Positions 1 through 64,000 of a DNA stretch of 64,000 nucleotides are shown piece by piece (within the stretch, counting starts at the first letter, position 1; each line of letters opens with the position of its first letter). The notes beneath the pieces are model-generated. The model was given only the letters and a program-made list of their open reading frames with translations, did not search any database and was not told the DNA's origin. This DNA comes from Bacteroidetes bacterium GWF2_38_335 (GTDB taxonomy: Bacteria; Bacteroidota; Bacteroidia; Bacteroidales; GWF2-38-335): assembly GCA_001769535.1 (NCBI GenBank), contig MEOH01000024.1, positions 1-64,000 of the forward strand, in the 5' to 3' direction. A program made the position numbers and the translations under genes.

Positions 1-21
1 ATGAATGACGGCCAGCAACAG

Positions 22-232
22 GGATAGTCCTTGGTGTCCCGGAGGGTGAGTAAAAAGAAATTCGATGAAATAGAATCAAAAAGCACCCGAACGGGACACC
101 TAGGAATATCCATTTCTACAATTCTTGCCCTTGATGAGTGTGCGAAATCAAGGGAATAGAATTGTAATCCTCGAATTGAAAATTCGGGATATCTTCTGTT
201 GTGGATGGCATTTCGGCTTTCCACCTTTGCAG
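22..232. other. Cluster of four consecutive hairpin-forming segments (possible structured RNA or recombination site)
   Basis: GGATAGTCCTTGGTGTCCCGGAGGGTG (22-48) pairs with CACCCGAACGGGACACCTAGGAATATCC (84-111); ACAATTCTTGCCCTTGAT (118-135) with ATCAAGGGAATAGAATTGT (147-165); ATCCTCGAATT/AATTCGGGAT (167-190); CTGTTGTGGA/TCCACCTTTGCAG (196-232). No ORF covers it. Confidence 0.5.
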
Positions 233-637
233 ATACAAACCGAAAACTAATTAAGTCGCATGAACTGGAATTTTAAAAATGAGATGGGTGCAAAAACGGT
301 TTTGGGGATAAGGGGATTGGGAGGTGGATAATAGAGCTAAAATTATATTAGTTAATGAGTTACATGGATTTTTGTTACATAAAATAAATGAGATTTATTT
401 TAGTGCTTATAAATTAAGATTTTGTTTTTGAATTAAAAATCAAATAAATAGTAAATAGTCACACTTATTTGCATAAGAAAATAACAAACTATCGCTAATC
501 AATTATCCATTTTTCATACTGGAATAATTATTTTATAAAACGCTATAAAAAATATAGGTAAAAATACCTGTTTATATTTACTGAATTTGTATATAAATTT
601 TATTTATTGTAGTATTGTATAGAATAAATCAAAAAAA

Positions 638-735
638 TAAACCTTGACAACTGTCAATCATATTTATGGAAAAACACCAAGCCATGTATGGTTTTGTCAA
701 GGTTATAAACGCGTTACCGGCAAGGCTAGGACGAC
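638..735 (+). repeat. attC-like site A (imperfect palindrome upstream of first cassette)
   Basis: AACCTTGACAA (640-650) pairs with TTGTCAAGGTT (694-704), followed by CGTTACCGGCAAGGC R'-like end at 712. Confidence 0.5.
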
Positions 736-787
736 CCCTACAAAATAAGAAACTTGGTATAATGAAAAGAACAATACCTATGCTGAT

Positions 788-2209
788 ATGAAAGTTTACT
801 GTGACAATACAGTTTTATGGCGTAAAGGAATTCCTCGACATCAAAAAGGAATGACAATTCCTTGCATTGTCCTTGAAAGAGATAACTGGGACGATTATTC
901 TCGTGAAACAAATTATTCTGCGGCGATTTATGGAGCAAACAGAAAATTAATCCATAACGGCTCTATAAAAATTTTAAACGAAGATGAGACAAGGACAAAA
1001 TTACCAGACGAGTTTGAATCGCTTTCAGATAAATTTTGCTCTTTGTGGCAATCTGTTGAAGATTATAGAGTTATTAATTCTTTAGATTTCGGACACGACA
1101 TATTAGCCGCACTAAATGATGTAAATTATAATGAAGTTATTCGTGAAAAATTTGCTGACCATCCAGGTATGGTAAACTCATTAAGAAGATTTAGTGAATC
1201 TGAAAGAGCCTACCATGAGGGAAGAAAAATCTTGACTAATGATTCTGACTTAAGCAATTTTTCATTTGCCTACAATGAGACTGGCGAAAGTCCAACGCCA
1301 TTCGGAACTGTCTACTTCAAATTCTCACGAAAGTTAATTGGACTTTACCGAGTCATTGGAATTATTGGTAGGAATGGTGTAGGGAAAACTACATTACTTG
1401 CCAATTTAGCTACAAGCCTAAGTGGTATCAAAAAGAGTCATACAAGACTATCACCAAGACCACCATTCAGTAAAATTATTGCTGTTTCTTATAGCACATT
1501 TGATGACTTTTATAGACCTAAAAGTGATGAAAGAACTTTTAGCTATTTCTATTGTGGAATCAGAGGTGAAGATGATTTACTTTCTAAGGAACAGATAAAT
1601 GATTTATTCTATTCAAGTTTCAAACGAATAAAACAAACAGGAAGGTTTCAGTTTTGGGAAGAATGTATGAATATTCTTTACTTAAAACAATTGGATACAT
1701 ATATGCCTGATAGAAATAGAATAATGCCTTCTTTCAAAAAACTAAGTTCAGGACAAAAAATAATGACAATGTCATTTACACAAATCATTGATGTGATTGA
1801 CCAAAATTCAGTTCTTCTTTTTGACGAACCGGAAACCCACTTGCATCCAAATGGTCAAAATACTCTGTTTAAATGTCTTGATTATATACTAAACCAATTT
1901 GATTCTTTTACAATCTTATCAACTCATTCGCCTATATTTATTCAAAATATTCCAAGTGCAAATGTTATTAAAATGAATTCTGTGGGTGGTGTTCGTCAGC
2001 TTCAGGAGTTATCAATGGAGAGTTTCGGGCAACATTTTTCCAAACTGACCGAGGAGATTTTTGGATTCTCAGAAAACAACCTTTACTACGTTGAGAAACT
2101 TAAGGCAATTTACAATGCAAAAGATGAGCTAGGAGATGAATATAACGACCTAAATTCGATAGATTCCGTTGGAGCAAGATTTAATCTAAAAAACTTTGAA
2201 GATGCTTAA
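788..2209 (+). CDS. AAA/ABC-type ATPase, Septu PtuA-like
   Basis: Walker A GRNGVGKTT, signature-like LSSGQK, Walker B VLLFDEPETHLHP, STHSP switch; overlaps a downstream HNH gene by 14 nt. Confidence 0.75.
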   Translation: MKVYCDNTVLWRKGIPRHQKGMTIPCIVLERDNWDDYSRETNYSAAIYGANRKLIHNGSIKILNEDETRTKLPDEFESLSDKFCSLWQSVEDYRVINSLDFGHDILAALNDVNYNEVIREKFADHPGMVNSLRRFSESERAYHEGRKILTNDSDLSNFSFAYNETGESPTPFGTVYFKFSRKLIGLYRVIGIIGRNGVGKTTLLANLATSLSGIKKSHTRLSPRPPFSKIIAVSYSTFDDFYRPKSDERTFSYFYCGIRGEDDLLSKEQINDLFYSSFKRIKQTGRFQFWEECMNILYLKQLDTYMPDRNRIMPSFKKLSSGQKIMTMSFTQIIDVIDQNSVLLFDEPETHLHPNGQNTLFKCLDYILNQFDSFTILSTHSPIFIQNIPSANVIKMNSVGGVRQLQELSMESFGQHFSKLTEEIFGFSENNLYYVEKLKAIYNAKDELGDEYNDLNSIDSVGARFNLKNFEDA

Positions 2210-2990
2210 TATTAGTTGCCCTGATAGAGATGCCGCTGAGGATATTGATTCGATAATTTCGGAGAAATATACTGGTATTGTAAAAACTACTTTACAAAAA
2301 ATAAAGCCAAAAATTAAGAACCGTTACTCTGATTATTCCAAGATTGAGTTAGGTCAAAGATTAACTGCAACAGCATTTTCAGATGACGAGAAAAATGCCT
2401 TACAACATCTATATGGTTCACAAACAACAACAGCTAAAAAAATAGTTGACTCAATCTCAAAAGTTCAGTTGCAAACTCAAGCAGGTTGTTGTGTATGCTG
2501 TGGCATTGGAGATGCCGATCAAATTGACCATTTCTTGCCACAGGAACATTTCCCAGAATACTCAATAATGCACAAAAATCTGATACCGATTTGCGGAACT
2601 TGTAATGAAATCAAAGGTGAAAACATTCCTGGTGATGCTAAAAATTATTTTCACCCAATGTTTGACAGATTGCCCAATGAACCTTTTTTCAGTTGTCAAA
2701 TCAACTATGATGGTAATATCCCAATATCAAGTTTTACAATTATCCCTAAATTTCAAACAACTATCATCAATCAACATTTTATTGACTTGAAATTGAAAGG
2801 ACGGCTCGAAAAGAAAGCAACGATTTATTTTGTTCAGATAAAAGATTTTAAATCAAAATTTGGTGACGATTTCGCAAAAGAAGAAATTATTAGAGACTCA
2901 ATTAAACTTGGCGCACTTTATGGGTCTAATTATTGGAAGTGTATTCTATGTTTAGAGATGATTAACACAAATTTCATTGATAATATATAA
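2196..2990 (+). CDS. HNH endonuclease, Septu PtuB-like
   Basis: CCVCCG...DHFLP...NLIPICGTCNEIKG HNH/zinc-finger pattern; translationally coupled to upstream ATPase. Confidence 0.75.
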   Translation: MKMLNISCPDRDAAEDIDSIISEKYTGIVKTTLQKIKPKIKNRYSDYSKIELGQRLTATAFSDDEKNALQHLYGSQTTTAKKIVDSISKVQLQTQAGCCVCCGIGDADQIDHFLPQEHFPEYSIMHKNLIPICGTCNEIKGENIPGDAKNYFHPMFDRLPNEPFFSCQINYDGNIPISSFTIIPKFQTTIINQHFIDLKLKGRLEKKATIYFVQIKDFKSKFGDDFAKEEIIRDSIKLGALYGSNYWKCILCLEMINTNFIDNI

Positions 2991-3034
2991 ACAGATGCTT
3001 ACTTTAAATGATAAATAATGACTACTCATAAAAA

Positions 3035-3180
3035 AGCCCAGCCGGTAACATCGTATATAAAACATTTGGCAGTCAGTGCGTTATCTAAGATTTCAACCCG
3101 TATTAAAAGTAGTTGTAACTTGACAGGAAAGTGCTTCGAAATGTCAAACGTTTCATATACGTAACCGTTGGCGGTAAGCT
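3035..3180 (+). repeat. attC-like site B
   Basis: GCCGGTAACATCGTATATAAAACATTT pairs imperfectly with AAACGTTTCATATACGTAACCGTTGGC; lies between cassettes. Confidence 0.6.
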
Positions 3181-3213
3181 TAAAGAACACCCTGCAAAAA
3201 ATAAAACGAGGCG

Positions 3214-4593
3214 ATGAATAAAAAACTTGAAGAATTACATAAAAATATACCACTTGGGATTACGTCTGCAATTTTAATGACTGAACCCAATCAAAAGGTT
3301 AATATTTATAAAGGAATATTCAATTTATCATTAGCCAATCAGGTTGTTGAGATTGAAGGCGAAGTTTGGTTTGATTGGTTTCCTCATATTGATACTAAAT
3401 TTAAAGGTATCGCTAAATCTACACTGAAAGATTTAATTGGTTTTACTGATGCCGATGATAGATATGATTTGATAATAGATGGACTCACTTTCGGAAAAGC
3501 ATATATTACAAATACCTCATTCGGTAACGAAGCGGAGATAAGTGGACAAATGCATGGATTATCAGTAACAGGAGACAAGACTATTTCTATTTCTAAAATT
3601 GCTTTTTCGATACCAAATCTTAGAGATTTTTTTGGACAACCAATTAAATTAATAAATGAAAAAGGAGGCTATTATTCTGGAAGAAATAGACTAATTCTTG
3701 AAAATAAGGATTATATAATAACTATTGATAAACATAAAGATTATAAAAAATCATTTGAATTACTTTCTGCAAAAGGAGGATATTTTCTTTTATATGCAGG
3801 TGAAATTGAAAAGAAATCTGGACATATTACATTTGAGGATTTAAATAAATTACATCATTGCCTTTCAACTTTCTTAAGTTTTCTAAATGGGCAGAGATGT
3901 TCTCCAATCTTTTTGCAAGGAATCCATGAGTATGAAATAATTTGGACAGATTACACTGGATATACTTCTGATTTATTTAAACATGTGCATTCTTGGCCAC
4001 AGAAGTTAGCAATTGACGGCTTAAGTGAACTATGGAATGAATTCTATGAATTGTGGGATAATGAAAATGACAAAGACTTTTTAGTTTCAGCCATACATTG
4101 GTATATTGAGGGAAATACTAATTCTGGATATCTTGAAGGTTCTGTCGTGATGATACAAACAGCATTAGAATTAATTTACAACTGGTTAATTATTGAGAAA
4201 AAGAAATTAATTTATGGTAAAGATGGGGAAAGTATTTCAGCTGCAAATAAAATAAGATTAATGCTTTCTCAATTTAGCACAAATATTGGACTTCCAAATT
4301 CTTTTGAAAATATAAAGTCTTATTTGGCTGCAAATAATGATATACATGATGAGATTGATTTATTTGTCCAAATAAGGAATTCGATAATCCATTCACAAGA
4401 AGAAAAGCGAAAGAAGCTTTCAAAAATACCAAACAAAGTTAAATATGAGGCACAGCAACTAGGACTTTGGTATATAGAAATATCTTTACTTAAAATATTA
4501 AAATTTACAGGTAAATACAGTAATCGATGTTCAGGTAAATTATGGGCAGGAGAAGATGAAGAAGATTTACCAAAAAATCTAAATAATGATTAA
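3214..4593 (+). CDS. HEPN-motif protein (possibly ApeA-like anti-phage protein)
   Basis: 459 aa; C-terminal QIRNSIIHS = RN-x3-H HEPN-type RNase motif; beta-rich N-terminal half; next to Septu-like genes. Confidence 0.5.
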   Translation: MNKKLEELHKNIPLGITSAILMTEPNQKVNIYKGIFNLSLANQVVEIEGEVWFDWFPHIDTKFKGIAKSTLKDLIGFTDADDRYDLIIDGLTFGKAYITNTSFGNEAEISGQMHGLSVTGDKTISISKIAFSIPNLRDFFGQPIKLINEKGGYYSGRNRLILENKDYIITIDKHKDYKKSFELLSAKGGYFLLYAGEIEKKSGHITFEDLNKLHHCLSTFLSFLNGQRCSPIFLQGIHEYEIIWTDYTGYTSDLFKHVHSWPQKLAIDGLSELWNEFYELWDNENDKDFLVSAIHWYIEGNTNSGYLEGSVVMIQTALELIYNWLIIEKKKLIYGKDGESISAANKIRLMLSQFSTNIGLPNSFENIKSYLAANNDIHDEIDLFVQIRNSIIHSQEEKRKKLSKIPNKVKYEAQQLGLWYIEISLLKILKFTGKYSNRCSGKLWAGEDEEDLPKNLNND

Positions 4594-4596
4594 TAA

Positions 4597-4745
4597 AAGC
4601 CAACCGCCAAAACAGTATATACAAAATAGGCGTAATAGTAGTAAATTCAACGGCAGTAGCCCGCTTCAACTTTGTAACGGTTTGATAGGTTTGAAGCCCG
4701 CAATCGCCTACTTTGCATATACTCAACGTCGTTGTATGCAAGCAT
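4597..4745 (+). repeat. attC-like site C
   Basis: CAGTATATACAAAATAGGCG pairs with CGCCTACTTTGCATATACTCAACG; terminal CGTTGTATGCAAGC. Confidence 0.6.
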
Positions 4746-4804
4746 AGAAATAAACAGCTATGTAAGTAATTCGAAACTTCTTTACGAAATAAAATGATAG
4801 ACTT

Positions 4805-5368
4805 ATGAATGGAAATATTAGTAACCAAGGTTCTCAAGATTTAATATTAGAGTTAAAAGTTCAATATCGTGTAGGACATGGAGGACTTTGGGGTTCTCAT
4901 GATTTCTGGAATGGTGTATTGGAAAGCATCACAGCTGGATTCATTTTTCTTCCTTTCAGCATCCTTGCGAATTTAATATCAAATAAAATTTATGAGATTC
5001 TGAAATCTTCAAAATCGGAGAAGGATGAATATCAATCATGTCGCTTTGATTTGTTGATTCTCGCTAAAAAGAAATCATGGATTATTGTCCGTGTTATGCG
5101 TTCTGCTAAATTTAAGACGAAAAGAAATATTGAAGAAAAGGACATAAGCGAGACAATACTTACAGCTATCAATAGATTCAATGAATTATCTCAAGAAAGT
5201 TCTTGTGAGAATTTTGTAGTTATTGCAGAATTGACAAATCATTCTGATGAAATTAAAATATCAATTCATGAGAAAATGGATTTAGATCCAGACTCATTGA
5301 AAAATATTAAAAAGCAATTCAGAAAATTAAAATCAGGTAAAACAATAAAACTTGAAATCAAGAAATAA
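4805..5368 (+). CDS. hypothetical protein with one hydrophobic segment
   Basis: 187 aa ORF between attC-like sites; hydrophobic GFIFLPFSILANLIS segment; no family recognised. Confidence 0.6.
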   Translation: MNGNISNQGSQDLILELKVQYRVGHGGLWGSHDFWNGVLESITAGFIFLPFSILANLISNKIYEILKSSKSEKDEYQSCRFDLLILAKKKSWIIVRVMRSAKFKTKRNIEEKDISETILTAINRFNELSQESSCENFVVIAELTNHSDEIKISIHEKMDLDPDSLKNIKKQFRKLKSGKTIKLEIKK

Positions 5369-5390
5369 TAATTAACCCAAACACAAAAAT

Positions 5391-5510
5391 ATGAAAGCAC
5401 TAAAAGAAGGAGATAAAAAATTTATTGAAATAGCTGAAACAGTAAGTTGGACAGAAACAAAATCACTAAAAGAAGCTTCGGATTTTTTAAAGAAATTAGT
5501 GGAAGAATAA
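5391..5510 (+). CDS. small ORF, 39 aa hypothetical
   Basis: ATG..TAA reading MKALKEGDKKFIEIAETVSWTETKSLKEASDFLKKLVEE directly before attC-like site D; below the ORF-track length cutoff. Confidence 0.4.
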   Translation: MKALKEGDKKFIEIAETVSWTETKSLKEASDFLKKLVEE

Positions 5511-5515
5511 AATAC

Positions 5516-5665
5516 TGTTGCTAACCCTGTATTTGCTCAATTGGCGGTAGACTCGCAACACGACACAGAACATGGAAACACAACCAGCACACTTCCAACC
5601 AGACCCGTGGGTACACATGCCAACTAAGCAAATATATGATCTTTAGTGGCAAGGCTGCGACGACA
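5516..5665 (+). repeat. attC-like site D
   Basis: TGTATTTGCTCAATTGGC pairs with GCCAACTAAGCAAATATA; terminal TTAGTGGCAAGGC. Confidence 0.6.
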
Positions 5666-5694
5666 ACTCGAAAAATAAAAAACAGTTTATAAAA

Positions 5695-7206
5695 ATGAAG
5701 TTACCAATTGGAAAAATAAAGAAAGATAAGATTGATGAAATTTTCGTAGAATCTATCAAATATCATATTGATACTTTTTACACAACTCTTTCTGAATACG
5801 AACCTTTACATCTATATAGTCATTGGCGTTCTATTGTCCGTTCTATTGACGAGATAATTAATATTCCAATGGAACTAGATGATATTTCAGAAATAAATCT
5901 ATTTCTAGATTTAGATTTCAACTTCTATGACTCAAATAATTTACCGAAACTCAAAGTAGTTCTTGATATTTTAGAGAAGCGGTTTGAGAAAAACGTTGCA
6001 ATCCGATTTCAACAATTAGCTATGATGTGTATGGCTATTGATTCATCATACGAACCACAAGGCATTTTCAATTATCTAGGAAATGAATTACGCTTAAATA
6101 ACACAAAAAATACTATAACTTATCTCCAATCAAGACGAGCTTATTACGTAACAACATTAGGTTTGATTCCAAAAATTGCAAAAGGCAAAAAGGTTATAGA
6201 ATACATTGATACGCTAAACTTTTTGCAATATCCTATGGACAGTTGTTTGGTTAATATAACAACTGCCTATTACAACTTACTTTTAAATCATTCTTTGCCA
6301 GACTTTGAAATGGATTCCGATGGAACAATTGCAAAACGAAATTTTGAGTATAACAATTTGGAAGGTTTTTTTATAGAACCAGAAAGACTTTCACTTCTTG
6401 ACCAAATGGAATTACGTCCTGATATTATAGTTCAGAAGCAAATGTTATCAAAAGCTCAAAATAAGTTGTTTTCGTTCAGTGAAGTTGCTAATGCGATGGC
6501 TTTGTTTGAAGGCGCATTTGATAAATATAAAATACAAGACAATATTGAATATAAAGAACTAACTTCACTATTTAATGAAATAGCTATTTACCTTAAAGAC
6601 GATTTTCATATTATCATCGAAGAAGACGCATTTACAGCCATTGCAAGAAAATACAAATCCCTAACCCTCCACTTTTCTTCAGACGATTATTTTAAAAACC
6701 TTAATAATTACTACCCATTTCAAAAAGTAAATGGAATATATTTTACAACAGTAGTATTGCTAACACGTTTTGTATATAGAACGTTATCTCAATCTCTTTT
6801 AAAAAATAGAACTTTTCAAATCCATTCTGGATTTATTTTTGAAGATAAAGTTTCAAAAATACTCGAAGGAAAGGGCTACCTGCCGACAGGAATAACTAGA
6901 ATAAACCAAAAAGAATTTGATCTAATTACAATAAAAGACAACAAGGTTTTTAATTTTCAATGCAAAAACAATTTTATAGATATTTCAAGGGTAAACTATG
7001 ACTTTAAAAAAATCGGCAGATTTAATAATCGTTTATGTCGGTATTACGAAAATGCAATAATCAAGGAAGAGAAAAGGGAGAATTTGATAAAGTCAAAAAC
7101 TGGAATAAATGACATTGAACACTTTGTCATTTCAAGATTTCCTGTAATAACAAGAAATGTCAGAATAATAAACTTAGTAGACCTAAAAAATTGGCAAAAT
7201 AAGTGA
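5695..7206 (+). CDS. putative restriction-like (Mrr-type D-QxK) nuclease
   Basis: C-terminal EDKVSKILEGKGY...QKEFDLITIKDNKVFNFQCKN fits an E..(D)..QxK Mrr-like PD-(D/E)xK core. Confidence 0.55.
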   Translation: MKLPIGKIKKDKIDEIFVESIKYHIDTFYTTLSEYEPLHLYSHWRSIVRSIDEIINIPMELDDISEINLFLDLDFNFYDSNNLPKLKVVLDILEKRFEKNVAIRFQQLAMMCMAIDSSYEPQGIFNYLGNELRLNNTKNTITYLQSRRAYYVTTLGLIPKIAKGKKVIEYIDTLNFLQYPMDSCLVNITTAYYNLLLNHSLPDFEMDSDGTIAKRNFEYNNLEGFFIEPERLSLLDQMELRPDIIVQKQMLSKAQNKLFSFSEVANAMALFEGAFDKYKIQDNIEYKELTSLFNEIAIYLKDDFHIIIEEDAFTAIARKYKSLTLHFSSDDYFKNLNNYYPFQKVNGIYFTTVVLLTRFVYRTLSQSLLKNRTFQIHSGFIFEDKVSKILEGKGYLPTGITRINQKEFDLITIKDNKVFNFQCKNNFIDISRVNYDFKKIGRFNNRLCRYYENAIIKEEKRENLIKSKTGINDIEHFVISRFPVITRNVRIINLVDLKNWQNK

Positions 7207-7220
7207 TAAGCATCAGAAAA

Positions 7221-7340
7221 AGCCCAGCCACTAACACGCAATAAGCTGAATTTTCCGCTTATTTATACGCTAGCCTGACGGTAAGCGCGTAGGTCTAAGG
7301 TGCTTTAAACTTCAGCCTATTGCGAGACCGTTATAAACCA
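7221..7340 (+). repeat. attC-like site E
   Basis: CACTAACACGCAATAAGCTGAATTT pairs with AACTTCAGCCTATTGCGAGACCGTTATAA. Confidence 0.6.
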
Positions 7341-7369
7341 AATAAATAGAACCAACAATAAAATAAAAA

Positions 7370-7827
7370 ATGAGAAAATTTATAAATATTTGGATTCCTA
7401 TAATTGGAATCATGATTGGAATAACGACTTTGATTTTTTCTATATGGCAACCGTGGAAAAATAGTGATAAGGATATGAGTGGAGAATGGCAAATGAAATC
7501 AATTATAACTAATTCTGATTATACTAAATACGAAGGTATGGAAGTAATTTGGATAATCCAATTGATACAAGATGGAAAAAAATTATTGGGAGCGGAGAGA
7601 AGATAAGAATAAATGGGGAAAAACTTAATTATTCAGAAAGGACAACTCTTATTTTGAATGGTTCAATTCTGGAAAATAATTTTAAAATTAATTATACGGA
7701 GAAAGGAAAACTTCGAGAAACTACAGGATTACTGATAGGAACTATTAAGGATAATAAATTTGAAGGAACCTTCTCACAGACGGCCTCAGATTCTAAAGGT
7801 AATATAATAGGAATCAGAGTTTTTTGA
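7370..7827 (+). CDS. small membrane-anchored protein, split in two frames (7370..7606 and 7549..7827)
   Basis: N-terminal TM helix plus extracytoplasmic domain; the frames join at A_AAA_AAA (7576-7582) by a -1 shift giving ...QDGKKIIGSGEKIRINGEK... Confidence 0.5.
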
Positions 7828-7877
7828 TTCAATAAAGTTGTCCTAAACAAGAAACGATTATATGATTATGAAAAAGA

Positions 7878-7920
7878 TACAAAGATACTAATTTTTTTAT
7901 AAAAAATTAGTATCTTTGTA
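7878..7920. repeat. Perfect 20-bp inverted repeat with 3-nt spacer containing a TATCTTTG -7 element
   Basis: TACAAAGATACTAATTTTTT-TAT-AAAAAATTAGTATCTTTGTA. Confidence 0.85.
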
Positions 7921-7925
7921 TTGTA

Positions 7926-8036
7926 ATGAGTAACAGTGGTAGAAGCGAATATAGAAATAACAAAAAAGTAGCAACAAAACATTTCCAAACCATTACAAGT
8001 TATTTGACCAAAAAAGTTGCTAAAATGTTACTTTGA
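7926..8036 (+). CDS. small ORF, 36 aa hypothetical
   Basis: MSNSGRSEYRNNKKVATKHFQTITSYLTKKVAKMLL; ATG 7 nt after the TATCTTTG box. Confidence 0.25.
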   Translation: MSNSGRSEYRNNKKVATKHFQTITSYLTKKVAKMLL

Positions 8037-8382
8037 AAAAGATGAAAATTCGTTCAGGTGTTGATTATAAATCGGTTATGTTTTTCTGGTAAGTTTATAA
8101 AGTCCATCAAGTCAAAAGTCCATCAAGTCGAAAAGTTTATTAAAAACAATTCTTCCATCCGCCTTGTAAGTACACTGGCAGCCGAGGGAAAAATATAGTT
8201 CACAGGCAGGCAGTGCAACACCTTAATTATAAAATGATTAATGCATAATTTATATCTTTCTCCTTTTTCTTAAGTTAAAAATCAATAAAAAACATACAAA
8301 GTTTTAACTCACGAGTTGAAAAAGTCCTTATTTTTGACTAAATATGCATGATCATTTAATTAATAACTAACATAATAATAAA

Positions 8383-10149
8383 ATGAGATTTTTTAAATCG
8401 CTCTGGGGAAAAATTACAATAGGCGTCCTGCTCGTTGGAGGTATTGGTGCGCTGGTGGTATATTATGTGTACTTCAAAAGAACTTTCGAACATCTGAAAG
8501 TTATTCCGAGCTCGACTTTTGTTGTCGGATCAATGAATCCCATGCATTTGCATGACAAGCTCAACTGGGATAAAGCTCTTGAACTGCCCATGATGAAACA
8601 ACTTCGTGAAAGCATGCCCGATAACGTAAGGGAAATATTTGACGACTTTGTGGATGACCCCATGAGTTTGGGTATCGCCATGAAAAATGATATCTACGCT
8701 TTTGGATATATTCATGAGTCAAAAACCTATTTTGGTATGACCATGGCTTTGCATTCAAGATCGTCTTTCGAAGACCTCCTTTCAAAAACAGGCGTTATGA
8801 TTGCTGTTAAAGAGGAAGATGAATATAAATATTTTGATGGCGGAAATGCTTTTGTTGGATGGACTTCCGGACTTGTTCTGGTTGTCGGATCACAGGATCT
8901 TTCCGAAGGCACCGATTTAAAAGCTGAATTTGAGAGACTGCTTGCACTTTCAGATGAGGAACAATTGCAAAATACCGATGCCGATTTTGAAGAATATATC
9001 AAAACTTCACACGACTTCTCTTTATGGGCCTGCTCAAATCCTTTTGCAGAAATAGTTTCCTATGAAATGCAGAAGCAAACAGGTGGAGTATTTGCCTTAA
9101 CCGAAGATGACATAAAAGACAACAGGATCCATATGTACATGGATTTTGAAAAGGGCGAAATCAATATGGTTCAGGAATTTTTACCCAATGAAAAACTGAA
9201 AAGCAAAAACTTCCCCGAAAAAATGCTGAAAAAAGCAATTGATAAAAAATTACTGGATATGATTCCGGGCGATAACCTTATCGGCGGAATGGGTTGGGCA
9301 GTGAATATTCAGGGTATGATGGAGTTAATTACCGGTGCAATGCCCCCACAGTTCAGTGCTATGCTGGTTGAAGCTCCAAAACAGGTTGGACTGACACAGA
9401 AGGAACTTCTCGAACTTGTCGGAGGTGATGCGTTTGTTGGTTTCTATGGATTCTTCGAAGTAAGAAAAGCCAATGACAAAAGCATGATTAGCGGCATGGA
9501 TGATTTCTTTAAAGACGAAATGGGCGAAGAAGAAGAATTTAATGAATTTTTCGAAGAAATGGAAAAACTTGAAGGCGAAATTGAAGAATCAGAACCCGAT
9601 ACCATCACCATTTCGGTGCCGAACATTATCATTGCTTTTACCGTTAAGGAAGACCTGATGAAAAAGCTCCTGACCGAAGCAACAAAGAAAATTGAAGAAA
9701 ATCCTATGGTTTCTCAGATGACCGGCATAACCATGATCGATTCATCATACTATAAGTTCCGTGGAAAATTTGATATGTTTATGGCTTTCACCAATGGCGT
9801 TGGCTTTGTTTCATCCAATGAAGATTTTATTAAAAAAGTTGCAGATGGCAATTATAAACCCGGTAAAAAAATTCAGGGTGATTTCAGTGAAATGCTTTCA
9901 AACTATCCCTTTAGCGGATTTATGAACCTGCAAACCGATAAACTTCCCGAAAATACTACCGGTCTGATGGCCGACGCTATGGGCGGTGAAATGCAATTTG
10001 GTATGTTCAAAAATTTCATGGGCCTTTTTAAAGATGCCCGCTTCTTTGTTAAAGACTACAAAGCTGAAATGAAGATCACCCTTACTGAAGATGATGAATA
10101 TGCCCTTTATAAAATTTTGGAAAGAATTGATGCCGTTATCAGCCAGTAA
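8383..10149 (+). CDS. membrane-anchored DUF4836-like protein
   Basis: 588 aa, N-terminal TM helix, acidic extracytoplasmic domain; followed directly by ABC transporter genes. Confidence 0.6.
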   Translation: MRFFKSLWGKITIGVLLVGGIGALVVYYVYFKRTFEHLKVIPSSTFVVGSMNPMHLHDKLNWDKALELPMMKQLRESMPDNVREIFDDFVDDPMSLGIAMKNDIYAFGYIHESKTYFGMTMALHSRSSFEDLLSKTGVMIAVKEEDEYKYFDGGNAFVGWTSGLVLVVGSQDLSEGTDLKAEFERLLALSDEEQLQNTDADFEEYIKTSHDFSLWACSNPFAEIVSYEMQKQTGGVFALTEDDIKDNRIHMYMDFEKGEINMVQEFLPNEKLKSKNFPEKMLKKAIDKKLLDMIPGDNLIGGMGWAVNIQGMMELITGAMPPQFSAMLVEAPKQVGLTQKELLELVGGDAFVGFYGFFEVRKANDKSMISGMDDFFKDEMGEEEEFNEFFEEMEKLEGEIEESEPDTITISVPNIIIAFTVKEDLMKKLLTEATKKIEENPMVSQMTGITMIDSSYYKFRGKFDMFMAFTNGVGFVSSNEDFIKKVADGNYKPGKKIQGDFSEMLSNYPFSGFMNLQTDKLPENTTGLMADAMGGEMQFGMFKNFMGLFKDARFFVKDYKAEMKITLTEDDEYALYKILERIDAVISQ

Positions 10150-10790
10150 TGAGGATTGAACTAAAAAATATTAAGCCAACTGTAACGGTTGGCTTTTTTA
10201 ATCCCGACAGCGATATCTGGGAACATGAAATCGTTTTTGAACCGGGAAAATACAACCTGATCAACTCTCCCTCGGGAAGAGGAAAATCGTCTTTGGTTGC
10301 CTTTATTTATGGTACCCGGACTGACTACACCGGACAGGTTTTTTTGGATGGCAAGGATAATAAAACCATGAACTTTACCAATTGGAGCCACATCCGCCAA
10401 AAGCAACTTTCCATTGTTTTTCAGGATCTCAGATTGTTTTCCACCTTAACGGGTATGGAAAATATCCTGGTGAAATCAACCCTTACCAACGATGTGCAAA
10501 AGGATGAAATCATGATGATGGCCGAAAAACTGAATGTGGCACCCCTGCTCGGCAAAATGTGCAAACACATGTCATTTGGCGAACAACAGCGCGTGGCAAT
10601 AATCAGGTCACTATGCCAGCCATTTGAATATCTGCTGATGGACGAACCCTTCAGTCACCTCGATAAAGGAAACATCAAAATTGCCTGCGAACTCATCCGT
10701 GATAAATGTGTGAAGAATAATGCCGGACTTATTCTCACCACGTTAGGAGAACATTATGAACTGGAATATGATCAGATAAAATCGGTATAG
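10149..10790 (+). CDS. ABC transporter ATP-binding protein
   Basis: Walker A SPSGRGKSS, signature SFGEQQRVAI, Walker B LLMDEPF. Confidence 0.85.
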   Translation: MRIELKNIKPTVTVGFFNPDSDIWEHEIVFEPGKYNLINSPSGRGKSSLVAFIYGTRTDYTGQVFLDGKDNKTMNFTNWSHIRQKQLSIVFQDLRLFSTLTGMENILVKSTLTNDVQKDEIMMMAEKLNVAPLLGKMCKHMSFGEQQRVAIIRSLCQPFEYLLMDEPFSHLDKGNIKIACELIRDKCVKNNAGLILTTLGEHYELEYDQIKSV

Positions 10791-10791
10791 T

Positions 10792-11982
10792 ATGTTAAGA
10801 AAGTTAATCTGGAAAAACAGCAGCAAACTTCAGCTGGTAGGCGCCACCTTCGGAGCCATGTTCGGCATGTTCCTGCTCTTACTGGCTTTCCAGTTGTATT
10901 TTGATGCCACCGAGTTGCTTACTCATGATTCGGACAACCTTTTTGCCGAAGATATTTTGATTATCAACAAAAAAGTATCTACCCTTAATACACTTAAAGT
11001 TGCCGATTCGGAATTTACAAAATCAGAATTGAACGACATGAAAAAACAGCCCTTTATCAAGAGCGTTGAGCCGTTTATTTCTGGTCAGTATGATGTGCAG
11101 GTTAAGATCAAAGCCAATAAAAATACCCCATTGCTGAATACAGATATTTTCTTCGAAGCTGTTAGGGATGACCTGATGGATATAGATAAGACTGTCTGGA
11201 AATGGAGTGAACGAGACAGGTATGTACCCTTGATTATTCCCAGTGACTGGATCAATCTGTACAATTTTGCTTATGCTCCCAGTCAGGGCGCCCCACAAAT
11301 ATCCAAAGATCTGATTAAACAGGCCTATGTTGAGATTATTTTCAGGTTGAGCAACAAAGAGCGCTTTGTTATGGATGCCAAAATTGTGGGTTTTTCCGAC
11401 AAACTGAATTCTTTCATGGTTCCCATGAGTTTTATGGAGTGGTCGAACAATAAATTCGGCGATGAAGAAGTGAAACGCCCAACAAGAGTAGTTTTGGTTG
11501 CCGATGACATTTCAAATCCCAAACTTCTTGAATTTCTGATCAAAAACAACTATGAAACCAAAAAGGACAATCTGAAAACCAGTAAACTGAATCTGTTGCT
11601 TAGAGTCACCATGGCTATCATGTCAGGTATTTCGCTGGTAATCATTGTGCTGTCCATACTCATTTTTATTTTGAGCTTTCAATTGCTGATTGTAAAATCG
11701 CGCGAGGAGATCAGATTATTGATCCATCTCGGTTATCATCCATACAAAATTGAAAAATTCCTTGGGGTATATCTGTTGGGAATGTCAGCAATTATTGGAG
11801 TGCTTTCATTGATTGGCGTGGCCTTCTCAAAATCATACATCGGAAACCTGATTGTTGATTATGGTTTTGAACTCAGCATTGGACTGAACGGCCAGATTTA
11901 CCTTCTTGCTCTGGCATTATTGGTTATACTGTTGGTTATAAATTTTGTCAATATCCGCCGAGGCATCAGGAAATATGCCTGA
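10792..11982 (+). CDS. ABC transporter permease (FtsX/MacB-like)
   Basis: N-terminal TM, large loop, three C-terminal TM helices; adjacent to ATPase gene. Confidence 0.75.
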   Translation: MLRKLIWKNSSKLQLVGATFGAMFGMFLLLLAFQLYFDATELLTHDSDNLFAEDILIINKKVSTLNTLKVADSEFTKSELNDMKKQPFIKSVEPFISGQYDVQVKIKANKNTPLLNTDIFFEAVRDDLMDIDKTVWKWSERDRYVPLIIPSDWINLYNFAYAPSQGAPQISKDLIKQAYVEIIFRLSNKERFVMDAKIVGFSDKLNSFMVPMSFMEWSNNKFGDEEVKRPTRVVLVADDISNPKLLEFLIKNNYETKKDNLKTSKLNLLLRVTMAIMSGISLVIIVLSILIFILSFQLLIVKSREEIRLLIHLGYHPYKIEKFLGVYLLGMSAIIGVLSLIGVAFSKSYIGNLIVDYGFELSIGLNGQIYLLALALLVILLVINFVNIRRGIRKYA

Positions 11983-11990
11983 TAATGATT

Positions 11991-12043
11991 TTTTAGCCGC
12001 TAATGCGCTAATATATTATCCATTCGCGCATTAGCGGCTAAAA
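11991..12043. terminator. 18-bp perfect hairpin between convergent genes
   Basis: TTTTAGCCGCTAATGCGC ... GCGCATTAGCGGCTAAAA. Confidence 0.6.
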
Positions 12044-12147
12044 TATTTACTATCATTCGAGTTTCCGCAGTATTGTTAGTTTCTTCCTGTCCTCGATACG
12101 TAAAAACAGTTAAAGTCATAAACTATTAAATGTCAATCAGATATTTT

Positions 12148-13071
12148 TTAATACAAACTAGCCCTCTTAATCATATAAGCCATCAAAACCTCCGAAAAAT
12201 CTTTGTTGATATCTGCTTCAACCAGGTCAATGGCATATTGTGCACATTTTAATTTTATTTCTGACTTGTATTTGCTGTAAGTCTCCCTGAATTTTTCTTT
12301 TATTTCATTGGGATTAAGCTTGAGCTCCTTTCCCGATTCCAGGTCGATGAACTTATAAGGGCGGTGGTGATATTCGAAATTTTCTTCCAGTTTATGATCT
12401 GTCACATGGAACAAAATGACCTCATGCTTTTTATACCTGAGGTGCTGCAGGGCAGAGTAAAGATTTTCCTTGTCGCCGCCATCAAACATATCACTGAAAA
12501 CAACGATCAATGATCGCTTATGTGTTTTTTCTGCAATTTCATGCAGCGCTTCTGCAGCAGATGTTTGTCTGTTTAAGTCTTCGGCAGTGGGATTGAGAAG
12601 CTTTTCAAGTTCGGTGAACAAAATCTGGGCATGCACATTGGACAAACGCGATCGGGTGTACAAATCAATTTTATCTGAAAAAATGGATAACCCAACGGCA
12701 TCACGCTGTTTACGCAGCAAATAAATCATTGATGCAGCACAGTACACAGAGAAAAACAGTTTGTTGAAAACCGACTTTTCATTATAAGGAAAAAGCATTG
12801 ATGATGACCGGTCAATAACCAGATAACTTCTCAGGTTCGTTTCTTCCTCAAACCGTTTTGTGAAAAGCTTTTCGGTTCGTGCATAAAGCTTCCAGTCAAT
12901 GTGCTTTGTTGATTCGCCAGAGTTGTAAATGCGGTGTTCGGCAAATTCAACGGAAAAACCATGGAACGGACTGCGGTGCAAACCGGTGATAAACCCCTCC
13001 ACAACCTGTTTGGCAACGAATTCAAGGTTTTTGAACTGCTGGATTTGTTGTATGTCGTTTAGGTTTTTCAA
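12148..13071 (-). CDS. DUF58 domain-containing protein
   Basis: HRSPFHGFSVEFAEHRIYNSGESTKHIDWKLYARTEKLFTKRFEEE... DUF58 signature and VWA-like fold. Confidence 0.85.
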   Translation of the reverse strand: MKNLNDIQQIQQFKNLEFVAKQVVEGFITGLHRSPFHGFSVEFAEHRIYNSGESTKHIDWKLYARTEKLFTKRFEEETNLRSYLVIDRSSSMLFPYNEKSVFNKLFFSVYCAASMIYLLRKQRDAVGLSIFSDKIDLYTRSRLSNVHAQILFTELEKLLNPTAEDLNRQTSAAEALHEIAEKTHKRSLIVVFSDMFDGGDKENLYSALQHLRYKKHEVILFHVTDHKLEENFEYHHRPYKFIDLESGKELKLNPNEIKEKFRETYSKYKSEIKLKCAQYAIDLVEADINKDFSEVLMAYMIKRASLY

Positions 13072-13112
13072 GGCTCTTGTTTATTTCCCAAAAGTAGTTT
13101 AAAAAACACTAT

Positions 13113-13146
13113 AAAAAAAGACATAAGTTCGTCTTATGCCTTTTTT
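13113..13146 (-). terminator. Rho-independent-like terminator of trxA
   Basis: AAAAAAAGACATAAG-TTCGT-CTTATGCCTTTTTT. Confidence 0.6.
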
Positions 13147-13190
13147 CTATTTCATTTTATAAAACAAATCTGCTAATCTACAAATCTGCA

Positions 13191-13210
13191 ATCCCGATAG
13201 CTATCGGGAT
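13191..13210. repeat. Dispersed palindrome ATCCCGATAGCTATCGGGAT
   Basis: Perfect 20-bp palindrome; core recurs at 47996-48013. Confidence 0.8.
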
Positions 13211-13215
13211 GCTAA

Positions 13216-13533
13216 TTATAATAATGCCTCAAGTTTTTTTACCAGTGTGGCTTTTGGCACTGCACCCACTTGTTTGTCAACCACTACGCCGTTTTTCACG
13301 AAAATAACAGTTGGAATATTGCGGATGCCGAATTTGGCGGAGGTGGCCGGACTGTTATCCACGTCAACTTTTCCGATGACAGCGCGTCCTTCGAATTCCT
13401 TGTGCATTTCTTCAATGATCGGAGTGATCATGCGGCATGGTCCACACCATTCTGCCCAAAAATCTACTACAACCGGTTTGTCGGATTTTATTACTAATTC
13501 CTCAAAGTTTGAATCGTTAATTTCTAATGCCAT
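13216..13533 (-). CDS. trxA: thioredoxin
   Basis: WAEWCGPCRMITPIIEE active site. Confidence 0.95.
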   Translation of the reverse strand: MALEINDSNFEELVIKSDKPVVVDFWAEWCGPCRMITPIIEEMHKEFEGRAVIGKVDVDNSPATSAKFGIRNIPTVIFVKNGVVVDKQVGAVPKATLVKKLEALL

Positions 13534-13609
13534 AATAATTATTTTTAAAATTTAACCTGTTTGTTTCAAAATACCTGCCATTTATTTAAAAAGGACAAAA
13601 TGACAGGCA

Positions 13610-16600
13610 CTATTCAAATTTAAACTCAATATTTGGATTTTTTGCCAAAAAACCAACTAAATTTTCAGAAAGATTTACACGGTAATTTCTTGAAAACATT
13701 TTTAACCTGATACCATCTTCGGCTGAGTTAAAACAAACTGTCAGCTTTTTCTTTCCTTCATTGGCAAGCGCAACCTTGTGAAATTCATCAATAAACTCGC
13801 GGGTTACATTTTTAATGTCAATGGTAATGTTCACGCTGTTGAAAAGTTCATCGCGGACTTCCGTAAGCAGGTGAATTTTTTTAATTCTGAATTCAAGCTC
13901 GGGATTGTCTTTGTCCTTAGGATATAATCTGGGTTGCACTTTCCCGAAAATTACAAGTGAAAGTTCCTCGTCAAGAAATTTCGAGTAAGAAACATAGTCA
14001 TTTCCAAAAAGAAAAAATTTATGTCCGCCTGTATAATCCTCAAGCACCAATGAAGCAAATGGTTTATTTGTTTTTGTCACTCCTTTTTTTGGTTCGGACA
14101 CCATGCCGGCCACCACAATATCTTTATTAAAATATTTTTTCAGGTCACTGAGTTCTGAAAGTGGAGTCAGATTTAATTGAGCCATTTCAAGTCTGAAATA
14201 ATCTAAGGGATGCGCCGAAATGTAAATGCCAACAAGTTCCTTTTCCTTTTCCAACCTTTCTTTAGTACGCCATTCGGGACAATTTGGAATATCAGGTTTT
14301 GAAATCCTTGCTGTTTCAACAGTCCCGAACAATGATACCTGATTGGAACTTTTATCTTCTTTTTGTTTGTTCCCGTAACGGATCAGTTTTTCTATAAAGA
14401 TGGTTCCTAAATCATCCGGGGCAAAATATTGATGTCTTTTAATTTCAGAAAATCTGTCAAACCCTCCTGCAATAGCCAGTGCTTCAATACTTTTCTTATT
14501 GACAGCCCGCAGGTCAACACGTTCAACAAAATCAAAGATTCCGGTAAATTCTCCTTTTGAGTTTCTTTCCTTGATGATACTTTCCACAGCCGCTTCACCA
14601 ACTCCTTTTATGGCTGCCATACCAAACCTGATGTTTCCGTCGCTGTTCACAATGAAACTAACGCCTGATTCATTGACATCCGGACCAAGAACCTTAAGTC
14701 CCATGCGTTTGCATTCGTCCATGAAAAAAGTAACCTGTTTGATGTCACTCATGTTGTTGCTCAGTACCGAAGCCATGTACTCAGATGGGTAGTTGGCTTT
14801 CAGATAGGCCGTTTGGAATGCGATGTAAGCATAACAGGTTGAGTGAGATTTATTAAATGCATAAGAAGCAAAAGCTTCCCAGTCTTTCCAGATTTTTTCA
14901 AGCTTATCTCTCGGATGACCTTTTTGCTCGCCCTGATCGAGAAATTTTGGTTTCATTTTTTCCAAAAGGTCGAATTTTTTCTTACCCATGGCTTTTCTCA
15001 GGGTATCTGCTTCACCTTTTGAAAACCCGGCAAGCCTTTGCGAAAGAAGCATAACCTGTTCCTGATAAACAGTAATCCCGTACGTTTCCTCAAGATTTTC
15101 CTTCATATCGGCAAGGTCGTAGGTTACTTCCTCTTGTCCGTGTTTTCTTTTGATAAAAGAAGGAATATATTCCATTGGTCCCGGGCGGTACAGGGCATTC
15201 ATGGCAATCAAATCTGCAAATGTCGTGGGTTTCAGTTCCTTAAGATGCTTTTGCATGCCGGGAGATTCGTACTGGAATATGCCAATGGTTTCCCCTTTTT
15301 GGAACAATTGATAAGTTTTTTCATCGTCGAGTGGAATTTCATCGGGGTCAATGTCAATGCCATAGCGTTCTTTGATCATTCTAACTGAATGTTTGATCAA
15401 AGTCAGGGTTTTTAGTCCGAGAAAATCCATTTTAAGCAATCCGGCCGGTTCAACCACCGAGTTATCAAACTGGGTAACAAGCAGATCGGCATCCTTAGCT
15501 TTTGTAACAGGGATAAGCTCAGTGATGTTTCTCGGAGTGATGATCACGCCACAAGCATGCACACCCGTATTTCGCAGTGATCCTTCAAGGTACTTGGCTT
15601 TGCTGAGGGTTTCTGCTTCGGGGGAATTTCCCTTTTCAACAATACTGATCAGTTCAAGGGCATCCTGATATTTATCTTTTGCTTTCTCTTTTAAGGAAGC
15701 TTTGTCCATTGTAAAAAGCTTATTCAGCTTGATGTCGGGCATTAGCTTTGCCAGTTTATCTGCATTGGCCAGCGGCAGGTCAAGTACCCTGGCAGTATCC
15801 CGAATGGATGATTTGGCGGCCATGGTTCCATACGTAATAATTTGGGCAACCTGATGATATCCGTATTTTTCGACCACCCATTTAATAACACTGTCGCGGC
15901 CTTCATCATCAAAGTCGATGTCAATATCGGGGAGTGAAACCCTGTCGGGATTCAGGAATCTCTCAAACAGTAAATCATATTTAATGGGGTCAACATTTGT
16001 TATCCCAATGCAATAGGCAACCGCTGAGCCGGCTGCGGAGCCTCTGCCCGGACCAACAGAAACTCCCATTTTGCGGGCCTGACTGGTGAAGTCCTGAACA
16101 ATCAGGAAATATCCCGGATAACCTGTTTTTTCAATGGTTTCAAGTTCAAATTCAAGCCGCTCTTTTAGCTCGGGGGTAAGAGTTCCGTACCTTTTTTCTG
16201 CTCCCTTGAAGGTAAGGTGGCGGAGATAGGCGTTTTCTCCCCTTTTTCCGCTGTCTTTTTCATCTTCGGGATTTTTAAATTCTTCGGGAATATCAAACTG
16301 GGGAAGCAATACATCAGTGGCAAGGTCGTAAATTTCAATTTTATCGGTGACTTCGCTGATGTTTATTATGGCTTCTGGCAAAGAAGAAAAGATCTTTTTC
16401 ATCTCCTCCTGCGATTTGAAATAGAATTCCTGGTTGGGGAATCCAAACCGGTATCCGCGGCCCTTGCCAATCGGGGTTGCTTGCTTTTCACTGTCCCTGA
16501 CACACAGCAGAATGTCATGTGCATCGGCTTCGGACTGCTCAATGTAATACGAATTGTTTGTGGCTACAAGCTTGATATTGTGTTTTTTAGAAAATCTGAG

Positions 16601-17983
16601 TAGCGTTTCGTTCATGATTTTTTCTTCAGGCAGACTGTGGTCAACTATCTCAAGATAAAAATCATCTCCAAACTGTTCTTTCCACCAGAGGAGTGATTCC
16701 TCGGCCTGTTGTTCACCCACATTAAGTATGAGATTGGGAATTTCACCAAAACGGCCACCAGACAGAACAATCAGGTCGTCTTTGTACTTAGTGATCACAT
16801 CCTTATCAACCCTGGGAACATAGTAAAATCCATCAATATTGGCAATGGTTGAAAGTTTTGCCAGATTGTGGTATCCCTTTTTATTTTTAGCCAGAAAAAC
16901 AACATGCGAACCATTGTCTTTTGTTGATTTATCCAGATGATTTTTGCACACGTTCAATTCGCATCCTACAATCGGTTTAATGATTGCTCCAATGGGTTCG
17001 TTTCCTTTTTCTTTTTCCTCTTTATTTTTTTTAACCACATTTTTATTGTGGTTCAGGACCTCTTGAATAAAGTTAAAAGCCCCCATCATATTGCCGTTGT
17101 CAGTGATTGAAACGGCAGGCATTTTAAATTCAGCTGTTTTTTCAACCAGAGAGCTTATTTCAGTAGTTGATTGCAAAATCGAAAACTGGGTATGGTTATG
17201 CAGATGAGAGAAAGGCATATCCTTAAGCAGGGCTAAATTGTGGTCAATTTCCGAATCAGAGATTTCCTCAGATTTGACAGATTCTGCAATTTTGGCACTT
17301 TCCTTTTTAAGATTGCGATGGGGAATACCGATTGGTTCAAAGGGATTGGGATTGTTAGAAATAAATTTTCTTAAAAAATCATCTTCCTTTTGAAGATCTT
17401 TTGCCGTAAAAACTCCATTGCGCATAAGTTCCAGAAAACATCTGGCAGTTGCTTCCACATCGGCTGTTGCATTGTGGGCTTCGCTAAAACCGTGACCAAA
17501 AAGATGCGAATGAAGTTCAGAAAGAGTCGGGAGTTTAAACTTACCGCCCCTTCCACCCGGCAGCCGGCATAATTCAGCAGTTATTTCGGTACAGGTATCA
17601 AGCACAGGCATTGAAGTCAGTTTGCTGTCAATACCATACCTTAAAAATTCACATCCCAGTATATTAATGTCAAAAGCCAGATTTTGTCCGGCGATAAACT
17701 CAGTTTTTTCGAGTATTTCGTTGAATTTTGTCAGAACAGTTTGTATATCAACTCCATCCCTATTGGCTAATGCAGTTGAAATACCATGAACCTGTTCGGT
17801 GTCATAGGGGATGTCGAAACCGTCGGGTTTAATAAGATAATCATCATGTTCAAGAATATTTCCCAAATCATCGTGAAGTTGCCAGGCAATTTGAACCACT
17901 CGGGGCCAATTATCAAAATCGGAAAGCGGTGCGTTATGGTTTCGGGGCAACCCGGTGGTTTCGGTGTCAAAAATTAAGTACAT
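13610..17983 (-). CDS. dnaE: DNA polymerase III alpha subunit with N-terminal epsilon-type 3'-5' exonuclease
   Basis: N-terminal FDTETTGLPRN DEDD exonuclease; PHP HLHNHTQFSIL; PDIDIDFDDEGRD polymerase motif. Confidence 0.92.
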   Translation of the reverse strand: MYLIFDTETTGLPRNHNAPLSDFDNWPRVVQIAWQLHDDLGNILEHDDYLIKPDGFDIPYDTEQVHGISTALANRDGVDIQTVLTKFNEILEKTEFIAGQNLAFDINILGCEFLRYGIDSKLTSMPVLDTCTEITAELCRLPGGRGGKFKLPTLSELHSHLFGHGFSEAHNATADVEATARCFLELMRNGVFTAKDLQKEDDFLRKFISNNPNPFEPIGIPHRNLKKESAKIAESVKSEEISDSEIDHNLALLKDMPFSHLHNHTQFSILQSTTEISSLVEKTAEFKMPAVSITDNGNMMGAFNFIQEVLNHNKNVVKKNKEEKEKGNEPIGAIIKPIVGCELNVCKNHLDKSTKDNGSHVVFLAKNKKGYHNLAKLSTIANIDGFYYVPRVDKDVITKYKDDLIVLSGGRFGEIPNLILNVGEQQAEESLLWWKEQFGDDFYLEIVDHSLPEEKIMNETLLRFSKKHNIKLVATNNSYYIEQSEADAHDILLCVRDSEKQATPIGKGRGYRFGFPNQEFYFKSQEEMKKIFSSLPEAIINISEVTDKIEIYDLATDVLLPQFDIPEEFKNPEDEKDSGKRGENAYLRHLTFKGAEKRYGTLTPELKERLEFELETIEKTGYPGYFLIVQDFTSQARKMGVSVGPGRGSAAGSAVAYCIGITNVDPIKYDLLFERFLNPDRVSLPDIDIDFDDEGRDSVIKWVVEKYGYHQVAQIITYGTMAAKSSIRDTARVLDLPLANADKLAKLMPDIKLNKLFTMDKASLKEKAKDKYQDALELISIVEKGNSPEAETLSKAKYLEGSLRNTGVHACGVIITPRNITELIPVTKAKDADLLVTQFDNSVVEPAGLLKMDFLGLKTLTLIKHSVRMIKERYGIDIDPDEIPLDDEKTYQLFQKGETIGIFQYESPGMQKHLKELKPTTFADLIAMNALYRPGPMEYIPSFIKRKHGQEEVTYDLADMKENLEETYGITVYQEQVMLLSQRLAGFSKGEADTLRKAMGKKKFDLLEKMKPKFLDQGEQKGHPRDKLEKIWKDWEAFASYAFNKSHSTCYAYIAFQTAYLKANYPSEYMASVLSNNMSDIKQVTFFMDECKRMGLKVLGPDVNESGVSFIVNSDGNIRFGMAAIKGVGEAAVESIIKERNSKGEFTGIFDFVERVDLRAVNKKSIEALAIAGGFDRFSEIKRHQYFAPDDLGTIFIEKLIRYGNKQKEDKSSNQVSLFGTVETARISKPDIPNCPEWRTKERLEKEKELVGIYISAHPLDYFRLEMAQLNLTPLSELSDLKKYFNKDIVVAGMVSEPKKGVTKTNKPFASLVLEDYTGGHKFFLFGNDYVSYSKFLDEELSLVIFGKVQPRLYPKDKDNPELEFRIKKIHLLTEVRDELFNSVNITIDIKNVTREFIDEFHKVALANEGKKKLTVCFNSAEDGIRLKMFSRNYRVNLSENLVGFLAKNPNIEFKFE

Positions 17984-18158
17984 AAAATTGTTTCGGTTTA
18001 ATAATCAGTGAATTGGAAGCTATAAAATCCATCCAATGCAGTCCATTAAAAATACTTAAAAGAAAGCCATAAAAATGCTTGTGTTGATAAAAATGGAAAA
18101 ATACAGTGACTGATATATTAATTTATTTTAGAAGGTTTGGATATTAACGATTTAATAG

Positions 18159-18166
18159 TAACTTTG
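18159..18166 (+). promoter_or_regulatory. Bacteroidetes -7 element (TAACTTTG) of rpsP operon
   Basis: TAnnTTTG consensus upstream of rpsP. Confidence 0.55.
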
Positions 18167-18199
18167 CACCTCAATTTTTTAACTTAAATTTTTAACACG

Positions 18200-18883
18200 A
18201 TGCCTGTAAAGATCAGATTACAAAGACACGGAAGAAAAGGAAGACCTTACTACCACATAGTGGTAGCAGATAGCAGGGCGCCACGAGATGGTAAATACAT
18301 TGAAAGATTGGGTATTTATAATCCCATCACAAATCCTGCTACTATTGAAATAAATTTTGATAAGGCATTACAGTGGCTGCTAAACGGTGCGCAACCCACC
18401 GACACTACAAGAACAATTCTTAAGAACGAAGGAATTATCTTCAAAAAACACCTTCTTGAAGGAGTGAAAAAGGGTGCGTTTGACGAAAGTCAGGCCGAAA
18501 CTAAATTTCAAACCTGGTTAAAGGAAAAGAGATCAAAAATCGAAGCCAAAAAAGACAAATTAGGTAAGGAAAGCGACAAAGATTTAGCACAACGTCTTGA
18601 TGCTGAAAGCAAAGCCAATGAAAAAAGAGCTGAAGCTATAGCTAAGAAAAATGCTAAAATTGCTGCAGACGCCAGAGCTGCAAAAGAAGTACCTGCAGAG
18701 GATGCTGAAGAAGTAGTACCTGAAGTGGTTGCTGAAGTAGCAGCACCTGAAGTGGTTGCCGAAGTAGCAGCACCTGAAGTGGTTGCTGAAGAAGCAGCAC
18801 CTGAAGTAGTTGCTGAAGAAGCACCTGCCCAGGATCAAACAGCCGAAAACACACAGGTTGAAGAAACAAAACCAGAAGAATAG
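18200..18883 (+). CDS. rpsP: 30S ribosomal protein S16 with long Ala/Glu/Val repeat tail
   Basis: [43 protein letters not shown]16 signature. Confidence 0.93.
18719..18826 (+). repeat. 27-nt tandem repeat x4 in rpsP 3' end
   Basis: PEVVAEVAA / PEVVAEVAA / PEVVAEEAA / PEVVAEEAP. Confidence 0.85.
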
Positions 18884-18889
18884 TTTTTA

Positions 18890-19423
18890 ATGGTTAATGA
18901 CAACTGTTTGTTAATTGGAAGGATTGCAAAAACGTACGGAACCGATGGTGAATTCCTTCTGAAACTAGACAAACAGTATTCTTCTGATGATTTTATTAAT
19001 GAGGAATCAGTCTTCGTTGAAATAGACGGCAGACTGATTCCTTTTTTTATAGAGGAAATTAGTTCCCGGAATGATAATTCCCTGATAATAAAATTTGATG
19101 ATATTGTGAGTGAATCCCGCACCAACCTGATTCTTGAAAAGCGGGTTTTTGTAAAATATAAAAAAGTTAGAAGGGAAAGAGACGGACTGGATTTATTTAG
19201 AGAACTAACAGGTTATGAGGTTATTGATAATATTCATGGAAAACTTGGAATAATAGCAGAATTGCTCGAATTTAATGCCAATCCTGTTTTTTCAATAAAA
19301 TCAGGCAAACAGGAAATTCTAATACCAGCAAACAGAGAATTCATCGAATCGGTCGATCATAAAAGAAAATCCATCCTTATAAACTCCCCTAAAGGTCTTA
19401 TTGATATATATCTGAATCAGTAA
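18890..19423 (+). CDS. rimM: 16S rRNA processing protein RimM
   Basis: GRIAKTYGTDGEFLLKL start and position after rpsP. Confidence 0.85.
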   Translation: MVNDNCLLIGRIAKTYGTDGEFLLKLDKQYSSDDFINEESVFVEIDGRLIPFFIEEISSRNDNSLIIKFDDIVSESRTNLILEKRVFVKYKKVRRERDGLDLFRELTGYEVIDNIHGKLGIIAELLEFNANPVFSIKSGKQEILIPANREFIESVDHKRKSILINSPKGLIDIYLNQ

Positions 19424-19457
19424 TGTTTTTTTTAATTTTTCTTGACACGAAACTAAA

Positions 19458-19487
19458 ACTTTACGAACTTTACGAACTTTACAAACT
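19458..19487 (+). repeat. 9-bp tandem repeat (ACTTTACGA)x3
   Basis: ACTTTACGAACTTTACGAACTTTACAAACT. Confidence 0.7.
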
Positions 19488-19494
19488 TATACCC

Positions 19495-19674
19495 ATGGAT
19501 TCGAAAGCAAAAGTACTTGACACCCTGAAAAAAAGTCCAAAACCATTAAAAGCAACAGAAATAGCTGAAAAATCGGGACTTGATAAGAAGGAAGTCGATA
19601 AAGCAATGAAGGATTTAAAAACTGAAAACCTGATTGAATCACCTAAAGTTTGTTTCTGGCAGGCAAAAAAGTAA
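19495..19674 (+). CDS. small winged-helix DNA-binding protein
   Basis: MDSKAKVLDTLKKSPKPLKATEIAEKSGLDKKEVDKAMKDLKTENLIESPKVCFWQAKK; start preferred over 19423 because the upstream segment is the tandem repeat. Confidence 0.65.
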   Translation: MDSKAKVLDTLKKSPKPLKATEIAEKSGLDKKEVDKAMKDLKTENLIESPKVCFWQAKK

Positions 19675-19680
19675 TTGACA

Positions 19681-20244
19681 CTACTTATTATTAAAGGCAT
19701 TCATTGTTGACGTAATACCGATAAAGCCAAAGCTTTTTATTGCATCGGTGGCTATTGTTATGCGGTCGGGGAGGGCTTTTTCTTCTTCTGCCGACCAATT
19801 GCTGAGCACATAGTTTGCTTGTGCACCGGAAGGAAAATCATTTCCAATCCCAAATCTCATACGGGCATAGTCTGATGTGCCCAAAATCTCATTGATACTA
19901 CCCAAACCGTTGTGTCCTGCATCTCCTCCTTTTGCTCTAAGTCTGATTACTCCAAATGGTAGAGCGATATCATCATTTACAACCAGCAAATTTTCGACAG
20001 GAATATTTTCTTTTTTCAGCCAGTAATTCACAGCCAGTCCGCTGCGATTCATGTAAGTTGAAGGTTTAAGTAAAATATAGGTCCTGGCTTTCCATTTCAT
20101 TTCAGCAATAAACCCGTATCGTTTGTCTATAAAAACGATATTGGACGCACCGGCAAGTGCGTCCAATATTTTAAATCCTATATTATGTCGCGTGTTCTGG
20201 TACTCAGGTCCTATGTTTCCCAGTCCGGCAATCAAATATTTCAT
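19681..20244 (-). CDS. pth: peptidyl-tRNA hydrolase
   Basis: [21 protein letters not shown] signature. Confidence 0.95.
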
Positions 20245-20249
20245 CGAGT

Positions 20250-20870
20250 TTATTTTTCAGCTGTTTCAGCTGTTTCAGCGCCCTCACCTTCAGCAGCAGC
20301 AGCAGTTTCTTCTTCCATACCTTTAGCGGCACGGGTCAGTTTAACTGAACATACTACGGTATTGGGGTTGTCGATCAGTTCAATGTTGTCAAACTTAAGA
20401 TCTTTAACTTTAATTGTTTTTCCAAGTTCAATTTCCGAAACGTCAACATCAAGAATATCAGGTAGATCTTTGATTAATCCGCGAACTTTTAACAGTCTGT
20501 GCTCTAAAGCAAGCTTACCACCTGCCTGAACACCGGGAGCAAATCCATGCAATTTAACAGGAACATGAATAAGAATAGGTTTTTCTTGGCTTACCTGAAG
20601 AAAATCAACATGAAGGATATGATCTTTTACCGGATGGAACTGAACATCGTGAAGAATAGCATCAATGAGATTGCCGTCGATATCAAGTTTCACGGTATAA
20701 ACATTTGGTGAGTAGATAAGGTCTTTAAAACTTTTATCTTCTGTATAGAAATGATAATTTTTTTCACCACCATAAACTACGCAGGGTACATTGCTTTCTC
20801 TTCTCAGAGATTTTGTGTCTTTTTTTCCTAAGGCTTCCCTTGATTTTCCTTTAATTTCAATTGTTTTCAT
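20250..20870 (-). CDS. rplY: 50S ribosomal protein L25/general stress protein Ctc
   Basis: L25 N-terminal domain and TL5/Ctc extension; next to pth. Confidence 0.92.
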
Positions 20871-21006
20871 GATCTAATTTTTTGTGCTACTTAAAACTCG
20901 GAAGGAGTTTCCTTCCTATTTCCCATTACACTTTTTTAATAGTCTAATAAAGAGCCGCAAAGATAATACCTATCCTTGAAATAGAAAACAAATTCGAAAA
21001 AAAACT

Positions 21007-21951
21007 TTATACTATAAAAGTTTTGCTAATAGACTGATAATTATATACTTTATTGATTACGTCTGCAAAAAGTTCGGCTATTGAGATAACTTTTATTTTT
21101 GGTGACTCCACTTTTAATGGAATTGAGTCGGTAACAATGACTTCAGAAATTAATGATTTTTCGATACGTTCATAAGCGGGACCTGACAAAACAGGGTGTG
21201 TGGCAAGAGCGCGAACACTTTTTGCTCCTTTGCCGATCATCATATCTGCTGCTTTGGTAATGGTTCCTGCTGTATCTATCATATCATCAACGATCACAAT
21301 GTTTTTTCCTTTAACATCTCCAATAACTGTCATTTCGCCCACTTCATTGGCTTTTTCCCTGGTTTTGTGACAGATAACCATTGGTGCCTGTAAAAATCTT
21401 GAATATGCATTGGCTCTTTTTGTCCCGCCCATGTCGGGTGAAGCAATTACAAGATCTTTAATATCAAGACTTTTAATATACGGAACAAAAAGTGAAGATG
21501 CATAAACATGGTCAACAGGAACATTGAAAAATCCCTGTATCTGATCGGCGTGCAGGTCCATGGTCATAACGCGGCTTACTCCGGATGCATGCAAAAGATC
21601 GGCAATAAGTTTTGCGCCGATAGAAACCCTGGGTTTATCTTTTCTGTCCTGACGGGCAAAACCGAAGTAAGGGATTACAGCTACAATTTTATAGGCTGAA
21701 GCTCTTCGAGCTGCATCAATCATAAGCAGTAATTCCAAAAGGTTGTCACTGGGAGCAAAGGTTGACTGTATAATAAATACATGTCGTCCTCTTACAGTTT
21801 CATCAAATGATGGCTGAAATTCACCATCGCTGAAATATAAAACGGAGGTTTTTCCCAACTCTGCTCCGTAATTTTTTACGATTTTTTCTGCCAGATATAT
21901 GGATGCTGATCCGGCAAAGAACTTAATTGAATTGTCGTGTGATGCGTGCAT
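21007..21951 (-). CDS. prs: ribose-phosphate pyrophosphokinase
   Basis: VMTMDLHADQIQGFF, IVIVDDMIDTAGTI PRPP motif. Confidence 0.95.
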   Translation of the reverse strand: MHASHDNSIKFFAGSASIYLAEKIVKNYGAELGKTSVLYFSDGEFQPSFDETVRGRHVFIIQSTFAPSDNLLELLLMIDAARRASAYKIVAVIPYFGFARQDRKDKPRVSIGAKLIADLLHASGVSRVMTMDLHADQIQGFFNVPVDHVYASSLFVPYIKSLDIKDLVIASPDMGGTKRANAYSRFLQAPMVICHKTREKANEVGEMTVIGDVKGKNIVIVDDMIDTAGTITKAADMMIGKGAKSVRALATHPVLSGPAYERIEKSLISEVIVTDSIPLKVESPKIKVISIAELFADVINKVYNYQSISKTFIV

Positions 21952-22040
21952 TTCGAGTAGTTTTAAATGAAATCCGGCACAAAGCTATATAAAAAAAACT
22001 TATGTGCTTTGTAATTTTATTCACAAGTTAGTAACTGAAT

Positions 22041-22634
22041 TTACTCTTCGTTAATTCCATCAATAAAAGACAGAATATCATCTCGTCCGGCACCAGAAAT
22101 AGCCGAACTGGCAAAAGCAAGGGGCAATTCGTCCCATGTTTCAAGCATGGTGGTTTTGTAAACAGAGAGGTTTTTAATCAGTTCGGCCTTTGATAGTTTA
22201 TCGGTCTTTGTGAATACCATGCAAAAAGGTACATTTTTTTCGGCCAGCCATGACATAAATTCAAGATCAATTCTCTGGGGTTTGTGACGGCTGTCGATTA
22301 AAACAAAAATACATGCAAGTGTTTCCCGTTTTGTAAGGTAAATGGAAAGCATTTTCCCCCATTTATACCGGGTGGTTTTTGAAACTCTTGCATATCCGAA
22401 TCCAGGGAGGTCAACAATATACCAACTGTTGTTGATAAGAAAATGATTGATCAGCTGTGTTTTGCCTGGTGATGAGGATGTTTTTGCAAGTTTTCTGTTA
22501 TTGACAAGCATATTTATCAATGAGGATTTTCCAACATTGGATCGTCCAATAAATGCAAATTCCTTTAACATGCTTTCGGGGCAATCCCTGTAATCAGGAG
22601 AACTGCAAACAAACTCAGCTGTTTTTATAATCAT
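22041..22634 (-). CDS. engB: ribosome biogenesis GTP-binding protein YsxC/EngB
   Basis: FIGRSNVGKSSLINML; VDLPGFGYA. Confidence 0.93.
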   Translation of the reverse strand: MIIKTAEFVCSSPDYRDCPESMLKEFAFIGRSNVGKSSLINMLVNNRKLAKTSSSPGKTQLINHFLINNSWYIVDLPGFGYARVSKTTRYKWGKMLSIYLTKRETLACIFVLIDSRHKPQRIDLEFMSWLAEKNVPFCMVFTKTDKLSKAELIKNLSVYKTTMLETWDELPLAFASSAISGAGRDDILSFIDGINEE

Positions 22635-22635
22635 A

Positions 22636-23604
22636 TCAAAGTTTTTTCAGCAACATGGCACCGCATGAATATCCTCCTCCAAAAACAATAACGACAATAA
22701 TGTCGTCCTTTTGGTAAAGATCAATGTTCTCGGATAATGCAATGGCCGAACTGGCACAACCGGTGTTCCCGAGTTTGTCCAGATTAACCAGTACTTTGGA
22801 TGAATCCATTTCAAGCAGGAAAGCAACGGATTCAATTATTCTGATGTTGGCCTGATGTGGAACAAGAAATTTCAGGTCGTCAATAGTGTATCCGTTTTTT
22901 TTCAGTATATCGGATGTGCATTGTGACATGTATTTTCCTGCATTGATGAAAACATTTCTTCCGTCGGGCATTTGTATCTTCCCGTTAAAGGGTCGGTTGT
23001 AAACGCCGTCCGGACCTTTTCCCACATGGGCTAATCCACGGGTGTATATATCAAGTATTTCTATGTCTGTTTCACTGTGTTTTTCCTTCGATATGAAGAC
23101 GGCCGCTGCCCCATCGCCCCAAAGATGTCCCGAGATTGGGTTTGATTCATCATTGTAGGCCGAATTATGTTCTGATACAACAATAAGGGCTTTTGAGGCC
23201 TTACCGGTTGCAAAATAACCTTCGGCAATTTCCACGGCGTTAATAAATGTTGAACAAGCAGATGAAACAGAAGTTACAATGGCATTTTCAATGGAATATT
23301 TTTTCTGAACGGCATGAGCCAATGTTCCCACTGTATCAAAAGGCGAATATGTTCCTCCAATAATCAGATCCACTTCAGTAATATGAAATGGAAGTTTTGG
23401 TAAGGCTCTTTCAACTGCCTCGATGGCCATCGTGTTGGTGTTTTCTCCATCAGTGGCAACCCTTCGTTCAATAATTCCTGATTTTGAATAAATGTCCTCC
23501 GTACTTAGGCCGTTGAGCTCTGAAAAATATTTATTATCAAGAACCTTTGATGGGAAATAATGTGCAACGGCATTTATGATCATTTTCCTGTCAATATTGT
23601 TCAT
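22636..23604 (-). CDS. 3-oxoacyl-ACP synthase III-like (FabH family)
   Basis: SSACSTFINAVEIA active-site region, PHQANIRII. Confidence 0.85.
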   Translation of the reverse strand: MNNIDRKMIINAVAHYFPSKVLDNKYFSELNGLSTEDIYSKSGIIERRVATDGENTNTMAIEAVERALPKLPFHITEVDLIIGGTYSPFDTVGTLAHAVQKKYSIENAIVTSVSSACSTFINAVEIAEGYFATGKASKALIVVSEHNSAYNDESNPISGHLWGDGAAAVFISKEKHSETDIEILDIYTRGLAHVGKGPDGVYNRPFNGKIQMPDGRNVFINAGKYMSQCTSDILKKNGYTIDDLKFLVPHQANIRIIESVAFLLEMDSSKVLVNLDKLGNTGCASSAIALSENIDLYQKDDIIVVIVFGGGYSCGAMLLKKL

Positions 23605-23747
23605 TAATTATTAAATAGTTGAATAAATAATCTCAATTGCATAAATTATTTATTAAGAACACAAAGGAAAAGAAAATATGTCATATATACGGATGAAAAT
23701 GGTGTTTTTTTAATTTTTGTTTTATTGGAAGTGGGCAAAACAGTGAT

Positions 23748-24845
23748 TTATTTATTAGTTTTTCCACAGAATGTCCATCCCAATCCCCATTCGATAAAGT
23801 CAGCACTGGCATAATGGGTGTGAAGCGCAACTACTCCGAACAGGTTTTTATACATATACCCTTTTATTCCAACCCGATCATATATCCTTCCATTGTAAAG
23901 TTTATTATCTATGACGTAAAATCCTATATTGGCAAAGAACAGAATACGGTTGAACTCAATTTCATAGGTAAAATGCAATCCGGTCCTGTACCTGTCTGAT
24001 TTATCCGGCTCACCATTTCCTTTATAATATCCATCATTTGATTCTATATAAAATTGATCAATACCTATGCCGATAAGATTTTTCCGGTTAATTTTCTTAA
24101 GAACATCTCCGCAAAATGAAGAAACGAAATATTTTCCTTTATCCAGTTCTCTGAATTCATTGAACGCAACAGCATAATATAATTCATATTTTAATAGCTT
24201 CTCAGGTTGTTCAATATTTCTTTTTTCCAACAGGGGATTGTTGTTTTTAAAATTATATGTTACTCCGGCAGTTCCCGTAATAACATTAAATCCCAGATTT
24301 GGTTTTGTCCAGGCTCCGTTTGAATAATGGGTAAAACCGATGCCTCCAAATAATTTTATCTTATCTGATAATCTGAATTTCACATCGTATGCCAGATTGA
24401 AGTAAACATTGACATTTGATCCGATGGCTCCGTTGAAATAATTTGTTTCCGCATCAAAAGGGGCGTTGAGCCATGATGCTCCGGCCGAAACCTGATAGTT
24501 GAATGAGAAAAATTCTTTTCTGTAAATTGGTTTAATGAGAAAACCATATAAAGCATAAGCTTTTCCCATTAAATCGGGGTCTCCCAAATCGGCAAAATAG
24601 GTTCCTACACCAATCTCAGGAAACCTGTGGATAATATGCCAGTCCTTCTTTCCTGTCAGCTGCTTTGAAATACAAAATTCACCTGCTTTAATACGGTCAC
24701 GGGCAATATATCTGATTAAAGGATGGTGGTTTGCAATTAGTCCGTATTGACCTTTAACTGTATAATTGAATCCGGTTTCCTGCGAAAAAACTATGTTTCC
24801 AGAAAATACAAATAGAAAAATTACCGGTATTATCATCTTGCTCAC
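23748..24845 (-). CDS. acyloxyacyl hydrolase (PagL-like lipid A deacylase)
   Basis: Signal peptide, beta-barrel pattern, FTHYSNGAWTKPNLGFN resembling PagL HxS motif. Confidence 0.75.
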   Translation of the reverse strand: MSKMIIPVIFLFVFSGNIVFSQETGFNYTVKGQYGLIANHHPLIRYIARDRIKAGEFCISKQLTGKKDWHIIHRFPEIGVGTYFADLGDPDLMGKAYALYGFLIKPIYRKEFFSFNYQVSAGASWLNAPFDAETNYFNGAIGSNVNVYFNLAYDVKFRLSDKIKLFGGIGFTHYSNGAWTKPNLGFNVITGTAGVTYNFKNNNPLLEKRNIEQPEKLLKYELYYAVAFNEFRELDKGKYFVSSFCGDVLKKINRKNLIGIGIDQFYIESNDGYYKGNGEPDKSDRYRTGLHFTYEIEFNRILFFANIGFYVIDNKLYNGRIYDRVGIKGYMYKNLFGVVALHTHYASADFIEWGLGWTFCGKTNK

Positions 24846-24901
24846 AGAACAAAAATAAATAATTTATCCGGTAATTGGCTTTGATGGGGGTAAATTCCAC
24901 C

Positions 24902-25549
24902 TTAGAATAATCCGAATTTGAATCCCATATTTACTGAAATGCCCGAAAGGTCATTGTCTGAGATACGGTTCATGTTCGATCCAATTGTATATCTGTAGGA
25001 AACTCCCAAAGATGCCCTGAAAAATTTTATCAGATTGATTTCAAGGTCTACGCCCGGTTCGAGCACAATAAAACCTGAACTTTCAAGGGCATTACCATAG
25101 TATTGATCTGAGAAAAGCGAGCCGGGGTCTTTTTCATAAATTGTTGCTCCACCGGCACCTAAGACAAAAGGAACCGATAAATGAAAGGGGTTTTGAGGCA
25201 TTATAATATATTCGAACATTAGTCCGCCATACCCAAAATCCAAAGTTAAATCAGTATTGGTTCCTGCGTCACCTGTTCCGGTAAAGCTTACTGTATTTGC
25301 CAGGCCAAACCCCGCGCCTCCGATAACAAGGCGGTGATTGATGATCCATCCGCCTTTTCCGCCTAATAACAATCCGGCATCTTTATTGACCATTGATACT
25401 TTCATGTCAAATGACCCATAACCGCCATTTGTGAATGAACCATCGAAAAGAGTTTTAATTTCTTCATTTTCATTTGATCCGGCATTTTCCTGTGAAAAGC
25501 CAAAAAATGCTGTAATAAGCAAAATTTGAATTAATAATATTTTTTTCAT
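24902..25549 (-). CDS. outer-membrane beta-barrel protein
   Basis: Signal peptide, alternating beta pattern, C-terminal Phe. Confidence 0.6.
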   Translation of the reverse strand: MKKILLIQILLITAFFGFSQENAGSNENEEIKTLFDGSFTNGGYGSFDMKVSMVNKDAGLLLGGKGGWIINHRLVIGGAGFGLANTVSFTGTGDAGTNTDLTLDFGYGGLMFEYIIMPQNPFHLSVPFVLGAGGATIYEKDPGSLFSDQYYGNALESSGFIVLEPGVDLEINLIKFFRASLGVSYRYTIGSNMNRISDNDLSGISVNMGFKFGLF

Positions 25550-25694
25550 GTCAAGGTGTTTTTATTTCTAAGGACAAAAAAAATGTGATGGGGTTGCATG
25601 AAAATAAGGTTTTATTTATTTCATGAACAAAACAAATGGTTTCAATGTTAAATATTGCATGCGAATTAGTACTTTTGGGTGTTAATTAAAAAGA

Positions 25695-26402
25695 ATGAAT
25701 TCAATTATCACATTCAACGAAATCGTCAAAAATTACGAGATGGGTGTTCAGGTTGTAAGGGCACTGAGGGAAGTATCCATGGATATCTGCAAAAATGAGT
25801 ATGTTGCCATAATGGGTCCCTCGGGTTCAGGAAAGTCGACCATGATGAATATCCTTGGGTGCCTTGATACGCCCACTTCAGGAAAATACATCCTTAACGG
25901 CAATGATGTGAGTTCAATGCACGACAATGAGTTGGCAGAAATACGGAATAAAGAAATTGGTTTTGTTTTTCAGACTTTTAATCTGCTGCCGCGATACACC
26001 GCCCTCGAAAATGTAATGCTTCCGCTCATTTATGCCGGTTATTCCAAACGTGAAAGATTGATCAGGGCTGAAGACGTTCTTGAAAAAGTTGGTCTGGCCG
26101 ATCGCATGGAGCACAAGCCCAATGAGCTTTCGGGCGGACAAAGACAAAGAGTGGCTGTAGCCAGAGCGCTTGTTAACCATCCATCCATTATTCTTGCTGA
26201 TGAACCAACCGGTAATCTTGATTCAAAAACATCGCTGGACATTATGAAGCTTTTCAGAGATATTCATGACCTGGGAAACACTGTTATTGTGGTTACCCAT
26301 GAGGAGGATATTGCCCGGCATACACACAGAATAATCAGATTGATGGACGGACAGATAAATTCTGATGCGCCAAATAATGAATACCTGAAATTAACAGTTT
26401 AA
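25695..26402 (+). CDS. ABC transporter ATP-binding protein (MacB/LolD family)
   Basis: [33 protein letters not shown]. Confidence 0.92.
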
Positions 26403-26406
26403 TGCA

Positions 26407-26970
26407 ATGACTGAAAAAAAATGGAATATTTATACCCGCACAGGCGACAAAGGAACAACATCACTTGTGGGTGGAAAACGTGTGAAAAAAAATCATATCC
26501 GCATTGAAGCTTACGGTACTGTTGATGAATTGATTTCCTGGATTGGATATCTGCGTGACCATAATTTGCAACAGCAGGTAATTGAATCACTGGTGGTTAT
26601 ACAGGACAAACTCATGGTTTGTGCGTCGCTGCTGGCAACCGAAAATGAAACTGAAAATATAAAAAATCCGGTTCTTACTGAATCTGATATTGAATATCTC
26701 GAAGGGGAAATTGATGAAATGGAAAAATCTTTAACCCCGCTTACAAACTTTATTTTACCCGGAGGTTCACCCGCTTCTTCGGTGAGCCATATATGCCGTA
26801 CAGTTTGCCGCAGGGCAGAAAGAAGAGTCATTGATTTGGCAGATTTGGAAGATACTGATGAAATAATTATCAGATACCTGAATCGCCTTTCAGATTTTTT
26901 GTTCGTTCTGTCTCGCAGATTAAATAAGGATTTCAGAGCAAATGAAATTACATGGAAACCAAAGTTGTAA
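26407..26970 (+). CDS. cob(I)alamin adenosyltransferase, PduO type
   Basis: YTRTGDKGTTSLVGGKRV; FILPGGSPASS; CRRAER. Confidence 0.92.
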   Translation: MTEKKWNIYTRTGDKGTTSLVGGKRVKKNHIRIEAYGTVDELISWIGYLRDHNLQQQVIESLVVIQDKLMVCASLLATENETENIKNPVLTESDIEYLEGEIDEMEKSLTPLTNFILPGGSPASSVSHICRTVCRRAERRVIDLADLEDTDEIIIRYLNRLSDFLFVLSRRLNKDFRANEITWKPKL

Positions 26971-27032
26971 GTATCAATTTTTTTTATAGTTTTGCAAAAT
27001 TAAATTGAAAAACCTAAAAGTAATTATAGAAT

Positions 27033-27040
27033 TAACTTTG
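27033..27040 (+). promoter_or_regulatory. Bacteroidetes -7 element (TAACTTTG)
   Basis: TAnnTTTG 7 nt before the ATG of the DUF2795-like gene. Confidence 0.5.
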
Positions 27041-27046
27041 TAGAGT

Positions 27047-27268
27047 ATGTATTGGACACTTGAATTAGCATCAAAACTGGAGGATGCCCCATGGCCTGCA
27101 ACAAAGGATGAACTCATTGACTTTGCAATAAGGTCGGGTGCTCCTATGGAGGTTATTGAAAATCTTCAGGAACTTGAAGATGAAGGCGAGATTTATGAAA
27201 GCATCGAAGATATCTGGCCGGATTATCCTAGTAAGGATGATTTCTTTTTTAACGAAGATGAGTATTAA
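27047..27268 (+). CDS. DUF2795-like protein
   Basis: MYWTLELASKLEDAPWPATKDELIDFAIRSGAPMEVIENLQEL. Confidence 0.7.
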   Translation: MYWTLELASKLEDAPWPATKDELIDFAIRSGAPMEVIENLQELEDEGEIYESIEDIWPDYPSKDDFFFNEDEY

Positions 27269-27284
27269 TAATTAAAAAATTTCT

Positions 27285-27313
27285 AAAAAAGGGAGATATT
27301 ATCTCCCTTTTTT
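27285..27313 (+). terminator. Rho-independent terminator
   Basis: AAAAAAGGGAGATATTATCTCCCTTTTTT. Confidence 0.85.
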
Positions 27314-27464
27314 GTTTTTATTTGTTAATGAATTGAAAATATTCAAGTATTTCGTCAAAATCACATAACTTTTTAAAAAACGACTCCGTATGCTATAAAG
27401 CAGACCGGATAAAAAACATTTCTGGTTTGGACTTGACCGAAAATTAACCGTAACCAGTAAAAAG

Positions 27465-27824
27465 ATGAAAAAACTAACTACACTGATAATCGTTGTCCTT
27501 ATGGCCAACTTTTCATTTTCGCAGGCGGGAAGTGGATCCCTGCCTGAAGATGAACTGAAATCTGCTGATTTATCGGAACTTAAAATTTATCCCAATCCTG
27601 CACGTGAATGCACTTTCTTTGAATATTCCATCCCTGCTGATTGTGAAAAATCCATTGTCAGAATTTATAATATTATCGGTGAGGAAATTGAAAGGATTGA
27701 GCCTGATGGGTTGACTGGAAAAATTAAAATAAATACATTTGAATATGAGCCCGGTTTGTATATCGTAAAAATGATAAATGCCGGACATGAGATATTATCC
27801 CGTAAGTTCAGAGTAGTTCGCTGA
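27465..27824 (+). CDS. small secreted protein consisting almost only of a T9SS type A sorting domain
   Basis: Signal peptide then LKIYPNPARE...GLYIVKMINAG..LSRKFRVVR. Confidence 0.75.
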   Translation: MKKLTTLIIVVLMANFSFSQAGSGSLPEDELKSADLSELKIYPNPARECTFFEYSIPADCEKSIVRIYNIIGEEIERIEPDGLTGKIKINTFEYEPGLYIVKMINAGHEILSRKFRVVR

Positions 27825-27839
27825 ACATTGCTTTTGTTG

Positions 27840-28910
27840 TTACTTTAGAAGAAAAGAAAAAAAGGACCAAATTACCTTATTAACATTTCTTTCCTGCCGG
27901 TTCTCTATGATTGCCTTATAAGAGCCGGCAGGTTCTTTTGGATAGTGCCTGTGTTTTACCTTGTCACTGAACAGGGATATCTTTTCGGGATGAAACTGCA
28001 CTCCGATAACATTGGGAAATGTTGAATGCCGCATTGCCTCTACTATCTTGCCGTCTTCTGACCAGGCCACCGGAACAAAACCACTCCCCAATTTGTCAAC
28101 ACACTGGTGATGGCTTGAGTAGATGGAAAAAGTACTGTCGGCAGGAAGGGTAATATAATTGCCAAAAAGCTCTTTGCTTATTTTTATTTTATGCAAATTG
28201 CCCGAAGAAAGTGAATCTGAAGGATACAAACGGTTATAATAATTGCTGTGGTGCTCGGGTAAGGAAAGTATGTCTTCCATATACTTTTTTTCATAAATCT
28301 GCAAGGGTATATCCTGTGTCAATGTGCCGCCTGCTGCTACATTCATGGTTTGCATTCCTAAACATATTCCCAAACAAACATAGTTAGGCCTGGAACTGAT
28401 TAAAGGATAAAATTCATGGTGCTGAATTCCACCCACAAGGTGATAAAGAAAACTCACCTCAAAAATATGCCTGTATGGATCTTCAATTTCAGTATTAATC
28501 AAAGCTTTTGAACCGTAAAGCGAAGGTTGGATGTCATCTCCGCCCATAAAAATTATTCCCGATGATTTTTCAAATAATGATCTGAATTCTTCCGTTAACC
28601 CGTTTTCTTTATAAATTTCAGATTCAGATATTTTTCCTTCGATTTTTTTTAACTCAAACAGTCCGGTATTGTGCTTGTCAAGCCATTTTTCGGAATTGGA
28701 ATAATCATATATTTCTTTCTCGTAATAAACTCCAATAAAATGAATTCCGGGTACATCAATAATTTTTTCGCTTACAAGAAAGTCAAAAGCATCCAAAGCA
28801 AAAACTGTAGGGTGTACCAATATTATATTTACCTTTTCATTGGTTTTTTCCTGTGAATGGACCTGCATTGAAACCATCAGGCATAAAAGTAAAATCAGGG
28901 TTCGGACCAT
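27840..28910 (-). CDS. class I glutamine amidotransferase-like (peptidase C26) protein
   Basis: CLGICLGMQTMNVAAGGTLTQDI; VQFHPEK; signal peptide. Confidence 0.8.
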   Translation of the reverse strand: MVRTLILLLCLMVSMQVHSQEKTNEKVNIILVHPTVFALDAFDFLVSEKIIDVPGIHFIGVYYEKEIYDYSNSEKWLDKHNTGLFELKKIEGKISESEIYKENGLTEEFRSLFEKSSGIIFMGGDDIQPSLYGSKALINTEIEDPYRHIFEVSFLYHLVGGIQHHEFYPLISSRPNYVCLGICLGMQTMNVAAGGTLTQDIPLQIYEKKYMEDILSLPEHHSNYYNRLYPSDSLSSGNLHKIKISKELFGNYITLPADSTFSIYSSHHQCVDKLGSGFVPVAWSEDGKIVEAMRHSTFPNVIGVQFHPEKISLFSDKVKHRHYPKEPAGSYKAIIENRQERNVNKVIWSFFSFLLK

Positions 28911-28911
28911 A

Positions 28912-30117
28912 TCAGTTAATATTTATTTTTGTGCTATCCGTTGGAAATGTATTGATTTGTACAGGTTCTTTAAAAAACTCAAGGGCTCTTAAACTTATAG
29001 TGTATGTGTTTGTATAATAGAACTTTATTATTTTGTCGTAGGTAATTCCGCTTTCAGCCATTTTCATGGCGCCCTCCTGGCATAATCCTGTTCCATGTCC
29101 ATATCCCCTGCCTTTCATTATTAAATTATTGCCCTCTGCAGTCAGGGTAAAATAGGTTGATTTCAATCCCCAGTCGGTTCTGATTCTCTTAAGCGGTATC
29201 GTTTGACCGTTATATTCATAATTGGCTTTCCTTATTTCCTGGTAAAAGTTGAAGTCACTGGCTTTTGCAGGCTCAGTCACCGTAAGATTGCTTTTTTTCA
29301 GATATACTTTCCATTGGTCAGCTGTAATGGTTTTTTGCCAGGTGGCATTGAATGAACCGGTGCAATAGGGGTCGCGGACAGACCTCAGGTAACTCAGATG
29401 TTTTAACCAAACATCTTCGCAGTTGGCAGTCATTCCCCCGCAATTGGAATGAAAGGCAGCGGTAATCAGGTTCAGTGTTGTATCAACAATGATCAGTCCC
29501 TTGGTTGAAATAGTTGAACTGTAAATTTCGGGGTTTTTATGACATTTGCTTTTGTAGGCCTGACAATGAACGCCATCACACAAATTGAATCCCTCTGAAA
29601 CGTGTCGGTCAAAATTCGACAAAGCATATGTCCGGCATATAATTGCCTGTGATTTGTAATATTCATTGTGGGCTTTACTGCCGCCTTCTGATTCAACAAC
29701 TCCGGCTATATAATTTTCAAGCTCCACATGGTTCACTAACAACAGCTTTTTGTATAAAATAGTGACCCTGAGATCGTTTTCATATTCACGGGTATTTATA
29801 TCAGGGAAAACGGGTTTGATTTTGAAACTGCAAGAATTATTTTCACCAATAAAATATACATCTCCAAAATTCCCGAAATTTTTATCCAGTGATTTGATGT
29901 TCACTGAGTCACCAAGCAGGGCAATGTAAATAACATCATTTTGCAATATTATATTTTTTACGCTGTTATCGCCTGTGAACTCATAATTTCCTTTAACGGG
30001 TGTAAAGACAAAGGTTTTTACATTACTTTCAGAATAAATGCCAATGTTTATCCGTTGCGAAACCGAAACCGATATATAAATAAAACATACTATAAAAAGT
30101 TTAAACCTTAAGGCCAT
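28912..30117 (-). CDS. SpoIID/LytB domain protein
   Basis: LENYIAGVVESEGGSKAHNEYYKSQAIICRTYAL; GRGYGHGTGLCQEGA. Confidence 0.88.
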   Translation of the reverse strand: MALRFKLFIVCFIYISVSVSQRINIGIYSESNVKTFVFTPVKGNYEFTGDNSVKNIILQNDVIYIALLGDSVNIKSLDKNFGNFGDVYFIGENNSCSFKIKPVFPDINTREYENDLRVTILYKKLLLVNHVELENYIAGVVESEGGSKAHNEYYKSQAIICRTYALSNFDRHVSEGFNLCDGVHCQAYKSKCHKNPEIYSSTISTKGLIIVDTTLNLITAAFHSNCGGMTANCEDVWLKHLSYLRSVRDPYCTGSFNATWQKTITADQWKVYLKKSNLTVTEPAKASDFNFYQEIRKANYEYNGQTIPLKRIRTDWGLKSTYFTLTAEGNNLIMKGRGYGHGTGLCQEGAMKMAESGITYDKIIKFYYTNTYTISLRALEFFKEPVQINTFPTDSTKININ

Positions 30118-31246
30118 GCGTTTTATTATTTATCAGTATTTCATGCATTTTTGCTGCGATCCTTTCAGATGCACCTTCGCCTCCCAGCATTTCCTTTAAT
30201 TTTTTGTATTCTGAAAGCATTGTATTTCTGTGGTTTTCATCAAACAATAGTTTATCCAACTCGGTTTTAACCGATATTTTATTCATTTTGTCCTGAATTA
30301 ACTCGGTTACCACTTCTTTGTCCATTATTAAATTAACCAGAGAAATGTATTTGATATCAACCAGATTTTTAGCAATGAAAAAGGTCAGACCTCCGGTTTT
30401 GTAACAAACTGCCTGGGGTAAATCAAATAAAGCAGTCTCGAGTGTAGCAGTACCTGAGGTAATCAGTCCCGCTTGCGATAATCGAAGAATCTCATAAGTT
30501 TTTGCAAAAAGCACTTTGATTGGGCTGTCTTTCAGTATTTTATCATAAAAATCTTTTCCAAGAGCTGAAACCCCTGCGACCACAAACTGGTAGCCGGGGT
30601 AAAATTCCTGCAATGATGCCATCACGGGTAACATCTTTTTGACTTCCTGTTTTCTGCTTCCTGCAAGCAATGCGATCATTGGCTTGTCTTCCAGATTGTT
30701 TTCTGCGATAAAATTATTAAAATCCAGTTTTTTCTTTAATTCCGGTTCAATGGCATCCAGCAGTGGATGTCCCTCGAAAACCACATCCATATCATGCTTT
30801 TTGTAAAAATCTTTTTCAAAGGGAAGTATCACAAACAATTTTGTGACGTATTTTCTGATTTTATGGATTCTTGATTTATGCCAGGCCCAGACAGTGGGAG
30901 AAATGTAGTAAAATACCTTAATGTTGTTTTTAGCGGCAAATTCGGCAATTCTTAAGTTAAACCCGGGGTAATCAACAAGTATCAGTACATCGGGTTTGTA
31001 TTCCAGCAGGTCTTTTTTGCAAAAACTGATATTTTTGAAGATAGTCCGGATATTCAATAAAACCGGAATAAAGCCCATAAACGCCAGATCACGGTAGTGT
31101 TTAACAATCTCACCTCCCTGTTCCTGCATAAGATCGCCTCCCCAGCATCTGAATTGGGAATCAGGATCTTTTTTCCTGAGGTTTTTCATCAGGTTTGAAC
31201 CATGCAGGTCACCCGAAGCTTCGCCGGCAATTACGTAGTATTTCAA
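30101..31246 (-). CDS. lpxB: lipid-A-disaccharide synthase
   Basis: YYVIAGEASGDLHGSNLM; YYISPTVWAW; ALLAGSRKQEV. Confidence 0.95.
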   Translation of the reverse strand: MKYYVIAGEASGDLHGSNLMKNLRKKDPDSQFRCWGGDLMQEQGGEIVKHYRDLAFMGFIPVLLNIRTIFKNISFCKKDLLEYKPDVLILVDYPGFNLRIAEFAAKNNIKVFYYISPTVWAWHKSRIHKIRKYVTKLFVILPFEKDFYKKHDMDVVFEGHPLLDAIEPELKKKLDFNNFIAENNLEDKPMIALLAGSRKQEVKKMLPVMASLQEFYPGYQFVVAGVSALGKDFYDKILKDSPIKVLFAKTYEILRLSQAGLITSGTATLETALFDLPQAVCYKTGGLTFFIAKNLVDIKYISLVNLIMDKEVVTELIQDKMNKISVKTELDKLLFDENHRNTMLSEYKKLKEMLGGEGASERIAAKMHEILINNKTHGLKV

Positions 31247-31249
31247 AAA

Positions 31250-31537
31250 TTAAACTACTTTATATATTAATATGAGAATCAGATAAACAAAAGTTGCAAT
31301 CAATACCCCACGCGCACCCAGCAGCAAATTTCTTTTAGTAAAGAAAAAGAAAATACCTATGTTGGGAACAACACAAATACTCACAATCTGTGTGAATATC
31401 TGGTAAGTCGTAGTAATTTTAATAAAATCGGAAAAGCTTATTCCCCGGTATGAGGCAAAATAAACAATAACAAGGATGATCAGCGGAAAAAGCATTCCGA
31501 GTGCAAGTCCTATCCAGAGCTTGTTCAATTTGTTCAT
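31250..31537 (-). CDS. small membrane protein
   Basis: Three hydrophobic segments; sits between lpxB and surE. Confidence 0.65.
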   Translation of the reverse strand: MNKLNKLWIGLALGMLFPLIILVIVYFASYRGISFSDFIKITTTYQIFTQIVSICVVPNIGIFFFFTKRNLLLGARGVLIATFVYLILILIYKVV

Positions 31538-31541
31538 AGAT

Positions 31542-32315
31542 TTATTTTTTTAAATTCCATTTTTTCACCCTGTCAATGCAGTCATATGCAGTGAGGTCAA
31601 CCTGAATGGGAACAATTGTGACATAACCTTTATCGAGAAGCCATTCGTCGGTATCATCGGCATCCGGCTCGAAATTTTTAAAGTACCCTGTGAGCCAGTA
31701 ATAATTTCTTCCCGAAGGGTCGGTGCGCTTGTCATATTCTTCTTTCCACACTCCTTTGGTCATGCGGCATACTTCAATTCCCTTTATTTCATCTTCCAAC
31801 AATTTTGGAATATTTACATTCAGACAGGTACCCTGAGGCAAGCCATCCTTAATGAGGTTTTCCAAAACAATCCTGACATATTTTTGGCTAACAGAAAAAT
31901 CGGCAACGGGTGAATGATCCAGAAGTGAAAATCCCGCCGAGGGGATGCAATTAAAACACCCTTCAATGGCAGCACCCATGGTTCCCGAATAAATCACACT
32001 GATTGATGCATTTGACCCGTGGTTAATCCCGGACAAAACATAATCAGGCTTGCGTTCCATTAACTGATTTAAAGCAAGCTTTACGCAATCAACCGGAGTC
32101 CCGTTGCATGAATAAACAGTAAGGCCCTCTTCTTTTTTTATCAGTTTTGCCCTGATGGGTGTCACTATTGAGATGGCATGCGACATTCCCGATTCACCTT
32201 TTTCAGGTGCCACAACAAAAACTTCCCCAAACTCTCTGGCTACACTGATCAGCATTTGCAATCCGGAGGCAAAAACCCCGTCGTCATTTGATACGAGTAT
32301 CAGCGGTTTGTTCAT
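31542..32315 (-). CDS. surE: 5'/3'-nucleotidase SurE
   Basis: LVSNDDGVFASGLQML; SGINHGSNASISVIYSGTMGAA. Confidence 0.95.
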   Translation of the reverse strand: MNKPLILVSNDDGVFASGLQMLISVAREFGEVFVVAPEKGESGMSHAISIVTPIRAKLIKKEEGLTVYSCNGTPVDCVKLALNQLMERKPDYVLSGINHGSNASISVIYSGTMGAAIEGCFNCIPSAGFSLLDHSPVADFSVSQKYVRIVLENLIKDGLPQGTCLNVNIPKLLEDEIKGIEVCRMTKGVWKEEYDKRTDPSGRNYYWLTGYFKNFEPDADDTDEWLLDKGYVTIVPIQVDLTAYDCIDRVKKWNLKK

Positions 32316-32494
32316 ATAATTAATGGTCTCTTTTTTAATGATTACAAATATAAGTGTACGGCATGTTTATTTTTAATTCGTGATAAAAATGTTATTAAGT
32401 AATGATGTTGATAAGTGAACTCTGATCATTTTTTGAATGGTAATAAAATCTTATTTTGCTACATTTGTAATTCAATTTTTAATGTTTTTCTGAT

Positions 32495-34948
32495 ATGAAG
32501 ATTTCATTTAACTGGTTAAAGTCATACATCAATCTGGATATTGAATCCTCCAAAGTAGCTCAGATACTTACAGATATCGGGCTTGAAGTAAGTGCTGTTG
32601 AAGAGTATCAAACTATAAAAGGAGGGCTTGAGGGAATCGTGATCGGGAAGGTGCTTACCTGCCAAAGACATGCCAATGCCGATAAATTAAGTCTTACCAC
32701 CGTTGATATTGGTGGCGCTGAACCCTTGCATATCGTTTGCGGAGCCCCCAACGTGGAAGCCGGCCAGAAAGTGGTGGTTGCCATTGCAGGAGCTGTTCTT
32801 TATTCTGGAAATGAAAGTTTTACCATTAAGAAAACCAAAATCAGGGGCGAAATGTCTGAGGGGATGATCTGTGCCGAAGATGAAATAGGCCTTGGTACTT
32901 CACATGCCGGAATTATGGTTCTGCCAAATGATGCCCGTCCCGGAATGCCTGCCAGGGATTATTTTAATATTGAATCGGACACTGTTTTTGAAGTTGAACT
33001 TACTCCAAACAGAATTGATGCTGCATCCCATTATGGTGTGGCGCGCGATGTGGCTGCCTATCTCAGACAGTTTATCGAAGAAATTGAATTAAAAAAGCCA
33101 TCGGTTGAAAATTTTAAAATTGACAACCAAACCAATAAAATTGATATTGTTGTAGAAAACACCGAAGCTTGCCCGCGTTATACAGGCATTACCATATCGG
33201 GTGTTACTGTTTCAGAATCGCCGGAATGGCTTCAGAACAGACTCAAATCAATTGGACAAAAACCAATCAACAATGTGGTAGACATTACCAATTTTGTGCT
33301 ACATGAAATTGGCCACCCCTTGCATGCTTTTGATGCAGATAAAATCTCTGGAAAAAAGGTGATTGTGAAAACAATGCCTGCAGGAACTCCTTTTATCACA
33401 CTGGATAGCGAGAAAAGAGAACTTGGTGAAAATGACCTTATGATCTGCAATGAAAAAGATGGTATGTGTATTGCCGGAGTTTTCGGGGGAATTGGATCGG
33501 GAGTGACAAGTGAAACTAAAAATATATTTCTTGAGTCGGCCTATTTCAATCCTGTTTATGTCAGAAAAACCGCAAAAAAACACATGCTCAGTACTGATGC
33601 ATCATTCAGGTTTGAAAGAGGTGCTGACCCAAATATAACTGTTTATGCGCTCAAAAGAGCCGCTATGATGATCAGGGAAATGGCCGATGGAAAAATATCT
33701 TCCGATATTATTGATGTTTACCCCAAACCCGTAAAGAAAGCTTCTGTTGAACTGCTTTTTGCAGATCTTTTCAGACTTATCGGTCAGGAAATTGAAAGAA
33801 CCCGCATTAAATCAATACTTACCAGTCTGGATATCACCATTATCGCTGAAAAGGAAAAGGGCTTACTGCTTGATATTCCAACTTACCGTGTTGATGTAAG
33901 AAGGTCAGCTGATGTTATTGAAGAAATCCTGAGGATTTATGGATATAACAGTATTGAGGTGTCAAACAGCGTTAATTCAACTTTATCATATACAAAAAAA
34001 CCTGATAAAGAAACTGTTTCAAATATTGCATCCGGATTTTTAACCAGCAACGGTTTCAATGAAATCATGTCCAATTCTTTAACCAGTTCACTGTATTACG
34101 AGAATTGTATTGATTATCCTGCTGAAAAGCTTGTCATGCTTTTTAATCCATTAAGTCAGGATCTCAATTGTATGAGACAAAATCTTTTGTTTGGCGGACT
34201 GGAAGCAATTGCACATAACATCAACCGTAAAAATCAGGATCTGCGGCTATATGAGATTGGCAAATGCTATTATAAGGAACCGGCTTCTGCAAAGGAAAAT
34301 CCAAGGGATAATTACACCGAAGAAGAACACCTTACTCTTTTTATCACCGGAAATAAAGAAACCGAGAACTGGGTTACCATACAGGAACCCGGAAATTTCT
34401 TTTATCTTAAGGCATATGTTGAGAACCTCCTTAAGCGTTTTGGTGTGTACATTGATAACCTTGTTGCCGAAGAAATTGAGCAGGGAGTCATCAGCGAAGG
34501 ACTTGTATATAAATTCAATAACCTTACCATCCTGAAAATTGGCAAAATAGATAAACAAGTTTGTAAAAAGTTTGATATTGATGCAGATGTATTTTACTGC
34601 GATATTTTCTGGTTTAATGTAATTGAATTATTGAAGTCACATACCATTAAATTCCAGGAACTTCCTAAATTCCCTGCAGTGAAAAGGGATTTGGCACTGC
34701 TTATTGATAAGAATGTAAGATTTAATGAGATAAAGGAAATTGCATTTAAAACAGAAACAAGCCTGTTGAAAAAGGTGAGTATGTTCGATTTGTATGAGGG
34801 TGAAAAACTTGGAAACGACAAAAAATCCTATGCGGTAAGCTTTATTCTTCAGGATAATAATGCAACATTAACAGAAAAGCAGATTGAAAAAACAATGAAC
34901 CGGCTGATTAAGGCTTATGAGGAAAGATTGCATGCTAAGATCAGGTAG
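32495..34948 (+). CDS. pheT: phenylalanyl-tRNA synthetase beta subunit
   Basis: MKISFNWLKSYINL; tRNA-binding, B3/B4, B5 and C-terminal FDX domains. Confidence 0.96.
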   Translation: MKISFNWLKSYINLDIESSKVAQILTDIGLEVSAVEEYQTIKGGLEGIVIGKVLTCQRHANADKLSLTTVDIGGAEPLHIVCGAPNVEAGQKVVVAIAGAVLYSGNESFTIKKTKIRGEMSEGMICAEDEIGLGTSHAGIMVLPNDARPGMPARDYFNIESDTVFEVELTPNRIDAASHYGVARDVAAYLRQFIEEIELKKPSVENFKIDNQTNKIDIVVENTEACPRYTGITISGVTVSESPEWLQNRLKSIGQKPINNVVDITNFVLHEIGHPLHAFDADKISGKKVIVKTMPAGTPFITLDSEKRELGENDLMICNEKDGMCIAGVFGGIGSGVTSETKNIFLESAYFNPVYVRKTAKKHMLSTDASFRFERGADPNITVYALKRAAMMIREMADGKISSDIIDVYPKPVKKASVELLFADLFRLIGQEIERTRIKSILTSLDITIIAEKEKGLLLDIPTYRVDVRRSADVIEEILRIYGYNSIEVSNSVNSTLSYTKKPDKETVSNIASGFLTSNGFNEIMSNSLTSSLYYENCIDYPAEKLVMLFNPLSQDLNCMRQNLLFGGLEAIAHNINRKNQDLRLYEIGKCYYKEPASAKENPRDNYTEEEHLTLFITGNKETENWVTIQEPGNFFYLKAYVENLLKRFGVYIDNLVAEEIEQGVISEGLVYKFNNLTILKIGKIDKQVCKKFDIDADVFYCDIFWFNVIELLKSHTIKFQELPKFPAVKRDLALLIDKNVRFNEIKEIAFKTETSLLKKVSMFDLYEGEKLGNDKKSYAVSFILQDNNATLTEKQIEKTMNRLIKAYEERLHAKIR

Positions 34949-36883
34949 TTAATCAATTTCCTCTATTTCAAGGATTTCCTCAGCAGGGTTTTCAAGATTT
35001 TCGGGTACTTTATCAAGGTCTTCTATAACCGGAATTGTTCCGTCGTCTTCTTTTTTTGCTTTCTTTTCAAGTTCAGTTGCTTTTGTAAACCCCGACCAAA
35101 TAAAAATATCCGGTTTCTTTTTTGGTCTGTGCTGATCGAGCCAGATAAAACCGGGAAGTCTTAATTTTTCTGCCGGCTCATAGTTTAACGGTGTTACTTT
35201 CCCGTCACTGGCAGGTTTGAAATGGATTTTATCCACTTCTCCTTCTTTCATGTAAATGATCATTTGGCTGCATTCAACGTTATTGACACCAAGCAATTGG
35301 TCGTCATAAGTGGAATCGGGGTTTTCGCCATCATCTTTAATAAAATACAATGCCCGGCTGTTTCCATCCACATTTATGCGTGTTATCTCCCTGTCCTTAA
35401 CAAAGGCAAGCATGTATTTCCCTTTGATCTGATTATATCTTGAAGAATCTTCATCCACAATGATCATGGCATCCTCGCGCATGTAAACTTTTTCAAGCTC
35501 ATTATTTTTCGTGTGCATTTCTATGAACTTTCCCGTCAACTGATTTTTCTCTGACCAAAGCACCGGTTCATGGTACAACTGCATAACCGAATCGCGTGTT
35601 GAATATACAAGCGAATCACATTTTCCCTGAAAATCAGATTTAAAAAGTTTACACCTGTAATGTCCTCTGACAAGTTTAAATTCCATTACCGAATCTACGA
35701 ATTGATAATAATCTGTTCGCGGAGTAAAATTTATTATTGTGTCGGATGGAATGCGCACAATACTGTCGTTCAAAGCTGTGGTATCACTGAAGACAAAGAC
35801 TGTATCGGGAATTTGCAGGTAAACAGTGTCTATTTTAATCAGTAGGGTATCTTTGGAAACAGGGTCGATTTTCCAGGGTTTGAAATTGAGCGAATCCTTA
35901 ATAATCAAAGGGATTCTCATGTTTTTCACTGTATCGGAAAAGGTGTGCATTCTGAGTGTATCTGAGTGCAGATACATTGAATCTTTATCCATGATGTGCG
36001 TAAAAACCGCATTGCCGGTAAACAGCGATTTTTCGGGCGATTGAAAGTAAATCCCGTAATCTCCGCCCAGGATGATCTTTTCAGTGGTATCCACCAGGGT
36101 TACATTTCTAAAAGCCTCACCATAACCCTTACCCCGATCGTAGTATAAACTATCTCCCCGCAAGGTCTGTGATTTGTTTTCCAGAAAAGCATTTTGACTG
36201 AATTGAGAAATGTCCTTTTTTGTGTCGTACCAGCCGTTTTCGCAATAAATATATCCCGAGTCGCTGAAAATTTCTGTGGGACCAAAAAAGTATGCGATTT
36301 CTGAGGGTGTGTGATACTTTAATGTATCGCAATACATTGTGTATTTGGGATTAATAAGAACAACACTGTCTTTAAAAAACAGCAGTTTATCATTGGCGTA
36401 ATAGTATCCGATTTTGCTTGAAAGGTCGTTGTTGTTATTTACTATTCGTGCGGTATAATTATAATAACCGATATTAAGGTTGCGGTCATAATCAAGTGAA
36501 TCGGTAAGCAGCGTAATTTCATTATCTGCAAGTCTCACCTTATTTCTGATTTTCGCCATTTTTGTTTCGCCGTCATATTTCAGGAATTTTCCTGACAGAC
36601 TAAGGGTATCACCCTGCTTAATAAAAACTTTACCAAATGCATCAAGTGCATTTTTGTCTTTATAGAAATAGGCACTGTCGCAGTACATCAATGCCTGGTC
36701 GTGTTTAAAAATGACATTACCTTTTAATTTCTGGAATTCGCCTTCTTTTTTGGAATATTCAAGGGAATTTGCATTAAGGATTTCGATTTTTGTTGTATCC
36801 TTTTCGGTCTTTTCTTCCTGAGAAAAGGAAAAAAGAGACAGAAAGGCAAAAGCCAGTAATATGTAGTTTTTTACGGGGGGCAT
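34949..36883 (-). CDS. OstA/LptA-like protein
   Basis: Signal peptide; LKGNVIFKHDQALMYCDSAYFYKDKNALDAFGKVFIKQGDTL OstA-type repeats. Confidence 0.8.
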   Translation of the reverse strand: MPPVKNYILLAFAFLSLFSFSQEEKTEKDTTKIEILNANSLEYSKKEGEFQKLKGNVIFKHDQALMYCDSAYFYKDKNALDAFGKVFIKQGDTLSLSGKFLKYDGETKMAKIRNKVRLADNEITLLTDSLDYDRNLNIGYYNYTARIVNNNNDLSSKIGYYYANDKLLFFKDSVVLINPKYTMYCDTLKYHTPSEIAYFFGPTEIFSDSGYIYCENGWYDTKKDISQFSQNAFLENKSQTLRGDSLYYDRGKGYGEAFRNVTLVDTTEKIILGGDYGIYFQSPEKSLFTGNAVFTHIMDKDSMYLHSDTLRMHTFSDTVKNMRIPLIIKDSLNFKPWKIDPVSKDTLLIKIDTVYLQIPDTVFVFSDTTALNDSIVRIPSDTIINFTPRTDYYQFVDSVMEFKLVRGHYRCKLFKSDFQGKCDSLVYSTRDSVMQLYHEPVLWSEKNQLTGKFIEMHTKNNELEKVYMREDAMIIVDEDSSRYNQIKGKYMLAFVKDREITRINVDGNSRALYFIKDDGENPDSTYDDQLLGVNNVECSQMIIYMKEGEVDKIHFKPASDGKVTPLNYEPAEKLRLPGFIWLDQHRPKKKPDIFIWSGFTKATELEKKAKKEDDGTIPVIEDLDKVPENLENPAEEILEIEEID

Positions 36884-36887
36884 TGCC

Positions 36888-37859
36888 CTAGATTTCTTTA
36901 ATCAATTGATCAACAATATTATCAACTGAGATGCCTTCGGCTTCAGCTTTATAGTTTTTCACCACCCTGTGTCGGATGATGGGTTTTGCAACCGCAATGA
37001 CATCTTCAATATCGGGAGAATATTTTCCCTGAAGCAAGGCGTGGGTTTTTGCCCCGATGATCAGATATTGCGAAGCCCTTGGTCCGGCGCCCCAGTTAAA
37101 AAACTCATTTACGATGGGTTTTGAGGATTTTAAATTGGGTCTTGTTGAGGTGGCCAGCGTTACCGCAAAATTCATCACATTATCATTTACAGGAATTCTT
37201 TTGATAAGTTCCTGGAAATATACGATTTGTTCTGCAGTCATAACCTTATTGAGGTTTGCCTTATAATCGGAGGTTGTTTGTTTAACGATTTTTATTTCTT
37301 CATCATAAGAAGGGTAGTCGAGCCAGATGCTGAACATGAACCGGTCGAGCTGTGCTTCGGGCAGTGGATAGGTACCTTCCTGTTCGATGGGGTTTTGTGT
37401 GGCCATCACAAAGAAAGGGCGTTCAAGGTCGAAATGTCTTCCGGCAGCAGTGACAGTTCTTTCCTGCATGGCTTCGAGGAGTGCTGATTGGGTTTTAGGC
37501 GGAGTACGGTTTATTTCGTCGGCCAGAATAAAGTTTGCAAACAGCGGGCCTTTAATAAATTTAAATTGTTTTGTCTCATCCAGAATTTCGGTTCCGATAA
37601 TATCTGAAGGCATGAGGTCAGGCGTAAACTGTATCCTGTTGAACCGCAACCCGAGCACATCGGCAATGGTTGTAACCAGAAGTGTTTTTGCCAACCCCGG
37701 CACCCCGATAAGCAGGCAATGGCCATTACTGAAGATGGAGATTACCACTTCCCTGATAATCTGATCCTGTCCAACGATTACTTTTCCGACTTCCTTAATC
37801 AGTTGTTCGTGAGCTACCCTGAGGGCATCTACAGCTTCTACATCGTTCCTGAAATTCAT
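36888..37859 (-). CDS. MoxR-family AAA ATPase
   Basis: LIGVPGLAKTLL; LADEINRTPPKTQSALLEAMQE. Confidence 0.93.
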   Translation of the reverse strand: MNFRNDVEAVDALRVAHEQLIKEVGKVIVGQDQIIREVVISIFSNGHCLLIGVPGLAKTLLVTTIADVLGLRFNRIQFTPDLMPSDIIGTEILDETKQFKFIKGPLFANFILADEINRTPPKTQSALLEAMQERTVTAAGRHFDLERPFFVMATQNPIEQEGTYPLPEAQLDRFMFSIWLDYPSYDEEIKIVKQTTSDYKANLNKVMTAEQIVYFQELIKRIPVNDNVMNFAVTLATSTRPNLKSSKPIVNEFFNWGAGPRASQYLIIGAKTHALLQGKYSPDIEDVIAVAKPIIRHRVVKNYKAEAEGISVDNIVDQLIKEI

Positions 37860-37972
37860 TATTATGGTTTTTTAAAACAGACTACAAATATAGCTTTATA
37901 ATTTTTAACGTGAAACAGGTTTCATAACCATTAAAAACGCATTTATATATAGTTTGTTGTCGTATTGGAAAA

Positions 37973-37999
37973 AAAAAAGCCGCACTAAGCGGCTTTTTT
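37973..37999 (-). terminator. Rho-independent terminator
   Basis: AAAAAAGCCGCACTAAGCGGCTTTTTT. Confidence 0.85.
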
Positions 38000-38020
38000 G
38001 AGATATAAAAAAACTTAAGG

Positions 38021-39745
38021 TTATTTTACAATACTTTTGAAAGTATCATCGCCGAAGAATTTAAAGAATTCCATGTCTTTCTTAGCTTTTTCGGCAAAAG
38101 AAGCATCTTTAGAAACGGCAGCTCTGAGGTTATTGAACATTACGTCTGAGTCACCTTTTCTTGCACCGGCAACAGCTTTCAGGTAATACATGATAGCCTG
38201 ATCGTTATTTTCTGCACAGTCAATTTTCTTAATGGCTTCGTCCTGTTTGCCATTCAGAACAAGAGCAAGAGCTCCGTTGAATGTACATTCTGAACCAAAG
38301 AATCCAACTGCAGCTTCGTAATTTGCTTTTTTAATGTTTACGATACCGAGGTTGTAATTAACTTCATTTCCGGCACCACTTGCAGATTTGAATTTGGTTT
38401 CAGCATCGGGTACATTGCCTTCCATCAGTGAAACAACACCAAGGTTGTTCTGGATAATAGTGTTCTTATCGTCAAGTTTTCTTGCTTCTTCGAAAGCACT
38501 TTTTGCATCACTTACTTTGTTCAGCATGATGTAAGCCATACCAACGTTGTTGTGACCTCTCCAATCGTTGCTGAATTTTTTAGCATAAAACTGATAGACT
38601 TTCAGTTTCCTGTTTGCATCTTTGGTTAAGGTTGCAGTGTAAAGAATTTCTTCAGCTTTCAGTGAATCAGGATTGGTATCAAATAACATGTTTAATTCTT
38701 CATCTGAATGACCAACGTGATCAATGTTAAGACCGATAACTGAACGTCTCTGTTGTGGCAGAACGTCTTTTTTCAGTTCGAGATAAACAGTAGCCAGTTT
38801 TTTCAGTTCTCTTTCTCTAACTTCAAGGTCAGAATGCATTTTAAGAACATTCAAAATCACATCTTTATCAGGTAATGTAGAAGCTTTCAAAGCTGCTTCG
38901 AAACCTGCCCAGTCTTCGTCAGTTGTTTTTGCACTAACAAATCCCTGTTCTTTTACTTTTTCTATTTTTTTGAAAAGGAAATTCAGAACAAATTCGTTTG
39001 CATTTTTTGCTCTTTTATCAGCCAACGGCTTGTTGATTTCGTCGATGTTTCCGTCCCATGATGCTTTACCATCAACGTTAACACCTTTAATAACGAGTCT
39101 TTCGTTTTTCTGTGATTCATCAATCAGACTTTTCAGGTTCTTAATGTCAGCGCCATTATTTTCGCCTGATTTTGGAGTTGACTGCTGGAGGTTGTAAGCG
39201 ATGTCGCCTTCAACAACTTCAGAAGTAATCCTCTGGAATTTGTCTTTTCCAACAATTGGTCTGGGGTCAATTTTAACGAGAGCAGGAGTAGCAATAACGC
39301 CTTTTCCAATAACCATGGGGTCAAAAGGAACAACTTTGCTTTTCTGTTTTCCAACAATTCTTACTTCCAGATCAGAAATTCTCATTCCGTCAACGAAAGG
39401 AATCTTATGGGTATATGAGAATCCGCCACCTTCTTTGTATTTAATTACGGTATTGTTTTCAGGAACTTTTTCTCCCTGTATTTTTACCATCTGGAATTGA
39501 CTTTCACCACCTTCATATTTCAGAACAGGAGTGAGTTCCAATGTGGCTTTTCTGCCGAAATATTTTACAGGATATTTTCCTGAAATGCTTAATGCAACAC
39601 TGTCAGCGTGCATTTCAAGTGGACTTGGTGAAACGGTGTACTGAACTTCACCGGCCTTTTTCTTCATTTTTTTTAATCCGCCGCAACCGGCCATAAAGAT
39701 CACTGCCAGTAAAATCGCCAAATAGTTAAGTTTAGTATTTCTCAT
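38021..39745 (-). CDS. TPR-containing lipoprotein
   Basis: Lipobox MAGC; TPR-like NNVGMAYIMLNKVSDAKSAFEEARKLD. Confidence 0.75.
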   Translation of the reverse strand: MRNTKLNYLAILLAVIFMAGCGGLKKMKKKAGEVQYTVSPSPLEMHADSVALSISGKYPVKYFGRKATLELTPVLKYEGGESQFQMVKIQGEKVPENNTVIKYKEGGGFSYTHKIPFVDGMRISDLEVRIVGKQKSKVVPFDPMVIGKGVIATPALVKIDPRPIVGKDKFQRITSEVVEGDIAYNLQQSTPKSGENNGADIKNLKSLIDESQKNERLVIKGVNVDGKASWDGNIDEINKPLADKRAKNANEFVLNFLFKKIEKVKEQGFVSAKTTDEDWAGFEAALKASTLPDKDVILNVLKMHSDLEVRERELKKLATVYLELKKDVLPQQRRSVIGLNIDHVGHSDEELNMLFDTNPDSLKAEEILYTATLTKDANRKLKVYQFYAKKFSNDWRGHNNVGMAYIMLNKVSDAKSAFEEARKLDDKNTIIQNNLGVVSLMEGNVPDAETKFKSASGAGNEVNYNLGIVNIKKANYEAAVGFFGSECTFNGALALVLNGKQDEAIKKIDCAENNDQAIMYYLKAVAGARKGDSDVMFNNLRAAVSKDASFAEKAKKDMEFFKFFGDDTFKSIVK

Positions 39746-39860
39746 AACTTCTTAAGTTTGTTATTATTTAGTTTTTTTAAAGCTACAAAATTAACAATGT
39801 TTTCAAAATTACAAAGGATATTTAAATTAAATTCACTTTTTTTATTTCTATTGAATTGAA

Positions 39861-40490
39861 TTACAATTCTAAACGGTTGATTCCGGCTTTCCAGTTTCTG
39901 TTAAAGATGGCATCTGTGAGTTTCAAATAGTCCTTGTTGTGCAAAACAAAATCAATGTTTTCAGTATTAATTACCAGAATTTTCATACCGGGTTCCTGCC
40001 TGAAATAAGAGAAATAGCTGTTTTGTATTTTTTCCAGATAATCTGCAGTTATCTGCTGCTCATAATTGCGGCCTCTCTTTTTTATGTTTTCCAACAGTTT
40101 TTCGGTCCCAAGATGCAGGTAAACAAAAAGATCCGGACGGGGTAAAGAGCTGTAGACAATGTCGAAAAGCTGTCTGTAAAGATTGTATTCATCATCAGCC
40201 AGAGTGTTGGCAGCAAAAATCAATGATTTCATAAAATAGTAATCTGATACAATCATAGAAGAAAAAAGATCAAGCGAGGCAAGCTCTTTTTTAAGCTGGT
40301 TATATCTTTCGGCAAGAAAGGATAATTCAAGCGGAAAAGAATATCTTGCCGGATCCTGATAAAATTTTGGCAAAAAGGGGTTGTCTGCAAATCTTTCAAG
40401 TACCAGTTTTGCCTTGTAATCATTTGCAATCCTTGTGGAAAGGGATGTTTTTCCCGCTCCAATATTCCCTTCTATTACCAGATAATTCAA
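39861..40490 (-). CDS. deoxynucleoside kinase
   Basis: VIEGNIGAGKTSLSTRIA; dNK family. Confidence 0.9.
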   Translation of the reverse strand: MNYLVIEGNIGAGKTSLSTRIANDYKAKLVLERFADNPFLPKFYQDPARYSFPLELSFLAERYNQLKKELASLDLFSSMIVSDYYFMKSLIFAANTLADDEYNLYRQLFDIVYSSLPRPDLFVYLHLGTEKLLENIKKRGRNYEQQITADYLEKIQNSYFSYFRQEPGMKILVINTENIDFVLHNKDYLKLTDAIFNRNWKAGINRLEL

Positions 40491-40499
40491 TTTCTGTTT

Positions 40500-42656
40500 T
40501 TATTTGTATGGCGTAATTCCCATATTATAAAAAGTGAATGCCCAAACGTCAGCATTTTCTTCAATAAGCTTTGCCGTGGGTTTGCCCGATCCGTGTCCTG
40601 CCATCACATCAACCCTGATCATAACCGGATTGTCTCCTTTACATTTTTTCTGTAATTCAGCAATGTATTTAAATGAATGTGCCGGCACAACCCTGTCATC
40701 GTGATCGGCTGTGGTAACCAGAATTGCCGGATAATTTGTGTTTTCGGTTATATTGTGCAAAGGAGAATATTTGAAAATGTACTTAAATTCTTCTTCATTG
40801 TCAGAACTTCCGTAATCTCCAACCCAGTGCCAGCCAATGGTAAATTTCTGAAACCTGAGCATGTCCATAACTCCCACTGCGGGCAAAGCAACCTGAAATA
40901 AATCGGGGCGCTGGTTTACACAGGCGCCAACCAGCAATCCACCGTTTGACCCGCCTTTTATTGCGAGTTTTCGCGGATTGGTGTATTTTGATTTAATTAG
41001 ATATTCGGCTGCAGCAATAAAATCATCAAAAACGTTTTGTTTTCTTAGCTTGGTTCCGGCTTCATGCCAGTCTCTGCCATATTCTCCGCCACCGCGGATG
41101 TTGGCAAGTGCATAAACGCCTCCGTTTTCGAGCCAGATAATATTTGCAATACTGAATGACGGGGTGCGGCTCACATTAAATCCTCCGTAACCATAAAGCA
41201 ATGCCGGGTTTTCTCCATCTAGTTTCAATCCTTTTTTGTGAACAATAAACATGGGCACTTTTGTACCGTCCTTGCTTTCATAAAATACCTGGGTGGTTTC
41301 ATACTGTGAACCATCAAAATTGATTTCGGATTTGTAAAACTCTGTGGACTCATTTTTTGTGAAATCATATTTGTAAATTACAGATGGATAAGTAAATGAA
41401 TTAAAAGTGTAATAAGCAGTTTTGTCATCTTTTTTTCCGTTAAATCCGTCAATTGATCCTAATGCCGGAAGTTTTATTTCCCTTTCAAAAATTCCATTGT
41501 AATTATACATATACATTACGTTGTGGGCATCTTTCATATAAACTGCGATCAGTTTTCCGCCGGCAAAAGTGACAGATTGCAGTACATCCTCAGTTTCAGG
41601 GAGTACAACTTCCCAGCTTTGTGGCCTGATATCGCGCGTATTTATTTTTATCAGTTTGTAACGGGGAGCTTCAAAGTTTGTCAGTATGTAAAGATCTTTG
41701 TCAATATTTCCAACAAGTGAAAATTCAAAGTCGTATCCAAGATTCAGACTGATCAAACGGGAATCCTCCTGGGTAAGATCTTTGAAATATAGTACATTTC
41801 CCTGTGAGGCTTCTGATTCATACATCATAAGAAATTTCTCATCATCAGTAACTGAGGCATTAAAATTTCGTTTGGGATTTTCTTTATCTCTGTGAACAAG
41901 TACATCTTCTTCCTGTTTAGTTCCTAGTTTGTGATAATACAGCTTGTGAAATTCATTGCTTTTTGAAAGAGCCTTTCCTTCCTCGGGAGCATCATATCGA
42001 CTGTAATAAAAACCATCTTTGTACCATGAAATACCTGAAAATTTGATCCATTTCAAATGATCTTCAAGGATTTTTCCTGTCTGAATCTCCAAAACAAAAA
42101 TTTCATTCCAGTCTGATCCTCCTTTAGAAATAGCATAGGCCATGTATTTGCCATCTTTCGAAAAATCAAGGTTTCCAAGTGATGATGTGCCTTCAGTTGA
42201 CATGGTGTTTGGATCGAGAAGGATTTTTCCTTCCTTTTCGGGATCATCAGTCATGTACAGCACAGATTGGTTTTGCAGTCCGTCGTTTTTATAATAAAAA
42301 TAGCGGGAGCCTTCCTTAAAAGGAGCGCTTCTCCGGGGGTAATCCCAGATTTCGGTAAGGCGGCTTTTTATTTTTTCCCTGAAGGGGATCTTTTCTAGAT
42401 ATCCGAATGTAAATTCGTTTTGCTTTTTCACCCATTCGGCTGTTTCTTTGGAGTTGTCGTCTTCAAGCCATCTGTATGGATCGGGGACAGCTGTTCCGAA
42501 ATACACATCGACACTGTCAACGGTAGTGGTTTCTGGGTATTTGTACTTGCTTTTCATTTCAGGTTTAATTGTGCAGGCAAAAATGATTGCCGTTAAAATC
42601 ATTATGACAGATTTAATCATGATGGATTTTTTTAAAAAATTAGTTACAGTTTTCAT
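40500..42656 (-). CDS. prolyl oligopeptidase family S9
   Basis: PDPYRWLED; IKGGSNGGLLVGA catalytic Ser motif. Confidence 0.93.
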   Translation of the reverse strand: MKTVTNFLKKSIMIKSVIMILTAIIFACTIKPEMKSKYKYPETTTVDSVDVYFGTAVPDPYRWLEDDNSKETAEWVKKQNEFTFGYLEKIPFREKIKSRLTEIWDYPRRSAPFKEGSRYFYYKNDGLQNQSVLYMTDDPEKEGKILLDPNTMSTEGTSSLGNLDFSKDGKYMAYAISKGGSDWNEIFVLEIQTGKILEDHLKWIKFSGISWYKDGFYYSRYDAPEEGKALSKSNEFHKLYYHKLGTKQEEDVLVHRDKENPKRNFNASVTDDEKFLMMYESEASQGNVLYFKDLTQEDSRLISLNLGYDFEFSLVGNIDKDLYILTNFEAPRYKLIKINTRDIRPQSWEVVLPETEDVLQSVTFAGGKLIAVYMKDAHNVMYMYNYNGIFEREIKLPALGSIDGFNGKKDDKTAYYTFNSFTYPSVIYKYDFTKNESTEFYKSEINFDGSQYETTQVFYESKDGTKVPMFIVHKKGLKLDGENPALLYGYGGFNVSRTPSFSIANIIWLENGGVYALANIRGGGEYGRDWHEAGTKLRKQNVFDDFIAAAEYLIKSKYTNPRKLAIKGGSNGGLLVGACVNQRPDLFQVALPAVGVMDMLRFQKFTIGWHWVGDYGSSDNEEEFKYIFKYSPLHNITENTNYPAILVTTADHDDRVVPAHSFKYIAELQKKCKGDNPVMIRVDVMAGHGSGKPTAKLIEENADVWAFTFYNMGITPYK

Positions 42657-42767
42657 GAGTCAGGTGCAAATTTATTAAGTCCTTGCTATTTAACAAAGAC
42701 TTTGGCTTATTTTTGGTATTATTATCTGCTGATAATTCTTTTTTTTGACTTTTTTTTAAAAGATTCT

Positions 42768-42775
42768 TATCTTTG
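42768..42775 (+). promoter_or_regulatory. Bacteroidetes -7 element (TATCTTTG)
   Basis: TAnnTTTG upstream of the S46-like gene. Confidence 0.55.
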
Positions 42776-42789
42776 AAATTGCATTACTT

Positions 42790-44952
42790 ATGAGAAACTA
42801 TATGAAAACTAGGATATTTCTGTTGATATTATTATATCTGGCTACTTCATTTAATATTTATGCCGATGAAGGAATGTGGCTTTTTTCTTCATTGACAAAA
42901 CAATATAATAAAATGAAGGAAATGGGACTCAGATTATCTGAAGAGGATATTTACAATGAGTCAAAACATTCACTGACAAATGCAGTGGTGAAATTCGGGG
43001 ATAACGGAACGGCAGTGTTTATATCTGAAAACGGATTGCTGCTCACTTCATATTATAATTCGTATGCCTATATACAAAGACTTGGAACACTTACAAATAA
43101 TTATGTTTCTGATGGTTTTTGGGCAGAAAACAATCAAACCGAGCTCAGGGTTAACGGATTATCTGTGAAGGTATTGATTAAAACTGTTAATGTGACCAAT
43201 GCTTTTATTCCGGTTTTGAATGACGAAATGACTGAAGGGGAAAGACAGGAAAAAATTTCAAGAATTACCGCCGAACTGGTTAAGAAAGAGAAAACAAAAC
43301 CTTTCTATGATGCCGAAGTGAAATCTTTTTATAATGAAAACATGTTTTGCCTCTTTGTTTATGAAGTTTATGAGGATGTCAGACTGGTGGGTGTTCCCCC
43401 CGTTTTTATAGGTAATTTCGGCGGAGATAGTGATAACTGGACCTGGCCCAGACATTCAGGTAATTTTGCGCTTTTCAGGGTTTATGGTAAACCCAATGGG
43501 GAACCTTCTGTCTTTTCCCTTTCGAACATTCCGGTTAAGCCACATAAATCTGTTCCCGTTTCAGGAAAAGAAGTGAAGGAAAATGAATTTTGTTTTACTG
43601 CCGGGTTCCCTGCATCTTCTAAAAGGAATATTTCCAGACATGGTCTGCGCCCTCAAATTCAGGGAACTTTTGCGGCTATTGTAAAACTGAAATCCGGCAT
43701 ACATAATATTCTTAGTGAAAAAATAAATAATGACAGAAATATTTATTTTAAATATGAGCCAAAGTTCACAAGTAACAATAACCTATTGAAATACTACAGG
43801 ATTCTTGCTGAAAAACTTGGGAAAAGCAAAATTCTGGAATCGAAGCAGGACGAGGAGGATAAGTTCAGGGTATGGGCAGCACGCGACGATCAGAATACCA
43901 GAAAATATGAACAAAGCCTGAGTAAAATAATGCAGTTTAATAAGGATCTTGAGGAGTACCATCTTTTTAAGGTTTATTCCGGGGAATTCCTGAAATCGGG
44001 ACCAGCCGCAGTTGCGCTTGCTTATGAATTCATCCCGCTTTATAAGGAGTTGGGTAATACAACAGGCACATTTAAAAAGGATTCTGTTATTAATTCATTA
44101 AAAGAGAAAACAACCGGATATGCTACAATTTTTGATGAAAGTACTGATAAGGCTTTGTTTATTTTTCTCATAAAAAACTTTTATGAAGATATTAAACCAT
44201 TGAATCATCCGGCCGCTTTCAATGAAATTAGTAAAAAATTCAAAAATGATTACACTAAATACACCAATCAGGTGTATTTGAAAAGTATTTTCAGCGACCT
44301 TGCCGCTTTGGATAAATTTCTTGCGGCGCCCAGTGCTGAAGTGCTTGATAATGATCCGATTTTCAAACTTGTTTTTTCAATTTACGGAAGTCTCAATAAA
44401 TTGGAACTTTCCAAGCATGATGCACTGATAAATCTCGGACGCGAAAACAGAATTTATCAAAAGGGAATTCTGGAAATGAAAAACAAAGATGACCAATATC
44501 CTGAGGCCAATTCATCTCTTCGCTTTTCTTATGGCAAAGTGAAGGGCTATAGCCCCGGAAATGCCGTGAAACTTGGATATGTTGCCAGATTAAGCGGAAT
44601 GCTTCAGAAATACGATGATTCCGTTCTCGATTATTTCCTGCCCGAAAAGTATGTTGAGACTTATAAAAAAGGTTTGTTCAGCGATAAAACATTCAATCAG
44701 GAAAATATCCCGGTTTGTTTTATAACCGATAATGATGTGCTGACCGGCAATTCGGGAAGTCCGGTTATCAATGGTCATGGCGAGCTAACCGGAATAATTT
44801 TTGACACCAATGAGGATGGTATTCTTGGAGAATATATTTATCTCCCTGAAAAGCAAAGAGCTATTGCTGTTAGCACCCGGTTTATTCTTTTAATTATTGA
44901 GAAATATTCCAATGCCGGATATTTGATAAAGGAGATGAATGTGGTGAAATAA
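42790..44952 (+). CDS. S46 (DPP7/DPP11) family protein, predicted inactive
   Basis: MWLFSSLTKQYNKMKEMGLRLSEEDIYN and TGNSGSPVINGHGELTGIIFD; but LTSYYNSY and SGNFALFRVY replace the usual TNHHCGY and TGDFSxFR motifs. Confidence 0.85.
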   Translation: MRNYMKTRIFLLILLYLATSFNIYADEGMWLFSSLTKQYNKMKEMGLRLSEEDIYNESKHSLTNAVVKFGDNGTAVFISENGLLLTSYYNSYAYIQRLGTLTNNYVSDGFWAENNQTELRVNGLSVKVLIKTVNVTNAFIPVLNDEMTEGERQEKISRITAELVKKEKTKPFYDAEVKSFYNENMFCLFVYEVYEDVRLVGVPPVFIGNFGGDSDNWTWPRHSGNFALFRVYGKPNGEPSVFSLSNIPVKPHKSVPVSGKEVKENEFCFTAGFPASSKRNISRHGLRPQIQGTFAAIVKLKSGIHNILSEKINNDRNIYFKYEPKFTSNNNLLKYYRILAEKLGKSKILESKQDEEDKFRVWAARDDQNTRKYEQSLSKIMQFNKDLEEYHLFKVYSGEFLKSGPAAVALAYEFIPLYKELGNTTGTFKKDSVINSLKEKTTGYATIFDESTDKALFIFLIKNFYEDIKPLNHPAAFNEISKKFKNDYTKYTNQVYLKSIFSDLAALDKFLAAPSAEVLDNDPIFKLVFSIYGSLNKLELSKHDALINLGRENRIYQKGILEMKNKDDQYPEANSSLRFSYGKVKGYSPGNAVKLGYVARLSGMLQKYDDSVLDYFLPEKYVETYKKGLFSDKTFNQENIPVCFITDNDVLTGNSGSPVINGHGELTGIIFDTNEDGILGEYIYLPEKQRAIAVSTRFILLIIEKYSNAGYLIKEMNVVK

Positions 44953-44973
44953 TTGCCTGTTGTTTGCTTAAAC

Positions 44974-45756
44974 TTAATATCTTATCACAAAATCCTGTTT
45001 TTGCAATTCTTTTCTGAAAAACACTAAGCCCATCTGGAAAATATCCACGGTGACTTTTACCTCCGGATGTTTTTTTATCTGGTTCCAGCAACTGTTCATG
45101 TCTTTTGACCAGTGTATATCATCGAAAATAAAAACTGAATTATTGGTTTTTTTCTCAAGACATAAATTGAAATATTTAATAGTAGGTTCTTTGCGGTGGT
45201 TCCCGTCAAAAAACACCATGTCGGCACTGTCAATAATTTTCAGCACTTCGGGTAGCCTCTTTTCAAAACTACCAACGGTGAGGTTGATATTATATGCATC
45301 AAGATTCAGAAAGTTTTTACGTGCGATTTTTGCTGTGTTTTCACATCCTTCAATGGTATATAAGGTCGATTTTTTACTGAAAGATGATAGGTAAAGTGAA
45401 CCAATCCCAAGTGATGTCCCAAGTTCTATAATATTTTTCGGCTTAAATTCATTCGCCAGTTTGAATAAAAGGGCGCCGTATTTTTGCTGTACAGCCGAAT
45501 ATTTCGCAATATTTGAGATTTTTCGCTGGTTATTTCCCATCTTTTTTGAACCAGCCCCAAGATCATTTACATCAATAACAACTTCTGAAGCTATCATTTC
45601 TCTTCGGATTAGCTCAATTTTTTCAAAACAATAATATGGAGTGGTATCATTGAAAAGCCTGGTTACAAGATCAAAAATAAATGGAGAATGAATTCCGTGC
45701 CCTTTCCCATGCTTTGAAAATGCTTTGTATGCAAGATATCTGTATGCCGGTGTCAT
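44974..45756 (-). CDS. class I SAM-dependent methyltransferase
   Basis: IIELGTSLGIGSLYLSSF; MVFFDGNHRKEPTIKYF. Confidence 0.8.
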   Translation of the reverse strand: MTPAYRYLAYKAFSKHGKGHGIHSPFIFDLVTRLFNDTTPYYCFEKIELIRREMIASEVVIDVNDLGAGSKKMGNNQRKISNIAKYSAVQQKYGALLFKLANEFKPKNIIELGTSLGIGSLYLSSFSKKSTLYTIEGCENTAKIARKNFLNLDAYNINLTVGSFEKRLPEVLKIIDSADMVFFDGNHRKEPTIKYFNLCLEKKTNNSVFIFDDIHWSKDMNSCWNQIKKHPEVKVTVDIFQMGLVFFRKELQKQDFVIRY

Positions 45757-45826
45757 AATTTCTGTTGAAAACTATAGAATAAATTATTGTTAATATATTC
45801 CAAACTGCTAAATTAAATCTTTAAAA

Positions 45827-47956
45827 TTGAATTTATTAAGATTTACTGAATATTTAATGGAACTTAAAGACAATATCCAGTTTGTAAGCGGGGTGGGACC
45901 AAAAAAGGCTGAGCTTTTTCAGTCTGAGCTGGGCATCTCTACCGTTGAGGATTTGCTGTGGTTTTTTCCGTTTAAATATATTGACAGGACGAAATTTTAT
46001 AAAACCCGTGAAATAAATACTGAACTTTCCCACATTCAGGTCATTGGAAAAATAATTTCATTTGAGGAGTCGGGGCAGAAATTCAAAAAGCGCCTGACAG
46101 CAAAATTTGCTGATGAAACAGGAAGTGTTGAGCTTATTTGGTTTCAGGGATTAAAATGGGTAAAACAAACCTATAAGACTGAAATTGAGTATGTTGTTTT
46201 TGGAAGGCCATCTTTTTATAACAACCGTGTGACTATTGCTCATCCCGAAATTGAAGAACTCAGTAAATTTGAAACGGGAATTTCATCTGCCCATCAGGCT
46301 TTCTATCCGTCTACGGAAAAATTGAAAAGCTCTTTTGTTACCTCACGGACTTTCAACAAGCTGTTGCATTCTGTTTTTGTTTCCTTGGGTGGAAAAATTC
46401 CGGAGACCTTTCCCGCATGGTTTCTTCAGAAATATAAATTATTGCCGCTGGCGGATTCTCTTTTTAATATCCATTTTCCCAAAAACAACGAACTGCTCAA
46501 ACAGGCTCAGTATAGATTGAAATTTGAAGAGCTTTTTTATATCCAGCTCCAGCTTTTAAAACAAAAAAGCAACCGATACAACTTATATAAAGGATTTGTT
46601 TTTTCTGAGATTGGTAAAAATTTCAATGATTTCTACTCAAAAAATCTTCCTTTCGAACTAACAGGGGCGCAAAAAAAAGTTATTAAAGAAATCAGAAAGG
46701 ATTTGGGCTCAGGACGACAAATGAACCGGCTTTTGCAGGGTGACGTGGGAAGCGGAAAAACCTTGGTGGCCCTGATGTCCATGCTCATTGCCATTGACAA
46801 TAATTTTCAGACATGCCTCATGGCCCCCACTGAAATTCTGGCTTCCCAGCATTTCCAGACCTTACAAAAATTTTTAAAGGGTATTGATATTGAAGTTTCA
46901 CTTTTGACTGGGTCAACAAAAAAAGCTCAGCGGACCATAATCCATGAAAATTTGATGAATGGTTCACTGAAAATTCTTGTTGGGACACATGCCTTGATTG
47001 AGGATACGGTTCAGTTTAAAAACCTCGGACTTGTCATTGTTGATGAGCAACACCGTTTTGGAGTGGCTCAACGGGCAAAGCTGTGGACGAAAAACGTAAA
47101 TCCGCCTCATGTGCTCATCATGACCGCTACACCTATTCCAAGAACATTGGCCATGACTTTGTACGGAGACCTTGAAGTTTCTGTGATTGATGAATTGCCT
47201 CCCGGAAGAAAACCAATAAAAACTGTTCATAAATATGACTCTAAACGGAATGAGGTTTTTGGTTTTATGCGAAAACAAATTGAGGAGGGCAGACAGATTT
47301 ATGTGGTTTATCCATTGATTAAGGAATCTGAAAAAATGGATTATAAAGACCTTGAAGATGGTTATGAAAGCATGGTGAGGGCTTTTCCGCCACCAAAATA
47401 TCAGGTGAGCATAGTTCACGGGAAAATGAAGCCGCAGGATAAGGAATTTGAAATGAAACGTTTTGTTGAGAACAACACAAATATCATGGTGGCCACAACT
47501 GTTATTGAAGTGGGAGTTGATGTTCCAAATGCATCGGTCATGGTCATTGAAAGTGCCGAACGCTTCGGATTGTCGCAATTACACCAGCTACGCGGCAGGG
47601 TGGGCAGGGGTGCCGATCAGTCTTATTGTATCTTAATGACCGGTTATAAACTTTCTGACGACGGACGGAAGCGCATCGAGACCATGGTACGCACCACCGA
47701 CGGCTTTGATATTGCCGAAACCGATCTCAAACTCCGTGGACCCGGCGACCTCGAGGGAACCCAGCAAAGCGGAATACCCTTCGACCTCAAAATTGCCAAT
47801 CTGGCTAAAGATGGACAACTCCTGCAATATGCCAGAAACATTGCCGAAGATATAATCTCCGGCGACCCGCAACTCCAAAAACCCGAAAACGTCATTTTTA
47901 ATACCCAAATCACAAAACAAACAAAAAGCAGGTTTGAGTGGGGGAATATTGGGTGA
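45827..47956 (+). CDS. recG: ATP-dependent DNA helicase RecG
   Basis: LLQGDVGSGKTLVAL; VDEQHRFGVAQR; RGRVGRG. Confidence 0.96.
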   Translation: MNLLRFTEYLMELKDNIQFVSGVGPKKAELFQSELGISTVEDLLWFFPFKYIDRTKFYKTREINTELSHIQVIGKIISFEESGQKFKKRLTAKFADETGSVELIWFQGLKWVKQTYKTEIEYVVFGRPSFYNNRVTIAHPEIEELSKFETGISSAHQAFYPSTEKLKSSFVTSRTFNKLLHSVFVSLGGKIPETFPAWFLQKYKLLPLADSLFNIHFPKNNELLKQAQYRLKFEELFYIQLQLLKQKSNRYNLYKGFVFSEIGKNFNDFYSKNLPFELTGAQKKVIKEIRKDLGSGRQMNRLLQGDVGSGKTLVALMSMLIAIDNNFQTCLMAPTEILASQHFQTLQKFLKGIDIEVSLLTGSTKKAQRTIIHENLMNGSLKILVGTHALIEDTVQFKNLGLVIVDEQHRFGVAQRAKLWTKNVNPPHVLIMTATPIPRTLAMTLYGDLEVSVIDELPPGRKPIKTVHKYDSKRNEVFGFMRKQIEEGRQIYVVYPLIKESEKMDYKDLEDGYESMVRAFPPPKYQVSIVHGKMKPQDKEFEMKRFVENNTNIMVATTVIEVGVDVPNASVMVIESAERFGLSQLHQLRGRVGRGADQSYCILMTGYKLSDDGRKRIETMVRTTDGFDIAETDLKLRGPGDLEGTQQSGIPFDLKIANLAKDGQLLQYARNIAEDIISGDPQLQKPENVIFNTQITKQTKSRFEWGNIG

Positions 47957-47995
47957 TTAGTTGATTTGATGATTAGTTGATTAGTAGATTAGCAG

Positions 47996-48013
47996 TCCCG
48001 ATAGCTATCGGGA
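47996..48013. repeat. Second copy of the CCCGATAGCTATCGGG palindrome
   Basis: TCCCGATAGCTATCGGGA preceded by GTAGATTAGCAG. Confidence 0.8.
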
Positions 48014-48043
48014 AGCAAATCAATAGATTAGTAAATGATCGAC

Positions 48044-48070
48044 CGTCATGGCGAGGGACGAAGCCATCTT
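48044..48070. repeat. Single arm of a dispersed CGTCATnGCGAGGnACGAAGCnATC repeat
   Basis: CGTCATGGCGAGGGACGAAGCCATCTT; matches reverse complement of the arm at 57077-57103. Confidence 0.7.
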
Positions 48071-48252
48071 TGAATTGTTACCTAATTATATAACCTCGGA
48101 CTTATGGCCTGACAATGAAATTAAATTGCTTATTATTGAAAAAATGTGCAATTTAATTTGGAATTAGTCTAAATAAGCATTATATTTGTACCATGTTCTT
48201 TAAATGAATTTTCAAAATTCATAATTAGTATAAACCTAAACAAAAATATAAT

Positions 48253-48852
48253 ATGTTCGAATTACCCAAATTAGATTACAGCTACGAAGCCCTGGAACCG
48301 CATATTGATGCACGTACCATGGAAATTCACCATACTAAGCACCACGCTGCTTACACAAATAATTTAAATGCAGCCATTGAAGGAACCGAAGCAAAAGGCA
48401 TGAAGATTGAAGAGATCATGGCCAATATTTCAAAGTTCCCGATGGCAGTAAGAAACAACGGTGGCGGTTTTTACAACCACAACCTGTTCTGGAAAAATAT
48501 TTCACCAAACGGAGGCGGATTGCCAAAAGGCGATCTGTTGAAAGCCATTGAAGGCGATTTCGGATCATTCGATGCTTTCAAAGAAAAATTTAACCAGGCC
48601 GCTGCCACAAGATTCGGCTCAGGCTGGGCATGGCTCAGCATCAAACCCGACGGCAAATTGTGTGTTTGTTCCTCAGCCAATCAGGATAACCCCTTGATGG
48701 ACATTGCCGAATGTAAAGGCAAACCCATTCTGGCCCTCGATGTGTGGGAGCACGCCTATTACCTGAATTACCAAAACCGCCGTCCCGATTACATCAACGC
48801 CTTCTGGAATGTTGTAAACTGGGATGAGGTTGAAAAAAGATATAAAAGTTAG
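48253..48852 (+). CDS. Fe/Mn superoxide dismutase
   Basis: [36 protein letters not shown]. Confidence 0.96.
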
Positions 48853-48885
48853 TGTTTATTGGTTAGTTAATAGTTTTTTCATATG

Positions 48886-48914
48886 AAGGCCCCGGTTTTT
48901 CCGGGGCTTTTTTT
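48886..48914 (+). terminator. Rho-independent terminator
   Basis: AAGGCCCCGGTTTTTCCGGGGCTTTTTTT. Confidence 0.9.
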
Positions 48915-49005
48915 GGCAGATCTTTTCAGGCTTTATTTTTTAGAAAAATAATTTTTTACCTGAAACTATTATATTTTGTAACTTTTTTCATCTATCTTTG
49001 AAAAG

Positions 49006-51480
49006 ATGAGATGGGTCAAAGTTTTTAATATTATAATATTTTTATTTTTCAGCTTTACTTTTTGTAAAGCGCAGTTAGTTGCAGATACCTTTAATGTTCC
49101 GCAATATCACATACCTGATATCTACTATACCGAGTTTGCGCCTGAGCTTCCAGCGACTGTAAACAATCGCCTTTCACCATTTTTTCCACCCGATTTCTAT
49201 AAACAGAACTTGTCAAACTGCAATCAGGCTGCTGGCCACTATTACTGTTTAACCTACCAGTTTAACAGGTTGCTTAATCGTACGGCAGATTCACTTAGTT
49301 GCTTCTCCCCAAATTACACCTATAATTTTTTAAATGGGGGAAATGGATGGTACGGGGCAAGCACTTTTGACACATGGAATATCGTTAAAAGTCAGGGCAA
49401 TCCAACGGAGGCAATCTTTGATGGTTATAAAGACAACTGGGAAGACGAAGATGAAATCTTTTTTGAAGGAAAATATTGGATGAATAGTTATGACAAATAC
49501 TATCAGTCAATGAAATACAGAATAAAGGACTATTATTCCCTCGATGTTTCTACAGATGAAGGCCTTAAAATGCTGAAGCATTATTTAAGCGATCACTTCG
49601 AAGGGGCAGAAAATGGTGGGGTTGCAGTTTTTTTTTCTGGATTTGGTTATCTATATGGGGCTCCTTTCGGATATGTTTACGATTCGTGTATTTCATATCC
49701 CTTTGATCGATTGTGTGTTTTTAATAATGCAGATAATGGATCCAACCACAGTATGACCATTGCAGGATATTATGAGAATACTGAAGTTGACTTTAACGGA
49801 GACGGGATAATAACTGATACCCTTGATCTAAATTCTGACGGAAATGTGAATTATCTTGATAACGAAAAAACACTCTGGATCATTGTTAACTCTTATGGTG
49901 AGTTTGAAGGAAAAGGTGCATTTTTATTGAGATACAGTCAGCTTACTAAAATATGGGACAAAAAAGTTTTTATCCCCATTCCAGATACAGCCTACACCCC
50001 GAAACTTACTTTTAAAATCAGGTTGAAACATAACCAACGAAATACAATTAAAATTTCTGCGGGAATATCTTCTGATTTGAAGTCTGAAATCCCTGAAAAA
50101 ATTATTGATTTTCCAATCTTTAATTACCAGGGTGGAAACTGGCCACTCACCGGAGTAGACACATTGTCTGTGTCTGAGGAACTTGAATTTGGAATTGACA
50201 TCACAGATATTCTGGATTACTTGGACACAAAAGGCATGGCAAGAATATTTTTTCGATTGGAAAATGCAGGTCATCGATCCGGAGAACTGGAGTATTGTTC
50301 TCTTATGGATTATTCAGGCGAAGAGGTCAGAGAATATGTTTTTACTGACCAGCCTGTAACTGTTCCTCCAGCACAACTGTTTGAATTATATCTTGATATA
50401 CCTCTTCAAACAAACGCCTCAGAAGAAAAATTAAATATTGTAGGAGATAACCGTTTAATCATTTTCAAGGGCGATAGTTTAAATCATCAAATTTCATTTA
50501 CTGGAGGCAGTCCGCCGTATAAATTTAAAATAGTAAATACTGCAGAGTATGAAATTGAACTAACAAACCGGGATTATACTTATTTGTCAACAGGATTTAC
50601 TTCCATAAACAACGAGTACATAACACTTGACTGGCCATTTCCATATGCAGGGGAATTTTTTGATTCTGTGGCAATATCCACCCGTGGAACATTAACATTT
50701 TCAGAAAAAAAACAACTGACAGAAGAAATTTATCCCTATAATTTTTTTAAGGAAGCTGTTTACGAGGATATTACAATTAGCGCATATAATGGATATTTTT
50801 TCACCGATGAACTGAAATCAAAGTATTTTTTAACCGATAGCTCATTCATTGTTTGGCACAGAAGATATACTTCATCATTCCGAATGGTATCAAGAATAGA
50901 ATTATTTAAAGATGGCAGAATTGAAATCTACTTCATGGATTCCCTGGGATCATATAGTACAAATGACCTTGCAAGACACTTTGGCATCTCAACCTATTCA
51001 GGCCAATACTTTTCGCAACAAATTCCATTAGAATTGGCAGGGGATTTTAACACCACTATTTTTAAGCCTAAACCTCAAAGTTCCCTATTTAGTCTTAGCA
51101 ATGATGGTTTTCTTGAAATGCCAAACACCAGTTACCCCGGCAAGCACCAGTTGCATGTTATGGTGATAGACTCAACCGGGGAAAAAGCCGTGAAAAGGTT
51201 TGAAGTTGAAATCCTTGACAGGGCACTCGATCTTGCACTCTATCCTAACCCTGCAAGCGAGCAGGTTACAATCTCACTCAATTCTCTGGAAAACAACACT
51301 GCTGAAATAGATATATTTGATATCAGCGGCAAACTGCTCCTTTCAAAACAAAATGATGTTATTCCCGGCAAGAATGAATATTTGTTAGATATCTCGATGC
51401 TTTCTGATGGGATATATCTGTGTAAAATCAAAAACTCTAATTTGAGTAAAACATTAAAATTTGCTGTATTAACGGAATAA
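49006..51480 (+). CDS. papain-like (C1-type) secreted protein with T9SS sorting domain, paralog 1
   Basis: Signal peptide; FSPNYTYNFLNGGNGWYGASTFDTWNIVKSQG; NHSMTIAGYY; TLWIIVNSYGEFEGKGAFLL; C-terminal LALYPNPASEQVTISL...SDGIYLCKI. Confidence 0.7.
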   Translation: MRWVKVFNIIIFLFFSFTFCKAQLVADTFNVPQYHIPDIYYTEFAPELPATVNNRLSPFFPPDFYKQNLSNCNQAAGHYYCLTYQFNRLLNRTADSLSCFSPNYTYNFLNGGNGWYGASTFDTWNIVKSQGNPTEAIFDGYKDNWEDEDEIFFEGKYWMNSYDKYYQSMKYRIKDYYSLDVSTDEGLKMLKHYLSDHFEGAENGGVAVFFSGFGYLYGAPFGYVYDSCISYPFDRLCVFNNADNGSNHSMTIAGYYENTEVDFNGDGIITDTLDLNSDGNVNYLDNEKTLWIIVNSYGEFEGKGAFLLRYSQLTKIWDKKVFIPIPDTAYTPKLTFKIRLKHNQRNTIKISAGISSDLKSEIPEKIIDFPIFNYQGGNWPLTGVDTLSVSEELEFGIDITDILDYLDTKGMARIFFRLENAGHRSGELEYCSLMDYSGEEVREYVFTDQPVTVPPAQLFELYLDIPLQTNASEEKLNIVGDNRLIIFKGDSLNHQISFTGGSPPYKFKIVNTAEYEIELTNRDYTYLSTGFTSINNEYITLDWPFPYAGEFFDSVAISTRGTLTFSEKKQLTEEIYPYNFFKEAVYEDITISAYNGYFFTDELKSKYFLTDSSFIVWHRRYTSSFRMVSRIELFKDGRIEIYFMDSLGSYSTNDLARHFGISTYSGQYFSQQIPLELAGDFNTTIFKPKPQSSLFSLSNDGFLEMPNTSYPGKHQLHVMVIDSTGEKAVKRFEVEILDRALDLALYPNPASEQVTISLNSLENNTAEIDIFDISGKLLLSKQNDVIPGKNEYLLDISMLSDGIYLCKIKNSNLSKTLKFAVLTE

Positions 51481-51529
51481 CTACTTTCAAAACATCTTTT
51501 TCGTTGATTTTTTTCTTATTTTTGAAAGT

Positions 51530-54004
51530 ATGAGATGTGGAATAGTTTTATATATTATTTTCTTTTTATTTTTCAGCTTTACTTTTTGTAAAGCACAATT
51601 AGTTGCAGATACCTTTAATGTTCCGCACTACCCGATCCCTGACATATATTATACTGAATTTGCACCTGAGCTTCCTCCCACCGTCAACAACCGTATTTTG
51701 TCATTTTTTCCCCGGGATTTTTATGAGCAAAACTTACCAAATTGCAATCAGGCTTCAGGTATATATTACTGTTTAACTTATCAGTATAACAGATTACTAA
51801 ACCGTTCAGCAGATTCGCTTAGCAGTTTCGCTCCGAATTACACCTTTAATTTTCTGAATGGGGGATATGGATGGTATGGGGCAAGCACCTTTGATTCATG
51901 GAATATTGTAAAAAGCCAGGGCAATCCAACTGAAGGAATATTTGATGGTTATAAAAACATCCCTGGAAATAGTGAGGAAATAGATTTTGAAGGAAAGTAC
52001 TGGATGAAAGGTTATGAAAAATACTATCTGTCAATGAAGTACAGAATAAAAGACTATTATGCCATCGATGTGTCTACAGATGAAGGACTCAAAATGTTAA
52101 AACACTATTTAAGCGATCACTTCGAAGGATCACAATATGGAGGGGTGGCAGTTTTTTCCTCAGGAATTAATTTTTTATCCAATGCGCCTTTCGGGTATGT
52201 TAATGATTCTATTGTTTCTTATCCTTTCGATAGCATAGGCGTTCATAAAAGTATAGATTATGGACAAAGCCACAACCTTACTGTTACTGGGTATTACGAA
52301 AATAATAAAATTGACTTTAATGGAGATGGAATAATTACGGATACTATTGATATAAATTCTGATGGAATTGTAAATTATCTTGATAATGAAAGAACCCTTT
52401 GGATTATAGTTAACTCAAATGGGGAGGATGAAATTAGAAGTTTGTTTTTACTGAAATTCAGTGAAATTAGTAAAGTTTGGAACAAAATAGTATTTTTTCC
52501 CATTCCTGACACATCTTATGCCCCAAAACTAACTTTTAAAATCAAGATGAAACATAAACAACGAAACTCTTTTAAAATATCAGCAGGGATATCATCGGAT
52601 TTGAAATCCAAAATACCCGAGAAAATTATTGATTTTCCGATTTTTCATTATCAAGGAGGAAATCAACCACTCAGCGGAATAGACACTTTTCCTGTACCTG
52701 AAGAGCTTGAATTCGGCATTGATATTACAGATATTTTGGATTATGTTGACACAAAAGGTGTTGCAAGAATATTTTTTCGATTGGATAATTCAGGTCACGA
52801 ACCGGGATTACTCGATTATTGTTCGCTTATGGATTATTCAGGCAGTGAGGTCAGAGAATTTATTATAAATGACCATCCCTTAACAATCTCCCAAGCTCAA
52901 ATATTTGAACTATATACTGATATTAATCTGCAAACAACCGCATCTGAGGAAAAATTAAATATTACAGGAGATAACGAATTCATTATTTTCAATGACGAGA
53001 ACTTTGGAACTCAAATATCACTTAAAGGGGGAACCCCGCCATATTATTATAAAATCATAAATAACCAGGAATATATGGTCGAGCTTACAAACAGAGACTA
53101 TGTATATTCTAATTCAGGTTTTTCTACTATCAACAACGAATACATTAAATTAGATTGGCCTATTCCATTTGCAGGGGAATTTTTTGATTCTTTGGCAATT
53201 TCAACAAAAGGAACAATAACTTTTTCAGGAAAAAACCAGCTAACAGAAGAAATTTATCCTTATATGTTTTTTAAGGAAGCTGTTTATGAAGACATTACAA
53301 TCAGTACTTGTAATGGCTTTTTTTTCAATGGATTGTATTGGTCAAAATATTTTATGACTGACAGTTCAATAGTTCTATGGCAAAGAAGATTATCAACTGG
53401 TAATCGAATTGCAGTAAGAACCGAGATTTTCAAGGACGGTCGAATAGAAGTCTATATCAAGGACACATTGGGGATTACTCCCACAACCGACTATGCCAGA
53501 CATTTTGGTATCCTGACATTTACAAGCAGTTATTTTTCGCCACAAATTCCATTGGGTTTAGGTGGAAATTTCAACACAACTGTCTTTAAGCCAAATATAA
53601 ATAACTCACTATTTAATCTTAGTGATGAGGGCTATCTTGAAATGTCCGACTCAATTACCCCTGGAAAATACGAATTGCATGTAATGGTGATAGACTCAAC
53701 CGGGGAAAAAGCCGTGAAAAGGTTTGAGATTAATATTCTTGATAGAGCACTTGATTTTCTGCTCTACCCCAACCCTACAAGTGAGTTAATTACAATCTCA
53801 TTCAATACTTTAGAAAACGATGTTGCAAAAATAGAGATTTTTAACCTTACAGGGAACCTTCAACTATCAAAACTCCAAAATGTCATTTCCGGTAAAAATG
53901 ATTGTTTGCTGGATGTTTCGATGTTATCTCCGGGATTATATCTATGCAAAATTAGTAAATCTAATCTCAATAAAACATTGAAGTTTATTGTATTGGAAAA
54001 ATAA
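51530..54004 (+). CDS. papain-like (C1-type) secreted protein with T9SS sorting domain, paralog 2
   Basis: Same length (824 aa) and architecture as the upstream gene; tandem duplicate. Confidence 0.7.
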   Translation: MRCGIVLYIIFFLFFSFTFCKAQLVADTFNVPHYPIPDIYYTEFAPELPPTVNNRILSFFPRDFYEQNLPNCNQASGIYYCLTYQYNRLLNRSADSLSSFAPNYTFNFLNGGYGWYGASTFDSWNIVKSQGNPTEGIFDGYKNIPGNSEEIDFEGKYWMKGYEKYYLSMKYRIKDYYAIDVSTDEGLKMLKHYLSDHFEGSQYGGVAVFSSGINFLSNAPFGYVNDSIVSYPFDSIGVHKSIDYGQSHNLTVTGYYENNKIDFNGDGIITDTIDINSDGIVNYLDNERTLWIIVNSNGEDEIRSLFLLKFSEISKVWNKIVFFPIPDTSYAPKLTFKIKMKHKQRNSFKISAGISSDLKSKIPEKIIDFPIFHYQGGNQPLSGIDTFPVPEELEFGIDITDILDYVDTKGVARIFFRLDNSGHEPGLLDYCSLMDYSGSEVREFIINDHPLTISQAQIFELYTDINLQTTASEEKLNITGDNEFIIFNDENFGTQISLKGGTPPYYYKIINNQEYMVELTNRDYVYSNSGFSTINNEYIKLDWPIPFAGEFFDSLAISTKGTITFSGKNQLTEEIYPYMFFKEAVYEDITISTCNGFFFNGLYWSKYFMTDSSIVLWQRRLSTGNRIAVRTEIFKDGRIEVYIKDTLGITPTTDYARHFGILTFTSSYFSPQIPLGLGGNFNTTVFKPNINNSLFNLSDEGYLEMSDSITPGKYELHVMVIDSTGEKAVKRFEINILDRALDFLLYPNPTSELITISFNTLENDVAKIEIFNLTGNLQLSKLQNVISGKNDCLLDVSMLSPGLYLCKISKSNLNKTLKFIVLEK

Positions 54005-54128
54005 TTTTTTTCAAACCATTTTACAAAGCATTAAGTTATACCACATTGACCATTTTATCATATTTTTTACTTTTCCCCATTTCGTCATCCTCAATGGAGA
54101 CTCAGATTATTCAGGGTGTTTTTTGTTT

Positions 54129-54192
54129 TTGCGGCGAATAATTTTTCTAATCGCCGCAAAAAATGCGGCGAATAATTTGTATATTTGCCGCA
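54129..54192. promoter_or_regulatory. Operator-like GCGGCGA/TCGCCGC palindromes around the Fic promoter
   Basis: TTGCGGCGA-(13)-TCGCCGCAA then TGCGGCG...TTGCCGCA; TATATTTG -7 box inside the second. Confidence 0.6.
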
Positions 54193-54207
54193 TATATTGT
54201 TTTTGCC

Positions 54208-55311
54208 ATGAGAAAGTTTATTTATAATTATCCTGAATGGCCTAATTTTATTTGGGATACAGAAGGAATGTCATTGCTTTGCGGGAATGTCCGAAATTTG
54301 CAGGGAAAATTGATTGGTAAAATGGAATCTCTGGGTTTTGATCTGAAAAATCAGGCAAATCTGGAAACTTTGACTTCAGATGTAGTCAAAACTTCTGAAA
54401 TTGAAGGTTATATTTTAAATCCTGATGAAGTTCGCTCTTCAATTTCCCGCAGACTTGGCATGGAAATATCAGGATTGGTCGAATCTGACAGGTTTATTGA
54501 TGGCGTGGTTGACATGACACTTGATGCAACCCGGAATTACAACAAACTACTTTCGGAAGAACGATTGTTTGACTGGCATTGTGCTTTGTTTCCCACTGGC
54601 AGAAGTGGAATGTATAAAATAATAACCGGTAACTGGCGGGACGATTCTTCTGGTCCAATGCAGGTGGTTTCTGGCGCAGTTGGAAAGGAAAAAGTACATT
54701 TTCAGGCTCCTGAAGCCACTGTTTTAGATAAGGAAATGCAAATTTTTATTGAATGGTTTAATAAAAAATCAAATGTTGACCTGATTATCAAAGCAGGAAT
54801 TGCCCATCTATGGTTTGTGACATTGCATCCTTTTGAAGATGGAAATGGGAGAATTGCCAGGGCACTGACGGATATGATATTGTCAAAATCTGATGATATC
54901 TCACAGCGGTTTTATAGTATGTCAACTCAGATAAGAACGCAAAGGAATGAGTATTATGCTTTTTTGGAAAAAACTCAACGAGGCGGATTGGATATTACCA
55001 ACTGGCTAAAGTGGTTTCTTAATTGTTTGAAGAATTCAATAATGGAATCAGAAAACACACTTAAAAAAATAATTGACAAGCATGTGTTTTTAAATAAACA
55101 TATTGATATAGCCCTAAATGGAAGACAAAAAACAATGATCAATAAGTTATTGGATGATTTTTATGGAAATCTGACCACCTCAAAATGGGCAAAAATTACA
55201 AAATGCTCTTCGGATACTGCTTTAAGAGACATTCAGGATCTGGTAAAAAAAGGTTTGCTCAGAAAAGCTGAAGAGGCGGGACGAAGTACTAATTATGAGT
55301 TGGTGAAATAA
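54208..55311 (+). CDS. Fic family protein with C-terminal winged-helix domain
   Basis: HPFEDGNGRIARALTD Fic motif; N-terminal FIYNYPEWPNFIWD (DUF4172-like). Start at 54208 preferred; the 54163 ATG lies in the operator palindrome. Confidence 0.9.
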   Translation: MRKFIYNYPEWPNFIWDTEGMSLLCGNVRNLQGKLIGKMESLGFDLKNQANLETLTSDVVKTSEIEGYILNPDEVRSSISRRLGMEISGLVESDRFIDGVVDMTLDATRNYNKLLSEERLFDWHCALFPTGRSGMYKIITGNWRDDSSGPMQVVSGAVGKEKVHFQAPEATVLDKEMQIFIEWFNKKSNVDLIIKAGIAHLWFVTLHPFEDGNGRIARALTDMILSKSDDISQRFYSMSTQIRTQRNEYYAFLEKTQRGGLDITNWLKWFLNCLKNSIMESENTLKKIIDKHVFLNKHIDIALNGRQKTMINKLLDDFYGNLTTSKWAKITKCSSDTALRDIQDLVKKGLLRKAEEAGRSTNYELVK

Positions 55312-55376
55312 GATTTTTCCTGCCCTGAGCTTCTTTGCGCCCTGCGTTAAAACTTTCCCTTTAATAAATGCCTTAA

Positions 55377-57002
55377 ATCAAAAATAAATTAGCACATCTG
55401 CAAAATCTCCCTATTTTTGTAAAAAATATTTGTCTGAATAAAAAACACGCCATAATAATAGGTGCTGGTCCGGCCGGACTCACAGCCGCAAAGGAATTGC
55501 TCGATAAAACCGATATCATTCCGGTGATCCTCGAAGCAAGTGCCAACATTGGGGGCATCTCTAAAACAGTTAATTATAAAGGCAATCACATTGATATTGG
55601 CGGACATCGGTTTTTTTCCAAATCCGACAGGGTGATGGATTGGTGGCTGAATATTTTGCCTGTTCAGAAAACGGATGGTGTTTCACCAAATGAAATAAAT
55701 TATCAAAATAAATCAAAGGAAATTGACCTGGAAAAACCTGGTCCCGATCCCAATGAATCCGACAGGGTCATGCTCGTGCGCAAAAGACTTTCAAGAATCA
55801 TTTATCTCAGAAAGTTCTTCGATTACCCTGTTTCCCTCAATTTCAATACCATTAAAAATCTTGGTCCGGTACGATTGGTGAAAATTGCTTTTTCTTACTT
55901 GTGGATCAGACTGTTTCCCATAAAAAATGAAAAAACCCTTGAGGAATTTTTTATCAACCGTTTCGGTAAACAACTGTACAAAACTTTTTTCAGGGATTAT
56001 ACCGAAAAGGTTTGGGGCGTGAAATGCAGTCAGATCTCAGCAGAATGGGGTGCTCAAAGAATCAAAGGTCTTTCGGTTTCCAAAGCCCTGGTGTTTGCCA
56101 TAAAAAAAATGTTTTCTTCTAAAAAATCCATCCGTCAGAAAAATATCGAAACCACCCTCATCGAACAATTCCTGTATCCGAAATTTGGTCCGGGACACCT
56201 GTGGAATGAAGTGGCTGAATATATTTCTGAAAAAGGCGGACAGATTCATCTGAACTGGGTTGTGGAGAAAATTAACCTTTCTGAGGGAAAAATAATGTCT
56301 GTAAATGCCCGCAACATTTTAAGTGACCAGTCAGCCGAATTCAATGGCGATTATTTTTTCTCAACCATGCCTGTAAAGGATTTGGTTAAGGGAATGTCGG
56401 GAATCCAAATCCCCGCAAAGGTTATGGAAGTTGCAAACGGATTAATTTACAGGGATTTTGTGACCGTTGGATTGCTGCTCAATAAGTTAACGGTTCATGG
56501 AAAAGAGACATCCATTAAGGACAACTGGATTTATGTGCAGGAAAGTGATGTGAAAGTGGGCCGATTGCAGTTTTTTAATAACTGGAGTCCGTATATGGTG
56601 GCCGATCCCTCAAAAACATGGATTGGCATGGAATATTTCTGCAACGAAGGGGACGATCTCTGGAACATGAACGAAGATGAAATGAAAAAGTTTGCCGCCC
56701 TCGAACTGGAAAAAATAAAAATGATTTTATCCGAAGATGTGGTGGACAGCGTGGTGATTAAAGTTCCTAAAACCTATCCCGCTTATTTTGGCTCTTACCC
56801 CGATTTCCAGACAATCAGAGATTTTACTGATAAATTTGAAAACCTGTTTTTAGTTGGCCGCAACGGAATGCACAAATACAACAACATGGACCACTCCATG
56901 CTTACGGCTATGGTTGCTGTGGAGAATATCATTAATGGAATCAAAACCAAGGAAAATATCTGGCAGGTAAATACTGAGCAGGAGTATCATGAGGAGAAAT
57001 AA
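55377..57002 (+). CDS. FAD-dependent oxidoreductase (UDP-galactopyranose mutase/protoporphyrinogen-oxidase-like); true start uncertain
   Basis: [19 protein letters not shown] Rossmann motif lies before the TTG at 55497; reading frame is open from 55377. Confidence 0.8.
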
Positions 57003-57014
57003 TGTGCTTAGGAC

Positions 57015-57103
57015 CGTCATTGCGATCCGCCTTAGCGGAGAAGCAATCTCCCAAAGAGGAGCAGTTACTAATAAATGGGATTGCTTCGTGCCTCGCAATG
57101 ACG
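57015..57103. repeat. Inverted repeat of the CGTCATTGCGA...AAGCAATC / GATTGCTTCG..TCGCAATGACG type
   Basis: Left arm from 57015 to ~57052, right arm 57077-57103. Confidence 0.8.
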
Positions 57104-57148
57104 ACAAAAAAGTGTCTTCCGATTATTAGAATTCATTGAAATGTAAAA

Positions 57149-58780
57149 ATGCAAAACAGAAAGAAAAATACAGAATTCTTCGAAAAAAAAGCCGGCGCTT
57201 TATTTGAAAAGGCAGGCAGGAATTATTATGCGACAATTTTTCTGGCATTCGTTTTTATGTCCCTGCTCATGATTTTTTACAAGCCCCAGGTATTCGGACG
57301 CATTCTCGATCACGACGCTTTTTTTTACCTGATCAAAGCATTCGAAATCAATGATGGAAACTTTACCCCGCTGCATTTTCAATCTGAAGGATGGTCGGTA
57401 ATTCTGGCATTTTTCCTTAAGATTTTTTCCATTCAGTCTTTTTCTGACGGAATGGTGTTTTCAAGATATTTGTCAGTGTTTATTATGGCTCTGTGTCTCA
57501 TTCCGTTTGCCCTAATAGTTAAAAAAGTCCTTGGAAAGGAATTGCTGTTACCGGCACTGGTTGTTTTTACCATCTGCAACACATTTGTGCACAACGGGGC
57601 TTCAGGCAACACCGAATCACTGTTCTTTTTTGTTTTTTTGTATGCAGTTTATTTTCTGATCAGGTCATACGACAATCCGAAATTTCTCTATTACGCAGCA
57701 GCTTTTGGCTCACTTGCTTATTTTATCAGACCCAACGGTTTGTTCTTTCTGATAATAATAATTCTCGTTTTTGTGGATTTATACAGGAAAAAGAAAGCAG
57801 GTTTTAAATTCCTGTTGATTTCGGCCGGAATTTTTATATTGGTTTCGCTTCCCCATCTGTACATGAGACATGCTGCCTGGGGTTCGCCCTTTGATTATGG
57901 GGTGAATTCAAAGTATTTTGCCGGTTCTCCTTCCCAAATCTGGGCAGAAAATATCCAACCCGTGTCATTTTTATCCTGGATGTCTGATCACTCCATCGGT
58001 GAAATGGTATCTAAATTCATAACATTCGGACTGTTTGCCATTTTTAAGGAACTTTTTGTTTTATTGGGCGAATTCTGGTTTGTCCTTTTGCTCACAGGAT
58101 GTCTTTATTATCTGATTATTAAAAGGGAATCAAAACTTTTTCCGGTGATTATTACAGTTGGGATTTTTATTGCCGGATTGATTCCGGTGTATCAGGTGTA
58201 CGGTGTGCCCCGGCACCTGTTTATGATCATTCCGGTTGCACTTATTGTCGGATTAAAACTCTTTAATGATATTACCGAAAAGCAGAAATATAAAAATATC
58301 CTGATGTTTCTGCTGATATCCATAATATTCATTTTCAATGTACCCGTGATTACCATTTATGAATTCAATAAAATGCCCGGTAAATTTGAAAAACCTATAT
58401 TGAAGGATGAGTGGGTACGCTGGGCAGATGAAAATCTTGAAGGAAATATTGCGGTCGGAAACAAAAAGCAGGCAATGTTCATCATGCTGGGAATTGAAAA
58501 AAGTGGAGATGTGCTTTATGATATAGGGAAAATCAGAAACGCATATCATTATAAACTGTTCAATCCGGGTTATTACGAAAATATGAGTGAAGGGATCAGG
58601 GGATTTGAGAAAGACAGCATCCGGTTTTTAATAGTAAACGAGGAGATGCTGCTGGAACTCCCATATCTCAGAGAGGCATACGGACCAGAATGGAAAAACA
58701 GCTTTAAGCTGATATATACGGTTAATTCAATGCCTGACAGGATGTATCCGCAGGTTGATATTTTTGAAATCACATATTAA
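57149..58780 (+). CDS. multi-TM glycosyltransferase-like (GT-C/GT39-type) protein
   Basis: LDHDAFFYLIKAFEINDGNFTPLHFQSEGW first-loop acidic motif; ~10 TM helices. Confidence 0.65.
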   Translation: MQNRKKNTEFFEKKAGALFEKAGRNYYATIFLAFVFMSLLMIFYKPQVFGRILDHDAFFYLIKAFEINDGNFTPLHFQSEGWSVILAFFLKIFSIQSFSDGMVFSRYLSVFIMALCLIPFALIVKKVLGKELLLPALVVFTICNTFVHNGASGNTESLFFFVFLYAVYFLIRSYDNPKFLYYAAAFGSLAYFIRPNGLFFLIIIILVFVDLYRKKKAGFKFLLISAGIFILVSLPHLYMRHAAWGSPFDYGVNSKYFAGSPSQIWAENIQPVSFLSWMSDHSIGEMVSKFITFGLFAIFKELFVLLGEFWFVLLLTGCLYYLIIKRESKLFPVIITVGIFIAGLIPVYQVYGVPRHLFMIIPVALIVGLKLFNDITEKQKYKNILMFLLISIIFIFNVPVITIYEFNKMPGKFEKPILKDEWVRWADENLEGNIAVGNKKQAMFIMLGIEKSGDVLYDIGKIRNAYHYKLFNPGYYENMSEGIRGFEKDSIRFLIVNEEMLLELPYLREAYGPEWKNSFKLIYTVNSMPDRMYPQVDIFEITY

Positions 58781-58826
58781 TGGATAACAGCTTCAGATAT
58801 CCGGGTTGCCAGATAAAAGGAATAGC

Positions 58827-60548
58827 ATGATGAGCTTGAAAAAAACATATCTGTTAATCATACTTGCCCTGGCAACAGTTTTTACATTAATTTTTATTTT
58901 TACAGAATACGTTGAAGGAGAGGGGTTCAATCCCAGCGACGATGGAGTGGTGCTGGCTCAATCATACAGGATTATCAACGGCGAGGTTCCCCACACCGAT
59001 TTCATTTCAATCAGACCTGTTTTCAGCGGCCTGCTTCATACCATTCATTTTTATTCACCTCTGCCGTTGCAGATTTCAGCCCGGTGGTTTGTCATCCTTG
59101 AGTTTTTCCTTTATTCATTGATTTGGGTATTCTTCATTATGAAACTGATCCCGTTTAATGAAATAGGACGAAAAAAAATGTATTTCGCAATACTGTTGAT
59201 GATCTGCTTTGTCTTTAACCTGAGCATGTACAATCTTTATCCATGGACAACCATTGATGCCATACTGTTTTCTTCGGCAGGGATACTGCTTTGGCTTAAC
59301 GGAAGACAAAAGCATGGATTGAGATGGCTGAGTATTTCTGCCGGATTATTTTTATTAGCCATATCAGCTTTATGCAGACAGAATTTCGTGTTTTTGTTTG
59401 CAGCATTTTCGGTTTTGACAATGATAGTTTTTAGCAGAGAGAAAAAGTGGGGACAAATGATTGCGACTTTGGGCGCGGGAGCATTGCCACTGGTTATTTA
59501 TCTTATAATATTGGCATATAACAACGGAATTGGTGATTTTATCATCCAGATGACCGGGAGAACAGAATTATTGAAAACCGGAGTTTTTACCTTTGCGAAA
59601 AGATTTGCAGAAAGTGTTTTTCTGGAGTGGTACATAGCTTTGGCAGTACTTTTTGGTTTATCATTTATAAGAAAAACAACGGGTGAAAAGATTAAACTTT
59701 TTCTTGAAATAACTCCGTACATCAATATTTCTTTGGCACTTATTATTTCGTCGGTGTTGTTTTTCAGGGAAACGGATTTTTTGTTTTTAACCTCCTTTGA
59801 ATTATTCTGGCTGTTTTCCTGTACATATATTTTACATTTTTTCCTGGTAAAAGGATCCACCGAATACAAAAACAAGGGATGGATAATATTAATGTTTGGC
59901 TGGGTCAGTTCAATTTCACTGGGAGATAATGCTCCGGCTTTTGTGATGGGAATCATGTTGATTTCAATCCTGGTATTTAATATGAGTCTGGTTTGGCATA
60001 AGCCGTTAATCAGAAGAAAGTTTGTAATTTATGTGTTGGGCATATTTTCAATGGCAATGGCAGTTGCAGAGATCTACGGTCAAAAATCGAACAACTACCG
60101 GGAATTGCCGGCGTCGCAATTGCAGTACAATTTAGGGGAGATATATCCGGGTTTTGGAGGAATAATAACAAACCAAAATACCTATAACTATTATAAGGAA
60201 CTAAAGGAAATTATAGATTCCAATCCGGGCATGAAAGACCGTTTTGTAGTCATTCCCAACAATCCTCTAATTTATGCTGTTTCCGGCAGTCGCAATCCGA
60301 TGCCCCTTGACTGGATGCAGCAGGCCGAGTATGTCGGGTCAGAAAAAAGAATTGTGGAAGAGCTCAAAATGCTAATACAAGAAACTGATACAGTGTGGTT
60401 TATTATAGATAAGTATGACTCAAAGAAAATGTGCGACAGTTTGTTTGAGATGGATTACAGCACAGGGAATCATGATTACTATGACTTATTAACAAAACTG
60501 ACCAAAGAGTCAGAAAAAAAATACCATAACTTTGTTATAAGATTTTAA
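58827..60548 (+). CDS. multi-TM glycosyltransferase-like protein
   Basis: PSDDGVVLAQSYRIINGEVPHTDFISIRPVFSGL loop motif; many TM helices. Start could be 58806. Confidence 0.55.
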   Translation: MMSLKKTYLLIILALATVFTLIFIFTEYVEGEGFNPSDDGVVLAQSYRIINGEVPHTDFISIRPVFSGLLHTIHFYSPLPLQISARWFVILEFFLYSLIWVFFIMKLIPFNEIGRKKMYFAILLMICFVFNLSMYNLYPWTTIDAILFSSAGILLWLNGRQKHGLRWLSISAGLFLLAISALCRQNFVFLFAAFSVLTMIVFSREKKWGQMIATLGAGALPLVIYLIILAYNNGIGDFIIQMTGRTELLKTGVFTFAKRFAESVFLEWYIALAVLFGLSFIRKTTGEKIKLFLEITPYINISLALIISSVLFFRETDFLFLTSFELFWLFSCTYILHFFLVKGSTEYKNKGWIILMFGWVSSISLGDNAPAFVMGIMLISILVFNMSLVWHKPLIRRKFVIYVLGIFSMAMAVAEIYGQKSNNYRELPASQLQYNLGEIYPGFGGIITNQNTYNYYKELKEIIDSNPGMKDRFVVIPNNPLIYAVSGSRNPMPLDWMQQAEYVGSEKRIVEELKMLIQETDTVWFIIDKYDSKKMCDSLFEMDYSTGNHDYYDLLTKLTKESEKKYHNFVIRF

Positions 60549-60727
60549 TACCATCTTTTTATACATTAAACAGTAAATGGTATTTATTGACCTCCTTTTT
60601 TAATCTTTTAATCAAACGGGCAACATTTTTACCAGACGTATTTTTTTTGTATTTCATATAAAAAATACTACTTTTACACCTATTAAAACAGAAAACAATA
60701 AAATAATTGTCTAATTAAAACTGTATT

Positions 60728-61570
60728 ATGAAGAAATTAATGTTATTATTATTAATTGGATCACTGACATTTACAGTAGTAAATGCACAGGATGGTTCAG
60801 GCGAACTCGTATCCAAAAAAGGATTTGCCATTCTGCCTGAAGCAGGTGACATAGGCCTTGGTATCAATGCAGTACCTGTTTTTGGTTACTTTGGTAATAT
60901 GATGAATGGTACAGCAGGCAATAACATCAGCTATAATTTCGTAAACGGAACAAACACCATTTACGGAAAATACTATCTGGATGCTACCACTGCTGTAAGA
61001 GCAAGAATCCGCCTTGCAAAAGCAAGCACTTTTGACAAGGAATATGTAATTAAAGACCTGGATGTTCCAGATCCTTTAGCTTTAGTTGAAGACATTTACC
61101 AGATTAAATCTTGCAATGTTCAACTGGGTGCCGGTTATGAATTAAGAAGAGGAAAAGGCAGACTGCAGGGATTTTACGGTGGTGAAGTATTAATCAGCTA
61201 CGCTACAGGTGGAACAAATTACATCTATGGTAACAACTATTCACCTGACTTTACTACACCTTCAACTACTGATTTTGGAACAAACATCACTGCCAATGGC
61301 CGTGTTCAGGAAACCAAAACAGGAAAAACTGTTGGAATGGGCTTAAGAGCTTTTATCGGAACTGAATATTTCTTTGCACCCAAAATATCGGTTGCAGGTG
61401 AATTCGGTTGGGGCTTTGCTTATGTATTTACAGGAAGAGGCGAAGTTACTGAAGAATCATGGAACGGAACTGAAATTAAAACAACCGTTACAAAAGATTT
61501 AGGCGGAAAAGGTTACAATCTTGATACAGATAACCTTTCAGGTGCCATCGCTTTAATATTTCATTTTTAA
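60728..61570 (+). CDS. outer-membrane beta-barrel protein
   Basis: Signal peptide, amphipathic strands, C-terminal IALIFHF. Confidence 0.65.
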   Translation: MKKLMLLLLIGSLTFTVVNAQDGSGELVSKKGFAILPEAGDIGLGINAVPVFGYFGNMMNGTAGNNISYNFVNGTNTIYGKYYLDATTAVRARIRLAKASTFDKEYVIKDLDVPDPLALVEDIYQIKSCNVQLGAGYELRRGKGRLQGFYGGEVLISYATGGTNYIYGNNYSPDFTTPSTTDFGTNITANGRVQETKTGKTVGMGLRAFIGTEYFFAPKISVAGEFGWGFAYVFTGRGEVTEESWNGTEIKTTVTKDLGGKGYNLDTDNLSGAIALIFHF

Positions 61571-61600
61571 TTAATTGTTAAACTTATAAACTCAGATATT

Positions 61601-62062
61601 ATGAAAAAAGTTTTATTTGCAATAGTTGTTTTAGTTAGCTTGTCATTCGTATTTACAAGCTGCGAAAAAGAAGAAGAATACACTGCTCCTGCTATGACCA
61701 CTGCCACCATTACCGGCGTTGTTGAAGCTGAACTTGATTTTACCAATGCAGTAAGTGAATTTGCTCCTGTGGGAACAAAACTTTATGCAAGAGTTAATGC
61801 TGCTGACTTAGTTGAAAACCCAATTGCTGGATACCCATATGAAGACATTATTTTCACTACTACTGTTGGTGCAAGTGGTGTTTACTCATTTACTGTTTCT
61901 GCAGGTGTTCCTGTTGCTAACTATACCATTTATGGTGATGATTTCTCATATAATGCTTTAGTTACTGCAGCTCCAACTTACATGCAATTATATTATTCTT
62001 TAGGAGGAACTGTTGTTTCTGCAACCAGAGGACAAAAAATATTGGTTGATTTGAGTTACTAA
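61601..62062 (+). CDS. secreted lipoprotein, hypothetical
   Basis: Lipobox-like FTSC signal. Confidence 0.65.
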   Translation: MKKVLFAIVVLVSLSFVFTSCEKEEEYTAPAMTTATITGVVEAELDFTNAVSEFAPVGTKLYARVNAADLVENPIAGYPYEDIIFTTTVGASGVYSFTVSAGVPVANYTIYGDDFSYNALVTAAPTYMQLYYSLGGTVVSATRGQKILVDLSY

Positions 62063-62076
62063 TTCAAAATCATTAT

Positions 62077-62113
62077 AAAAAAAATGTCCGCCAATTTGGC
62101 GGACATTTTTTTT
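62077..62113. terminator. Bidirectional terminator
   Basis: AAAAAAAATGTCCGCCAATTTGGCGGACATTTTTTTT. Confidence 0.9.
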
Positions 62114-62186
62114 ACCCGTAAACCAACGGACAAAAAAAAAGGATATCTATAGAAATCCTTTTACCAATACCTAAAAGTAAAATATA

Positions 62187-62348
62187 CTAGTACTTCTTAC
62201 CTTTCTTTTCGTCAGAAACAGTCAGCTTCTTTCTTCCTTTTGCTCTTCTTGAAGCAAGCACTTTTCTGCCATTGGCTGTAGACATTCTTTCTCTGAAACC
62301 ATGCTTGTTTCTTCTCTTTCTGTTTGAAGGTTGAAAAGTCCTTTTCAT
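62187..62348 (-). CDS. rpmH: 50S ribosomal protein L34
   Basis: [53 protein letters not shown]; absent from the ORF track because it is only 53 aa. Confidence 0.96.
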
Positions 62349-62504
62349 TTTGTTTCTATTTTAATTCTGTTAATACCTTTTTCAAATTCGGACTGCAAAA
62401 ATAAGGATAAATTTTGAAAATCAAAATAATTAAGGGAAATATTTTATAACTTTATTGGAGATGTTATTCTTATTCGAAAAATTGTTGATAGACACATTTG
62501 GATA

Positions 62505-63122
62505 TTACAGCCCCAAATGAATAATACTCTTAGTCTCAAAAAACTCTTCCTCAAAATAATTTTTGATTGAATGTACCCTGGCTTTTTTAAATTCCTTCAG
62601 TTCTTCTGAAAAATCTCCTCCTTTGAGGTAAAGGATTCCGTTTCTTATGCTGTTTCGGTGGCTCAGGCTGACTTTCCCTTTTACAAAAGCAAAGAATTCG
62701 GGAAAAGAGGTTACCGCCCTGCTTACAATAAAATCGTATTTTTCCTTCAGATTCTCGGCCCTGCATGCTTCGGCTTTCACATTCTTTAATCCGGTTTCCT
62801 TTATTACCTCATTAACAACGGTAATCTTTTTTCCTATGGAATCTACCAGATGGAATTGCGTTTCGGGAAACATGATGGCAAGTGGAATGCCGGGAAATCC
62901 TCCGCCTGTGCCCACATCAAGAACCTTGGTGTTAGCTTTAAATTGAACAAGTTTAGCGATGGCCAGCGAGTGCAGTACATGCTTCTCATACAATGAATCA
63001 ATATCCTTGCGCGAAATCAAATTGATTTTTTCGTTCCAGGTACGGTAAATACCTTCCAGTTGCCCAAAACGGACAATCATCTCATCAGTCAGTTCCGGGA
63101 AATATTTATGGATGAGCTCCAT
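62505..63122 (-). CDS. rsmG: 16S rRNA (guanine527-N7)-methyltransferase
   Basis: VLDVGTGGGFPGIPLAIMFP; FIVSRAVTSFPEF. Confidence 0.94.
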   Translation of the reverse strand: MELIHKYFPELTDEMIVRFGQLEGIYRTWNEKINLISRKDIDSLYEKHVLHSLAIAKLVQFKANTKVLDVGTGGGFPGIPLAIMFPETQFHLVDSIGKKITVVNEVIKETGLKNVKAEACRAENLKEKYDFIVSRAVTSFPEFFAFVKGKVSLSHRNSIRNGILYLKGGDFSEELKEFKKARVHSIKNYFEEEFFETKSIIHLGL

Positions 63123-63128
63123 GAAAAA

Positions 63129-63737
63129 TTAAATTTTCTCTGAAGTGTTTTTCAGGGTGTGATAAAGCAGTTCCCTTGCCCTGAAAAGCTGCGCTTTTAC
63201 CGTTCCGATAGGCAGCTCAAGCTCAGCAGCTATTTCTTCGTAGGAATATTCCTTGAAATATCTGAGTTCGATCAGTTTTCTGTAACGGGGCTTTAACTTC
63301 TCAACAATGGTATGCATCAACTTTGTTTTCTGCTCTCTGATAAGATTTTCTTCGGGATCGAGCGTATTTGACTGCAATGGCATCGGACCCGAATCCTGTT
63401 CGGGCAATTCAGATCCTCCCGTATCAAGGGAAATCAGATTGCCTTTTTTCTTTCTCAAAAAATCAATACAATTGTTTGAGGCAATTTTAAACAGCCAGGT
63501 GCTGAATGCGTAGTTGGGCGAGTATTGATCTATATTTTTAAATGCTTTGCCAAATGCCTCAATGGTTAAGTCTTCAGCATCGCTTTTGTTGTTGACCATT
63601 TTGAGCAGCATAAAATAGATGGCGTCACGGTAACGTCCCAGCAAATCGGCATACGCCTTTTGGTCTCCATCCCTTGCAAGTATTACCAACCGGTAATCTT
63701 GTCTGGCTTTTTCTGAAAGATTAGGACTTATTTCCAT
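63129..63737 (-). CDS. RNA polymerase ECF-type sigma factor
   Basis: Sigma70 region 2 and region 4: EEIAAELELPIGTVKAQLFRARELL. Confidence 0.92.
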   Translation of the reverse strand: MEISPNLSEKARQDYRLVILARDGDQKAYADLLGRYRDAIYFMLLKMVNNKSDAEDLTIEAFGKAFKNIDQYSPNYAFSTWLFKIASNNCIDFLRKKKGNLISLDTGGSELPEQDSGPMPLQSNTLDPEENLIREQKTKLMHTIVEKLKPRYRKLIELRYFKEYSYEEIAAELELPIGTVKAQLFRARELLYHTLKNTSEKI

Positions 63738-63982
63738 TTATTTTTTTTACCCCTTCTGAATTGGTTTGAAAAATTAACAATTATATAAATTACAGGCAAA
63801 ATTATATCAAACATCAGCGAAAATAACAATAAATCACTTTCATTCAAATGTTTTAACGCTTTTTTAACAATGATAAGTTGTATTAAAAGGCGTAGCGCAA
63901 AGATACTTAAAAGTATTATCCAATTAAAATTTAAAATAAATAATGCTAACAATCCAATGTGAAAAACTGATCGCGAAACCAC
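63728..63982 (-). CDS. small membrane protein, hypothetical
   Basis: Hydrophobic 84 aa ORF overlapping the sigma factor start. Confidence 0.4.
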   Translation of the reverse strand: MVSRSVFHIGLLALFILNFNWIILLSIFALRLLIQLIIVKKALKHLNESDLLLFSLMFDIILPVIYIIVNFSNQFRRGKKNKWK

Positions 63983-64000
63983 CTCTGTTCCAAGAACAAA

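Follow-up and report, generated by a model that had tools for sequence, protein, structure and literature searches.

An S46-family protein lacking the catalytic His and Asp in a Bacteroidales genome: a candidate periplasmic peptide-binding pseudopeptidase

S46 dipeptidyl-peptidases feed peptide-eating Bacteroidota and have been proposed as antibiotic targets. The stretch of DNA analysed here (64 000 nucleotides, referred to as the window) encodes an S46 homolog that was described in an earlier note as an intact, full-length pseudopeptidase with its own promoter, lacking the catalytic His and Asp but keeping the Ser, and perhaps acting as a binding or regulatory protein. Can such a protein still cleave peptides, and what might it do otherwise?

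The open reading frame and the quoted peptides were recovered exactly as given earlier, and the description as intact and full-length was borne out. The frame was open, Pfam Peptidase_S46 (PF10459) matched residues 25–717 over profile positions 1–697 of 698 (562 bits), and an AlphaFold model (57-sequence alignment, pLDDT 85.9, pTM 0.86) contained the complete S46 fold; the full-length profile match and the two-domain fold place the protein in the S46 homology family. A PDB search with the model returned 31 significant matches, all of them S46 (TM by query length 0.77–0.88), and the closest by TM-score was the dipeptide-bound FpDPP11 (5jxf). The NCBIfam Dpp7 equivalog NF053519 matched residues 8–719 with 481.8 bits, below its membership threshold of at least 1200. 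A related-locus search of the genome collection returned only S46 proteins from other phyla, which served as the tree outgroup and as the alignment for the fold model. Judged from its more usual signal-peptide beginning (MKTRIFLL...), the ATG at 42802 is perhaps the true start. The protein has a likely signal peptide followed by ADEGMW, a mature start typical of the family, and mature P. endodontalis DPP11 begins at the equivalent Asp22 (PMC8048996). The GC content of the gene was 0.366 against 0.37 for the window; recent horizontal gain was rejected, the base composition giving no sign of it. The promoter proposed earlier was matched by a promoter-like site of the Bacteroidota type that stops 15 nt upstream of the first ATG. 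Across the window the pattern occurred four times, where chance alone would give 2.3, and two of the four matches lie in the 133-bp divergent spacer; on its own the pattern is weak evidence.

Table 1. Positions of the S46 gene, its active-site residues and adjoining features in the window (residue equivalences from the alignment with PgDPP11).
Feature	Position	Strand	Basis
Divergent neighbour, S9 prolyl-oligopeptidase family	40500..42656	-	ORF + Pfam; neighbourhood association only
Divergent promoter-like site, S9 gene	42667..42697	-	pattern match
Promoter-like site TTTG-N20-TATCTTTG (Bacteroidota type), S46 gene	42744..42775	+	pattern match
Putative S46-family pseudopeptidase ORF, 720 aa	42790..44952	+	ORF + PF10459 + AlphaFold + PDB matches
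Likely signal peptide MKTRIFLLILLYLATSFNIYA, cleavage before D26-EGMW	42802..42864	+	sequence
Gly73 replacing PgDPP11 Cys69 (Cys-pair position beside catalytic His)	43006..43008	+	alignment
Ser87-Tyr88-Tyr89-Asn90 replacing Asn83-His84-His85-Cys86; catalytic His lost (Tyr89)	43048..43059	+	PgDPP11 alignment
Asn216-Trp217, substrate amino-group recognition, kept	43435..43440	+	alignment; roles from PMC6753110
Asn225 replacing catalytic Asp227	43462..43464	+	PgDPP11 alignment
Asn331 (PgDPP11 Asn333), amino-group recognition from helical domain, kept	43780..43782	+	alignment
Thr652-Gly653-Asn654-Ser655: Ser nucleophile and oxyanion Gly653 kept, Gly652 to Thr	44743..44754	+	alignment
Asp672 (amino-group recognition, kept) and Thr673	44803..44808	+	alignment

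Active-site residues were numbered by alignment with PgDPP11 (4xzy), whose catalytic triad is His85, Asp227 and Ser655. The second His of the NHHC motif (His85) was Tyr89 in the window protein, the first (His84) was Tyr88 and Cys86 was Asn90; Asp227 was Asn225, and the Ser of GNSGSPV, Ser655, was retained. The His-Asp-Ser triad of active S46 dipeptidyl-peptidases was thus represented by Tyr89, Asn225 and Ser655, in agreement with the earlier reading, and the loss of His and Asp removes the triad chemistry. No new His was common to the window protein and its same-genus ortholog (L017), the shared ones being the family's own His222 (of PRH) and His473, and with both catalytic residues missing and no compensating His the term pseudopeptidase held at the sequence level. 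Chance or sequencing error was ruled out as a source of the TSYYN stretch, since several substitutions are required to produce it, the frame is uninterrupted and the S-Y and S-G-N-F-A changes recur in a genome of the same genus.

In PgDPP11 and SmDPP7 the amino group of the substrate is recognised by four residues (Asn218, Trp219, Asn333 and Asp672; PMC6753110, PMC8041751), and the window protein has all of them, as Asn216, Trp217, Asn331 and Asp672. Both members of the Cys69/Cys86 pair, presumably a disulfide as judged from the chymotrypsin fold, were replaced. The S1 pocket was altered (Gly652 to Thr, 673 to Thr, Trp675 to Glu). Position 673, which is Gly in DPP7 and Arg or Ser in DPP11 (PMC8048996), was Thr in the window protein and Ile in L017 and matched neither subtype.

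The source genome holds four S46 genes besides this one, each with its triad intact, and their products were only 32–36% identical to the window protein; five S46 genes were likewise found in the one further genome of the genus that was sampled. In a tree built without the active-site columns these ten genes formed five orthologous pairs with full support, and the window protein and L017 made up one clade (support 100) sharing the Asp to Asn change; both reading frames are open (720 and 711 aa, respectively). L017 carries SYHC and SGNFA, that is, the Asp is already Asn and the catalytic His is still present; as the ortholog has TSY and GNF in common with the window protein while its His85 remains, loss in the genus was probably stepwise, with the Asp going first and the His later. 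The earlier question whether an orthologous clade has the TSYY and GNF substitutions in common was thereby answered in part: TSY and GNF are present in the one same-genus ortholog, and the last Tyr is not, its place being taken by His85. The pair was 35% identical against 65–69% for the four canonical pairs, its branch lengths were 1.35 and 2.56 against 0.18–0.38 for canonical orthologs, and the two genes had no gene neighbourhood in common.

The distribution of the Asp to Asn change was examined by a DNA-level search for W-P-R-[HQ]-x-G-N-F. Only the window gene and L017 matched among 393 genomes of the order, and among 396 genomes of the phylum the matches were the window gene and one protein, L150, which was rejected as a further S46 since the match falls in an unrelated protein. 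No S46 with the motif was found beyond the window gene and L017 in 783 distinct sampled genomes of the phylum, and the G-D-F version, used as a positive control, was matched in 50 of 60 relatives.

Further deviants were sought by profile searches in which just two or three candidates were scored per genome, so that rarer members may be missed. Three more S46 proteins without the catalytic His (His to Asn) were found in three other families of the order (L057, L178 and L183). All three lack both Cys and keep the amino-group quartet, and each of their genomes holds three to four other S46 genes. In L178 (G098:C152:4095-6260, minus strand), natural His85 to Asn and Ser655 to Ala changes are combined (SHNS, GSAGS), Cys69 and Cys86 are both Ser and the quartet is kept; on its sequence this is the clearest dead S46 among those found. 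L183 (G145:C42:82148-84295, plus strand) has SHNF in place of NHHC together with GCSGS, and L057 (G343:C194:4364-6517, plus strand) likewise has SHNF; both retain Asp and Ser and have lost the Cys pair. These three formed a clade (support 99) with L016 (G027:C307:25556-27712, plus strand), which has AHHCS and GSSGCP and an intact triad. L016 was rejected as a dead member, only its active-site setting being unusual, and, as it branches basally to the His-less proteins, it is perhaps an intermediate. The quartet was intact in the window protein, L017 and the four further deviants. L230, which had appeared odd in the motif scan, was rejected because its Ser is present, and two S46 matches that each contain a single in-frame TAG (G046:C219:10695-12839 and G042:C142:29338-31443) are possible pseudogenes or assembly errors.

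Losses were counted at the 77 columns that were invariant in 80 canonical S46 proteins, split into 13 of the catalytic set and 64 others; the catalytic His and Asp were kept in 80 of 80, including all four paralogs of the source genome. The window protein has lost 19 of the 77, of which 8 of 13 were in the catalytic set versus 11 of 64 elsewhere (p 0.002). The corresponding losses were 6/13 versus 1/64 in L057, 7/13 versus 2/64 in L178 and 6/13 versus 3/64 in L183 (p from 2e-5 to 5e-4); all these p-values are partly circular, the deviants having been chosen by motif, a reservation that does not extend to the scarcity of losses outside the catalytic set in L057, L178 and L183. L017 showed no such concentration (4/13 versus 16/64, p 0.45), so that fast evolution in the genus is general and not confined to the active site. 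Altogether, the five triad-deficient proteins have 47 of the 77 invariant columns intact in common, and four columns picked at random would all be among these with a probability of 0.13; retention of the quartet is therefore not significant by itself.

Whether the dead proteins arose once or twice was addressed with trees. In the tree without L017 the window protein grouped with L016 and L057 (support 99), and in trees with L178 and L183 added the pair of window protein and L017 went to a canonical group, also with support 99. The AU test did not reject a single clade of window protein, L017, L016, L057, L178 and L183 (p 0.33). N83 and G277 are changed in all six of these, against at most one of 80 canonical proteins, and these shared changes favour a single origin; the long branches warn against relying on either tree. 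We put forward tentatively, as a rather doubtful generalisation, that the order holds an old, sparse S46 pseudopeptidase lineage in which a dead fold works in the periplasm as a receptor for free peptide N-termini or as their carrier, its branches having lost Asp, His or Ser separately while the amino-group clamp was kept.

For the window gene itself we infer, with confidence that is about evenly balanced, inactivity, binding and a physiological role: its product would be an S46 pseudopeptidase, secreted to the periplasm, that still grips peptides by the N-terminus without cutting them. Such a protein would have been derived from a DPP7/DPP11-type dipeptidyl-peptidase through gene duplication; the catalytic Asp, whose loss is common to both species, would have been lost first in the genus, and in the window lineage the catalytic His would then have gone, together with the two Cys of the adjoining pair. 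Acyl-enzyme formation by the classical triad would no longer be possible, and since the two-domain fold and the four amino-holding residues are intact, the protein most likely continues to close on the N-termini of peptides while leaving them uncut, and would act as a periplasmic peptide-binding protein (carrier, buffer or sensor) beside four active paralogs. For dead Ser to Ala mutants, as used in crystallography, binding of dipeptides and tetrapeptides is seen both in crystals and calorimetrically (PMC5460201), so an S46 protein without catalysis is able to bind peptides. Of the earlier 'binding or regulatory' proposal, the 'binding' half is favoured by the retained amine-binding residues. 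Counting against a binder, the altered S1 pocket might block ordinary peptides, and constraint is possibly relaxed, as suggested by the 35% identity of the orthologs against 65–69% for canonical pairs.

Relaxed selection could also mean that the gene is unneeded and becoming a pseudogene, and the very long branches in both species and the loss of 19 of 77 invariant columns point that way; this is nevertheless improbable, given frames of 720 and 711 aa that stay open in species about 67% identical in their other S46 proteins, the retention of GNSGSPV, fold core and quartet, the high-confidence full predicted fold and the promoter-like site. About as improbable is a dead subunit that regulates or scaffolds the active paralogs by forming heterodimers with DPP7 or DPP11 and altering their activity. 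S46 structures are homodimers and dimerisation has been reported (PMC8041751), and canonical partners are at hand in the source genome (four paralogs) and in all other genomes with His-less S46 (three to four), but the window protein is only 32–36% identical to its paralogs and its gene is not paired with any of them. That the window protein is still a peptidase, with Ser655 served by another base or by substrate assistance, appears very unlikely: Ser655 and the oxyanion Gly653 are retained, and L017, which also keeps His85, might have weak activity, but the window protein and L017 share no new His beyond His222 and His473, and neither the invariant Gly652 nor the Cys pair is preserved.

Among known systems, PgDPP11 and FpDPP11 (Asp/Glu-specific; PDB 4xzy, 5jxf) share full-length homology, the two-domain fold, Ser655, Gly653 and the quartet with the window protein, which differs from them in lacking the catalytic His and Asp, Cys69 and Cys86, in having Thr for Arg673 and in being only about 30% identical. 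DPP7/DAP BII (hydrophobic P1) shares the fold and its Dpp7 profile spans the window protein, but the score lies far below the cut-off, the specificity Gly is Thr and the triad is lost. The laboratory mutants PeDPP11 S652A and PgDPP11 S655A (PMC5460201) are likewise dead S46 proteins, with an intact binding cleft, but were engineered at the Ser, whereas the window protein has lost His and Asp naturally and L178 shows natural Ser to Ala and His to Asn changes. MamO (PMC4794232) and CspC (PMC6636752) also reuse a peptidase fold after loss of catalysis; they belong to different peptidase families, and the window protein has no metal-binding His cluster. Inactive homologs are common among peptidase families, and the metallopeptidase case has been reviewed (PMC11266112).

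No description of S46 pseudopeptidases was found in the open-access literature, a scope outside which most subscription papers lie. Nemoto and colleagues are said to have distinguished a 'third group' of S46 in Bacteroides. If the proposal is true, S46 proteins that grip the ends of peptides without cutting them would add a new type to the periplasmic peptide-binding proteins. The S46 sequence family is annotated wholesale as peptidases, and non-cutting members would mislead genome-based predictions of activity. The natural series (Asp lost; Asp and His; His; His and Ser) would lend itself to study of the transition from enzyme to binder.

The divergent S9 neighbour has a 75% identical ortholog in the sister species (G001) with no S46 gene adjacent, and the order of the deoxynucleoside kinase and S9 oligopeptidase pair (window 39861-42656, minus strand) is conserved there (L221), again with the S46 gene absent. 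A functional partner assigned by gene neighbourhood was rejected, the neighbours of the other dead S46 genes being unrelated. Further along the window (49006-51480, plus strand) lies the gene for a secreted protein whose C-terminal sorting domain is of the Por secretion (type IX) kind.
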